Origin: Beroe forskalii
Taxonomy: Eukaryota; Ctenophora; Nuda; Beroida; Beroidae
Direction of reading: 5' to 3'
Assembly: GCA_011033025.1 (NCBI GenBank)
Contig: WFMF01000008.1
Span: forward strand, 377,001-441,000
Length of the DNA: 64,000 nt
How positions within the stretch are numbered: the first letter of the stretch is position 1; each line of letters opens with the position of its first letter. The notes under the pieces are model-generated. The model had not been told where the DNA came from. It saw nothing but the letters and a program-made list of their open reading frames with translations, and did no database searches. Shown in pieces: positions 1 to 64,000 of this stretch. Made by a program: the position numbers and the translations under genes.

Positions 1-2077
1 TCATGGTGGTTGATCCCTCTCGACTTATCGCATTGTCACCCTGCAGCCTTCTGGCAATGTCAACATTGCATTCTACTGACGTCTTGACGGCATGAACCCA
101 ATATCAAGAGTGGGTTCGATCTCTTGCCGTTGTGACCTTGATGCCACTCACCGCTGTGCTGCTCATGATGCCAAGCTCCTGATTCCGATAACAGTAACTG
201 GATGATCCGGGTGTCTGAATCCTGCTGGCTATGTCAACACCATGTGCACTGTCTCACTGTTCATCAGATTGCCCTAAGTGCTGCTGCAGCACTCGTTTCA
301 ATTTTAGTTGGAAAAATTGCGTTTTTTTCATTACCAATAACATCTCTGTCATCATTTGTCAATGCGCGGGCCGCGCGCGATAATTACTCGCATGTGACTA
401 GCTTGTGACTGATTATCGCGCACGTGACAAAGTTGGTTGATCACGTCGTCGCGCGTTAATTCCTTTGCTTTGATGGATTTCTATTCTCCCATCCCTAGCG
501 CGCAACACTTGGAAGTTTGGACACGAAAGATTTTTATAGTTACAAGAATGAGAATATTCCATTTAATTCTTCACTGTTACTAATAAATCTTTGTCTGACG
601 TCGTCAGACCGCGAGGGGGTCAGGCAACGCCTGACAAATAAATCTCAGTTGGTATGGTTGCAATCAGCTGAGATCAAATCAGACTTGCCAGCTTAATTGG
701 TGATATATTGTGAGATTAGGATTTGCTTCTACATTAAAACAACAATATTCAATAAATGAATCCACGCAAGTAAGTATAACACCAATTTTAAATTATTTGA
801 TTGAAGACTTGTGGCCTTGTTCGTCTGCATGAACTACTCAGTCTAAGACTGCCTTTCTGTCTTGCGCCCATGATATCTTCTGGCTGTTGGTGGCAAGTGG
901 TTCTACCAACTCAAGGATGCCTCTGTCCTACTGTCCACAGAAGTATCTTCAACTGCCATTGGCCTGGTAGACTTTTTTTAACTTTCCCCTTGTCTCCCTT
1001 ACAACTCTGATGAGTTGGTTTTTGGCTCCAGCCCTCATACAGGATCAAGTCCACTGAATAAACCTACACTACAATCCTTTTCTCTGGGCAGTATGGGACA
1101 CTCAGTTGCTGCCTTGTAATGTTGTAGTACCTATAGTGACTTCCTCCACTGACCTACTTGCTGTAACCTTGCTCTCCCAGCTATTCATCCTCACACTTTG
1201 AACTTCAGCTGTACAGATAATCTGTTTACTTGATAGAACATATCTAAGGTTAGTATTTAAATCAGATTATTAAACCATATCCAAAACATGAACATTGATA
1301 CAGACAGGGGTGTAGCCAAATTTTTGAAAAGTTGGCGAGTTACATAAGAACCTATTGCTTTTTTATATTGCTTAGCTAAGAGCTTTTGAATCATAAAAAA
1401 CTTTTCGTATTGTCTGCCCACAAAAGGGGAGGCTGCCATCTGTGTCTCCTTCCCTTAGTTTAGCACCTGGATGCAAATCGTTATGTGTGGATCTATGCTA
1501 ACAGTTGATGACCTGTCCAAACTCTGTTGCATGGGCCTCCGTAGCAAGCAATCAATTTTTAGCATGAAATTTCCACTCTGTCCAAGGAGAGGAAATCTTG
1601 AAGAAATAATTTTTCCCTATTTAGAAAATATTAGATATCAATACATGTGCTGTGAAAGTTTGTAATTGAAATGGACTGAATTGGCTCATTGGTTTAAATG
1701 ATTTGATGTATGCATATTAGTTATATAACTTCAAAACATTTACCATACTGCCAAAACCTATACATATAGTAGGTACCTAACTTTATTGTATTGCCAATAT
1801 CCTCTTCATATTGCTCTTTTGCTTTAAGTTTTACCCTGTACCTGTACCTGTACCATGCTGATCTAGATCCATGCTAGCAATAGATCCATCATTATTTCAA
1901 AGTCGTCAATTTTTCAGGTCCAAAAAGTAAGCTAGCACAAGTGTATCTCTGTCCTTCTCTTTACTACCAAAGTACCTACCAATTCTCCTCGTATACAACA
2001 AAAGCATCACCAATGGGTAAACATTCTTCAAATCAGGTAAGATTTTATAAATATCATTACTGATTTGTCTACGAATT
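1..2077. other. No gene seen
   Basis: I find no convincing coding exon, RNA gene or bounded element in this stretch. The open frames are short and low in complexity. There is a small CG-rich patch around 368-430 and a weak inverted motif (gtcaggc / gcctgac) near 617-635. It may be intergenic or intronic DNA of an unseen gene. Confidence 0.5.
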
Positions 2078-2479
2078 TTATTTCATCTTATCTTGATGCC
2101 AGTAGACGAAATAAATATATCCAATATTTATCTTGTACTTTTTGAGATCATCATACAACTTTCCAAATTCTGAAATATATCCTCTCAAAGAAAGCCCATC
2201 TGGTCGTTCATATTTTTCAAATTTGCAGTAAGCTTTGTAGGCAGAATGTGATGAATCTTCCTTATATATCTTATCAAGCCTTTTCTGCAAGCCATCATCT
2301 TTCATAAGAATTTCTTTACCGAGGGATCTAACATGATTTTGAACTTTGCCTTCTTTCAATTCAAGTAACCATGCTGTAGCCCTGTGGCTCTTAGGGAGTG
2401 ATGTAAACTCATTCCAAAAATCATTGTCCAATCTCCAGTCTTCATAGCATTTCCCTTCTCTATACGCTGGTGTAGCCAT
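2078..2479 (-). mobile_element. Retrotransposon gag-like fragment
   Basis: This is an open frame of 133 residues on the minus strand. It starts MATPAYREGKCYEDW and contains the order W-LLEL-EGKV, a DDGLQKRLDKIYK segment and YKAYCKFEKYERP followed by L-GYISEFGKLYDDLKKYKI. That order is typical of the gag-like N-terminal module of LTR retrotransposons widespread in aquatic animals, where EYI-FE-LY is followed by a segment that usually reads as LPD-VLA-LL. Here the reading diverges after DLKKYKI and stops, so this is a truncated fragment. No zinc knuckle, protease or reverse transcriptase follows. The family assignment is from memory of the motif pattern, not from a search. Confidence 0.5.
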
Positions 2480-2494
2480 GTAACCAGAGTATTT

Positions 2495-4167
2495 TGATTG
2501 ATTGATTGATTGATTGAAAACCCTCGTGAGGGCACCGCTAAGGGCTTTTAAATATATGATATTATATTGTACTTTACATTCAAAAAATATATGGATATAC
2601 TATAATCACTTTATTATAAACGTTAAATCACTCAATCAAATAGAAATATGGAAAGTAAAACTTCAAGTCAAGCTATATATGCCATCTTCGGCTCACCGTC
2701 TTTATTATGGTGACATTATGTCAAAATCACTTGTTATGATTTCAACTCGCTATTCATTCTCAAATCTAACATACCCCCATGACACTCGTTACTATAATTA
2801 GAGATCTTTATGTTGATAATCTGGATAAGTATCATAAGTGATATTAGCACATTTAAGGTTTGAGCGCTACACTTTTATCAATTTAATTGATGACGTTCGC
2901 ACGCGTTGGCAGTTAAGATGGTAATGAATGTGAGATAAGTAGCTGCAGATATGCGCTGTGCTATGAATGCCTCACTATGTGCTTATGTGCTGTTTAGATC
3001 GTGTATTTCGGGCCGATTTTCTCAACCCGTTGATTTTGTGTAAAAGAAACTGTGGCCATTCCTCATTGTCAGCATCGCCATATTGATTCATGAGTAACAT
3101 TCTTTTGATAGCTGATTTGTATAACGATAATGATGATTTATTTTCGACCGTTAGAACTGACTGATTTTCGTCACTGAGCGTGAGCAGTGGCCCTTTATTG
3201 AAGACAGATGATATGAAAGGTACACCATTATATACAGTTAGCCAGTCTAAGCAATCATGATGAGTTTCCCCAACTTTTGGGATGTTGTCTGGGATTGTTT
3301 TCACTATGGACGATGGCAGTAGGTTCGGGAAATGTAAGACTTTATGCATGAAGAGGAGAGTATTTTGTACAATAATTCCGTGCACTGTTAAGATTTCGAA
3401 CTCTTTGAAGTAATTTTTTGTATGGGTTGGTGTTTCACCTTCATTGAAAAAGTATTTGACAAAACCAGGCATGATGGCCCGCATTCCTCGCTTTTGTTTG
3501 ATAAACAAAGATTGAATATGTGTCTTGGCAGCAAATCCCCAGATTAATGAGCAGTAATTTAGATGAGATTGGACAAAAGAATGGAAAATTTGAAGACGTA
3601 TTCCGACTGGCAAACGGTGTTTAATCCTGAACATTATCCCCAGGTACCTTGACATTTTCATGTTAACTGCCGCAATGTGATGGGACCAGTTTAATTTGTC
3701 ATCCATTATGACCCCCAGGAAACGGCATTCGCTTTTACGTTCTATATTTACACTGTTTATCTTCAATTCAATATTTGATAGGTCTAATCGTTGCCGTGCG
3801 AAGATCATGCACTTAGTTTTCTTCAGATTTAGAGCCAAACCATTGAAACCGACCCATGTTACGAGGATTTTACTTAGTGAATTTACATTTTGCATCACTT
3901 CGTGTAGACTATTTCCAGTTATGATGATATTAGCATCGTCGGCGTATAGTATGAACCGGGCAATTTGAGAAATATGTGGTAGATCATTAATGTAGATTAT
4001 AAACAAGAGAGGGCCTAGTATGCTACCTTGAGGTACCCCGTAGATAATTGGCTTAGTCGAGGATTGAGAGCTGTTAACTGATACGAATTGCTCTCTAGAA
4101 GTTCTAAGTATCATCTCTATTTGTACCTGACCCTGACTGATCTTCTGGTGTTCTTCAGTTTATTGAA
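2495..4167 (-). mobile_element. 5'-truncated non-LTR retrotransposon
   Basis: The element is read on the minus strand. Its upstream limit is unclear: the reverse transcriptase frame is stopped by a TAA near 4165. After the coding part comes an untranslated region that ends in a small GC hairpin (agcggtgccctcacgaggg, plus coordinates about 2522-2540) and then a TCAA/TGAT microsatellite tail at about 2495-2517. A GC hairpin followed by a simple-repeat tail is typical of CR1/L2/RTE-like non-LTR retrotransposons. The endonuclease and the first RT motifs are missing, so this copy is dead. Confidence 0.75.
2975..4114 (-). CDS. Reverse transcriptase, C-terminal part (non-LTR retrotransposon)
   Basis: This is an uninterrupted frame of 379 residues. 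The RT palm motif GVPQGSILGPLLFIIYINDL lies at about residues 27-46. The catalytic YADD follows in the context FILYADDANIII at about 54-65, then LALNLKKTKCMIF and FLGVIMDDKLNW, the usual order in Jockey/CR1-like enzymes. The remaining 200 or so residues are the thumb and a C-terminal region without a visible RNase H. The fingers and the endonuclease are missing upstream. The second copy of the element family is represented only by its 3' end at 4398-4459. The lack of stops over 1.1 kb suggests a fairly recent insertion. Confidence 0.85.
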   Translation of the reverse strand: MILRTSREQFVSVNSSQSSTKPIIYGVPQGSILGPLLFIIYINDLPHISQIARFILYADDANIIITGNSLHEVMQNVNSLSKILVTWVGFNGLALNLKKTKCMIFARQRLDLSNIELKINSVNIERKSECRFLGVIMDDKLNWSHHIAAVNMKMSRYLGIMFRIKHRLPVGIRLQIFHSFVQSHLNYCSLIWGFAAKTHIQSLFIKQKRGMRAIMPGFVKYFFNEGETPTHTKNYFKEFEILTVHGIIVQNTLLFMHKVLHFPNLLPSSIVKTIPDNIPKVGETHHDCLDWLTVYNGVPFISSVFNKGPLLTLSDENQSVLTVENKSSLSLYKSAIKRMLLMNQYGDADNEEWPQFLLHKINGLRKSARNTRSKQHIST

Positions 4168-4397
4168 ACTGTGAAGAACCAAATCAATGAATTTGAACTA
4201 GTTTTTGGGGGGTCGTCACATCGTGTATCAGGATACTAGCGCAGCAGATGGTACCTACCATGGCAGATAGTGCCTTTTATACTGACGTTTAGAAGTTTCT
4301 AAGAAGTTGCCGTCTTCATGATGTTTAAATCCAGTTTCCAGTTTGATGTAATGTTTTAATTTGAGATTATTTTGTAATAAAGAGATTGAATTATATA

Positions 4398-4459
4398 AAG
4401 TTTTTGAAGCCCTGAGCGGTGCTCCTCGGGGTTTTTTCAATCAATCAATGAATCAATCA
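4398..4459 (+). mobile_element. 3' end of a related non-LTR copy, opposite orientation
   Basis: This strand shows a GC hairpin region (gccctgagcggtgctcctcg) followed by ttttttcaatcaatcaatga. It matches the reverse complement of the tail of the element at 2495-4167. So two copies of one retrotransposon family lie in opposite orientation. How far this copy extends upstream is unclear. It has no RT coding of its own here. Confidence 0.6.
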
Positions 4460-4536
4460 TGGCTCACTACTCGCATAAGTAGATCATATTATTGTCTTAA
4501 ATTACACATGTCTTATTAATACAGATCTTAATAAGT

Positions 4537-4584
4537 GCAGTAAGTGGTCAGTAAGTGGTCAGTAAGTGGTCTGTAAGTGGTCAC
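4537..4584 (+). repeat. Short tandem repeat of about 12 bp
   Basis: Four head-to-tail copies of a unit close to agtaagtggtc. Each unit contains the 5' splice-site-like string GTAAGT. No gene is near enough to show that this matters. Confidence 0.7.
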
Positions 4585-4640
4585 CATAGTGTAAAACACA
4601 GGTATAAAGCAAAAGTAGTTCATTTCTTTTTCACATCATC

Positions 4641-5319
4641 GGGGGGGTGTCACTGTCCCAATTGTCCCAAACTCAAGAAAAAGTGGATTCGGACAGGGAC
4701 AAATGGGACATTTGGGACAAATGGGACATGAAAAATGGAACAAATGGGACTCAAAAAAGTGAATGTAGACTGGGACAATTGGGACATTTGGGACAAATGG
4801 GACAATTGAGACAAATGGGACAGAGATAATGGAACAAATGGGACTCAAAAAAGTTAATGCGAACTGGGACAAATGAGACAATTGGGACAAATGGGACATT
4901 TGGGACAATTGGGACAAAAGTGACAGAGACAACTGGGGCTAAAATGATTGTGTTTTTGAAAGACAGTTTATCGTTTTTTTGACTCACAGACTGTTTCATA
5001 GTGGCACTTGCTGTGTTGCAACTGCCACTGTCTTTTTGATTTAGGGATAGGGAAGTGGGAACACTCGACCACTGCAAACAAACACAACCAAAATATGTAA
5101 TTTAGTAATTTCTACTGTAGTGTGAATATAACTTAAATCATTTAAATGATAGAAAAACTTGGATCAGTGTAAAAAATGACAAATGACTGATTTTTTCAAT
5201 TTTTTGTTTGCCCCAATTGTCCCAAATGTCCCAGTTGTCCCAATTGTCCCAAAAACCAGTCCCAAACTCAAAAAAAAGTAAATTGGGACAGGGACAATTG
5301 GGACAGTGAAACTCCCCCC
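4641..5319. mobile_element. 679-bp non-autonomous DNA element with GGGACA arrays
   Basis: The ends are inverted: the left reads ggggggg then gtcactgtcccaattgtccc, and the right reads gggacaattgggacagtg then aaactcccccc. A 6-bp target duplication, atcatc, is visible at 4635-4640 and 5320-5325. About 250 bp at the left end and 100 bp at the right end consist of GGGACA/TGTCCC motifs spaced roughly 9-10 bp apart, as expected of subterminal transposase-binding repeats. The frames seen in it (for example 4636-4932 minus) are low-complexity read-through of the repeats and not genes. Confidence 0.75.
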
Positions 5320-5325
5320 ATCATC

Positions 5326-6237
5326 TAAACTTTTTTCCGCTCTCATTATGTGGTGGCTGTTGATCACGATGTTTTTTGGGCGTTTCTTACTAACTATATT
5401 CAGTTTCTTGCTTGCTAAATTTAGTTTCTTACTCACTATATTTAGTTTCCAACTCACTATATTCAGCCATTATTCCATTATTATTCAAATTTATTTTGAT
5501 AACTTTCAGATTGTTATTCGGAATCCGAAACTATAGCACTCAGTATTGTTGGGTTAGAATCGATTAGATATCAACGATTGGAGCAATTGCTACTTGCTGT
5601 CCTATATTGCTGCATGAAAACTGCTCGTTGCAGCTCTGTATTTGTACGTTTCGACAGTGACAATTCCTCCGTGGTTGCATATTAAATTAGTTTAATCAAC
5701 TTAACTAAATAATTTAAATATTAAATTAGTTTAATCAACTTAACCACTTAACTAGGCTTCTGCTATATTGTTCTTCCACGTGTCTTTCCTGCTCGAAATA
5801 TGCTCGTGCTGTCTTTATAAAACGTTATAAGAGGCAGTTACAAGCGGATCCACTAAATGTAGACTACGGCTTCGTCTAGAAATTGATGGATGCAGGACGT
5901 GTGGAGAAAGAGAGCAAAAAAGCCCGTGGAATGGTAGTAAACACACTTCCCTCATCATTGTTTTTTCTAACCTTATCTCAGTTAGTATTTTAAAGCTTTT
6001 CTGTAAGGAAGGAGAACTCGAATGCTCCAACCATCCATTAGCTTTTTATTGTTGAGTCATGATAGGAGTCAATGAAACGCAATGTTCTAGACACTAGAGA
6101 AAACCTGAATATAATATCATCACAATCCATTGGCTTTATTGTTGAGTCTTCCTCGTAGGTACTCTGTGAAAAAGCTGTTTTTCCCATTCCCGTAGGATGA
6201 TGCGTCTGTTTCCAGTACTATTCACCCCCTACTAGTC
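5326..6237. other. Non-coding; two local direct repeats
   Basis: No gene is supported. A 30-bp AT-rich segment is repeated at about 5679-5745 (attaaattagtttaatcaac). A 67-bp segment at 6099-6165 (aaacctgaatataatatcat onward) is repeated at 6685-6751, one copy on each side of the two best exons of the coiled-coil gene. This suggests a local duplication in that gene. Confidence 0.5.
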
Positions 6238-7079
6238 CTAATAGTCCTCCGTTTTTCCCCGCCCCCTCCTGGGCTCTCCAAAGCTCCCCCCTAGGGGCAG
6301 CGTCCCCCTTGGGGCCTCAACTGTCTCAGTTGAGCAGCTGTCCTCGGTCTCCATTTCAGGACAAACATCTTCCGTGTTCAGATAGCGATCCCTCGCCCGG
6401 ATAATGTTTTGCAATTCGACAATCACCTGTAATTAGTTTAGAATTAGGAATGAACTGTGCCTGATCACTCCCCCTAAACTAAAAGGTCCAAAGCGTGTTA
6501 GTTCTTTGTTAACTTAAAGTTACTGTAAGAATAAGGTAATCAATTATCATTGAATTCCTTTTTAACTTACATTATCCTTTCTTTCCAGTTTCTTCTTCAA
6601 CCGTTGTAACTCCTCCAGGGTGTCAACCAGTATTAGGGAAATTTCTATTAACTGTTTAGTGTTGGAGGACTAAACCAGTACCACAAAAACCTGAATATAA
6701 TATCATCACGATCCATTGGCTCTATTGTTGAGTCTTCCTCGTAGGTACTCAGGTGAAGAAGCTCGATTCGTCTGTTTCCAGTTCGATTCACATCCGAAGA
6801 TCGGACCAGTATGATACAAGAATTGAATTTTTCAATTCCACAAAGCACACATGCAGCAGAAAGGTAGAATACAGGAAGTTGAAAATATGTACAATGGCAC
6901 ATTAATCTTGATTTCAACCAGTGCTTTTTAGTAGAGTATCATTTGATATTATGTTCAATGAACTTATAAAATTTAAGGAAATTCTCTGTCAGTAATGGCT
7001 GCAGTTGTAGGAGTCTTAATTTCATCCACAGTACTTACTCGCTGCATGCCTGGAATCACCTCAGAGAGTGTTTGTAGCA
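6238..7079 (-). CDS. Coiled-coil protein, 3' exons (partial gene)
   Basis: Two exons join in phase 0 with consensus sites. Exon 6571-6651 (27 codons) has acceptor ..aacactaaacag and donor gtaagt. Last exon 6238-6426 has acceptor ctaattacag and ends in a stop. Together they read LVDTLEELQRLKKKLERKDN then VIVELQNIIRARDRYLN, a clear heptad-type coiled coil, followed by an acidic tail rich in E, T and S and then a G/P/R-rich end. A further upstream exon at about 7039-7079 (..SEVIPGMQR, donor gtaagt, phase 0) fits, but its acceptor is weak. Earlier exons and the start are not found. I do not recognise the family. The protein could be cytoskeletal or centrosomal, but nothing here proves that. Confidence 0.5.
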
Positions 7080-10000
7080 CTCATTCTTTTCAGGTATTCA
7101 TACTTTCATATAGCGACGTGGTATGTAGTTATTCGTATTCAGATATCAGATAATTTAAATATCGTTGAGTTGAACGGCTACAAATCAGTCGTATATCGAT
7201 TTGTATCTCTTTTCTTCTTATCTCTTTTCTTCTTATCTCTGTCAAAGAAAATAATGCACAAGTAAACTTGCATGATAAACTTATGTCCTAAATGCTGTTG
7301 AAAAGTAAAATCATGTTATCTTTATTCAGATAAGCGTTGTACATCCGACATCCATGTTTTCCTTGTTTTTGAGATATTGTCTGATAGGACTTCTGTCTGA
7401 TAGGACTTTTGTATTTTCTTACTTATTTTGAGGCGTGAAATATCTAACGGATTATTTAGTTTATAAGTTAGTCTATAGTTTTGAGTTTGGAACTTTATAG
7501 GAAGAACTCAAATAAAGTTCTGGTTCAACTTGTGAATCGTACAATTTGAATGTGACTTGCGTTGTATCATACAACTTGTAGGTGACATTTGTGAGTTTTA
7601 ATTATTCCCTTTCTTACTTCTGTGAATACCTCGTCTGTGCCCTGTTCCCCTCAAGGGCCCGGACTGAAAGGTGACCTCGTGCAGGGATATGCCTGTCGTA
7701 CTGGCGTAACTGTCGACTCTTATGGGACGACTTACTGACATCCAAGACTCTGGATATCAGAGATGAGAGACTCATAATGTTCTCTGACACTCGATTGATT
7801 GTTGGCCAGGGCTTGTGAATCTGAAATATCTCCTGAAATAGTTTTACCTACGCACAGTCTTTTCTGCGTTTTCCACAATTAACCGATATTACCTTATTTC
7901 CTTATTTCCTGCCATTGCACTTAATACATAGACAGATAATCAACTGCTGATCTAGCTTCTTCAGGCTATCTGTTATTCTTTCGGAAGCCTGGAATTTGAA
8001 ATCAGTGCTGTCAACTGGATTTCATAAGTCAAGCTCACCAAGTCTTATAGAGTTCTTTTTCTGCTTGCCATTCCGCAGCTAAAGGTTTGTCATTTCGCTG
8101 AGGAGGTCTGTGCCCCCTTTTCTTCCCCATTAGTTCAATACGTAGTGAGTGTTCTCTACATCTTTTAGATCCGTTAGCCATATACTCTTTAATGTGATCC
8201 TTCAATGAATGAGATGAATGAAACTCAATGATGATAATGAATGGAATGAATCAAACAATTTCACACAACCACGCAAATCGACTGACAGTTTCGAAATTTA
8301 AGATTCCATCTTCAGGATCCCCGTGTGAATGTTAATCATCCTGAGTATAGCCATACATTAATCCAATGGCTTACTTCTGGATGTCATCTCGAACAAAAAC
8401 AGTGGCAATCGACAGTCTAATCGTAATTGGAATATATGTAGGGCGCCACAATCATTTTTGTGCATATTTTCACTTTTTTACGCGCACTTTTGCGCGCGCT
8501 GCAGATGAAACACATGGCCTGCAATGGCGGGCCGGTCTTTGTTTCTATTATCAACTTTGTCCAACCAGGAGGCGGACAACGTTCGTGATTCTGATCTCGA
8601 AATCAGTGCTTGGTTTATGCGGGTACTAAATCTCAGCCACCGCATTGACACCGATAATTGGATCGCCTCCACATCTCATTAGATTTTATGAATTAATTAT
8701 CCTATTAGACGAGTGTACATTGTACCATGGCATCGTGTAATAAAGTAATCTGGATAGGTATTTATTAAATTATATGACCTCTGCATCTCATGGGAATTTC
8801 CATATCGATTAGACGTGTTTACTTTGCACAGTCCGGTACACTGTACCACGGTGCAATCATCAGGGTAGTTATTATCATGGTTCGTAATGATAATTAGATC
8901 GCCTCTACATCTCATGAGACTTTCCATTTTGATTTGATTATCCTTTTAGGCGTTTTAGGAAGTAACGAAACACACTAAATGGATGAGACCTGCTATAATT
9001 TCACTTAGTAATCCCACCAAACTCGATTAGTGACTACATGATATTTGACATTTTACATTTTTGTTCTACACCCGCTCGGTTGTCTAGTGTTCTCTTCTCC
9101 TCGTTGTGTTACTCTACCTTCTGTTTCCATACTCGTTTGGCTATCTATGAATAATAGCCTGAAAATTGCTTTCTGAAATTGAATTAAATAATCTTACGTT
9201 ACCTAACCTTGCCATCAAATGCAGTGTGACCAATTCCTTCAAGTTTGGGGTGAATAAGTTCTGAATCTTCATCTTGTTGCTCGTTGTATTCTTGTGTAAC
9301 TCTACCTACTCTTTCCATTCTTGTTGGGCTATCTACGATTAAAAGCCTGAATAATGCTTTCTACAAATGAATTAAATACATTTCTTGACATCAACTGCAA
9401 GTTTGGGTCTGCAGAGGATTGATATTCTTGAGCTTCGATGAGTTTCTGTTTAAAACCTCTTTCATTTCAATTATTCTCATGTTCCCATGCCTGCTGTTCC
9501 ATGCCAGATCGGCTGTATATGATTTAAATATTGGGTTTTATACTCTTACGTGCACTTTTCTTGACATCGAATGTGTATGTTGTTATATTTCTATCATTTA
9601 TTATTATTCTCTGAGGTAGGACTCTTTGAAAAGTCTTCTTCATGCTCAGTGCCATCCACAACGCGAAGGCTTTGGAGAATATGATATTTCTTCTTTTTGA
9701 TGTTCTTTATGATTTCTTAATAAGTACGAACACTCTTAGGGGCACCGTCTGGATAGTTTATAGAAGATTTCAACGTCGAATTGATAGATGCGAAAAGTGA
9801 AAACAGATAACACAATCTATCGTAGAAAACGAGCTATTCGTGAGATTCATATTTCTTCTAATTATTATCATAATTCGAGGGTCCAGCATCGAAAAAACAT
9901 GTCTTGTGGTAAGATTTCAAGGCTGACCCATGTGTGTTGCAATCATGCTGCTGTGTGTGTCGAGAGAAATATTACAATTATAATGTTTACACTCAGTTTC

Positions 10001-10465
10001 CTTTACTGAAAGAGGAAGGGATAACACGAAAAGATTCGGTATCCTATGTGATTTTTATTTTATCTTGATTTAATGTCTTATACTCTAATATCTTTTGATA
10101 CATTAGATTATTTATTGGGAATTATCAGGGAGTTTTTCAATAATCTTCGTGCACATAAATCAATTTTCAGCAGATGTCTCTTCTTCGCACCAGCTTAGTG
10201 TGCTCTTATCCAGCAATTACATCTCTCATCCAGCAAGGTACATTTCAGATCATATTTGGACTCTATTCTTATTTCTTGCCTTTGAAATTTTGCAAGATCA
10301 ATGTTCAATGTTCAATAATTCACAATTTACTTTCAAATCTCGAGCATTAAAATCTTAAGCATTAAAATCTTGAGAGAAACTCATGTAAATTGTGAAACTC
10401 ATCTGAAACTCAGGATTAATTCTTCGGTGCGTCAGTTAGATATGTGAACAAGAACTATATTTCAG
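7080..10465. other. No gene seen (3.4 kb)
   Basis: AT-rich DNA without a convincing exon or bounded element. Near 8697-8927 two similar segments of about 110 bp containing gtaccatggcatcg / gtaccacggtgcaatc and aattagatcgcctc suggest an old local duplication. It could contain introns or upstream exons of the coiled-coil gene. Confidence 0.45.
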
Positions 10466-10540
10466 GAATGTGTGTAAAGCCTCCAGGCTGAAGTACTCAG
10501 TGACATCAGCGCAGATCGCAGAACCCTACCACCTACTCAG
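10466..10540 (+). CDS. Isolated candidate exon (75 bp)
   Basis: A good acceptor (ctatatttcag) and a good donor (cag|gtaaat) bracket 75 bp that is open in one frame: NVCKASRLKYSVTSAQIAE and then PYHLL. Entry leaves one base completing a codon and exit is phase 2. I do not recognise the peptide and see no partner exons. It may be a chance match, or one exon of a gene with long introns on the plus strand. Confidence 0.25.
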
Positions 10541-10898
10541 GTAAATCAAAACCCAAATTATCATCAATCACAATTACACGTTACACCAATTTCCAGTTTA
10601 ATTCGCCATTATTTGAAATCAGAAAGCAGGCGTTTGGGAAATTTTGACGGGAATAGCTAAATGTTTCTCTAGTGAAATAAACGAAATGCACTTTTAGCTG
10701 TCCGGTCGGCATGAAAATGACTCCCCGAAATGACAAAGTAATAATCAGGAAATAGCTGTTTTTTCCAATAGTGAAACAAATATTGAATAAACACAAAACA
10801 TCCGAAATTCTACATTTTTCGCAACTTTTAGGTAAAAATGAAAAAAACATCACTTTTGACAAAATAAAACTGCTTGCAATCTGTCCATATCCCAATGA

Positions 10899-11140
10899 GG
10901 GTTATACTCCGCGTATATGAAATTGGCGCAGTGCCCGATCAATCCACAGACTCTCACGTGGTCTGCTTTGTGTACAAGTTATTATATCAAATAAACCAAT
11001 CAGACGGTTCAATCTGAAGTCACAAACGTCAAATTCAGCCGTTTGGTTGGTATATTGATAATGAACACAATTCCTGATAAGGCGAGAGGCAGTGGATTGA
11101 TGGAGCAATGCACCGATTTCCAATACACGGAGTACAATCC
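10899..11140. mobile_element. Foldback element of about 240 bp
   Basis: The two halves are inverted copies with arms of about 115 bp. The left end ggttatactccgcgtat pairs with the right end atacacggagtacaatcc, and inner parts such as cgatcaatccacagactct pair with aggcagtggattgatgg. The centre is near 11020. It has no coding capacity and is a MITE-like or foldback transposon lying directly before the minisatellite. Confidence 0.7.
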
Positions 11141-11191
11141 AACTCATCCTCGAGAGTCACTGGATAACACTGTCCGGGGTACTCTGAGCTG

Positions 11192-11500
11192 CTACTTTAG
11201 CCACTACTTTAGCCACTACTTTAGCCACTACTTTAGCCACTACTTTAGCCACTACTTTAGCCACTACTTTAGCCACTCTTTAGCCACTACTTTAGCCACT
11301 CTTCAGCCACTACTTTAGCCACTCTTTAGCCACTACTTTAGTCACTACTTTAGCCAATACTTTAGCCACTTCTTTAGCCACTACTTAGCCACTACTTTAG
11401 CCACTCTAAGCTACCACTACTTTAGCCACTTCTTTAGCCACCCTAAGCTGCCACTACTTTAGCCGTTCTTTTAGCCACCCTAACCGCCACTACTTTAGCC
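11192..11500. repeat. 12-bp minisatellite (ctactttagcca)n
   Basis: About 25 units of a 12-bp repeat, perfect at 11192-11270 and then decaying with 1-3 bp indels toward 11500. On the minus strand the unit is ggctaaagtagt. The last unit overlaps the stop codon of the galectin-Ig gene (TAA, 11495-11497), so the array forms the start of that gene's 3' untranslated region. Confidence 0.9.
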
Positions 11501-13005
11501 TTTGAAAGCATTAGGCAGGTTCGCCACCGAGAAATGGTTTCGATCTTCGCCCTTGTAAGTGACAACCGCCACATACTCTCCTGCCTCTTGTGCCTTGAAA
11601 GAGTTGGAGACCTTCGCCGTGATCTTATCTTTCTTCACTTTCTTCACTTTCTTGCACTTGGACGGACTTCCGTTCACCAACTTGCAAAATTGGACCTCGT
11701 TCATGGAGAGCTTCTCCCCACCTTCCACGAACAGTTCGAAGACTACCTTGCAGACTTTCCCCGCTTTGCATTTCACCACTGCCCTCTTAGGGGCTACCTC
11801 CACATCTGGAATGGATGGTAAACGTTAATTGACTGAGGATTTGCCATTCAAGGACAAATGACTTCGGAAGTTATCAAAAACTGTAGGCGTCTGATTGAAC
11901 ACAAGAATTGAGGCAATTCTAAAACCATTAGTTCTAAACGGTCATTATGAAGCATCGGAGTAAAGGACGAATCGGTTGTCAGGCATTGGCATGCTGCCAT
12001 ACGACCAAAATGGTTTGGGTTCCTGATTTGATCAGAATACCGCACTTTTGTACATTGTTCGGTAGATAAAACATACTCACCGGATTGAGTCTCCATGTAG
12101 CTGTCAGGTAGGCTGATGGTGAAGCAGGACCCTATGTTCACGATACTAATCTTCACGTACGTGTCCAGAACATCTGACTCCATGGCGAACTTCTTTGGCA
12201 GAGGAGCGCCGTTGAACGTCACTTTGTAGATGTCCGGGGTCAGCTCCACTGATACCTTGTTGGTTGTCTGGAGAGCGGGCATGTCGCTCCAAGAAGGTCT
12301 CATTCACCTGCCGCCCTGTCTGGTGTCCTGAACGATCTTATTCTTGTTACCCTTCATGTTGACTCGGAAATCCAAGTGGTATATGACGTTATTCGACATG
12401 CCCCAGAGGTTCATGGTAGCTCCACATTTCTTGTTATACTTAAAGTTGGTGTCGTAGGTTGCTTCTAGGTGGAAATTGGTGGAGCCGATGGTCGGTTTTT
12501 TCGTCGTTACACACGAATAGACCTGTTTGTCCGCACTGCTTTCAGAACTTAGCACACATTTGTCAAATGTTTCCTGGGTACCTGGTAATACAAATATTTT
12601 TAAATATTACCAAAATAATGATGTCGTCATATTATATGGGTATTTTTCTCGTAAATTACCTTTTGTTCGTTTAACATTAATTCAAATATTTCGAAAGATA
12701 CATACACCCCCTAATTGATGCACGACTTGTGCTAATCTTTTGAATTATGTAGAAGATATGATGAAAGTTTGGGAACTTTATGTAATTTATAGTTGGAATT
12801 AAATTAAATTTCGGGAAAATTTAAAAGGGCGTTGGGGAGGGAAAAGTAAATAAAGGTTGAAGTTGATCCCAATGTGCATCGAGTCCATGAAACGTACTTA
12901 GTAATCTATAATTGGTGCCATGCACCACTGAGATAACTACATACCTTCTAGATGGGAGACGGCGAGCCACAGAATCACGCACTTCAAGATGTATTTATTC
13001 AACAT
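11495..13005 (-). CDS. Secreted galectin-like plus Ig-like protein with an in-frame TGA
   Basis: Three exons: 12945-13005 (start ATG at 13005; MLNKYILKCVILWLAVSHLEG, a signal peptide), 12081-12581, and 11495-11805 (stop). Splice sites are consensus (gtatgt/ttaccag, gtgagt/ttccag) and both introns are phase 1. The full frame is 290 codons. Exon 2 reads as a galectin-type carbohydrate-recognition domain: YHLDFRVNMKGNKNKIVQ, then a Gly-rich turn and SW, then NKVSVELTPDIYKVTFNGAPL and DTYVKISIVNIG. Exon 3 looks like one Ig-like beta-sandwich with four cysteines and AQEAGEYVAVVTY before the last strand. Codon 113, between GGR and MRPSW inside the lectin domain, is TGA (12304-12306) with the same frame open on both sides. 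I see no splice choice that removes it and keeps frame. It may be a null allele, an assembly error or stop readthrough. The galectin call rests on pattern and the Ig call is weaker. Confidence 0.7.
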
Positions 13006-14018
13006 TTCCCTAGCTTTGCATTCGCACAGTTAAACGACGCGTAAGAGAAATAGGCGGTTCAACACGTCATCAACTCACTACATTGAGCTATGGTAATGAC
13101 GTCGTCGTACCCACCTATTTCTCCTGCGCGGATCACAAAATTCGCCTAGATGAATATCATGCGTAATAGATTTTTACGAAATACGTTACGAAATGAATTT
13201 ACATGGAACAATATAATTCCGGGATCGAAATTTTGGGGGTACAAAATTTGGAGTATTCTTTGGGAAATATAACGGCAATACGCTTGTTATTAACGTATGA
13301 TGATGATGATGATGAGACTCATTGAAACTTGTGAGGAACAAAAATATGGGGAATTTTTTAAATACCCATATTTCGTACCTATAAATTTGTCTCGTAAGGT
13401 ACCGTACCCTATATTTGTCCAAGTCAAAATGAACCACGATTGAATTATGAAAACCTTGGGGCGCAAAGATTTAAACCTCTGGAATGATTATAGTTTACTT
13501 GCAAAGTAACACGAGAAACTCAAGATCCTAGTCCTATGGATCACTGTTAATTCAAGAAAGGATCTCGTCGCCAGATGTTTATGAAAAAGTGCTTTACAAT
13601 CAATATAGGTATTGTTAACTGGTGTCAAGGGTCTAATTTCACGTCTTCTGATACGGAGTGGTGTCACACTGGACAGATGCCAGGTAAATCTATTAAGTAT
13701 CTCGACGAATTATACCCAAAATAGCCACTAAAACATGCAGAAATGAAAGGTAGAATTGGAATATTTGGAAATTCTTGCATATTTTTATATTTAAATGTTT
13801 ATATGAGCATAGAAAAATGGTTGAGACTTTGCTTTGTTTTCGGTTGAACAATTGAAAAAGACAGTGCGGCAGCATTCGAGGAGTTGAAACAATGGGCATA
13901 GTTTTGTCACAAAGGAACAAAAGAGGTGCTTTGCCGCTCCGAAATTTTCTCGTACGTTGAAATTGAGCGAGGAGTTTAATTCATATGCGCATGCCCCTTT
14001 ACATATAATATCTAATGA
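13006..14018. other. Upstream region of the galectin-Ig gene; no gene seen
   Basis: This holds the likely 5' flank of the minus-strand lectin gene. A (ATG/CAT)n microsatellite lies at about 13297-13313. Gcatgc- and gacgtc-type motifs near 13090-13110 could be regulatory, but no TATA box is clear. No exon is supported. Confidence 0.4.
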
Positions 14019-14525
14019 CTAGCAGGCCCGTTAGGCCTGCAAATACACAGGTCACTCGGTGCTGCTACGCAGCACCTCGTTCGCAAATTTCAAATCAACT
14101 CCATACTTTTTACCGCATCAAAAAATTCCAATCACATCAAAAGTTACGCAGCAACATACTTAAACAGCATTGAACAGAAATGAACGCGCGCAATTTTTAA
14201 CCATAGCAACGCGCGCGCATATATCCATACTGCACGTGCACGCTTCAAAATGTGTCTATAAAAAGGACAAAAGACGTTACAACGTACATAATTCAGAGGT
14301 TGCGAAATTATATTAGAGACTAGAGATTAAAGTTATTAGAGATCGCAACGTAATCAAAACACCATTAACAGAAATGAGCGCGCGCGCAATTAATTCTCCG
14401 ATAACGTGTCACCATGGTTACCCGCACAAATCGTAATGCGCGCGCGTTCCCAAGATGTTTCCGCCGTTACGTACGAACAAAAAACAGAGAATGCGAAATT
14501 ATATTAGAGACTAGCAGGCCCGTTG
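14019..14525 (-). mobile_element. Helitron-like 3' termini
   Basis: On the minus strand the sequence ending at 14019 reads gcaggcctaacgggcctgc then TAG, followed by T. This is a short GC hairpin right before a terminal CTAG inserted next to a T, the signature of a Helitron 3' end. A second, partly decayed terminus with the same cgggcctgCTAG|T ends at 14511, and a ctag after attatattagaga recurs near 14325. Between them are repeated gaacagaaatga(a/g)cgcgcgc segments. No Rep/helicase is present, so these would be non-autonomous copies inserted in or next to each other. The 5' TC end is not placed. Confidence 0.55.
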
Positions 14526-14540
14526 TAGGTTGAAACAAAA

Positions 14541-15413
14541 GGTAAGAACGTCGGCTATAACTGTAGTTTTCATGGCAAAGAATTTCCGACAAAGAATTTT
14601 CGTGAACAAGCCGTTATTCTGTCTCATCAAAGTTTGCGTTGGGAATTGAAATGTTGGAGTGTCGAAATTCTTGATTAAAGGAGTCTACTTTACTCCAATC
14701 TACGTTGCACTGTTGGGTGAAGTGTGGAACATAGACCAAATCGGTATACCAATGACCCCCTACTGACACCCTATTGAACAGATGTCTAGATCATATAATG
14801 GTTTCAAGGCTTTTCATAGGTCCATATCCCAAGATCGCGAATTTTTCATGGATATAAACCAGTGGCCATTTTGGTTGCACATGAGATTCAACAATTCGAG
14901 ACTTTTTAAAATTGACTTGAATTTCGAAAAAGTTTTCTGCCTTCTAAGAAGCTCAAATTTTACTTGCTGAGCAATGAAAAGCATAAAGTAAAACACAAGA
15001 TATTTCTTGTTTCAAAGTATGGGCATGAATATTTAATATTTATGGCATATCTGAATATAGTGCTATGCATTTTGCTTTGAAGCGAACTGTAAAAATTTTC
15101 TTTTTCACATTTAAGCATTTAGTACTAGATGAATCGTTTTGTTAGCTTATTCGCTGAGTTTTCATTCATGCTGCATGGCTGGCAATTTATCATGTTTATG
15201 TGCCTTTCTAAGGCTGGTAAAGCTTGCATTAATATCCTGCCAAATTACAATCTGCATGATCTAGAAATCCAGTCAAAATAAGATATTTTCAAAAGACGTT
15301 ATCGTTTAATACGAGTAAAAACTATTTTTGAATATCAAGCTTCATTTTCCTTGAATTTGCTAGAGATAATGAAGTTTTTCGTTAGAGTGTCAGGTACTTC
15401 TTTTTTACTCCAT
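14541..15413. other. No gene seen
   Basis: AT-rich DNA. The frames at 14782-14970 and 14814-14996 are overlapping shadows on both strands and neither has codon or motif support. Confidence 0.4.
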
Positions 15414-15765
15414 TAGCTAGCCTAAGTTGAGTGGGACTTTCGAAGTCCTGAGAATTTCTTAACGAATTCATTAGTTCAAATGATAACAGTCAACTTTGAG
15501 GGGTAGAAATTTTCAAATAGTGTCGAACAGGCAACCAGGCCCACTTTTTGTTATTTAATTGACATGTCTGTCCAAAGATTCTTATCTCGGACCAGGAAGA
15601 TTGTAGAGACTTGTTTTTTGGCTCAAACAAAAAGTAGGCGTGGTCACCTGTTTGCCACTATTTGAAAATATCTCCCCACCCAAAGTTGATTTTAATCATT
15701 TGAACTAACAAATTCCGATGAGAAATTCTCTGGACCTCAAAAGGCCTGCTTAACTTTGGCTACCT
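15414..15765. mobile_element. Foldback element upstream of the receptor gene
   Basis: Imperfect inverted repeat with arms of about 150 bp around a centre near 15590. Examples are gaaattttcaaatagtg paired with cactatttgaaaatatc, and catgtgac-free outer parts such as agctagcctaagttgagt paired with cttaactttggctacct. It has no coding. It ends about 255 bp before the receptor start codon, so it may lie in the promoter or 5' leader. Confidence 0.65.
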
Positions 15766-16021
15766 ACTACTGAATATTTGTTAAGAGTGACTTTTAAATT
15801 CAACCCTTTATAAAGTCTGCAATCCCTCCAGGAAAGAATATCCGGGAGTTGTTAGAAGTGAATCATTTCAGTTCTTCGGTGGAGTCGCATAGCAACTATA
15901 GTACTATGCAGTATATCATACCCTGTGGTTTTAAGTAATTGAGAATTTCTGAGCTATGAAGTGTACTATCATGTCCAGGTCCAACTCATAATTTTATAAT
16001 AGAGATCTCACTGTATTTGAT

Positions 16022-18497
16022 ATGGACATTTCTGGAAGCACGTGGTTATTTTTGTTGTCTGGTGTCTTCTTGCTTGGTACCTGGGCATCTGAAGACAAGG
16101 AAAGCAAGAATATCTTCTTGAAATACTTTAGAATAGATAAATCAGGCTCGAAGGAGCAAGAAAATTGCCTCTTACATGCAACTAAGTTCTTTACCTCTGC
16201 TAAGCATTTAAATAGTATCAAAGAGAAAGCAATCTCATCAGAATCAAACAGTTTTTCCATAATTTCAACCACCAACTCATCATCAAAGAATTCATGCGAA
16301 TTCAACTTTGATTTTTTATACTTTTTAAAGTCTTTAATCGATCGTTCACTCTACCAAAAGTCCAGGGCATTGTTAGATTTCAATTGGTACTGTGAACCTG
16401 TTTTGAGTTACAGTCCTAATCATTCTCCATACTGTGATGATTATTCATACTGTCTAACTGATGAATGTAACTGTCAATCTACCCATAACAGCACTGATGT
16501 GAACAAGTCTGTGTTTTTCTGTCCTGATCAATCTGGCTGCATCTCTTTCAAAAATGTCTGCGATGGCAAACATGATTGCAAAGATGGGTCTGATGAATGC
16601 ATATGTGAGGGATATATACAACTAAACTGCTCTGTTTTAGCTTACAGACTTTATTGTGTATCCGTTGAAAATTTCTGCTCCGAGATGTTTACTAAGTCAT
16701 TGTTCCGAAGGCTGATTTCGAAATGTATTTCAGAAATGGGCATTTCAATTGAATGCAAAAATGCTCATAATTTGGTTCCTACTGTTTATGAGACCAACCC
16801 AGTATATTCCTGTATGTCAAGAAATCGCATGATCATTTGGAAAAACTATAAAACACTTCCTCTCAGTGAAGGTAGTGATATGATAGTTTCCTTCTGTCAA
16901 AATAATTGTTCAAGATATTTTGATGGTAAAAACTGGGAAGTTTTTTGTAAGATGATTAAACCTATCAATCCAGATGGAATGTTTGGGTTTTCAATACTTT
17001 GTGATGGCAATTATCACTTTGGGTCCAAGATTTGTGATGGAAAAGTAGATTGCAAAAGTGGAATCGATGAAATGAAATGCCCTGACCGTTTTTATTGCGC
17101 AAAAAACAGTACTGAATGGGTTGAGTTGAACAAAGTTTGTAATAACATCAAGGATTGTTCAACTGGGTCAGATGAATGTGAAAATTGTGACATGGGGTAT
17201 TTTTCATCGTCTAAGCTTTTGATAAGCTCAAAAGTTGTGTTGACTTTGACATCAATAATCTGTGTGGCAATAATTCTACTGAATGGTGTGCAGGGATACA
17301 CTTGCTTTGTCACACCATCTTCAAATCAAATTGGAGAGATAAACAGAATTTTGGCTTTGCAAGTGTACTTTTATGACATGGTCATGGGTGTTTACCAATT
17401 TCTAGTTGTCATTGCCACTGCAGCCATCAATCTGAAAGGCAACTATTGTGAATTTGACCAGGATTGGAGAGCAAGCACCTACTGCATTATTTTAGGAATA
17501 CTTTATACCCTTTCTTCTCATGGTTCTCTCTTGTCTATTGTGCAACTTAGCGTTGTCCGGTGCATATCTATTCTATCAAACAACACCATTCATATCAGAA
17601 GTTCTACCATTCTATACATATCTGGTATTTTAGCCGTTTTCAATGTCTTTAACTCTATAATTCCTGTCATCCCTTTACCGTCTGTTCAAAATGTCTTCAG
17701 AACAGAAATATTCTTGAGTTTCCCAAAGAGAAATCCATCCCTCAGTACTAATCCACTCAATTATACTGTTCTGAAGGTAACCCATGAAAGAGTCTTTGGC
17801 AAGAAGGAATCTGATATAAATAGAATACTCAGTGATTTCAGAGGCACAACATCCGATGATAAAATGTGGGAAACCATCGAGATAAGCTATTATGGAACAT
17901 CTGCTCTTTGCTTGCATAATGTGTTCAAATCTCAAAAGTCTTTCATTCCATACAAAATTACATATCTTGTCATAATTTTGCTGCTTCTATTCATCATGTC
18001 TGGTGCATATGTTGGAATTATTGCTAAGAATAAACGAATGAAGAAGAATATTCGTGATATAGAGGGTAGAAAACATATTCAAAGAAAGATTGACTCAGTA
18101 TCCTTAACACCAAAAGCAATGTGGATGATTGGAACTCAGTTGTTATGTTGGTTTCCCTTCATAGGAGCAGTAGTTTGGTATATGTGTAGAAGGGATGAAT
18201 CACCACCAAGTATTGTACTCGAAGTGATTTCCTTCCTGCTTATTCCTAATTAATAGCCTTCTCAACCCACTGTATTACAGTAAGTTGTATAAAGCCATAG
18301 TGAATACCTTGAGAGTTATTTTTGGATGTGTCAAAATGGGTCCAAATGAAAATCGTGAAGAAATGGAATTGAAGCCAATAAACTGTTCTGTGCCTACACA
18401 TTCCACGAAGAAAACTCAAAATGCTTCAAACGCGGAAAATCTGCATGTATTAAGTAGAACTCATAATCCCAATCCTCGTAAAACTGAGCTTCTCTGA
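16022..18497 (+). CDS. LDLa-domain G-protein-coupled receptor (rhodopsin-like), frameshifted in TM7
   Basis: A single-exon frame of 743 codons (16022-18253) starts with a signal peptide (STWLFLLSGVFLLGTWAS). Three LDL-receptor class A modules follow at about residues 163-194 (CDGKHDCKDGSDEC), 321-353 (CDGKVDCKSGIDE) and 357-387 (KDCSTGSDEC). Then comes a 7TM region: TM1 about 402-425, TM2 442-470, TM3 484-514, TM4 528-550, TM5 645-667, TM6 698-721, TM7 from 730. The layout resembles relaxin/GRL101-type receptors, though no leucine-rich repeats are seen. The usual DRY after TM3 reads VRC, which may affect G-protein coupling. The frame stops just after SFLLIPN. One base to the side it continues NSLLNPLYYSKLYKAIV, the expected NPxxY and helix 8, into a 70-residue tail ending at 18497. 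One extra A at 18247-18249 explains this: a recent pseudogene, a null allele or a sequencing error. Confidence 0.85.
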
Positions 18498-21262
18498 GGA
18501 CTCTACAATCAAGGCTGTTGTTTTAAACTGCAGTTTGTCCACAACTGCGTTTCAAGGAAACTGCCAAGGAACTCTTGTATTGAACCACAACTCTTCTTTC
18601 CAATGATAAGGGTGTTAACCATGGACACTGAACAGTAAACGAATTTCCAATGAAATTAGGAGTATCGGAGTGCAGATATAGAGAACTGAAGCTACTGCAG
18701 CTATACATAAAGTCTGCAAATCATGGTTCCGTTTATTGTTGCATTGATTAGCTGCCTGGATAAACATTGCTCATCATTGTGTTTCTGAATCATTATGTTA
18801 ACTTAACAGTTTATTTCGGACAATTTGGACGATCTTCAATGTCTCGCTGAACTTAGCCTGTTAAGTGTTAAAGGCATCCTGAAAGAAACTTCCCCGTTTA
18901 TTTCTGTCAAAATTTGCTTATCACAGGTGAACGCTAGTCTCAAACCAGAACCCTTACAGGTTTACAGGTCCAAAACCCGTCCAACTGCCTTGAAAATAAG
19001 TTTTAGAGAGGATGGGGTAGCTTCTATCAGGAAGTCAAGATACTTTATGAAGCTCATTTTATGTTAAAGTCAAATGGTGTAAAGTAAAATGGTTTAAAGT
19101 AAAATATATACTTATTATATATTCAGCTGTTTGAATATTCTTATTGTTCAAGAAAAATATATTTCTTTTACATTTCGTCTGTAAGCAAAGAAATGGCCCT
19201 CCTTACTTTGTTAAAACTATTGTAAAGCTTTCTTACCTTACAAACTTACAAAATTCGGTGGCAGCAGTAGCAGTGCTACGGAGGGAAAACTTCACAAAAC
19301 CGAGGGGATTTGAAGTCAAGGAGCATGCATGCAACATAGCGTGCTACGCCGAAAACTTGTATGTGTCAAATTGTTGATGTCAAATTTGTCAAAAAAATTA
19401 GGCGAGGGGAAGTGAGGTGAGGGGAATTCGGGTGAGAGTAATGACTAATGATTAATGTAAGGGTCATAACAATTAATCTATTAATTCATCCATTTTAGAT
19501 TCCAAATTTCTCCACAGGGTGAGACGTTACAATTGCTCTTTGCCGGGCCTGAAATTACGAAGTAACGAAGAGGCACCGTGTCACTGTGTTATACCGATGT
19601 GAGACGATAGTTCCTTCCCTTCATCTCCAGAGCTAAGTGTTATGTATGGGGGGGATCTTCTTAAATTAGACCTTTTTAGTGATATAGTATTCTTGGTCTC
19701 GGTCTAAATTAGGAATATGAGATTCGATCTGACCATTTTTTTCTTACGATATATTTTTAATAATTCCGTTACTGTATCTTTTCCCCTGTATGTCTTCCCC
19801 TGTAAATTAATTCAGTGTGTGAAAAAATGGGGCTTAAATTGAAAAATGAGGTTTCCACTAGTCACAGTTTGAAGAGTTTCTTCTGGAAAAAAGAATCTAT
19901 GTCCTATCACGACCACCTTATGAACGTATACCTATGAACTGTTTACTTCGTTCGGTGTTACTGCAGTCGGACCTTTTATAATTATTCCACGTCATTATTT
20001 TACAAACCACCATATGGAATGATAACATTGTACCGTATTCTGATACACGATACATGTATAAGTCAGTCAGAGGGTCTACAATGAGCGCTATGGTACAGTC
20101 TAAACTGTGCGATCAGTAACAGATCAGTGGTTGTATGAGAATATACCAATGAACCCTGCTGACCCACCAGTCACTACGGACCTCCTGCTGAACCACTACA
20201 GACCCCTGCACTCGTTAACCCCTACTGACCTCCTTGTGACCCTCTTTAACCCCCTGGTGAACCCCTACTGATTGATCCTTTGTGTCCCCCTCCAGCTCCT
20301 GAACATCTGCGAATTCATTCAAAAATATGAAGACTTCTCAAGGACGATGGTATGATGCTGTAGTCTGTGCTTTTCGAAATTTCTTTTGCCATTTTTTGAT
20401 TTTTTTTTTCCATTTCTAGAAATCAGAATAAATTCTTCTTAATATGATACTTGTTTCTTCCGATACTTCAATTAGAATGGTAAGAATAGGGATATCCCTT
20501 CACGATATAAAACGTTTTAAGGTTTTACCTCCAATCAATTCAAATTTGAATTGTTGATCCCGTTCCAGATCATCGAAATAGCAAATAATAAGTATTAGCT
20601 TACTTGTATTGATCGTGAACTCTGTTTAATGTAAAACAGAGCGAAACGATACTCCAGCATGCCGAATCCGCATTCAGCTACTTGACTTCTTGTGTTTCTC
20701 AATGTGGCTGTTTTTACCTAAGTTCTAACAGTTCGATCAGAGTAACTTGTTAGCGGGAAACCCCAAATCTCTCCGGAGTATTAAAACCTGTCACCTGTTT
20801 CGACTCTTTCATATTATACTTCGAGTTGTTAATGGAGGATCATACAGCTCACGATAATGTCACGAGCTATATTGTCTCGTGATCCTCAGTACCACCATCG
20901 GCTTTCTTGGAAAGTCGCCGAAATCTTTATTTATAAAAAATAAACTTCAGTGAATCTAGTGCAGAATAGATCACGCATTTCACTGTCATGTTGAATAGCT
21001 TCATCTATCTTGTCCACAATATGTTTTGTTGAACAACATGTTCTCCTAATCTGCTCTTAGGAATTCACCTCAAATTCACTTGAAACCCGGGCGAGATGCA
21101 ATAAATTTCAATAAATTTATAATGTTTTACTTTTTTTCACTTCCCACCCATTCATTAGTAAAAGTTGACCACACTTGTCATCATGTAATTATTAAGTTCA
21201 TTATTGGGTATAATTGGTTATCTGTTACTAAGATAACGCTTGCACATTGTTGAGCCTGTTTT
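18498..21262. other. 3' flank of the receptor and gene-free DNA
   Basis: No exon is supported. A degenerate C-rich stretch at 20155-20300 repeats a loose cccctactgacc(t/c) theme. A similar gacccttggct theme recurs inside the element at 32925-35063. Long AT-rich parts have no bounded element that I can define. Confidence 0.4.
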
Positions 21263-21480
21263 GAGTAATTAGCTGCTTCCTAACTGTTTCCTGATTGCTC
21301 GTGTAGACTGTGTCACGTGACTGTGAAAGATGACACATGGGAGTCAGGTAATTACACAGCAAATTGCACTAATGAGATAAGGTGGGAGCCCCGAGGAGTT
21401 ATATAAGAGACGTCATTAGACAGACAAGTGTCTACCTCGGCATCGTGTAGTTTCAATGGCATATCGTCTTGATTTTCACA
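21263..21480 (+). promoter_or_regulatory. Duplicated TATA-promoter module, copy 1
   Basis: A block of about 215 bp is shared with 32715-32924. It contains an E-box-like tcacgtgac at about 21316, conserved spacing, then TATATAAG at 21400-21407. A short purine/pyrimidine leader follows (agacagacaagtgtct) about 25-35 bp downstream, where transcription would start. In this copy a following ATG opens MAYRLDFHRFLFKYGYIC, a short frame that ends at 21592. The high conservation between the copies around the TATA box is what supports a promoter. The downstream gene is unknown. Confidence 0.45.
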
Positions 21481-21764
21481 GATTTCTATTCAAGTATGGA
21501 TACATTTGTAGTATGAGTTATTATAATAATAATTATAGTAATTATAGTAATAATGTATTATTATTTTTACATACTCCTGCCGCATTGTGTTAATCTCATT
21601 GTCAGAGTATGTCTCAATGTTAAGTCTAATCGCAGTTACATTTCTGTCTCGCGCCCCATAGTCAGTGTTGATATGAGGTGAAATCCAAATTGTGGTGATT
21701 TTGTGGATGTGTTTTTGGAACAGCAACTTTACCCAAATGAGAGTTACTTCATAAGGTCAATGAA

Positions 21765-21951
21765 ATAATAAAACACTGTAATTGCCAAGTTCCACAACAC
21801 GAATAACCACAACGAGCTGACTTTTTAATGCAAAGTACTTTCAAATCTTCGTCAGTGCAAAAATCATTGAGTTACCAATGATTTGCATCAAAAAGTCAGC
21901 TCGCTGTGGTTATTCGTGTTGTGGAACTTGGCAATTACAGTGTTTTATTAT
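21765..21951. mobile_element. 187-bp foldback MITE
   Basis: Arms of about 65 bp are inverted almost perfectly: ataataaaacactgtaattg at the left pairs with caattacagtgttttattat at the right. The inner parts ccacaacgagctgactttt and aaaagtcagctcgctgtgg also pair. It carries no coding sequence. Confidence 0.85.
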
Positions 21952-23556
21952 ATGTCTCAATTCTATCATTTAAATCATCATCTTGTATTTTAACATCCTT
22001 TTCGTAGTTCGTACATACTTTTTTTCTTTTCTCCTCTTCTTGACTTCTTCTTATCATCATTTCTGCATACATGTCCTTCTGCGTATAACTCACATAATTT
22101 CCTATGTCATCCCAGTGTATTGGAAGATGTACTCGTCTAGATTCCTCGGTCCTACTGGTTGTGGATCTAGTTGAATTTCCTGTCTTTCTAAACACAACCC
22201 GTAATTCTGTTATCTTTAACATTTGTTTTAGGAGCTTGTTAAATACTGTATGCCATTTAAAATAAGCACTTGTTTGCTGAACGCTGTAATTGCCCAATGA
22301 ATGATGAACTGTCTTCCTTTGAATAACGTGTGGCGTCCATACTGGATTAGACTCCCAGGATACGTGCGATGCCGGTGTTGGGGTGGTGTTGCTTGAAGCT
22401 TTGAAGGCGACGACAGACCACAGCTAGATGGGCTCTGAATCTCAATTGATGTCGAGGTGGGGGGAGGGGGTATGACAGGGGTGGAGCTCTCTGGTTGTGA
22501 CGGGCAATGCATGGTTCAGGATGACTCATTGTATGGCTTTTTTGTGTGGATGCACCCGATAAAACGGAGAAGGTGGCTGGGGTGAAAACGCAGATCGGGA
22601 GTGTTTAGCTGCAACAAGGTTCAATGGAGAGGCAGTAGCTTTGTCGAGTTGATTCGACATAAGGTGCCGTTCTCTTCTCCGTGAAACTTTCCACACGGAG
22701 GTCGCTCAGGGTCGGGCCTCACAGGGAATCGTCTCGGCAATGGCCGAGCTGGAACCTGTGGCTACAGGAAAAGAGAGAGAAACAACGCAGAGGAAAGGCA
22801 GGAGAACAGGGGGCATCAGTCTCGGAGGAGGTGGACGTTGGGATGCGGACCGCAACTGGTAAAATTTTCTGCCAAAAAAGGTCCACCCAACCATCTGACC
22901 AGTTAGATTATGTTACCCATTACCCAAGTGACTATTTTCAGACCTAATTATTATTGAAATTACCATTTCATCCTGCGCTCAGCCTTCTGAACCACTTTAC
23001 CGTGCAGATCCTGAAGTAATTCAATTACTCTAAATCACCTAAGAACCAATCAGCGCGCGTAAAGCCTGTCACGTGACCTAGGGAGGTAACTAGGAGGCCA
23101 ATCAGAGGAGGTAAAGTGCCCAATCAAATGAAAGTGTCCCGAAAGAATGAAAACGGAAACAAAGCCGCAAAACTCCCGATAGAGGATGCCCCTGCTTGAC
23201 ATCTCGATACTTAGGCCCGGATTTACGGCTGCAATCCGGCGGACAACATTCCGTTTTGCAGACGTCGGACCAAGAGACTGTCTTGATCGGCTCTGCCCTC
23301 ATTTTCCTCCATATAGAAGTTTCTGTTTGCAAGAACTTCATGTGAGGAGCCCCTCACGTCGTAGAGTTTGACAACATCATAGTCAGATAGTCTCCAGATC
23401 TACAGAGTGAAATTGTCGAACTCTGAGAAGTCAGCAGAAGCCTTTGGGCCTACAGCTTGGCTGGCATTAAGCTTTTTCTAATATGTGGGAAATGGTCATT
23501 TGCCTGCGATGCAACTTAATTTGAGACATTCAGACTGTGGAAGGAGCTGACCCTTT
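21952..23556. other. No recognised gene
   Basis: A minus-strand frame at 21935-22297 (120 residues, charged, EEEKRKK) and one at 22228-22512 (proline-rich) overlap each other and match nothing I know. A plus-strand stretch at 22690-22858 is GC-richer and open, ending at a donor-like gtaaaa. It could be an exon but has no partner. Confidence in any of these is low. Confidence 0.3.
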
Positions 23557-24262
23557 GGCAACAGTTGACCACATTTGTCTTACAGTCTACGATGGGTCTT
23601 ATCTGGTAAATACAAGAAAAGCAACCTTAAGTTTGGTTGCTAATCCATGGGTCTTTATTACAAAAGTGTTGAAGTGCAATAATGAAATAATTATGTTAAA
23701 AATAAATCTTAATTAATAATGTTATGTTTTTTCTTCCCTCCAATCACCCTGTGGTGGGAACTGGAATCCACTGATAACGGCTGACCAGACTCCTAATTTG
23801 TTTCTCAGTTACCAATGATGGATCTTTTCTAGTGGGTATGATTAGATTGTACACTTGTATCCACGCCTGTCACCATGGTGATGTATAGGGGCAAGTTGTT
23901 CAAGATGGTGGGGAAGTCACCAGAGCTCTGGGTAAAAGCAACATAGGTCATCCTGTCATGTCTGTTTGGGATACTAGTTAGTTGAATACTACAATCTTGT
24001 TGCTCTGTCGGGCTGGTCGCCCTAAGTTAACTGGCTGTCGAGGTATGCTTATCATTTGCCTTCATTTTTGATGAAATTGGTGCAATATTTCTACAATATA
24101 ATATCAATTGAGTCTATCTTGTCACCCATTTGGGGGGGGGGGTATGATGTGATCGAACTTGATCAATTAATTAGGTTTATTTTGTTATGGTTTTTCAATG
24201 TGCTTATATCAACCAGCAGCAGTTGAGAAACATTATACTTTCTTTTTCGAGGTCTTGTTGGT

Positions 24263-24520
24263 TTATTGCAATAATGCTATCGTGTCGAAGTGCAAAACTT
24301 CTCCGGCTACCAATTTCTGGTGCATGCTTGATATAATAAAGTCAAGCTCATTCATCACCAACTCTTCCAAATCTTCTCTACTCCTAAGGGACCGGAGTGT
24401 TCCACTTCGCAATACCATGTATGTTTCAAGTATCCATGGAATTGGCATGGGTTTTCCTGGTCTAAAGGGAAGCACCTTCTGACCACCAGTCTGAGTTATG
24501 ATTTGATTTTTTTTATTCAT
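24263..24520 (-). CDS. Unrecognised open frame (85 codons)
   Basis: The frame reads VLPFRPGKPMPIPWILETYM and later LEELVMNELDFIISSMHQK, which has protein-like amphipathic composition. It lies inside repeat array A with no partner exons or promoter. It may be a remnant of the repeated gene, or it may be chance. Confidence 0.2.
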   Translation of the reverse strand: MNKKNQIITQTGGQKVLPFRPGKPMPIPWILETYMVLRSGTLRSLRSREDLEELVMNELDFIISSMHQKLVAGEVLHFDTIALLQ

Positions 24521-27115
24521 CTCCAGAATGTCTACGCTTTAGACCACACAAAAATACAACTAATGGGGACTAAAAGTTAGGAAGATTTTCTCTGTATAGC
24601 TCCCAGCGAGTTCTTGGCAAATTAAAACAGCTTGTATAGAGAGAGATGGGTGAGATTTCCAAGGGGTTCTGATGGTAGTTCGTTCCCACGGACGAAAAAC
24701 GATGAAAATTAGCACCTGCTGGAAACTAACGATATTCCCGGCCGACGCACCAAATTGGAAGTCCCTTACTTTCCCTGGCACGTTTTCTCGTCCCAAATTG
24801 AATTCTGAGCTTTACCCCGATCTACAACCACAAATATATTTTAATTGATCTAATCTATATTTAATGATTCAATCGAACCGCGTCCCTCTATAGTTTTATG
24901 GCTTTAGAATTCCACAGATTTTAATAAGTAATTAAAAATGCCCTCTTAATCACTACACATCTTCACACTTCAGGAACACCGGTTCGTCACCTTCTGAAGA
25001 GTTTTTGAAACTCTCAATATTATTATTAATTAACTATTCTCTTGAAGCAAGTTTTATGGGTAACTTCCTTCTCTCCTGGTAAGTGTTTATTATTATCATT
25101 GATAAATCATGGTACCAAGGTAAACACTAAACCGCTTCACTCTTCAGAAACGCTGGTTCGTCATCTTCCGAAGAATTATTAAAACAGTCAATTTTATATT
25201 ATACACTCGAAACTTATCCTCTTGAATTATATTAAATTTCAATAAATGATGAATCAAACGATGATATACGACTGTACTTAAGTTATATAAGTGCGTTGAG
25301 ACGGAGATTTCAGTGACTTCAGCTGTTGTTTTGTCTCCTTGACCGAGGCCACCACTTGTTGAAAGGTCCTATAGAACCAATGAAAACTACGTCTTAGATT
25401 GTTAACGTAATAGAAAGGGTAGTAGTAAGAACTTAACAAGAAATGATAACACAATCTTTCGTCAGTCGCAGCTCAGGCTCTCACGCAAGATCCTAACATA
25501 AACATAAAAGTTAGGGACTCAATCTCCTCATCTTTGGAACTTCATGACGTAGGGAGTTGATGTGATAATGGCTTCTTTCTCTTGCCTCTTCTTACCTGAC
25601 CGTTTTTCCTTTGTATGGTAGGATTCACATTGGAGAAAGGCTTGATGTCTTGGGGAAACCCAAATGAAGTTCTTACTCCAGTGCTTACTACCGATGGGTC
25701 TTAATTGAAGTTGGGTAGAGGTTGCAATAAACTTTACTAAATCAATAATGTCTTACTATTTTCACTTCTCCTCCATGTACCCAATCCTGTGTTGGGAGGT
25801 AGAATCCATTGGTAACGGCTGACCACATTAGTCTTCCAGTTACCAATGATCGGTCTAACCATGGTGAACTCAGTGTAGCTCCTTGCTGTACGGCATGTTA
25901 AACAAGGAATCGAAACTGAGGGGCTCCGTACATGACATTGCTATTGCGACGAATGTGATTATACAGCCAAGATTTAGATTGTTTGTCTGTGACATTAAAA
26001 CCACTCCTGATTTTGGGAGACTTTTACCAGATTGTTGCTTGTGTCAATTGAGAACGTTTCCTCGTCAAAATCTGAGTCTGTGATTCTCGACCTTCATCGA
26101 AATCGTCTCACATAGTCACATGTACATTATTTCTTCTGGGGCTGGAAATGAATTAATTACGCCTTATCTCCCTCTTAATTGAAGTCGGGTAGAGGTTGCA
26201 ATAAACTTTACTAAATTAATAATGTCTTACTTTTTCACTTCTCTCCATGTACCCAATCCTGTGGTGGGAGGTGGAATCCATTGGTACTGACTGATCACAT
26301 TAGTCTTTCAGTTACCAATGATGGATCTTGCTTATCTGTTAGATTAATTGCACTCCTGATTTCGGGAGACTATTCACACATTTGTCTTCTTCAAAGTCTG
26401 AGTCTTCGATTTCTCGAATCTCAACCTCCATCGAAATCGTCTTGATTGTCAATAAGCTCCTTCATGACGTAGGGAGTTGATATGATTATGGCTTCTTTCT
26501 CTTGCCTCTTCTTACCTGACCGTTTTTATTCCTTTGTATGGTAGGATCCACATTGGGGAAACACAAAATAAGTTCTTACTCCAGTGCTTACTACCGATGG
26601 ATCTTAATTAAAGTCGGGTAGAGGTCGCAATAAACTTTATTAAATTAATAATGTCTTACTATTTTCACTCTCCTCCAAGCACCCAATCCTGTGGTTAGAG
26701 GTGGAATCCATTGGTAACGGCTGACCACGTTGTCTTCCGGTTACCAAATTTGATGGATCTTGCTTATCCAAGTCATTGACTGCACTGAGCAGTGAGCACT
26801 CCTGATTTCGGGAGATTATTAACACTTTGCTGCTTGACTCAATTGAGAAGGTTTCTTCGTCGAATTCTGAGTCTGTGATTTCTCTACCTTCATCGAAATC
26901 GTCTCACATAGTCACATCTGCATGATTTCTTCTGGGGCTGGAAATTAATTGAATTCGCATTTTCTCCCTCTCCACATATACTTTGACTGATTCAACCTCA
27001 TAAAGTGATCCTGAGTGAGGCAGGTTTTCACGACTACAAGCAAGTTTATGGATAACTTCCTTCTCTCCTGGTAAGTGTTTATTATTATCATTGGTAAATC
27101 ATGGTACCAAGGTAA

Positions 27116-28300
27116 GGGATCGTTCACATATTACGTAATCAATTTTTGGGCATTTTTCACCCCCCTCCCCCCCCCCTCCGTAATCAAACGTAATCATGGC
27201 CAAACCCCCCTCTTTTTCGGAAAATATTACGTAATCATGGCCCAACCCCCCCCTCCTTCAGTTTTTTGACGTCACCAAAAACCATATTAACTGACAAAAA
27301 ATTAGAACAGTATCGTGTGTTTCAATTCAATCATCAACATCATCGACCTGAAGATGACATTCAAAGCTTCTTTTAATTTTTCCTACGAAAAAATCTCGCC
27401 TACGACAACTCCTCTGACAATGAGATGAACACCTCCTCCTATTTCTCTTCCTCCAACGCATCCTCATCTGCTCATCATCCTCCTTTACCTCCAACAGATC
27501 ATCCTCCTCCACCTCTACACCTGAGGCCCCCAGTTCCACTAAAGAGCCAGAAATCAACGTCTTGGTCCCACCTCAACCTCCTTCAAAACCGATGGAACCA
27601 AAGTTCAGTATCCATGTCCTTCTCATCTTCCACCAAAGCCGACAGAACTCAAGATCCAGATCAGCCCTAGCCCCTAAGTGCCAGATCAGAGTCTGGCAAC
27701 TTTACAGACAACTGCAGCTTCCTTCACCTTCATCAAAAGATTGATTCCTGGATAATGGAGCTGCGGATGTACGCCAAGACCTGCTCTGGCATCAACTCTA
27801 GAGCTCTAGGGGAAGAAAGGCCTCCGAACCTCTGATCAAGCACAGAGCAGCAAACCTTTTATACAAAGAGGCACTGAAGTGGTTTGGAAGAGTTCAACGA
27901 ATGGAGTACATTCCTCCTGTATATGGGCAGCACTAAAGTAACTATACATTCTGAACCATATTGAGTTAGAGTAGATCATGTTTTAATCATAATTATGAAA
28001 TTTTGACAATTTTTCTGCAAATGGTTAATTTTTGGTAATAAAAATTCGGAAATCCTTTAAATTTTCATAAAAAATTCTTGAAATTTTCATGAAAATTCTT
28101 GAAATTTTCATGAAAATTCTTTAAATTTTGATGAAAATTCTTGAAATTTTCATGAAAATTTGTGAAATTTTCATGAAAATTTAGATATTTTGATTACGTA
28201 ATCATTGGCCAAACCCCCCCTCCCCCCCTCGTAATCAAACGTAATCATTTGGAAACCCCCTCCCCCCCCTCGGCTGATTACGTAATATGTGAACGATCCC
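27116..28300. mobile_element. 1185-bp DNA transposon with TAA target duplication
   Basis: The terminal inverted repeats begin gggatcgttcacatattacg and end cgtaatatgtgaacgatccc, about 26 bp each. The flanking TAA (27113-27115 and 28301-28303) is a 3-bp duplication. The empty site ggtaaacactaaacc is present in the paralogous unit at about 25120-25134, so the insertion is defined to the base. A 3-bp TAA/TTA duplication suits the PIF/Harbinger group. Subterminal cgtaatcaaacgtaatcat motifs occur at both ends beside C-runs. The interior has proline/serine-rich frames on the plus strand (27425-27744) that are not a recognisable transposase, and a palindromic tandem repeat. Confidence 0.85.
28050..28190. 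repeat. Tandem palindromic repeat inside the TAA element
   Basis: About seven units of a motif near gaaattttcatgaaaattct, each containing the palindrome ttttcatgaaaa. It is AT-rich and likely forms hairpins. It lies in the right half of the element at 27116-28300. Confidence 0.75.
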
Positions 28301-30347
28301 TAAACACTAAACCTCTTCACGCTGGATCGTCATCTTCTGAAGAATTTTTAAAAAGTCAATTTTTATATTATTTACTTAATACTTATTCTCTTGAAGTATA
28401 CTAAATTTCAATAAATGATGAAAGAAATGATGATACACGACTGTACTAAAGTTATATAAGTGCAATGAGACTGAGATTTCAGTGACTTCAGCTGTTGTTT
28501 TGTCTCCTTTACCGAGGCCACCATATGTTGTAACTTGTAAGAGCCACAGTCCACAGAACCATTGAAAATTTCGTCTTAGATGGTTAACGTAATAGAAAGG
28601 GTAGTAGTAAGAACTGAACAAGAAATGATAAAACAATCTTTCGTAAGTCGCAGCTCACGCTCTCACTCCACGATGAACATAAAAGTTTGGGACTGATTAT
28701 GGCTGCTTTCTCTTGCTTGTTCTTACCTGACTGTTTTTTTTCTTTCTATGGTATGATTCACTCTTGGGATGGACTTGATTTCTTGGGGAAAAACAAAATA
28801 AGTTCTTACTCCAGTGCTTACTACCGATGGGTCTTAATTGAAGTTGGGTAGAGGTCGCAATAAACTTTACTAAATTAATAATGTCTTACTATTTTCACTT
28901 CTCTCCATGTACCCAATTCTGTGGTGGGAGGTGGAATCCATTGGTACTGACTAATCACATTAGTCTTCCAGTTACCAATGATGGATCCTGATTGTCAAGG
29001 AGCTCCTTCATGACGTAGGAGTTGATATGATTATTGCTTCTTTCTCTTTCCTATTCTTACCTGACTTTTTAATTCCTTTGTATGGTAGGATCCACAAATT
29101 TTCACATTGGGGATAGGCTTGATGTCTTGGGGAAACACAAATGAAGTTCTTACTCCAGTGCTTACTACCGATGGGTCTTAATTGAAGTTGGGTAGAGGTC
29201 GCAATAAACTTTACTAAATTAATAATGTTTTACTATTTTCACTTCTCTCCATGTACCCAATCCTGTGGTGGGAGGTGGAATCCATTGGTACCGGCTGATC
29301 ACGTTGTCTTCCGGTTACCAATGATGGATCCTGTTTATCTGTTAGAATGATTGCACTCCCGATTTCGGGAGACTATTCACACATTTTTGCTTCAATCAAT
29401 TGAGAACGTGTCTTCGTCAAAGTCTAAGTCTTCGATTTCTCGACCTTCATCGAAATCGTCTCACATAGTCACATCTGCATGATTTCTTCTGGGGCTGGAA
29501 GCAATTACTTATTACAAGCTAGTCTTATAAGAAACTCCCCTCTCTCCTGGTAAGTGTAATTCATTGTCAATTGATAAATCATGGTACCAAGGGTACTGAG
29601 GTATATAACACATTTCCCCCGATTTCTTTCTTGGTCCAACTTACCGCCAGCACCGAGGTATACCAAGATGTCAGATGATGTGCTCCAATAAACTGGTAAT
29701 CACAATGCATAACACTGGAGTTGTTCTCTTCTACGAGTTGAAGGCATTTTTGCCCTTTTACTTGTTAGAGACAGCTCATCTGATGAAAGGACTTGTGCCC
29801 TCCTTTGGGATGTTCGCTGACCGTTGTTCATAATAAAATTTAGTTCTTGTGTCTATTTTCATAAATTCAATTCAAATGCATTGGTGGCACCATGAATATG
29901 TATCTTATTCAGGGTTTGCTAATTCTTGGCATTCTTCTATGTCAATTTTTCCGGAGTCGATTGAGAACGTTTCATCGTCGAATCTGAGTCTCGACTTTCT
30001 TGACCTTCATCAAAATCGTCTCACATCTGCATGATTTCTTCTGGAGCTGGAAATGAATTGAATACAAAAACGTGCCGGAAACATCCTCTCGGAATTGCTG
30101 ACAGAACAATTTACTATATGAGTATCTGTTTTATTTATTGTCTAGTAGCAATGTAGGAAAATCAAATTTAAATTGATAATGTCTTACTATTTGCACTTCT
30201 CTCCATGTACCCAATCCTGTGGTTACCAATGATGGGTAACCAATGATGGGTCCTGATTGCCAATGAGCTCCTTCATGTAGGGAGTTGATATGATTATGGC
30301 TTCTTTCTCTTTCCTATTCTTACCTGACCGTTTTTATTCCTTTCTAA

Positions 30348-30928
30348 GGGGCTGCACACACGTGGATTATAAGCCATGTCGACTATAGTCTACGCCAAGT
30401 TTTGGGGTGAAGACACACGACGTGGAGTATAAGCCACAAATCCTACGTGTGTCTTGTAGACTATTGTCAACACACGTTATCGTAACAAAATATCGAAAGC
30501 ATTTTCTTCTGAGTCCCCGAATAGAAATTGATTGACGGAATTTGACATGATACCCTCGGATGCTCTGATCGTAGCACAACACAGGAAGAATCGGAAACAT
30601 TACCCCTTCCACTTTTCTTGCTTTTGATTGGTTAATGACACGCATGATACAGCGTTCTGATTGGCTAGCGTTAATGTATACAACTTTTCTCGGAAATATG
30701 TACAGTGTCGACTATAGTCTACAAGACACACGTGGCTTACAAGCCATGTGGATTGTAATACCACATTTAAGACCGGCTATTTTCATGACTAATCTCCACA
30801 CTTTTGTAGAGTGTAGTCGATACTTTCACCCAAGACACGTATGGATAATAGTCCATGGGTAAGTTATCGACTGTTCACGTATCTTATGGCTTATAGTCCA
30901 TGGCTTATAAGCCACGTGTGTGCACCCC
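30348..30928. mobile_element. 581-bp inverted-repeat element with GACTATAGTC motifs
   Basis: The ends are ggggctgcacacacgtgg and ccacgtgtgtgcacccc, and inverted similarity continues inward (attataagccatg / catggcttataag). The flanks carry ctaa on both sides (30344-30347 and 30929-30932), or TAA if the last bases belong to the element. The array unit it sits in continues on both sides (ttttattccttt...taggatccacat). Internal motifs such as gactatagtctac and cttataagccac are repeated in both orientations. No transposase is present. Confidence 0.75.
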
Positions 30929-32714
30929 CTAAAGTAGGATCCACATCATTGGGGATATGCTTGATGTCTTGGGGAAAACAAATGAAGTTCTTACTCCAGT
31001 GCTTACTACCGATGGGTCTTAACTAAAGTCGGGTAGAGGTTACAATAAACTTTACTAAATCAATAATGTCTTACTATTTTCACTTCTCTCCAAGCACCCA
31101 ATCCTGTGGTGGGAGGTGGAATCCATTGGTAACGGCTGACCATGTTAGTCTTTCAATTACCAATGATGGATCTTGTTTATCAGTGACTTTTACGGCGCTC
31201 TGGAATTTGTCAGACTATTACCAGTTTTGTTTTGCTTTGATGAAGTAAGCAGCTGATGTTTTAACAGCGTTATTGACAGCTAGTTTGGGGGTTAAGATAA
31301 TATATGAGGAAGATTTATCATTATTATAAGGGATTTCACATCGTCTCTTACAAAGTTGGAGGATAGTTTTGAGCTAGTGCTGCTATTTGCTTTGAACCAA
31401 TAATTCGATTCTTTGGAAATGCCGCAACTCAACAAACTATTGTTGTATTATGCCCAACTTTTGTTGTTCTGCTGTATGACAGAGTTAATCCCCTCCTGCT
31501 GTTCCACTGTTATCCACGCTGGTGCCATCGTAGCAGTTGTGTTGGTACTGTAGGTAAGATTCACTTATCTTCTCATCTTCTGGTATTATGTGCAGGATGA
31601 CAAGTCTGTGTATTTGTAGTTTCTGTGTTCTTATTTATTGCAATCGTGTCGAGATGACGAGATGCAATGGTATTTAATAAATTAATAATGTTTTACTATT
31701 TTAACTTCCCTCCGATTACCTTGTGGCGGGAACTGGAATTCAGCTGGATCAGTTTTGACATCCTACTCTTGTACTAACCGGATTGGTCTCCGAGGATTCC
31801 ACCTGACGTATTATTCATACGACGTTCATCACGTAATGAACAGGAACGATACGTGAACCTTCTCATGATGTGACACTACATCCCTCACCCGCACCTATTA
31901 GACCCAGAAATTCTTCCTGCTTTAATCCTTTCACCAGGTATCCCTGCTCCAAAACATCCTTTACCCTCTTTGCAAACTTGAGATCTTGGGTATTGGAATC
32001 TCCAATGGCTGCTGTTGAGTTTATAAAGTGGGGCTTGATATTTCTGAGAGTGAAGCTCCATCTTGGGTCTGAGATTTCTTGATCTGTTGTGATGCTATGC
32101 TTACAGGTGCTTTGAGACTTCCTTGAAGGGCATGATCTTCCTGCTCTTTTGCTTGTTTTAGACAGCTTATCTGATACAGGAGTTGTTCTTCTTTTCCTCT
32201 AATCTTCCAACATATTGCCATCCTTCCTCTTCACTCAAGTCAGGAACGCTGGTTCGTCATCTTCTGAACAGTTTTTCAAACTTTCAATATTTGTATTAAG
32301 TACTTATTCTCTTGAAAAACAACAAATTTTAATGAATGATAAAATAAATAATGATAAACGACAGTACCAAAGTTATGTAAGTACTTGCTGCGTTTACATC
32401 CCCTGAGTCAATTGAGAACCTTTCATCATCAAAGTCTGAGTCAAATTTATTTGTTGAAATTCTTTTTTCCCTAATTTGGGTCGTTCGTTGTTCATAATCC
32501 ATAGTTCATAGTGTCAATTTTCCTACATTCAATTCAAAATATGCATTGGTATACCTACGTGGCACCATGAATATTTAAGATTTATCTCATAAAAGCCGAA
32601 AGCTCATCCTTGCCGATTAGATTAGCAGCCACCTCAGTAGTCTGTCTAATGAGGTCGCCTATTCCTCACACCTTACCCCATTAGCGAAAGTTTAGCCGCA
32701 AGGTGTCTAGTAAT

Positions 32715-32924
32715 GAGTAATTAGCTGCTTCCTAACTGTTTCCTGATTCCTCGTGTAGAGTGTGTCACGTGACTGTGAAAGATGACACATGGGAGTCAGC
32801 TAATTACACAGCTAATTGCACTAATGAGATTAGGTGGGAGCCCCAAGGAGTTATATAAGAGACCGCATTAGACAGACAGCTCAAGTGTCTTCAACCGTCT
32901 CGGCTGGCATTTCCTTCTACTTCT
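32715..32924 (+). promoter_or_regulatory. Duplicated TATA-promoter module, copy 2
   Basis: This matches 21263-21480 closely, including tcacgtgac, the conserved gggagcccc and TATATAAG (32852-32859). After the leader it is interrupted by the element at 32925-35063. The rest of the module (ggcatatcgtcttgattt) resumes at about 35090. Here the ATG of copy 1 is GTG. The module could be the promoter of the repeated family in array A. Confidence 0.45.
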
Positions 32925-35063
32925 GGGGGGGATGAAGCCCAAAAAAAACCAAGCCCCACCCTACTTTTCCGATTCTTGGGCTAGGTTTTTTTTGGTTTTT
33001 TTAGGTTTTTTTTGGTTTTTTTGGGTTACATTTTATTAATTTCTAGCACCTTTCCAAACGATTTTTAGGTTGAAATTCGATTGTTTTATGATGTCTACCA
33101 TGTGACTGTAGATCCACAGGAGCTTGGTATGTAGCTTAAACGACCTATACTTGTGTAATTTACTGAATATAATTGAATACTTTCACTCATCTAATCGTTC
33201 TGAAATTTGTCCAATTCAAAATTCACGTTCATGACTGTTTTGTTAATTTTCAAGAAGACATTTTATTATTGTTTGGATGTTAATACTGAAATTACTCTGT
33301 TATTAAGACACTTGCAGAGTTTTTAACAAGTATATGAGATGATTTCCAATAGGTACCTATACTTTTTCCTATAGGTTTTAAACTGCAACAGTAACTATGG
33401 CCCTAGCTGTTAATCTTCAGAGTATGTTTGGGACCCCAGTCACTAATACTAAAGCTTAACCGGAAAAACTATCTCCTTAACTCCTTACACTGGAGTCTGG
33501 TGGGTACTTTTTCCAGGTCAGGTCAAATCGAGCTTAGCCAAAGGGGTCATACTACTGTTCTTGGACCTAAATGTTTATCAAAAGCTGTTTGAACATGGTC
33601 CTTATTATAGAGTTATGAGCTTATCTGAGCTTCATGTCAATTGTATTTTACGTACTTCCTTAGGCTTATCCTCAGCTTTATTGCTCCTGCTTTATTGAGT
33701 CCGTGAAGACCTTTGTTTGGACCTAACATTCCCCTCTGCTGAACGAAGGCCAATCATATCCTTACACTACCTGACTGAGTGGCCCTAACCCCTGGGGATA
33801 CTTTACAGAACCTTTTCTGGCCCTTAATTTTGAGCATATAAAAACTAGAGGCATATACATAGCAACATTATTACCAGAAGGTGCAGAGCTAACCCTGTAT
33901 GGAGCCCTACGGTTTTCAGTTCCTTGTTTAATGAGCCATGCAGCTAGGACATCCACCACATTGAGCCAGGCAAGACATGTAGGTTCTCTCCACTCCAGCA
34001 TGGACATAAGTTGCATTATATATACCACCAGCACACAGGAAATATTTCTTTTTGCTTTGGAGGGTAGGTGAATCAAGGTCGAAACTGCACTTGGCAAACC
34101 CTTACCAACCCCAGAGGATATTTGACTGACCTTTTCCTGATAACTATTTGACATTTCACTGAACCCTAGCAAGAAGTTAAAAACCTGAGTGACCTTCTTG
34201 CCTCTTCTGACTGCAATAGTGGTCCCTTTATGACCATTGGCTGACTTCCAGCTGACCCTTGGCTGTCCCTTAATAACAACTGAATGAGTGATTATCTGAT
34301 GTCTTGATTGTCCTCACTCAACTTCTTCCCTCAATTTAGCCTTTTGATCCCATAGTAGCATGGCGACCCGTTGCTTAACCTTGTCTAACTCCTGGCTCCT
34401 TCTGACCATTACCTTGATATTGGACAATCATAAGTGACTGTCTCCCTGGCGACCCTTGGCTATCCTTTGAAATGGTGACTCTTCCTGTGCAAAACACCTT
34501 GTTGATCTCAGATGACACTAGTCTGAACTTTATCAGCCATTAGCAAACCAGTGAGCCCTGAGAAACCCCCTGGTTCACTAGCACCTGGCAGTTTGCAGGG
34601 CCCCTATGCCTTTACTTCAGCACTGAGTGGCCTCTTGGCCTGGTGATTCAAGTCTGACCCCTATTAACCCCCTGCTGATCCATGCTGGCTGACCCTCGAC
34701 AACTCTTGAGCAGTGCGTCGCTGATAGTTCACCAAAACAATGCCTTGACGTCGTACTGATTATGTCATATAAAACACCATAAATCACCCAAAACATCGAT
34801 AAAAACCGACGAATATTGTTTGAAACTAAAGTAATATCAATAACAACACATTAAAAGCATCAACAATCCATATTGGCATGAAAAAGTCAAATTTTTGAAA
34901 AAACCTAACCCAAAAAAACCAAAAAACAAAAAACCAAAAAAACCAAAATACAAAAAAACCAAAAAACCAATACCAAAAAAAACCAAGGCCCACCCTACTT
35001 TTCCGATTCTTGGGCTAGGTTTTTTTTGGTTTTTTTTGGTTTTTTTTGGGCTTCATCCCCCCC
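32925..35063. mobile_element. 2139-bp G-run-ended DNA element
   Basis: The ends are gggggggatgaagcccaaaa and ttttgggcttcatccccccc, with inverted repeats of about 28 bp. The flanking 6-bp duplication acttct is at 32919-32924 and 35064-35069. A related promoter module (21263-21480) lacks the insertion. A subterminal block (ccctacttttccgattcttg onward) occurs at both ends in the same orientation, followed by aaccaaaaaa / ggtttttt arrays. The minus frame at 33762-34172 (136 codons) matches no transposase that I know. The terminal G-run and 6-bp duplication match the element at 4641-5319, so they may share a transposase. Confidence 0.8.
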
Positions 35064-35069
35064 ACTTCT

Positions 35070-36600
35070 GTATCGGCTGTTTAGTTTCAGTGGCATATCG
35101 TCTTGATTTACCCTGATTATTTCTGTAATTTGGATTTATTTGTGTGCTATAAGCAGTGAAAGGCTTACTTTTGATATATTATTCCTACCTTATTCGCTTG
35201 CCTCATGGTGTTATTGTTCTGTGGTTTGATCGCAGATTCTTGCTCCATGCAGCAGATCTTGGTCCTCGTCTATTGGTGTTCCGCAGATCTGACAGGCTAT
35301 TGTCGATAGAATAATGTCTAGTTTTCCAGAGTTTTAGACTCCTTCAAAGAGGCTTATTGAAGTCCTCCATCTCTTCGTTAATAATATCTTCATTTGGTTC
35401 GTTGAATCTATTAAATCTTGGAGAGCTAGCCACTGTGGTAGCCACTGTGGTAATAGTTCTGCTAAGTTAAGCTATGTTACACTTAATTTGGTCCTTTGAA
35501 TAGCTATTAATTCATGCAGAGCTAGCCTCTTTACATATCCACTTTTCTTTACTGTTGGAATGATCCATATTCATTACTCACAACCTTGATAAACCGTTGC
35601 TTTCCTTATTCTACATTATCCTGCTTTTATTTTCCCGTAAGTCAAGGCTATTTGGTGCTCACTGTAGCTTTCCATTTCCTTTTATTCCAATGAACCAACA
35701 TCCCTGTCGTTGAACTGTTCGACGACTGTCACTATCCTCACAAAAACGCTAATCTTGTAAAATTTGTTAATACGGGATTAGCACGAACACAAGTTCATTG
35801 TAATGAAAATACACTCAGACGTGACAGCAGCTTTTGATATGCTTTTCGATTGTCCTCATGGCCATTGGCCAATAAAACCATGTGTCATAATATTCTTAAT
35901 ATAATCTGTCTAAAACTGTTGACTGGCAATCAAGTTGGACAACTCCTCTGAAAGTACCAGAGGGGTGGAATCATCATTGCCATAATTCAGGTTGGTATGT
36001 CGTGCTAATATGTGTGCTATGTCTGAGATTACCATTGTTGGGAGGACATTATGCACTGAGTCAATCCTTACAATGACACCAGCACTTCAGGTAGGAGACG
36101 TCTCTTATCTCCCCTGAATGGACCAGATAGGAGAATGCTTTATCGGGAACCATGCCATTGGAATGGAGCACGCTTCTGTTCTTTTTTTCCATCTTATGTC
36201 ATGAAATAATTATCACTATTATAGTTCCACCATGATGATAGGAAATCAGTTTTTACTGCATCTCGCCTCCATCGTCTTGCCAAAGTACGTGTTTTTCATT
36301 AAATTGTAAAATTTCTTCCAGAATGCTCTACTACACTGCGTAGTGCATTTGTGCGTTATCATTGAAGTTGAGGATCCTCGTAGCTCGATTCAGATTGGCT
36401 AAACAGCTAATCTCGTAATGGGGTATGATTGTGCCTAGTAACAATAACTCTTGTTTATTTAAGACAGCTATTTTACCATTCTTTGTTATCACACGGCTTG
36501 CTCTTCTCACGTGAGCCGGTGGTTACGTGATAGTTACCTTTAAATAAGTTGTTATCTACTGCTTATCCCAGCCCCAATTAATTATTCTTTCTAGTTTCTC
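35070..36600. other. No gene; edge of repeat array B
   Basis: Up to about 35980 I see nothing definite. From about 35990 fragments of array B appear (gacaccagcacttcaggtag, ggaccagataggagaatgct). No exon is supported. Confidence 0.4.
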
Positions 36601-36619
36601 TTGATAAAATGTTGATACG

Positions 36620-36901
36620 TTATAATATTTTTAAGCGAATTTGCTGAATCATTTTTCGAATAAAACCGTTCAACATAGCTATCTGAGCATTCATTAGCTC
36701 CATGAACTTCGAATGGCGCTCAGATGCCTGTAGTGACTTCAGGGCTATTAGTCCCATCTTAGCTTCGTGGAGCTCTTCAGCTCTCCTGTTGTATCCATCT
36801 GTATCCTTGGTTTGATTGGACTTTCGGCCCTTATTTGGTTTATCACATAGGTTCATCATATCATCTGAATTGAAACTATGAAGGACAGTTCCCTTTTTCA
36901 A
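36620..36901 (-). pseudogene. Helical C-terminal gene fragment, copy 1
   Basis: The frame reads NRRAEELHEAKMGLIALKSL followed by ASERHSKFMELMNAQIAMLN, an amphipathic helix typical of the C-terminal coiled coil that follows Myb/SANT-like domains in transposon-derived proteins. No Myb domain is present nearby. The same stretch recurs at 46614-46768 with few changes, so it belongs to array B. The family call is inference. Confidence 0.35.
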
Positions 36902-39609
36902 TGAGGTTTTTTATTATTTTTTTTCCTTGAAACGGATATTAGCTCTGTAGGTGTCTGATCTAGCCTCCTTTTCAAATAATATGTCCCCGAGGTGGAACAA
37001 TTGAATAACTTTCGTTCTTTGAGGGATAAACGGGGTGGAGACATTTTCTAACTTTTGATTCAGGGTTTCAGCAGCAGGAGGAAGTAAGAAGCTCTATAAA
37101 CAGTCCTTCCTGAGCTGGTAACATTGAAATTTAAATGTTCTTTTAGAGACGAAGTTCGGGGGTGGGAACTTGATGATGCCTTCTTCTTGAAACGTTTTAA
37201 AGTGGGTCTCCATCTGTTCATGGAATAACGTGAAATTGTCGAACTCTCACGAACTCTGAGAAGTCAAGAACTCTAAGAGGTCGTCACTAAGCATTTGCTA
37301 CAGCATATTGACATTACTAAGGGTATTTTTTAGGATTGAAAAAAGCCTCCATCATTCAAGTGGATTGCAATGTTGGAAGATGGTAGTATTTTTTCTGTCT
37401 TGTTCTGGTGGAATCTGTCATAGAGACTAAATCTTGTGGTGTGGTCTGTCATAGGGTGAGGACTCGACCGTTGATCATGTTCTTCCTTGTGAAATGGCGT
37501 GAAATCAAACTTCTCTTTGGAATTCCGCCTCCCTTTTTGCCCCCTCTTTATTGTCAATCCTGCCAATGACACCAGCACTTCAGGTGTACGTCTCTTATCT
37601 CCCCTGGGTGGACCAGATAGGAGAATTCTTTCTCATGAACCATACCTTCGGAGCACGCTTCTGTACTTTCTCTCCATCTTATGTCATGAAATAATTAGCA
37701 CTATTATAGTTCCTGATGATAGGTAGTCAGTTTTTACTGCATCTCACCTCCATCGTTTTCCCAAAAAAACCTGTTGATCATTAGTTTGTAGAATTTCTTC
37801 CTGAATGTGGAGGTGCTCTACTGCATCCGTGGGTTGTCATTGAGGTTGAAGGACTCCTCACAGCTCGATTCTGATTGGCTAATCAACTAATCTCGTAATG
37901 GTGTTTGATTTTGCCTTATCAATAACTCTTGTTTATTTAAGACAGCACATCCCAATATTGTATTGAATTATTGGAATTAGCTCCTTGCTGATATGAAACT
38001 TGATGATGCCTTCTTCTTGAAACGTCTTGAAGTGGGTCTTCATCTGTTGATTGAGAACAAGGTGAAATTTTCGAACCCTCACGAACTCTGAGAGGTCGGC
38101 ACTAAGCATTTGCAACAGCGTATTGACATAACTAAGGGTAATTTTTTAGGATTGAAAAAAAGCCTCCATCATTCAAGTGGATTGCAATGTTGGAAAATGG
38201 CAGTATTTTTTCTGTATTGTTCTGGTGGAATCTGTCATAGAGACTAAATCTTGAGGTTTGATCATGTTCTTCCCTTGTGAAATGGTGTGCTTGGACCGCC
38301 CTTCTATATCCCCTTCTTATAGTCTGGATCTGGAATCCCACCATCCTTTCATTGTCATAGTTTAGGTTTGTATGTCGTGCTAGGATGTGTACAATGTCTA
38401 AGATTACCATTGCTGGGAGGGCATTATGCACTGAGTGTTGTCAATCCTTACAATGACACCAGCACTTCAGGTGTAGAATACGTCTCTTATCTCCCCTGGG
38501 TGGACCAGATAGGAGAATGCTTTATCGGGAACCATGCCTTTGGAGCACGCTTCTGTAATTTCTTTCCATCTTATGTCACGACGATAGTCCATAGGTAATC
38601 AGTTTTTCAATATCTTTACTGCATCGTCTTTCCTTGAAAGAATGCGTTGTTCATCAGCTTGTAGAAATTCTTCCAGAACGCCCGACTGCGCTGCATAGTG
38701 CAGTCATTGGGGTTGAAGATCCTCACAGCTCGATTCTGATTGGCTAATCAAATAATCTCGTAATGGTGTATGATTTTGCCTCAACAATAACTCTTGTTTA
38801 TTTAAGACAGGTTTGTCTAACCACATATCAATATTGTATCGAATTACTGCAATTAGCTCCCTGCTGATATGGAATTTGATGATGCCTTCTTCGTGAAACT
38901 TATTGAAGTGGGTCTTCATCTGTTCATGGAATAAGGTGAAATTGTCAAACTCTGAGAGGTGAATAACTCTAAGAGGTCACCACCAAGCATTTGCTACAGC
39001 ATATTGACATTATTAAGGGTATTTTTCTAGGATTGAAAAAAGCCTCCATCATTCAAGTGGATTGCAATCTTGGAAGATGGTAGTATTTTTTCTGTCCTGT
39101 TCTCATGGAATCTATCATAGAGACTAATCTTGAGGTGTGTCCTGTCATAGGGTGAGGACTCGACCGTTGATCATGTTCTTCCTTGTGAAATGGTATGAAC
39201 TCAAACTTCTCTTTAGAATTCTCCCTCCCTTTATGTCCTCTCTTTATTGTCAATCCTGCCAATGACACCAGCACTTCAGGTAGGATACGTCTCTTATCTC
39301 CCCTGGGTGGACCAGATAGGAGAATGCTTTATCGGGAACCATACCTTAAGAACACGCTTCTGTACTTTCTCTCCATCTTATGTCATGACATAATTATCAC
39401 TTTTATAGTTCCTGATGATAGGTTATCAGTTTTTACTGCATCTCACCTCCATCGTTTTACCGAAATAGCTGTTAATCATTAGTTTGTAGAAGTTCTTCCA
39501 GAATGTGGAGGTGCTCTACTAAACTTTATCCGTGTGTTGTCATTGAGGTTCAAGATCTCTCACACCTCGATTCTGATTGGTATCAGTTTATTGAAGGCTG
39601 CCAGCTTAG

Positions 39610-40105
39610 TTGTTGAATGTTGTTGTCAGCTTGGCTTGCTCAGGTGAGCCATCCAAGCCTGGAACATGTGAAACTTGTTTTTGTAAAAGGTGTCGTTTGA
39701 ATCCACCCCACAGAATGCATAGAAAAATGGAATTGCCAAGCATACAGATTCTCCAAGTTCATTATATGCATTTGATAGATGAATCTTTTGTTGTCTCTCC
39801 CTCCAAACTCAATAGATATGATAGATGGAGAGGCATAATCCTTGAACTGCAGATAATAGGATAGAAAAATGACAACGACATCAGTATCGGCTGTTCGAAT
39901 AAGCATGGACTCCAAGCCATATAGCGACTGCAAGGTGTAGATTCATCATATAGTTTATGACTGTCTCCACCTTGCCATAATTGAGGTTTGTATGTCGTGC
40001 TAGGATGTGTGCTATGTCTGATATTACCATTGTTGGGAGGGCATTATGCACTGAGTGTATTGTCGATCTTGTCAAAGACACCAGCACTCCAGTTGTAGGA
40101 TACAT
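39610..40105 (-). pseudogene. ADTDVVV / FFYAF-type protein fragment, copy 1
   Basis: On the minus strand one frame reads SMLIRTADTDVVVIFLSYYL, then FGGRDNKRF. One base over it continues NAYNELGESVCLAIPFFYAF, then CGVDSNDTFYKNKF and FQAWMAH. This matches in order the pattern ADTDVVV ... LG ... LPFFHAFTGCD ... GK ... W seen in a large family of repetitive, uncharacterised proteins of aquatic animals. The upstream part (HNALPTMVISDIAHILARHT) is in a third frame. At least two frameshifts separate the pieces, so this is not functional. The family resemblance is from memory. Confidence 0.5.
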
Positions 40106-41281
40106 CTCTTAATCTCATCTCCCCTGGGTGGACCAGATAGAAGAATTCTTTATCAGGAACTATACCTTAAGAGCACGCTTCTGTTCTTTCTTTCCATCTT
40201 ACGTCATATCATAATTAGCACTATTATAGTTTCAACATGACGAAAGGTAATCAGTTTTTCAATATCTTCACTGCATCGTCTTTCCAAAGAATACGTTGTT
40301 CATAAGCTTGTAGAAATTCTTCCAGAACGCTCTACTGCACTGCATAGTGCAGTCATTGGGGTTGAAGATCCTCACAGCTCGATTCTGATTGGCTAATCAG
40401 ATAATCTCGTAATGGTGTATGATTTTGCCTCAACAATAACTCTTGTTTATTTAAGACAGGTTTGTCTAACCACATATCAATATTGTATCGATTTATTGCA
40501 ATTAGCTCCCTGCTGATATGGAACTTGATGATGCCTTCTTCGTGAAACTTATTGAAGTGGGTCTTCATCTGTTCATGGAATAAGGTGAAATTGTCGAACT
40601 CTGAGAGGTGAATAACTCTGAGAGGTGAATAAGCATTTGCAACAGCATATTGGCATTAAGGTTTTTTTCGAGGATTGAAAAAAGCCCATCATTCAATCTG
40701 GATTGCAATCTTGGAAGATGGTAGTATTTTTTCTGTCCTGTTCTCATGGAATCTGTCATAGAGACGCTGTCTTGAGGTGTGCTCTGTCATAGGGTGAGGA
40801 CTCGACCGTTAATCATGTTCTTCCTTGTGAAATGGCGTTCTTCAGGTATGAACTCAAACTTCTCTTTGGGATTCCACCTCCCTTTATGTCCTCTCTTTAT
40901 TATCAATCCTGCCAATGACACCAGCACTTCAAGTAGAATACGTCTCTTATCTCCCCTGGGTGGACCAGATAGGAGAATGCTTTATCGGGAACCATACCTT
41001 AAGAACACGCTTCTGTACTTTCTCTCCATCTTATGTCATGACATAATTATCACTTTTATAGTTCCTGATGATAGGTTATCAGTTTTTACTGCATCTCACC
41101 TCCATCGTTTTACCGAAATAGCTGTTAATCATTAGTTTGTAGAAGTTCTTCCAGAATGTGGAGGTGCTCTACTAAACTTTATCCGTGTGTTGTCATTGAG
41201 GTTCAAGATCTCTCACACCTCGATTCTGATTGGGTGATCAGTTTATTGAAGGCTGCCAGCTTAGTTGTTGAAATGCTGCTG

Positions 41282-41765
41282 TCAGCTTGGCTTGCTCAGG
41301 GTGAGCCATCCAAGCCTGGAACATGTACGAACTTGTTTTTTTGTAAAAGGGTGTCGTTGAATCCACTCCACAGAATGCATAGAAAAATGGAATTGCCAAG
41401 CATACAGATTCTCCAAGTTCATTATATGCATTTGATAGATGAATCTTTTGTTGTCTCTCCCTCCAAACTCAATAGATATGATAGATGGAGAGGCATAATC
41501 CTTGAACTGCAGATAATAGGATAGAAAAATGACAACGACATCAGTATCGGCTGTTCGAATAAGCATGGACTCCAAGCCATATAGCGACTGCAAGGTGTAG
41601 ATTCATCATATAGTTTATGACTGTCTCCACCTTGCCATAATTGAGGTTTGTATGTCGTGCTAGGATGTGTGCTATGTCTGATATTACCATTGTTGGGAGG
41701 GCATTATGCACTGAGTGTATTGTCGATCTTGTCAAAGACACCAGCACTCCAGTTGTAGGATACAT
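41282..41765 (-). pseudogene. ADTDVVV / FFYAF-type protein fragment, copy 2
   Basis: Second copy of the fragment at 39610-40105, carried by the 1.65-kb tandem duplication. It has the same frameshifts plus two or three extra indels near 41330-41350 (runs of g and t) that shift the tail again. Confidence 0.5.
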
Positions 41766-42487
41766 CTCTTAATCTCATCTCCCCTGGGTGGACCAGATAG
41801 AAGAATTCTTTATCAGGAACTATACCTTAAGAGCACGCTTCTGTTCTTTCTTTCCATCTTACGTCATATCATAATTAGCACTATTATAGTTTCAACATGA
41901 CGAAAGGTAATCAGTTTTTCAATATCTTCACTGCATCGTCTTTCCAAAGAATACGTTGTTCATAAGTTTGTAGAAATTCTTCCAGAACGTTTCACTGCAC
42001 TGCATAGTGCAGTCATTGGGGTTGAAGATCCTCACAGCTCGATTCTGATTGGCCAATCAGATAATCTCGTAATGGTGTATGATTTTGCCTCAAATAACTC
42101 TTGTTTATTTAAGACAGGTTTGTCTAACCACATATCAATATTGTATCGATTTATTGCAATTAGCTCCCTGCTGATATGGAACTTGATGATGCCTTCTTCG
42201 TGAAACTTATTGAAGTGGGTCTTCATCTGTTCATGGAATAAGGTGAAATTGTCGAACTCTGAGAGGTGAATAACTCTGAGAGGTGAATAAGCATTTGCAA
42301 CAGCATATTGGCATTAAGGTTTTTTTTCGAGGATTGAAAAAAGCCTCCATCATTCAATTGGATTGCAATCTTGGAAGATGGTAGTATTTTTTCTGTCCTG
42401 TTCTCATGGAATCTGTCATAGAGACGCTGTCTTGAGGTGTGCTCTGTCATAGGGTGAGGAATCGACCATTGATCATGTCCGTCCTTG

Positions 42488-43637
42488 CCCATATCCAAAA
42501 AGCCGCGAACCTGCAAACCTGGTTCGGAGGAAATTTTGAGACGGAGGAAATTTTTGGGAAAAACGGAGGAAATTCTCGGTGGAAAGCTAGTATAGACAGA
42601 AAATTTAATTTTCTGCACTGTGTTTTACCCGAATTGCATTTAATAAATGAAATTTCAAATCATTCCTGTACTAACTTGCAGTTTCCAGTGATAAGAATTA
42701 CGATGTATATTGTATAAACTGTCTCAGAAAGATATTCAATGTGGAATGTGCAAAAACGTGCCTGCATGCACACAATCTGAATCGGCATTTTCAGAGGCAT
42801 CATCCCTTCATGTGAGCACCTTCCCAGGAAGAACAAATTGAATTGATTCAGATGCGAAAAACCTTGAAAATTTTTGCCTCCGACCGGCTGTTGTGATGTC
42901 ACTTAATTTGTCAGAAATAGTTTCAGAAACAGTTTCTGATGTAAGACTTTCAAAAATTTTTGTATGGGGCCGGATATTGTACTTGTAATCCGATCATAAC
43001 TAATATAACGGTTACCAAATTCATAGTCAATGAAACTTAAAAATTTTCGCCTGCGGTGGGCTGTTATGATCAAATTATGTTGCTGGAATGATCCTAGACA
43101 GTCTCAGAGGAAAAACAGGTTCCAAATTTTCGCCTGCAGCACTCTGTTGTGATCAAAGTATGTTGCTGAATTGATCCTAGACAGTCTCAGTGGTAAAACA
43201 GGTTCCATATTTTCGCCTGTGGCGGGCTGTTATGATCAAATTATGTTGCTGAACATTGATCCTAGACAGTCTCAGAGGTAAAAAATTATGTTAATAAATT
43301 GGCCCAAGGCACACTGAGTCTCAGACATGTAAAACTTTCGCCTGCGTCGAAACTCGAAGGACAGTGTCAGTAGGGATTCGAAATCAAAAAGTCTACATGC
43401 AATTGACGGACTGTTCGTGATTTCGCAAGTTCATCAAAATAATTGCTTTTGTTTAATAGTAATCATTAAAGGAGCCAATTTTGAGGCCTGTTTGCTTTGT
43501 TGTCAAAATGGAATCAATTTAAAAATTGAAGTGAGGAGACAGCAAAATAGGCAAAAGTTTTGTGAGCGAAGCGAGTAGGCAGCGAAATGGGTAAAAATTT
43601 CTGGTTCGGAGGAAATTTTTTATTTTTTGGATATGGG
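42488..43637. mobile_element. 1150-bp hAT-like non-autonomous transposon
   Basis: The terminal inverted repeats are cccatatccaaaaa and tttttggatatggg. The 8-bp target duplication cgtccttg lies at 42480-42487 and 43638-43645. The paralogous copy at about 48228-48250 has the empty site with a single cgtccttg. An 8-bp duplication is the hAT signature. A subterminal ggttcggaggaaatttt occurs at both ends in direct orientation. There is no transposase. Confidence 0.9.
43040..43285. repeat. Three tandem units of about 97 bp inside the hAT-like element
   Basis: Units run from aaattttcgcctgcgg through atgatcaaattatgttgctg to gatcctagacagtctcag. The unit differs by single substitutions such as gcggtgggctg / gcagcactctg / ggcgggctg. 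Confidence 0.8.
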
Positions 43638-45640
43638 CGTCCTTGTGAAATGGCTTTCTCTAGGTATGAAATCCAACGTCTCTTTGGAATTCCCCCTCCC
43701 TTTATGTCCTCTCTTTCTTTAGGTATGAAATCAAACGTCTCTTTGGAATTCCCCCTCCCTTTATGTCCTCTCTTTCTTTAGGTATGAACTCAAACTTCTC
43801 TTTGGAATTCCACCTCCCTTTATGTCCTCTCTTTATTATCAATCCGCCAATTTATTTCACACAGCACTTCAGGTAGGATACGTCTCTTATCTCACCTGGG
43901 TGGACCAGATAGGAGAATTCTTTATCGGGAATTATACATTTGGAGGAAGCTGTTCTTTCTTTCCATCTTATGTCATGACATAATTAGCACTATTAAAGTT
44001 CCATCATGACGATTAGGTAATCAATATTTTTACTGCATCGTCTTTCCGAAGAAAGAATTATTCATCAGTTTGTAGAAGTTCTTCCAAAAGATATGTATAT
44101 ATCATTATAGAATGGTGATAATTGTTTTTCATATTCTGTTATTATAAATGAAAAAATAGCATTATACTGTATATGCTGGCTTTCACCTGCACATGATCAA
44201 ACATATCAATTATAGTGTTACCATGTTACCAGAGCATGGGCACAGTTTCACTGTTGCTTTTCTGCTGTGCACATCGTAAGCTGGGCTATATTTACACTGA
44301 CAGATTCATCAATCCACTGATATATCAACATATCAGTAGATCGAAGAGTTCACTACGAAAGTCTTCCAATCTATCAGACCGGTATGAGTACAAGGTTATG
44401 CTTGATGTGGGTCGCTTCTTCACCAACCCATTGGAGCAGGATACAGTGCCAGACAACCATACAACTATATGGTATTGTCCTGCATTATTTACCAATTACT
44501 TCACTCTCTCCACGACCAGATCAATATCTGTACCGTGATCATGTTTGAACTGCGTTGATGGCCGTGTTCATGGAAGCCTGGGTCCAAGACTGTCGAGTTG
44601 TCTTCCTTCTATACCTGTAGCTGCCACCAATCTTCTTAAAAGTCTTCGTACGTGCCATTTTCGTAAGTTTTTCTAATAAAAACGATGTAGTTAACGTTTG
44701 ACATAGCAATTTTTGTCCAATGGCACGGCAAAATTTAGGTCAAATGGGACATCCGATTTATGATAACACATCTTATCTCATTTTACCAAAAACGGTATCC
44801 TATACAAGAACCACTCTTATGGTGGAATAGTGGTTTAAAAAGAATCACGAGAAATTTTAAAGTGTAATTAAGATCTGTAGGGTATTGTCCTGCATCATTT
44901 ACCAATAATTGCTTCACTCTCCCCACACCCAGATCAATATCTGTACCCAGATCATGTTAAGTTGTCATTTCCTGTATAGAAACAAATACTATTATCTGAG
45001 TATCTGAAAATGATCCCGCAGAATCGACAGTGTTGAAATTCTGAATCGACAGTGTTGAAATTATGAATCATTGTTGAAATTCCGCCTTTTTGATAAGTAT
45101 GTTTTAAATGTATCCTCTAGCTAGCAGAGGACATGGCGGCTTCTCAATCCATCCCATATTGATGAGGTCATCAGACTTACATCCACCCCTGTAGAATTGC
45201 TAAAACACAAGTTTTGAATTGAGTGAATGCTCAAGTATTCAGAAATATTGTAAAGCTAAAGATTATTCGTTTATTCTGTGCCCCTTTATGAGTTTTATGG
45301 ATCCCAGTTAGTTTCTTTTTTTTTTCCTCCTTGAATCTTATTCTTTTCACAATACTATAATATAATGTATAAAATATTTTATTTAAGATGAAATGATGAA
45401 GAACATACAAATTGTTCATTTTACTCATTCTAGTGGTTCTTCTTAGTTGACACTACAACTTGATGTTGTGGCTGTGGCTTACCAACTCTAACAGATGACC
45501 TTTAGAAATTGTTGTTGAGACAGGACACTATTACAGTTCCATATCTATTTCCAAAAGTTCCAAGCATTAAGCTCGGCTAGTAAATCTTTATATAGGATTT
45601 AGATATTATCTAAATTTTAAAATTCGAACTTTTTTGGAAG
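43638..45640. repeat. Large direct duplication, copy 1 (partner at about 48237-51610)
   Basis: From the hAT-like insertion to about 45640 the sequence matches 48237-51610 apart from substitutions, small indels and the 1697-bp insertion in the partner. The duplication probably begins further left, at about 42000 versus 47760. Within each copy a segment of about 75 bp (agatcaatatctgtacc..., caatacc) is itself repeated about 420 bp apart. Confidence 0.85.
44539..44658 (-). pseudogene. Psq/CENP-B-type helix-turn-helix fragment
   Basis: The frame of 39 codons reads MARTKTFKKIGGSYRYRR then KTTRQSWTQASMNTAINAVQ, which resembles the start of the Psq helix-turn-helix at the N terminus of Pogo/Tigger (CENP-B-like) transposases. 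It stops right after AVQT. The copy at about 50759-50880 has lost four bases in the tract that is cttccttct here, which shifts its frame. It is a relic. Confidence 0.45.
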
Positions 45641-46613
45641 AACATTTGATGAAGATCCTGAACATTGTATACAGTTGCACAAATCTTTTTAAGATAGGTA
45701 GGTACATGCTTAAAAGTGTATAATTTACCTAAAAATATCAGAAGGTTCGATTTTAATCTCAACTACAGTCTACAAAGTAGGTTCCTATATTGGAAATTTG
45801 GTAAACATTTTGCTGTACGGTATGTCGGTATGTAGAATTAAGAAACCGATTAAGAAACTTTTAGGCTCAAAATCGTGAAAAAATAAGAAACTTGTAGCCT
45901 AGGTTTTCAATAAGTTTCTTATAAAAAAAACTGAGTGTATGCATAGTGCAGTCATTGGGGTTGAATATCCTCACCGCTCGATTCTGATTGGCTAATCAAA
46001 TAATCTCGTATAATGGTGTGGATTGCAACGTTGGACGATGGTAGTATTTTTTGTCCTGTTCTCATGGAATCTCTCTAAAACCCTCAATCTTGAGGTGTGG
46101 TCTGTCATAGGGTGATGATTTGACCGTTGATCATGTTCTTCCTTGTGAAATGGTGTGCTAGGACCGCCCTTCTATATCCCCTTCTTATTGTCTGGATCTG
46201 GAATCCTGCCATCCCATCATTGTCATAGTTAAGGTTTGTATGTCGTGCTAGGATGTCTGCTATGTCGGAGATTACCATTGTTGGGAGGACGTTATGCACT
46301 GAGTGTAGTCAATCCTGACATTGACACCAGCACTTCAGGTGGTGGATACGTCTCTTATCTCCTCTGGGTGGACCAGATAGGAGAATTCTTTATCATTAAC
46401 CATACTATAGTACTCGATTACCCCTTCCAAAGTGTAAGGTAATGATACACTGTTCCGTTGATAAAACTGAAGGTGAAGGGTCAGAAGAGAGCGAAAACTA
46501 AACACGCAGGTAACCTCTGTAACCTAATTAACTCCCGCTAGATAAACATTGGAACTTACTCGGAAATAAGAACGCGTGACGGATCTTATTCTAGGAAATA
46601 TATAAAGGCTACG
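45641..46613. other. No gene seen
   Basis: AT-rich DNA followed from about 45940 by partial array B units. No exon is supported. Confidence 0.4.
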
Positions 46614-46768
46614 AGCATTCATTAGCTCCATGAACTTCGAATGGCGCTTAGATGCCTGTAGTGACTTCAGGGCTATTAGTCCCATCTTAGCTTCGTGGAG
46701 CTCTTCAGCTCTCCTGTTATATCCATCTGTAGCCTTGGTTTGATTGGACTTTCGGCCCTTATTTGGTG
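46614..46768 (-). pseudogene. Helical C-terminal gene fragment, copy 2
   Basis: Close match to 36657-36838. It encodes the same helix with changes such as tgtagcc for tgtatcc. The frame is closed downstream, so it is a broken duplicate. Confidence 0.35.
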
Positions 46769-48739
46769 GCTCCAGGGCTTCTCCAGAAAACTAAATACGC
46801 AGGTAACCTCTTTAACCTAATTAACTCCCGCTAGATAAACATTGAAAGTTACTCGGAAATAAGAACGCCTGACGGATCTTATTCTAGGTTACGAGATAAT
46901 ATCACATACTTCTAGGTATATCTCGATACGCATACTACCACTATACGTTTGGAGCACGCTTCTGTACTCTCTTTCCATCTTACGTCATGAAATAATTAGC
47001 ATTATTATAGTTCCGTCATGGTGATAGGTAATCAGTTTTTCAATATTTATACTGCATCGTGTTACCAAAGAATGCATAATTCGTCAGCTTGTAGAAGTTT
47101 TTTTCCAGGATGCGGAGGTGCTCAACTGCCGTATCCGTGTAAAGTCATTAAGGTTGAATATCTCCTCAAGCTCCATTCTAATTGGCTAATCGGCTAAGCT
47201 CGGTGTATGATTTTGCCCCAGAACTCTTGTTTATTTTCTAACCCCACCTCAATATTGTATCCAACTATGTGAACTGTGAGCTTGGGGTTACACAGGTTCG
47301 TGAATACCATTCTTCGTTGTCACACGGCTTGCTTTCCTCATGTGAGCTGGTGGTTACGTGGTTGTTACCCTTAGTTATCACACGTGCTTCGGTTATGAAG
47401 TCGAACTTCACTACGAGGACGAAGTGTGCAATGTCTGAGATTATTATTGTCGGTGTACTGAGTGGTGTATTGTCAATCCTGACATTGACACCAGCACTTC
47501 AGGTGTACGTCTCTTATTTCCCCTGGGTGGACCAGATAGGAGAATTCTTTATCGGGAACCATACTTTTGGAGGAAGCTTTTGTTCTTTCTTTCCTTCATG
47601 ACATAATTAGCACTTTAATAGTTCCATCATGATGGTAGGTAATCAGTTTTTACTGCATCTCACCTCCGTCGTTTTGCCAAAGAATGCTCTTTTCATCAGC
47701 TTGTAGAACGCTCTTCTACAAGCAGATGAACGCTCTACTGCACTGCATAGTGCATCCGTGTGTTGTCATTGAGGTTGAAAATCTCCTCACACCCCGATTC
47801 TGATTGGCTTATCAGCTATTCTCGTAATGATGTATGATTTTGCCTTAACGATAACCCTTGTTTATTTAATACAGGTTTGTCTAACCACATATCAATATTG
47901 TGTCGAATTATTGCAATTAGTTCCCTGCTGATAAAGAACTTGATGATGCCTTCTTCTCGAAACTTATTGAAGTGGGTCTTCATATGTTCATGGAATAAGG
48001 TGAAATTGTCGAACTCTGAGAGGTGAATAACTCTGAGAGGTGAATAAGCATTTGCAACAGCATATTGGCATAAAGGTTTTTTTTCGAGGATTGAAAAAAA
48101 GCCTCCATCATTCAATTGGATTGCAATCTTGGAAGATGGTAGTATTTTTTCTGTCCTGTTCTCATGGAATCTGTCATAGAGACGCTGTCTTGAGGTGTGT
48201 CCTGTCATAGGGTGAGAACTCAACCGTTGATCATGTCCGTCCTTGTGAAATGGCGTTCTCTAGGTATCAAACTTCTCTTTGGAATTCCCCCTCCCTTTAT
48301 GTCCTCTCTTTCTTTAGGTATGAACTCAAACTTCTCTCTGGATTTCCCCCTCCCTTTATGTCCTCTCTTTATTGTCAATCCTGCCAATGACACCAGCACT
48401 TCAGGTAGGATACGTCTCTTATCTCACCTGGGTGGACCAGATAGGAGAATTCTTTATCGGGAATTATACATTTGGAGGAAGCTTCTGTTCTTTCTTTCCA
48501 TCTTATGTCATGACATAATTAGCACTATTAAAGTTCCATCATGACGATTAGGTAATCAATATTTTTACTGCATCGTCTTTCCGAAGAAAGAATTATTCAT
48601 CAGTTTGTAGAAGTTCTTCCAAAAGATATGTATATATCATTATAGAATGGTGATAATTGTTTTTCATATTCTGTTATTATAAATGAAAAAATAGCATTAT
48701 ACTGTATATGCTGGCTTTCACCTGCACATGATCAAACAT

Positions 48740-50436
48740 CAGGGGGCTGGCAAGCCCCCGCGGCGTTTTTTCGGAGAACCAACTTTGCTCGGGCCGAAGG
48801 CTGAGTGCTTCACCAGGCCCCGAAGGGAATTGGTGATGGTTAAAAACGTCTGGCTTTCTCGGGCCGAAGACTAGTGGCCCCGAAGGGCCGAGGGTGAGCC
48901 AACATACTTTTTGCTCGGGCCGAAGGCTGAGCGCAAGCCTGAGGACCCGAAGGTCCGAGGGCAGCTCGTTATGGCGTCCAAACGTTAAGCGAGCCTCCGA
49001 GGGCCCGAAGGGCCCTCGGAGGCGAGTCCGTTGCGGTTGAGTATCCGAAGGGCATTAGGACAAGTTTTCGCAACTTTGCTTGCCAGCCCCCAACTATATG
49101 TTTTCATGGAATGGCCATATTTCACGTTAAAATTTGAGTAAGTTCCCGTTGCCGAAATCGCACCAAAATTTGAACATAGCATGTTTAGAGGTCAAAGGTG
49201 CAACTGTCAAAATTTCAGATCGATTGTATTAAAAATGGCCGAGTTATTACAACTTGAATATTGCCAAAATCGAGGGTGTTCTTGTTAAAATGGGTTACGA
49301 CCATATATATACATAGGTATATATATAGGTACCTACATACAAATAGAGAACATTTTAAGGCGAAAAGTATACCCTCTTTAAACGACGATATCTCGAGAAC
49401 CATGCAAGATACAGAGCTCATCGACCCAGCATTGGAAAGAAGAAAGATAGAACTTGCTAGAAGTGACCTTCAAAACTATTTTACGTCACCATAATGACGT
49501 CATAATGACGTCACAAAACCAAGAATTTCAAATGTCGATTTTCCCAAAAATAGGCGTTTTTCAACGCAATTTTTCGGTATGAAGCTTTTGAGATAGAAAA
49601 AAATGCTCCTGTTAGCGCAGAAAGGAAATTTGATGTACTTTCCAAAGATGTGGTCAAAAAGTTCCGGACTCTACGGCATCATTGAGATATTTGCGATTGT
49701 TCGAAGCACTTTGACACGAAAAAATTCCAAAAAATGGCAAAAACGGTGCAGCTAGTGGAGAGGAAACGGGATCACCCAAGAACTTCACCTTTGGATATGT
49801 TGTCGGTCATAGTCCCAATTGTGTTAATGAATGGGTCTCAGATAGCTTATCTAATTTTATGACGTAATTATGACGTCATCAGTAATGTTAGGTAACGCGA
49901 ATTTTTTACAAGTGATTTGACGCCACAAAAACGCTGAAGCTGGTGGAGAAAGAACGGGGCCTTCCCTGGACTTCATCTTTAGTTATGTTGTCGGTCATAG
50001 TCCCAAGTGTGCTGTAAAATTGGTCTCATGTGGTTGCTACGATATTATGACGTCATCAGTGGTATGCAGTAATCAAAAATTCACATACGTTACAACAGTT
50101 GCTTTCTTCGCATTTGCAAACCTATACTTAGCATTCATTGGAGTTTGAGTGCTTCAAATTAGCAAAGAAAAAGGGTGATATTTTTTCCAAAAACCAAAAA
50201 GGATTTGGTTGTTCTGGGCGCGGCGTTTTTGCTGAAAAACCAATGATATAATAAAAAAGCGACGGTTTAAACGGCCGCAACGTCACTTCGAAGCGCTTTT
50301 TGTTGCTCTAAAACAAAGCTGAGCACTTGAAGTGACGGTGCGGCCGTTTAAACCGTCGCTTTTTTATTATATCATTGGTTTTTCAGCAAAAACGCCGCGC
50401 CCAGAACAACCAAATCCTTTTTGGTTTTTGGAAAAA
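48740..50436. mobile_element. 1697-bp insertion with a GC-rich left end and palindromic right end
   Basis: The insertion is defined by comparison with 44190-44215: the empty site aaacatatcaatt is split after aaacat and resumes atatcaatt, giving at most a 2-bp AT duplication. The left terminus is a hairpin (gggggctggcaagccccc). The first 350 bp are GC-rich and closed by an inverted gcttgccagccccc at 49077-49090. The middle 1.1 kb has no coding frame. The right end is a palindrome of about 265 bp. The class is unclear: the 2-bp AT target and the hairpin do not fit hAT, PIF or Helitron rules well. Confidence 0.8.
48743..49090. repeat. GC-rich palindrome cluster bounded by inverted repeats
   Basis: The segment is framed by gggggctggcaagc and gcttgccagccccc. 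It is filled with imperfect palindromes of the type ctcgggccgaaggctgag and gagggcccgaagggccctc. Its base composition is very different from the AT-rich surroundings. It has no coding frame. Confidence 0.8.
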
Positions 50437-50441
50437 ATATC
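50177..50441. repeat. Near-perfect 265-bp palindrome
   Basis: Arms of about 112 bp match with about one mismatch. The left arm starts gatattttttccaaaaacc and contains gggcgcggcgtttttgctg and gcgacggtttaaacggccgc. The right arm is its reverse complement ending ggtttttggaaaaaatatc. The loop is about 35 bp around 50297-50330. The match runs through atatc, which belongs to the target flank at the right side. Confidence 0.9.
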
Positions 50442-51619
50442 AATTATAGTGTTACCATGTTACCAGACCATGGGCACCGTTTCACTGTTGCTTTTCTGCT
50501 GTGCACATCGTAAGCTGGGCTATATTTACACTGACAGATTCATCAACCCACTGATATATCTGTAGATCGAAGAGTTCACTACGAAAGTCTTCCAATCTAT
50601 CAGACCGGTATGAGTACAAATTTCTGCTTGATGTGGGTCGCTTCTTCACCAACCCATTGGAACAGGATACAGTGCCAGACAACCATACAACTATATGGTA
50701 TTGTCCTGCATTATTTACCAATTACTTCACTCTCTCCACGACCAGATCAATATCTGTACCGTGATCATGTTTGAACTGCGTTGATGGCCGTGTTCATGGA
50801 AGCCTGGGTCCAAGACTGTCGAGTTGTCTTCTATACCTGTAGCTGCCACCAATCTTCTTAAAAGTCTTCGTACGTGCCATTGTCGTAAGTTTTTCTAATA
50901 AAAACGATGTGAATTAACTTTTAACATAGCAATTTTTGTCCAATGGCACGGCAAAATTTTGGTCAAATGGGACATCCGATTTATGATAACACATCTTATC
51001 TCATTTTACCAAAAACGGTATCCTATACAAGAACCACTCTTATGGTGGAATAGTGGTTTAAAAAGAATCGCGAGAAATTTTTAAGTGTAATTAAGATCTG
51101 TAGGGTATTGTCCTGCATCATTTACCAATAATTGCTTCACTCTCCCCACACCCAAATCAATATCTGTACCCAGATCATGTTAAGTTGTCATTTCCTATAT
51201 AGAAACAAATACTATTATCTGAGTATCTGAAAATGATCCCGCAGAATCGACAGTGTTGAAATTCTGAATCGACAGTGTTGAAATTATGAATCATTGTTGA
51301 AATTCCGCCTTTTTGATAAGTATGTTTAATGTATCCTCTAGGTAGCAGAGGACATGGCGGCTTCTCAATCCACCCCATATTGATGAGATCATCAGGAATT
51401 CACCCATGTAGAATTGCTAAAACACAAGTTTTGAATTAAGTGAATGCTCAAGTATTCAGAAATATTGTAAAGCTAAAGATTATTCGTTTATTCTGTGCCC
51501 CTTTTTGAGTTTATGGATCCAGTTGGATTTCTTTTTCCTCCTTTGAATCTTATTCTTTTCACAATACTATAATATAATGTATAAAATATTTTATTTAAGA
51601 TGAAATGATGAAGAACACA

Positions 51620-53030
51620 CAAATTGTTCATTGTAATCATTCTATTAGTTCTTCTTGGTTGGCCCTTTGTGATGTTGTGCGGCTGAAACCACCAGGCTCT
51701 GCTAACAGAGGATATATCTGCTCAATAATGAGGTCTTTTGGATGGCGGGTGACTGAGTGGTGGATATCTGTCTCTGAGCTTGAGAGCGTGGAACTACCAG
51801 GGTTGGGGAGAGTGTGAGAAGGTTTGGTACCCATGATGGGTGTTGAGTGTAATGGGAGTTACAGTAACAGGTCATGGTCAGTGCTGGCTGTGGGCCAACA
51901 TTTCCCATTCCTAAGATTTGAGATTTGGCAATCCCAGGTTCATGTTGGATTGTCTACCGACTTTCTATTTATAAAATAGATATCTAAAGAGTAATAATAA
52001 TAAGAATGGATCATTTTCGGGTTTTCAGATAGAAAATAATAATGTAATATGATAATATGAGACATACACGCAGAACATACACGCCATTTCTATATAAATT
52101 TTATGAATTTTATCCAATGTTCTCCAGAAAGCTTTTGAGCAGCTCTTTTGGGTGGCTCTGAGCACGGGGGCTCGACCTAGCAATTATGCAAACCTTCATC
52201 CCAATATGTCCTTGTTGCAGTTTCCGTGTGGCAAGATGATTCCAAATTGTCCATAATACTGACGTAACACCTCGTCCCAAGTCCCATGTCCAGAGTTGCG
52301 CGATGTTCTTCCCCTTCTGCCTCCTCCCAACTATACCCCTGGGATCTTTGTGGTGGCCTTCCTCCCAACTATACCCCTGGGAGCCCTGGGGTGGCTTTCC
52401 TCCCAACTATACCCCTCGGAGCACTGGAGTGGCAACTCTGGACTACTAAACCACGGCGTGGTGGTTCTACTGGCTGGTGGGGCATTCGGAACCGTGAGAG
52501 TGGCTCCTGGTCGCAGAAAGGTGACCAAACTGCTGTATCCTTGGACCACTGTGTGGTGATCCCTGGCCTCAGGAAGGTGGCCAGCAGGGTCCATTACCTC
52601 CTCTCCCATCTGACCATGGCCTATCTGGTCATGTAGGTTAAAAAACCTGTCTATGGCCACCATCATCGCTGCGAATTCTGAAGGAGAATTCGTCCTTCTT
52701 GATCTCTGATTCTGTGTACCTGGTCCCTCAGGGCTGAGAATGCCGCCAAGACGAACTTCTCGTTCGATCGCTTCACCCGACTTTCTATCTACCGACTTTC
52801 TATCTATAAAATAGATATCTAAAGAATAATATTATGATAATATGAGGCACAGTTCACACAAGCCATTTCTATTATATAATAAACTTTATGAATTTAAAAA
52901 TTGGTTCAACCAAAACATGACCTCTGAACCTATCTCCATAGTCATACAGAATTTCCTCTCCTGATAGAATCACTCGTGTAGTCACGAGTGACTGTAATAT
53001 GATCATCCTTGTCAAGAACTGAATAATTGA
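51620..53030. other. No recognised gene; short tandem repeat at 52317-52436
   Basis: A unit of about 39 bp with cctcccaactatacccctgg is repeated three times. A GC-richer plus-strand frame (52296-52559) ends VRVAPGRRKVTKLLYPWTTVW, which is exon-like, but no acceptor or partner exon supports it. The rest is AT-rich and unassigned. It may hold upstream sequence of the asparaginyl-tRNA synthetase gene. Confidence 0.35.
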
Positions 53031-53645
53031 CTTTGACACTAGTTGGCTTTGACATCAGTTGACTTTGACACCAGTTGACTTTGATATCAGTTGACTTTGA
53101 CACTAGTTAACTTTGGCACAAATTGACTTTGACACCAGTTGACTTTGACACCAGTTGACTTTGCCACCAACTGACTTTGACTCCAGTTGACTTTGACACC
53201 AGTTGACGTTGACACCTGTTGTAACTTTAAAACCAGTTGACTTTGACGCCAGTTTACTTTGACACCAGTTCACTTTGACACCAATTTTCGGTATGTGTCC
53301 CATATAACTCCGGCTGAGTGACTTCACAGATCTAAACGTCAATTTTTCTGTATCCTAAACCTAAATCTGGCCCTAACCAAAACCCTAACCTTAATCCTTA
53401 CCCTAACCCTAACAGATCCTGACCCTAATCCTAACCTTAACCCTTACCCTTAAAGCGCTAGGTGCGCTTAAATGTATTTTTCTGAGTGACGTCATTGTCA
53501 TAGATAATGAAGAGCCCAGAGTTATATGGGACACTAGCCCAATTTACTTTGACACCAGTTGACTTTGACACCAGGTGACTTTGACACCAGTTGACTTTGA
53601 CACCAGTTTACTTTGACGCCAGTTTACTTTGACAACAGTTCTTCC
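53030..53645. repeat. 16-bp minisatellite, interrupted by a MITE
   Basis: About 25 units of ccagttgactttgaca with point changes, at 53035-53281 and again at 53548-53645. The gap is the insertion at 53290-53539. Confidence 0.9.
53290..53539. mobile_element. 250-bp hAT-type MITE with telomere-like core, copy A
   Basis: The terminal inverted repeats are ggtatgtgtcccatataact and agttatatgggacactagcc. The flanking 8 bp are caattttc (53282-53289) and caatttac (53540-53547), a target duplication with one mismatch. The core at 53376-53455 holds degenerate CCCTAA repeats. Length is identical to copy B at 57288-57537. Confidence 0.85.
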
Positions 53646-54100
53646 TGACACCTTTTACTTTTAATACTGAAACCCGTTTCCAATGATACCGTTTCTCATT
53701 GGTATAGTACTGAAACCAGTTGAATGTTAACAATCAAAAACAATCAAATTTGAGCGATGTATGATAGTAAGAAGTAGCAGATTCCTACGTAACGTTGTAT
53801 CCTGTACCTTTTCCTCAAACTATACGGTGTAAGTCCGCAAATTCTAATGTGATAAGTCGAACATTATTCTTTTTTTAATAATAATCCAAGCATTTCGAGG
53901 GAGCGCGAGCTATGCTCATTTCTATGCAAATTTTGTGTGATTTTATCGTTATTATTAGATATTGATTCGTTTATTAAGTTGAATCATTATTATTTATATC
54001 ATTTACTGCATCACAAAATACCTTACTGCGCAGGAACAAAAGGATCACATCTCCCAGAACTACACAAATACCTCAGTCGCTGATCTACGGAATTGGAAGA

Positions 54101-57100
54101 ATGTCTACTGACCAGGTGAATATTAATTGAATGTAGCCTCAAAGTACAAGGCCGAACCGAAAACATAACTGTCTCTTACCATCAAGTGATATCTTTGAGC
54201 CATGTCACCATCAAGTGATAACTTTGAGCTATGATAATGACGTCTCTATAACACCATCAAGTGATATCTTTGAGCCATATCGCCAAGTGAGACCCTATGA
54301 AATGGCACACAATAACACATGCCCTTCTCAGACTGACACCGCGCCAATCTACACATCGGAGACTAGTGGAAGTGATAAGGACGGACTAGGAACCTTGGAT
54401 AACCCTTTCAAAACTCCACTGCAGGCCCTCCGACACTGGGCTAAGGTAAACTCTGCTCTATTTGAGATGAGCCTGTGACTGTTGCTCATTGATCAGTAGT
54501 ACGATTCAAAAGATTATTGTCATCGTTTTGACCTAAACGAGAATTACTCTCGTCTAGAACTACTATTTTGTTCGCAATTGTACGTAGTACAGTTTAAATT
54601 CGATAGAAATGTTGTCACGTAAATCTGCTATTGCTAGTTTTTTGACTTTTTTGTTATATAAATTTTGCACTTTTTGAGTGTAACCACTCACTAATTGCGC
54701 GTGCTAAGCTGCGCTTATTTCTCGAGCGTGGGAAGATTTGATGTAGTGCGTTCAGGGGGGTAAATTTGATATGAAGCAGCTTTGAATTATAAATTTTGAT
54801 GTGAACAGCAGCCTCTGAAAACTGATATTTCTTACCTAAGGATGCCCCACCTACGATATACGTAGACAGTAAGGAGGAAGGAGAAAAGTATTCTGTCATT
54901 TCTCAGGCTCAGATGAAGAAAATAACAAAGATATACCAAAGAGAGGTAAATTGGCTGAATCATTAAATTTCCTCCTTTTCCCGACCTCCAAAAGAGGTTC
55001 TGTCCGTTAACTACATTAATATTTCTTCTCATTACGTCTATCGTGTTGCCAAGAAGTTGCTATACACTTTCACTCTGTTGCTAATTAGTTGCTATGCAGG
55101 TTGCTAAAGCGGGCGGTAAAGCCAAGAAAGAGGCAGAGGAGGCTGCGAAACGCGAAGCTAACCTGGAAGAAAGTAAGAACATTGTAATCAGTGAGGACAC
55201 TTCGCTACCTACTGCTCGGTGTAGCAAGATAGGTGCCTTAGATCAGCTGAGAGACCAAAGAGTCAAGGTGGGTGCACTGTTTTTTGATTTCCAGGCTAGT
55301 TTCTTACTTACACCTCATTCAATAAGGGCTTCAGTCTGATATGCCAGTTGTAAGTTACAAATGTACATTCTGTGGTTTTCATATTAACTCTTGATATGAA
55401 TCACTGTCCAGATAACCACCCTTCTCTGCCCCTGACTTCCTCCTGTAACCCAGGTATTCGGATGGGTACACAGGCTCCGGAGACAGGGAAAGAACCTGAT
55501 GTTTGTGGTACTGCGGGACGGTACGGGATTCCTGCAGACCATACTCAGTGACGACCTCTGTAAAACGTACGAAGCGCTGCTGCTGGCTACAGAATCCTCT
55601 GTGTGTATCTACGGTATGAGTTACTTTCCTTTACATTCAACCATTTGGGATGCAATTCTTGAGTTGTGGGCCGGACAAGCGATTTGGTTCATATACGACG
55701 ATCCCAGGCCAAATGCCAATGAGAGCTAACATTTGTAGCGATAGATCCCCTAATCATAATTCTTGATAGCATGTGAAACATTTCAGTAACTGTAAATGCT
55801 GTGCCCAAAGTCTTGATCAACATTTAAGGGACAGTAGTATTACACATTTCAGGGACAATAATGATCATCATTTCAGGAACCGTAAAGGCAGTCCCTGAAG
55901 GTAAGAACGCGCCAGGAGGTCACGAACTACACGCTGATTTCTGGGAGGTAGTGGGCAGGTCCCCGGCAGGGGGCATTGACAACGTGCTGAACGTGGAGAG
56001 CAACCCTGACGTTATGTACCAGAACAGGCACCTGTGGATCAGGGGCGAGAAGATGAGTAAAGTGTTGAGGGTGCGGAATGCTGCTATCAAGGCTTTCAGG
56101 GATCACTATTACGACAAGTCGTACGTTGAGGTGAGGAAACGTAGTCCTGTGTAGTTTCCTCAAACCTTGTGTGTTGTTTGATGTTTTGATAGTGTATCTT
56201 GGACAAATTTAACTTCCCGGTTCTAACGACCTTCGTACATCAAACACCCATTTAGGCGACACCCCGCCCCTTAACAGATCAAAAACACCCCATTCAGGTG
56301 ACACCCCCAACCCTCGTGCAATGCCAAGTAGAAGGCGGCTCGACCCTCTTCAAATTCGACTATTTCGGCGAGGAGGCGTACCTGACGCAGTCCTCCCAAC
56401 TCTACCTGGAAACGTGTATCCCTGCTCTCGGGGACGTGTACTGCATCGCACAGAGTTATCGAGCTGAGAGCTCCCACACACGGAGACATCTGTCGGAGTA
56501 CACGCACATTGAGGCGGAGATGCCATTCATTACATTCGAGGATTTGTTATCAGGTCCGGGTCCTTCGGTTTAAGTATGATTTTTACCTTATTTTGGAAAC
56601 AAAATATGTGATTTTCTTTCATTCCCTTAATCCTTATTTCCTTTACTAGCATTCTTCCCTTCAGTTGTTATCAGCTCTAGAAGATTTGGTATGTGACACC
56701 GCACAGCGGATCATGACGTCCAGGGACAAGGATCTTGTTCTGGACGTTAACCCCAACTTTAAAGTCCCAAAACGTCCCTTCAAACGGATGGACTATCGGG
56801 AGGCGTTGCAGTATTGCAAGGACAACAACATCACTAAAGACGACGGTGAGTGAATCTTTAAGGTGCAACTCACTTTCGTTGGTCCAAAGTATTTTCAGCG
56901 ATTCCGTGCTATATTCTGATTCTGTGATTTGTGAATGACACAGCCTGAGAAGCAGGCGTATCATTCCGGACAGTGCGACAATATATTTGACCGGTGTCAT
57001 TGCAGGAACTAACTTTGAGTTCGGTGACGACATCCCTGAGTCCCCGGAGCGCCGGATGACTGATATGATCGGAGAGCCTATCCTGCTCTGCCGGTTCCCT

Positions 57101-58228
57101 AAAGAGATGAAGGCATTTTACATGCAGGTGAGAGCTTTGTGTTAATGTTAGGCCCTAACATTTAGGACCCTAACAATGTTAGGGCCCAATGTTACCCCAA
57201 ACCGTTATGGAGCCATGTGGGTTTGCTTCTATTAAGTGGATCTTCCAGTTCCAGGCCATACTTACAGACTTTTCATTCCCATTCAACGGTATGTGTCCCA
57301 TATAACTCTGGCTGAGTGGCGTCACAGACCTAAAGGTCAATTTTTCTGTATCCTTAACCTTACCATGGCCCTAACCAAAACCCTAACCTTAATCCTAACC
57401 CTAACCCTAACAAATCCTGACCCTAATCGTGACCCTAACCCTAGTCCTTAAAGCGCTAGGTGCGCTTAACTATATTTTTCTGACTGACGTCATTATCATA
57501 GATAATGAAGAGCCAGGAGTTATATGGGACACTAGCCCATTCAACTGAATCATTCTCTTAAACCTCCCCTTTTCAGCCGGATTCCAAGGATCCCATCGTA
57601 ACGGAATCAGTGGACCTACTGCTGCCGAATGTTGGGGAGATCATCGGGGGCAGCATGAGGATTTACAATGAAGAGGAGCTCGCAGCTGGCTTCAAAAGAG
57701 AAGGTTCGTACAATTACATTTCTAGCTGTATTAGAGTTTACCATCCTAAGTGCGTAACAATTGGATGGTTTGTTTTGCGGCAAAAATTACGCGCATGATT
57801 TACTTAAGGCACCTGCATCGTTCCGTGTCGATCAAATGAATTGATCGAATGAAAAACGCACATTCCTGTTTTGCGCGGACGTAATCGTAAAAGTGTATTG
57901 TGCGCGTTTTTCGTTTGATCAATCCATTCGATCGACGCAGAACGATGAAACCTTAACCACCTAATGGTTTTTAGTTTCATACATTGTCTGGCGTGCATAT
58001 TCTATTATTCTTTGCAGTAAAAGCCGTGTCAGTTTGTTTATTAGTCCACCCTCCCTAGGCATCAGTCCAGATAATTACTACTGGTATACCGACCAGCGGC
58101 GCTTTGGTACGACCCCTCACGGGGGTTACGGTTTAGGACTGGAACGGTACCTTATGTGGCTCCTCAACTCAAACAACATCCGAGAAACGTGTCTTTACCC
58201 ACGAACAGCAGATCGATGCAAACCGTAA
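54101..58228 (+). CDS. NARS1: Cytosolic asparaginyl-tRNA synthetase (complete, 11 exons)
   Basis: This enzyme charges tRNA-Asn with asparagine in the cytosol. Exons: 54101-54115, 54332-54445, 54841-54945, 55100-55267, 55454-55613, 55877-56130, 56298-56553, 56675-56845, 57006-57127, 57577-57703, 58059-58228. All introns are GT-AG and the joined frame gives 553 residues, close to the 548 of the human enzyme. The N-terminal extension includes [20 protein letters not shown] (about 12-31) and a lysine-rich helix (about 79-100). The OB-fold anticodon-binding domain starts at about 135 ([14 protein letters not shown]). The class II catalytic core follows: motif 1 at about 262-277, motif 2 [19 protein letters not shown] at about 326-344 and motif 3 [10 protein letters not shown] at about 518-527. 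It ends [11 protein letters not shown]. The start ATG is the first in frame, after a short leader, and exon 1 codes only MSTDQ. Introns hold two MITEs and three copies of ccatcaagtgatatctttga (54181-54275). No stop or frameshift is seen. Confidence 0.97.
57288..57537. mobile_element. 250-bp hAT-type MITE with telomere-like core, copy B
   Basis: Same family as 53290-53539, lying in intron 9 of the asparaginyl-tRNA synthetase gene. The perfect 8-bp target duplication cattcaac is at 57280-57287 and 57538-57545. The core carries CCCTAA repeats and the same ccttaaagcgctaggtgcgc segment. Confidence 0.9.
57808..57952. mobile_element. 145-bp TTAA-flanked foldback MITE
   Basis: Lies in the last intron of the asparaginyl-tRNA synthetase gene. 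TTAA is present at 57804-57807 and 57953-57956, the target of piggyBac-type elements. The arms are inverted: tgtcgatcaaatgaattgat pairs with atcaatccattcgatcgacg. No coding. Confidence 0.7.
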
Positions 58229-58429
58229 CTGTGGATCGGTAACAGTGATAGTGCCAAATTTATTTATTTGAGAATTGATGCTTGTTCTAAAAGTTAGTTT
58301 CACTTTGCCATGGTTTATTGAAAGCTCATACTCATAGCATTAAACCCTTTTAGTTGCCTCGTACATTGATAGGACTACTAGACAGGACTAGGAGGATGGA
58401 GGTTATTGCGAAACAGTAACACGTATATG

Positions 58430-58850
58430 AATATCCCTGTAGGGCTCGCGCGCTTCTCCTGTAGGCAGTTCACGTGCAGAAGCGCGCGAGCCAGTGCGTT
58501 CCTAAGCCCGCATAGGTGTGCCATGCGTTACTGCGTATGCGCCGCGCGCTTCCCTACGGAGAAGCGCGCGAACCACACAGGGATATAAATGTTTAAATTT
58601 AGCAATTTGCGTTGCCAGTTGCGCGGCGCGCTTCCTCAGAACAGGGAAGCGCGGCGCGCGCGCGTACGCACACTGCACCTTGGCCTTGACCTATCCGGAA
58701 AAATGCATATTTAGCGCTTTAACTTTTACTTAAGAATTGCTAAACACGTTGACGTATATCCCTGTGTGGCTCGCGCGGCGCGCTTCCCCAGTGTGTCCCG
58801 TAGGGAAGCGCGCGGCGCGTACACACACCTATGCGGGCTTAGGAAACTTA
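58430..58850. repeat. Cluster of CGCG-rich hairpins downstream of the synthetase gene
   Basis: At least four hairpins built from gcgcgcttc / gaagcgcgc, for example cgcgcgcttctcctgt with cagaagcgcgcgag, and gcggcgcgcttcc with ggaagcgcggcgc. The outer segments also pair: ttcctaagcccgcataggtg at about 58499 with cacctatgcgggcttaggaa at about 58832. It is probably one or more nested foldback elements. No coding. Confidence 0.7.
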
Positions 58851-58859
58851 AGAACTAAG

Positions 58860-59466
58860 AGTAGGGTTACGATTTACTTAAACAATCAATAATATCGAAT
58901 TTCGAATGATATGAATTTATCATAATATCAAATAAATCGCATCAAAATTTTATAACACCACAAAAACTGTACGATTTGAATTCTTCTCGAGAAACTGAAA
59001 GTTAAAGCACATTTGCGCCCAAAAAAATCATGCGCGGTGTAATATTAATAAACTTGAAAAGCTCGAGACACCACTCGAAGCGCATAACCAAACTTCCTGG
59101 AAGTGGAAAACTATCAAAAGTAGCAACAACCTTGATTCATATTACTAATACTATATTGGTATGCCATATAATATCACTACATGTGCCAAGTAAATTATTG
59201 AGTAATTGTTAGATTTTAGTTGTTACAAATAAATCCACGTGCTTTAAGGTCAATCAGCTTTATATTTCTCTACTCAGTTAAATGACCATTTGCTTCATCG
59301 ATTTAATTCATCTACTTTACTCACTTAAATGAAAAATTGCTTAAAATTAATTGATTTGAATCATCGATTAAGTTCCTCAGTTCTTCAAATTTTAGTTTAG
59401 CAATATACTTAGTCATTGACTTGACATTAATTGACCTGACCAAGCTATCATTGACTTGTATTAATG
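58860..59466. other. No gene; 3' flank between two convergent genes
   Basis: AT-rich DNA between the plus-strand synthetase gene and the minus-strand glutaredoxin-like gene. No exon is supported. Several gatttaattcat / attaattgatttgaatca repeats occur at 59260-59400. Confidence 0.4.
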
Positions 59467-60482
59467 TTAAGGGGCAGGCTTGGTGGCTTTGAAGCACTTG
59501 GCATGTTTCAGCAAATCCCTCAACTCGCCCGTCATCTCCAAATACTCCAAATCTGAGGCCCCTCCAATGAACTTTCCCTTGAGGAAAACCCTCGGTAACT
59601 GCGGGGGAGGAAGGAGTGTTATTACTTTCATGTTTCAATCCCCAGCTAATTCTAATTTATTAAAATTATGAAAGTTCTTAAAATTATGACACTATGACAG
59701 TTCAATGAATTGACTCACGCTTCTGCCATCGGATATCTCAAGGAACCTATCCCTGATGCTATCTTCGTCTGGGGAGCCTTTGATGTCTATACTCGTCAAA
59801 AGCTTAGACTTGACACCGCTACGTCTGGGAAAGTAAGGGTTAAAAGCTTAGGCGCCTGTAACGTTCGTCGGTCGATCGAATGGAATAGGTCGATCGATCA
59901 ACTCCATTGGAACGAATGATGTGTTTTAATGGTCCCTAATGACTTGAATCGTGATTAAATGAGCAATATTAAGTTGTTTCCCTACTAGCTCATAGATTTT
60001 CTATTTAAAACACATCAGTCGGCCAGTTCGATCGAAACAACGAACGTTACATTGCCTTTAGACTTGACCCCGCTACGTCTGGGAAAGTAGGGGTCAAAAG
60101 CTTAGAGTCTAAGTTAGACTTGACACCACTCCCAGTGGTCAAAAGCTTAGACTTGACACCACTCCCTGTGGGAAAGTAGGGGCTATAAATTTTAAGAAAG
60201 TCGTAGAATATTTAAAATTCAATTGCCAATTTGCAGAATTGTACAATTCTGAAAACAACGGTGTACATTGTACAATGTAGTTGTACATTATGCAATGTAC
60301 ATTGTAATTGTAACGTGTATAGAAATACATTGCACGCATGTGCGATACAGTGATGAAACATTGGTTATATGCATACCTGAGGGCAGATAAGGCTCGCAGA
60401 GAGAAAGGGTCTTCACTGGCAACGAACACCACGACTTTATTCGAATCAATGGATTCTCGGACAAATTTCACTGCCGGAGTCT
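59467..60482 (-). CDS. Glutaredoxin-fold protein lacking both active-site cysteines (partial, 3 exons)
   Basis: Exons on the minus strand: 60377-60482, 59719-59824 and 59467-59598 (stop 59467-59469), joined with consensus sites (tttcag, gtatgc, tttcccag, gtgagt, ccgcag). The joined frame gives about 113 residues. NKVVVFVASEDPFSLRALSA is the first strand and active-site helix. SKLLTSIDIKGSPD follows. LPRVFLKGKFIGGASDLEYL holds the cis-proline loop and the GG of the glutathione site. DLLKHAKCF is the last helix. The layout and spacing match dithiol glutaredoxins or the glutaredoxin domain of thioredoxin-glutathione reductase. However, the CPxC site reads D-P-F-S, so it should lack thiol-disulfide exchange. 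It may bind glutathione without catalysis or act as a scaffold. The 5' exon and start are not found, and a larger protein is possible. Confidence 0.75.
59857..60051. mobile_element. 195-bp MITE in the glutaredoxin-like gene intron
   Basis: The inverted ends are tgtaacgttcgtcggtcgat and ttcgatcgaaacaacgaacgttaca (the last 12 bases match exactly). Inner aatgatgtgttttaat pairs with atttaaaacacatc. The target duplication is unclear, possibly TTA. It splits a tandem repeat whose units copy the start of the middle glutaredoxin exon. Confidence 0.75.
60058..60185. repeat. Tandem copies of a 3' splice site and exon start
   Basis: Three further copies of a unit of about 45 bp that begins the middle glutaredoxin exon and its acceptor (minus strand: cctactttcccag then acgtagcg-ggtcaagtctaa, 20 bases or fewer each). 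One copy keeps an intact acceptor (60086-60094). Another has cccacag before ggagtggtgtcaag. The unit also holds aagcttttgacc. The real exon start is at 59824. Confidence 0.8.
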
Positions 60483-60640
60483 CTGAAAATGTTAAAATTA
60501 AATGTTAATTAAATTTAACATTAATAATCTATTTCAAAAACTTCAATCGAAATTTCATAAGAGCTAATGCATAATTAATGCAAAGGGTCGGAGACGATTA
60601 GAGGTAGACGAATTGTCATTTATCATATTATCCCAGATTC

Positions 60641-60819
60641 CTGGTGCCTCAATTTTTGAAGCGCGGCGTATTACGCCTGGGTACTTTATAATAATTGCGG
60701 CACATGACAACACATTTCCTATGCACAACATAGTGAAGCATATTTGCGCGCTATCACGCGCCGCAAAAGTATCCAAGCGCGGCGTAATACGCCGCGCCTC
60801 AAATGGTCGGGACACCACT
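60641..60819. mobile_element. 179-bp inverted-repeat MITE with GCGCGGCG termini
   Basis: The left end ctggtgcctcaatttttgaa followed by gcgcggcgtattacgcc pairs with the right end gcgcggcgtaatacgccgcg followed by caaatggtcgggacacca. Inner gggtactttataataattgc pairs with cgcaaaagtatcc. No target duplication is clear. No coding. Confidence 0.65.
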
Positions 60820-63800
60820 GTATAATAGTAATACCGTCAAGTGGCAGGTCTTCGTTCTTGCATCCTTTAGGCATCGTTCAATCATCAGGCTACATTCCCA
60901 GACCCCGAGATCTCTCACATATTAGTCACTGCACGGAATGGGTGGTGAGATGAATAGACCAAGTTAAGATGCATAATGCATGCTGAGATACACGACTTTA
61001 TTACATTGCACATCAAAATGCATGCTCAGATGCATATAGTTATACTGTGGCCCGACTATTGCAGAAGGGTCGACCGAGACTTATTAAAATACGCGTGATT
61101 TTCAGCTGATGACGATTATTCTTTGACATTCGAAAAGCTCCTGATCTTAAATATTATCCGAATCAATAAACAACTCAAACAGACCATCAACAAAGACCTT
61201 CATTTACATTAAACACTGGGGCATACACAGAAATTCCGTGTTATTTTAGGCACAGGGAAAAGCAATTTGCATTGAAATTCAGCTAAATTATTCGGGAAAA
61301 AGGATCGTATATATTGCTGCTAGAGTACCTGGAAGTTATCTTATGGCATGGAAATTAACAGACAACTCACTCGTAGCCCTCACAAAAAGCTTAGGATAAT
61401 TATAGTGGCTGTGGAGAAGCCGGGGTATGACGTTATTAACACACCATTCTAAACCCTGACTATGACATCATCACAGCTCCATCTAGCAGTGTAGGATTAT
61501 ATGTGCTTGTAACAGGTGTTGCTCACTTCAGGGAGTACACAACCAACACAGTGTTAAGTCCACTATAATAAGAATCCTGATAGGCAATAGAGAGCGTGCT
61601 CACACAAGGCGGTATGTAACTTAACCCCCCTGCAGCTGCTGTGGAGCTATGTAAAGGCTGCCTGCTTGACTCAATGACTATTCGACTGTCCGGTGTCTCT
61701 TTATAAGTTTATATGAGAAGTGGCCAGATGTTCTCAACTCCTGGAATTATTCAGGAACCAAGAGTCGACAACACGTGTGAGTAGAGACGTTATTTTACAA
61801 AGTTGTAGCTATGCTGACAACTGCATCGTTTTCGTGCGCGCACACACATGACAGTCACTGTTAATATTGACAGTGGCTCAATGATTTTCAGCAGGCACTG
61901 TCAATATTGACAATGGTAATACTAATTGGTGCAGTTCGTGGTGAACATCGATTAAAACAGTGATTGACGCACGCAGAGGAATTATTAGAGCCTGAAATTA
62001 GTGAATGGAAACATAAAACTACATCAAGCACGATTTACTGAAAGACCAATTATCAAAAAAAGAAAAAAGAAGAATCACAAAAGCCCAATTCCTATAAGTG
62101 AATTTTAAGCGAACTTCCTAAATTCCCAAAGCTGGAAGTAAACCATGATAAAGTATTAGTAATTAATCATGATAATAGTAATAAAACCCTCAAGTCACAG
62201 CTCTCCTATAGCTGTGAGTAACCGAATACGAGCATTATCCACAAATAAATTACATTATTTAATTGGTAATTGTTCGCGAGATAATGCAGTTGCACTATAT
62301 TTAGCACTGTTCGTGGATTATGTAATTGTAATTAATTGCAATTATAGAAAGAAACTTATTTAATTTGATGACTTGATATTTTCTTTTGTGTCCACAGGAC
62401 AATATGGATCAATTGGACAATGCAGATCAATAAGACGAGTTAGATGATCCACAAGTATAACTATAAATGGATCCAAATGCCATTAGACATAAGATAAATC
62501 CAATGGACATTGGACAAGGTGGGTTTATTAAGAATCCATGTTTTTTGCTCGTTACATGAATGATTCCCAATTACAGGAGAGTTCAATGTACCAATAAAAA
62601 TATTAATAAAGGCGATAATGAGGGCCAACAAACAGCGAATTAAGTTTTGCCCCTCGTGGTGTTATCACGTTATGAATCTCGCCATAGTATGCTACCTTAT
62701 ACTTATACCACTCGGCTCTTCCTCGTGGCATGTAGAACTTATCACACTCGGCTCCGCCTCGTGCGATAAGAACCAGTAACGCACAGCTCCTCGCTTGATA
62801 ACTCTTTTCAGTACAACACTCCAACTACGGAACAGAGAATAATGAAGGTAATCCACTTACAACTTTACAATACTCCATTGCGCGCACATAGAAAAGCGGT
62901 GTGACATCATGAACGCCCCACTTTAAACCCTGATAATGACGTCACACTCAACCAGCTACTATCCAGTGCGGGAGCAGTACACTCCGTGTGTGTTAGGGGG
63001 GCTATATCACTAAACAAAGACTGTAATATAAACTACTTCAAAAGTACAAAGCCTATTCTGTTAAAATATTATAGGAGATTATAGGAGTGTAAAGTAAGCA
63101 GTTCAGTACACGAAGTTAAAACACTAGTCTAAATCCTGATAATGACGTCAGCAGCGAGCGCCTAGCGATCTGACGAGCGTGTTTACGTTATTCGTCGGTA
63201 AAATAAAGTTCAATTATACTAATGTAAATCTCCTGACATTACATAACACATATGTTTAAATATTATATGAGTTTAAACAAGATTAGCTCGGATTAGACTG
63301 CTAGTTTATGGAGTTAAGGGCAGGTTACTGTATAATACGTCTACTGTTTGTCTGGTGTTAGGTTAATATTAAATAAATCTAATCAGAGTTCTTGGTAAAT
63401 GTTAAATAAAAACTCAAGGTTGGGTTACTTAATTAATGGATCAAGTCCATATGATCTTCAGAAGCCAAAAAGCCCTTTTTTAAAACTACAAGTTTGGCAA
63501 ATGGTTTGACGAGGATTGAAAACTTAATTTTTCTTTTGTAACTCAATGAGTTTAGTAAAGCGACATTCATGAACTTGCAGTTTTTGGATGGGGATGTTTG
63601 AAATGAGTTGCATTGATTGGCGTATTTTTGAACTTTATAGTTCCTAAATATTTTAAAAGTGTGAATTAAAATTTCCAGGAACTATGGCTTAAAACATTCA
63701 TGAACTTACCAAAACAAAACAACGTTATTAAATGCTAAAACACGCTACGTTTAAAGTGACACACGTCCCAGCCTCAAGTTAACCCTGCTGTCGCTGCGAA

Positions 63801-64000
63801 AAGAAGGCGGTTGCGAGCTTATCATGAATGACCTATCCAAAACAAAATATAGTGTGAATGTTGAGCTATGTACATCTGTGCGAGACTTCCATGAGGTGCT
63901 CGTGCCTTACTATACATAACATGAGGGAACTTCATACAATGTGCCATCGCACAGCTCGTAAAATCTTCCTACACAGCACACATAGAGCTCTTACTGCACT
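60820..64000. other. No gene seen (3.2 kb)
   Basis: AT-rich DNA without a supported exon. It may hold the missing 5' exon(s) of the glutaredoxin-like gene. A repeated theme of about 45 bp, aaaccctgataatgacgtca, occurs near 61450, 62925 and 63135. Imperfect palindromes of the type cacgaggcggagccgagtg lie at 62705-62770. Confidence 0.4.
62660..62775. repeat. Imperfect palindromes, cacgagg-N-ccgagtg type
   Basis: On the minus strand cacgaggcggagccgagtg and ccacgaggaagagccgagtgg are each followed by (t)ataa. Such units resemble the termini of small elements. They are also similar in design to the ctcgggccgaaggctgag palindromes at 48780-49060. Confidence 0.5.

Follow-up and report, generated by a model that had tools for sequence, protein, structure and literature searches.

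A glutaredoxin-fold gene of Beroe forskalii with an intact frame, no catalytic cysteines and a probable role in binding

Introduction

What becomes of a glutaredoxin once both of its catalytic cysteines are gone? The question is raised by a gene on the minus strand of a 64,000-nucleotide stretch of the Beroe forskalii contig WFMF01000008.1 (positions 377,001 to 441,000), hereafter the window. Its product carries D-P-F-S at the active site, encoded by GAC CCT TTC TCT. The reading favoured here, which the sequence makes fairly probable, is that of a single-copy, intron-bearing glutaredoxin-fold gene of the Grx1 type whose product has lost thiol chemistry, has kept its fold and probably serves as a binding protein. 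The surrounding frames encode LDL-receptor A, ephrin-receptor-like and ELAPOR1-like repeats, which suggest an animal. A long open frame at 16019-18246 includes a class A LDL-receptor domain and, judged by eye, a receptor-like region with seven helices, and a short degenerate telomere-like CCCTAA run lies inside the contig at 57369-57443.

Gene Structure

Three exons of the gene can be read, all on the minus strand. Exon A (60377..60482) encodes beta-1 and the active-site loop (translation ...NKVVVFVASEDPFSLRALSALR), where Lys is replaced by Ala, one Cys by Asp and the other by Ser. It is bordered by the acceptor TTTTCAG/AG and the donor CTCAG/GTATGC (the slash marks the border), and an alternative AG two bases further in is possible. 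The A-B intron (59825..60376, minus strand, GTATGC...CCCAG) is followed by exon B (59719..59824; translation ...RSGVKSKLLTSIDIKGSPDEDSIRDRFLEISDGRS), which extends from the acceptor TTTCCCAG/ACG to the donor AGC/GTGAGT and contains the helix-3 replacement of Gln by Arg. The B-C intron (59599..59718, minus strand, GTGAGT...CGCAG) leads into exon C (59467..59598), which opens at the acceptor CCCGCAG/TTACCG and encodes the cis-Pro loop LPRVFLKGKFIGGASD through to the stop codon, terminating in CCT TAA. The borders are of the GT-AG type, the phases match, and the joined product, TPAVKFVRESIDSNKVVVFVASEDPFSLRALSALRRSGVKSKLLTSIDIKGSPDEDSIRDRFLEISDGRSLPRVFLKGKFIGGASDLEYLEMTGELRDLLKHAKCFKATKPAP, is 113 residues long, followed by TAA and free of internal stops. 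Its sole Cys is residue 105, in exon C. The coordinates of the original prediction are right, as is its description of three exons that join in frame with intact splice sites and no stops.

Reading upstream from the domain in exon A, one reaches a stop before any in-frame ATG, and therefore at least one 5' exon is absent from the gene model. The junction of that exon to exon A would be in phase 1, or in phase 0 with the second AG. A missing 5' exon had been anticipated by the original prediction, and the need for one is now established; a scan with a donor-site matrix returned weak or distant candidates only. The gap leaves some room for a larger protein with upstream exons, of which the domain would be the C-terminal module and in which a partner domain would set the role. 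A 5' exon is indeed required and none could be fixed, and on the same strand, 7.4-7.8 kb upstream, there is an acidic open frame of 130 residues (L010:4802-4413). However, the domain starts almost directly after the junction, like a stand-alone Grx1, and the upstream open frames (at least 110 residues in the window, at least 80 in L010) contain nothing domain-like by eye, which makes this reading very improbable indeed.

The A-B intron contains repeats of two kinds. A dispersed repeat matches 59847..60025, with at least 88 matches besides the locus among the 40 of 817 candidates that were scored, the long ones at 87-97% identity. Inverted repeats of 12 nt, at 59857-59868 and 60040-60051, hint at a short element of approximate extent. 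The second repeat is local: the 48-nt stretch 59804-59851, which spans the acceptor and the first 21 bases of exon B, recurs within the intron at 60058..60105 (94%) and 60147..60194 (77%), giving three copies in all with the dispersed-repeat stretch between them. The start of exon B was considered as a repeat artefact and rejected, as the 20-mer core of the 48-nt repeat has two occurrences in the assembly, both at this locus, and the exon gives the length of human Grx1 exactly. Exon B is presumably the original and the intron copies derived from it. The repeats account for the oddness of the intron and leave the coding frame untouched.

Family Assignment

By sequence the product is clearly glutaredoxin-like, with a similarity far beyond chance. 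A phmmer search of PDB chains returned 39 distinct sequences with an E of 0.001 or lower, whose names are glutaredoxin, thioltransferase, GLRX2, thioredoxin reductase 3 or a glutaredoxin fusion. The best match is 4i2t (E 3.8e-17), followed by 7ncv and human thioltransferase 1b4q, to which the product aligns gaplessly over 99 residues. Glutaredoxin (PF00462) is the sole Pfam family, at 30 bits against a cut-off of 22.9 (E 6e-7), and together with the best PDB match it bears out the family membership that had been claimed for the gene. TIGR02180, the NCBIfam equivalog of eukaryotic glutaredoxins, scores 57.5 bits, under its curated cut-off of 87.25, and six further NCBIfam glutaredoxin models likewise stay under their own cut-offs.

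TIGR00365, which describes the monothiol class II proteins of the Grx5/PICOT type, reaches 31.2 bits against a cut-off of 117.1. The protein does not belong to this monothiol CGFS type; the motif is DPFS, and the alignment to human Grx1 is gapless around the loop, with none of the longer loop that precedes the motif in that type. SH3BGR (PF04908) was not among the Pfam matches listed up to E 1, a range in which HMMER filters drop most matches above about 0.1.

Active-Site Losses and Kept Positions

The product was aligned with six working glutaredoxins: the C655 protein of the same assembly, 4i2t, 7ncv, human Grx1, pig Grx1 and 4hjm. Seventeen of the 29 columns that are identical in at least five of the six working rows are kept in the DPFS protein. 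The 12 changed columns are Lys to Ala, Cys to Asp, Cys to Ser, Lys to Arg, Gln to Arg, Tyr to Arg, Leu to Phe, Leu to Ile, Thr to Ser, Gly to Asp, Val to Leu and Ile to Leu, six of which are counted as mild. The activator Lys, which lies three residues ahead of the catalytic Cys, both Cys and the helix-3 Gln are present in 6/6 working rows, and all are replaced here. Motif and alignment thus agree with the original prediction that both catalytic positions have been replaced, by Asp and Ser. By alignment position the losses reach further than that prediction saw, taking in the pre-motif Lys and the helix-3 Gln as well. The change from Cys to Asp requires two base changes, and therefore a single base error is excluded as its explanation. 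With the catalytic Cys gone, the protein can form no mixed disulphide with glutathione and can carry out no thiol exchange at that site, as had been predicted.

The kept positions include the active-site Pro, the loop Arg and the cis-Pro-Arg, Gly-Gly, Asp, Gly and Leu. The cis-Pro loop, whose retention was part of the original claim, appears in the alignment as SLP, with the Val of TVP replaced by Leu, and the GG-x-x-D pattern is present as GGASD. A Glu-Asp pair stands at the catalytic corner, within an acidic rim that reads S-E-D-P-F-S.

These positions bear on whether the protein might still bind glutathione. The excerpted parts of one study assign the conserved Lys to the glutathione activator site and call the helix-3 Gln important, and both residues are reported to matter in yeast Grx7 and in human Grx5 mutants (PMC7138851). 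In the DPFS protein both are replaced by alignment position, so that ordinary glutathione binding is doubtful, and binding in the usual mode has probably been lost along with catalysis. An alternative reading is that the protein still binds glutathione, without a covalent bond, and serves as a sensor or buffer, which the kept Arg-Ser-Leu-cisPro loop, the aromatic residue after the active-site Pro, the Gly-Gly and the Asp would allow. The two acidic residues at the site and the replacement of the very residues singled out in that study (PMC7138851) count against it, and we regard it as very unlikely. A glutathione-binding role, as put forward in the original prediction, is unsupported in that form: Lys has become Ala, Gln has become Arg and a Glu-Asp pair occupies the catalytic corner, with cis-Pro loop, GG turn and Asp kept.

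Alternative Exons and Other Glutaredoxins of the Assembly

A transcript could in principle restore the chemistry by using another exon with CPxC in place of 60377-60482, a case that the original prediction had named as fatal to its own reading. A profile of the active-site exon, built from the six working rows, was run in six frames over the window and a further 19.5 kb, that is 83.5 kb of contig with 4478 open stretches. No Cys-bearing alternative exon was present among the best ten rows; the top match was the D-P-F-S exon itself (i-E 0.044), followed by short matches of 4-8 residues, from i-E 0.21 upwards. The same profile recovered the control exon on C655 at i-E 4.8e-10.

When the 216-Mb assembly was searched with the protein (E up to 10, best candidates scored), no second copy or allele was found, although a very diverged copy might escape such a search. 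The matches were the locus itself (three exons, 92-96%) and the glutaredoxins on C655 and C312. Scans of viral and prokaryote contigs confirmed no relative, as expected for a nuclear eukaryotic gene.

Among the other glutaredoxins of the assembly, C655 carries CPFC, whereas C197 and C312 are of the CGFS type. C655 is the sole class I dithiol type shown by these searches. A CPFC motif also occurs on C392, in a sequence that by eye we take to resemble PTGES2. On C852 (L001:538-1716, G000:C852), a minus-strand open frame of 392 residues starts with a glutaredoxin domain carrying GCKEC, and the rest of it presumably resembles DEP and DUF547 domains.

The C655 gene (L016:3436-4255, G000:C655:60435-61254) is split by some 0.5 kb of sequence whose two ends carry the same 11 bases, CAGGATTTACT. 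This interrupting sequence occurs once in the assembly. Among the GT-AG joins tried (donors up to 3600, acceptors 4031-4110), the only one found to keep the frame costs the protein about ten beta-2 residues, and the full-length join lacks GT-AG borders. Any of three causes would account for the interruption: a non-canonical intron flanked by direct repeats, an insertion, or a contig of foreign origin. The C655 protein is nearest to 7ncv (48.9%) and 4i2t (45.7%), chains that we assume to be green-algal, and is 37.1% identical to the human protein. Given this affinity and the odd intron, the contig may or may not come from the same organism.

Maintenance or Decay

Two features of a redox-dead pseudoenzyme of the glutaredoxin fold, relation to the family by sequence and loss of the catalytic residues, are present in this gene; a third, maintenance by selection, has indirect support. 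Purifying selection probably continued after the cysteines were lost. The rival reading is a young decaying gene, in which catalysis was lost recently, selection has relaxed and a disabling change has yet to strike. It is unlikely in our judgement, while deserving real weight, and the evidence is best set out on both sides.

Under a leave-one-out rule, 20/32 conserved sites are kept in the DPFS protein and 26/32, 29/32, 26/33, 27/32, 29/34 and 24/29 (79-91%) in the six working rows. The comparison is slightly uneven, as five rows set the standard for each working row and six for the DPFS protein, and human and pig Grx1 are close kin at 81.9% identity. Conserved sites have changed faster here than in the working glutaredoxins, and the lower retention would fit relaxed selection as well. 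Decay is also favoured by drastic substitutions within helix 3 and beyond it (Tyr to Arg, Gly to Asp) and by the dispersed repeat and local duplications in the adjoining intron. Weighing against it, the splice sites and phases are intact, and of the 27 columns that are hydrophobic in all working rows (Cys counted), 22 remain hydrophobic here, with the catalytic cysteines making up two of the five misses.

The extent of change in an unbroken frame bears on the same question. Turning the 12 changed conserved codons into any codon of the family would take at least 19 base changes, so that several codons have changed at more than one base and neither a stop nor a frameshift has appeared. When neutral evolution is simulated with 0.2 changes per site, the probability of a stop-free frame is about 0.21, a figure that taken alone is compatible with decay; adding indels at an assumed rate of 0.1 per substitution lowers the joint probability of an open frame to about 0.0002. 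Both values presuppose that all changes came after the loss, and the joint figure depends on the assumed indel rate. The intact frame is hard to square with long neutral decay. Base composition adds only a hint, as the third-position GC of 0.57 (overall GC 0.39, introns 0.33) lies at the edge of the coding range and gives no clean coding signal; seven other coding stretches from the window and other contigs range from 0.36 to 0.55, the nearest being a GLRX5-like sequence on C197 at 0.547.

A Binding Role and Its Counterparts

If the gene has been maintained, as we favour, its product is presumably expressed, would have been retained by selection after the loss, and would act by binding. In the likeliest mode of action, a non-enzymatic one, the former substrate groove, with its acidic rim S-E-D-P-F-S, would dock a protein partner, and the Asp with which the active-site helix begins could cap that helix and stand in for the charge of the thiolate. 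A scaffold or regulatory role, which had been suggested for the protein from the outset, is likewise conceivable. A more specific version, which we put forward tentatively, is that of a dedicated non-enzymatic binder of the Grx1 lineage in which a fixed Asp carboxylate takes over from the thiolate and a protein is recognised in what was the glutathione groove, as an independent counterpart of the SH3BGRL route. It is possible, and held with the same reserve, that such a route started here from a class I glutaredoxin that is still recognisable.

The closest known system is the Grx1 type itself, represented by human GLRX (1jhb/1b4q), 4i2t and 7ncv, with which the DPFS protein has in common its family, the cis-Pro loop and a GG turn with the Asp after it. 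Identity amounts to 36.6% with human, 36.2% with pig, 36.0% with 4i2t, 34.3% with 7ncv, 33.0% with C655 and 28.2% with 4hjm. Unlike class I Grx1, it has neither the catalytic nor the resolving Cys, neither the activator Lys nor the helix-3 Gln, and it scores under the TIGR02180 cut-off. The Grx1 of Trypanosoma brucei also lacks the activator Lys but, in contrast to the DPFS protein, reacts with GSSG and retains thiol chemistry, according to the excerpted text (PMC7138851).

Proteins of this fold without thiol chemistry are already known. SH3BGRL is described, in the part of the source available, as a thioredoxin fold without the catalytic motif, its members being non-enzymatic cappers of actin pointed ends (PMC12827327). 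The DPFS protein differs in still matching the Grx1 branch, PF04908 being absent from the matches listed. GRXCR2, a glutaredoxin-domain protein, is likewise reported in extracts to act by binding taperin and CLIC5 at stereocilia, although the CLIC5 contact maps to its N-terminus, outside the glutaredoxin domain, and the likeness here is one of description alone (PMC8131845). By analogy, the DPFS protein may work like SH3BGRL or GRXCR2, membership in either aside. Among the literature matches listed, there is no report of a glutaredoxin with this motif, and the excerpted portions of one review mention neither GRXCR, SH3BGR nor sponge (PMC8102999).

Cys-less thioredoxin-fold proteins as such are not rare: in one figure of a survey seen in extract, 22% of the sequences have no Cys-containing motif, most of them glutathione transferases (PMC2757866), and some such proteins are described as having become binding proteins (PMC12827327, in part). 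The identity of 33-37% to five of the six working glutaredoxins and the gapless alignment to human Grx1 make the lost and kept residues of the DPFS protein directly readable. The kind of enzyme retirement is one already known, and what is new is its Grx1-type starting point, close to working relatives.
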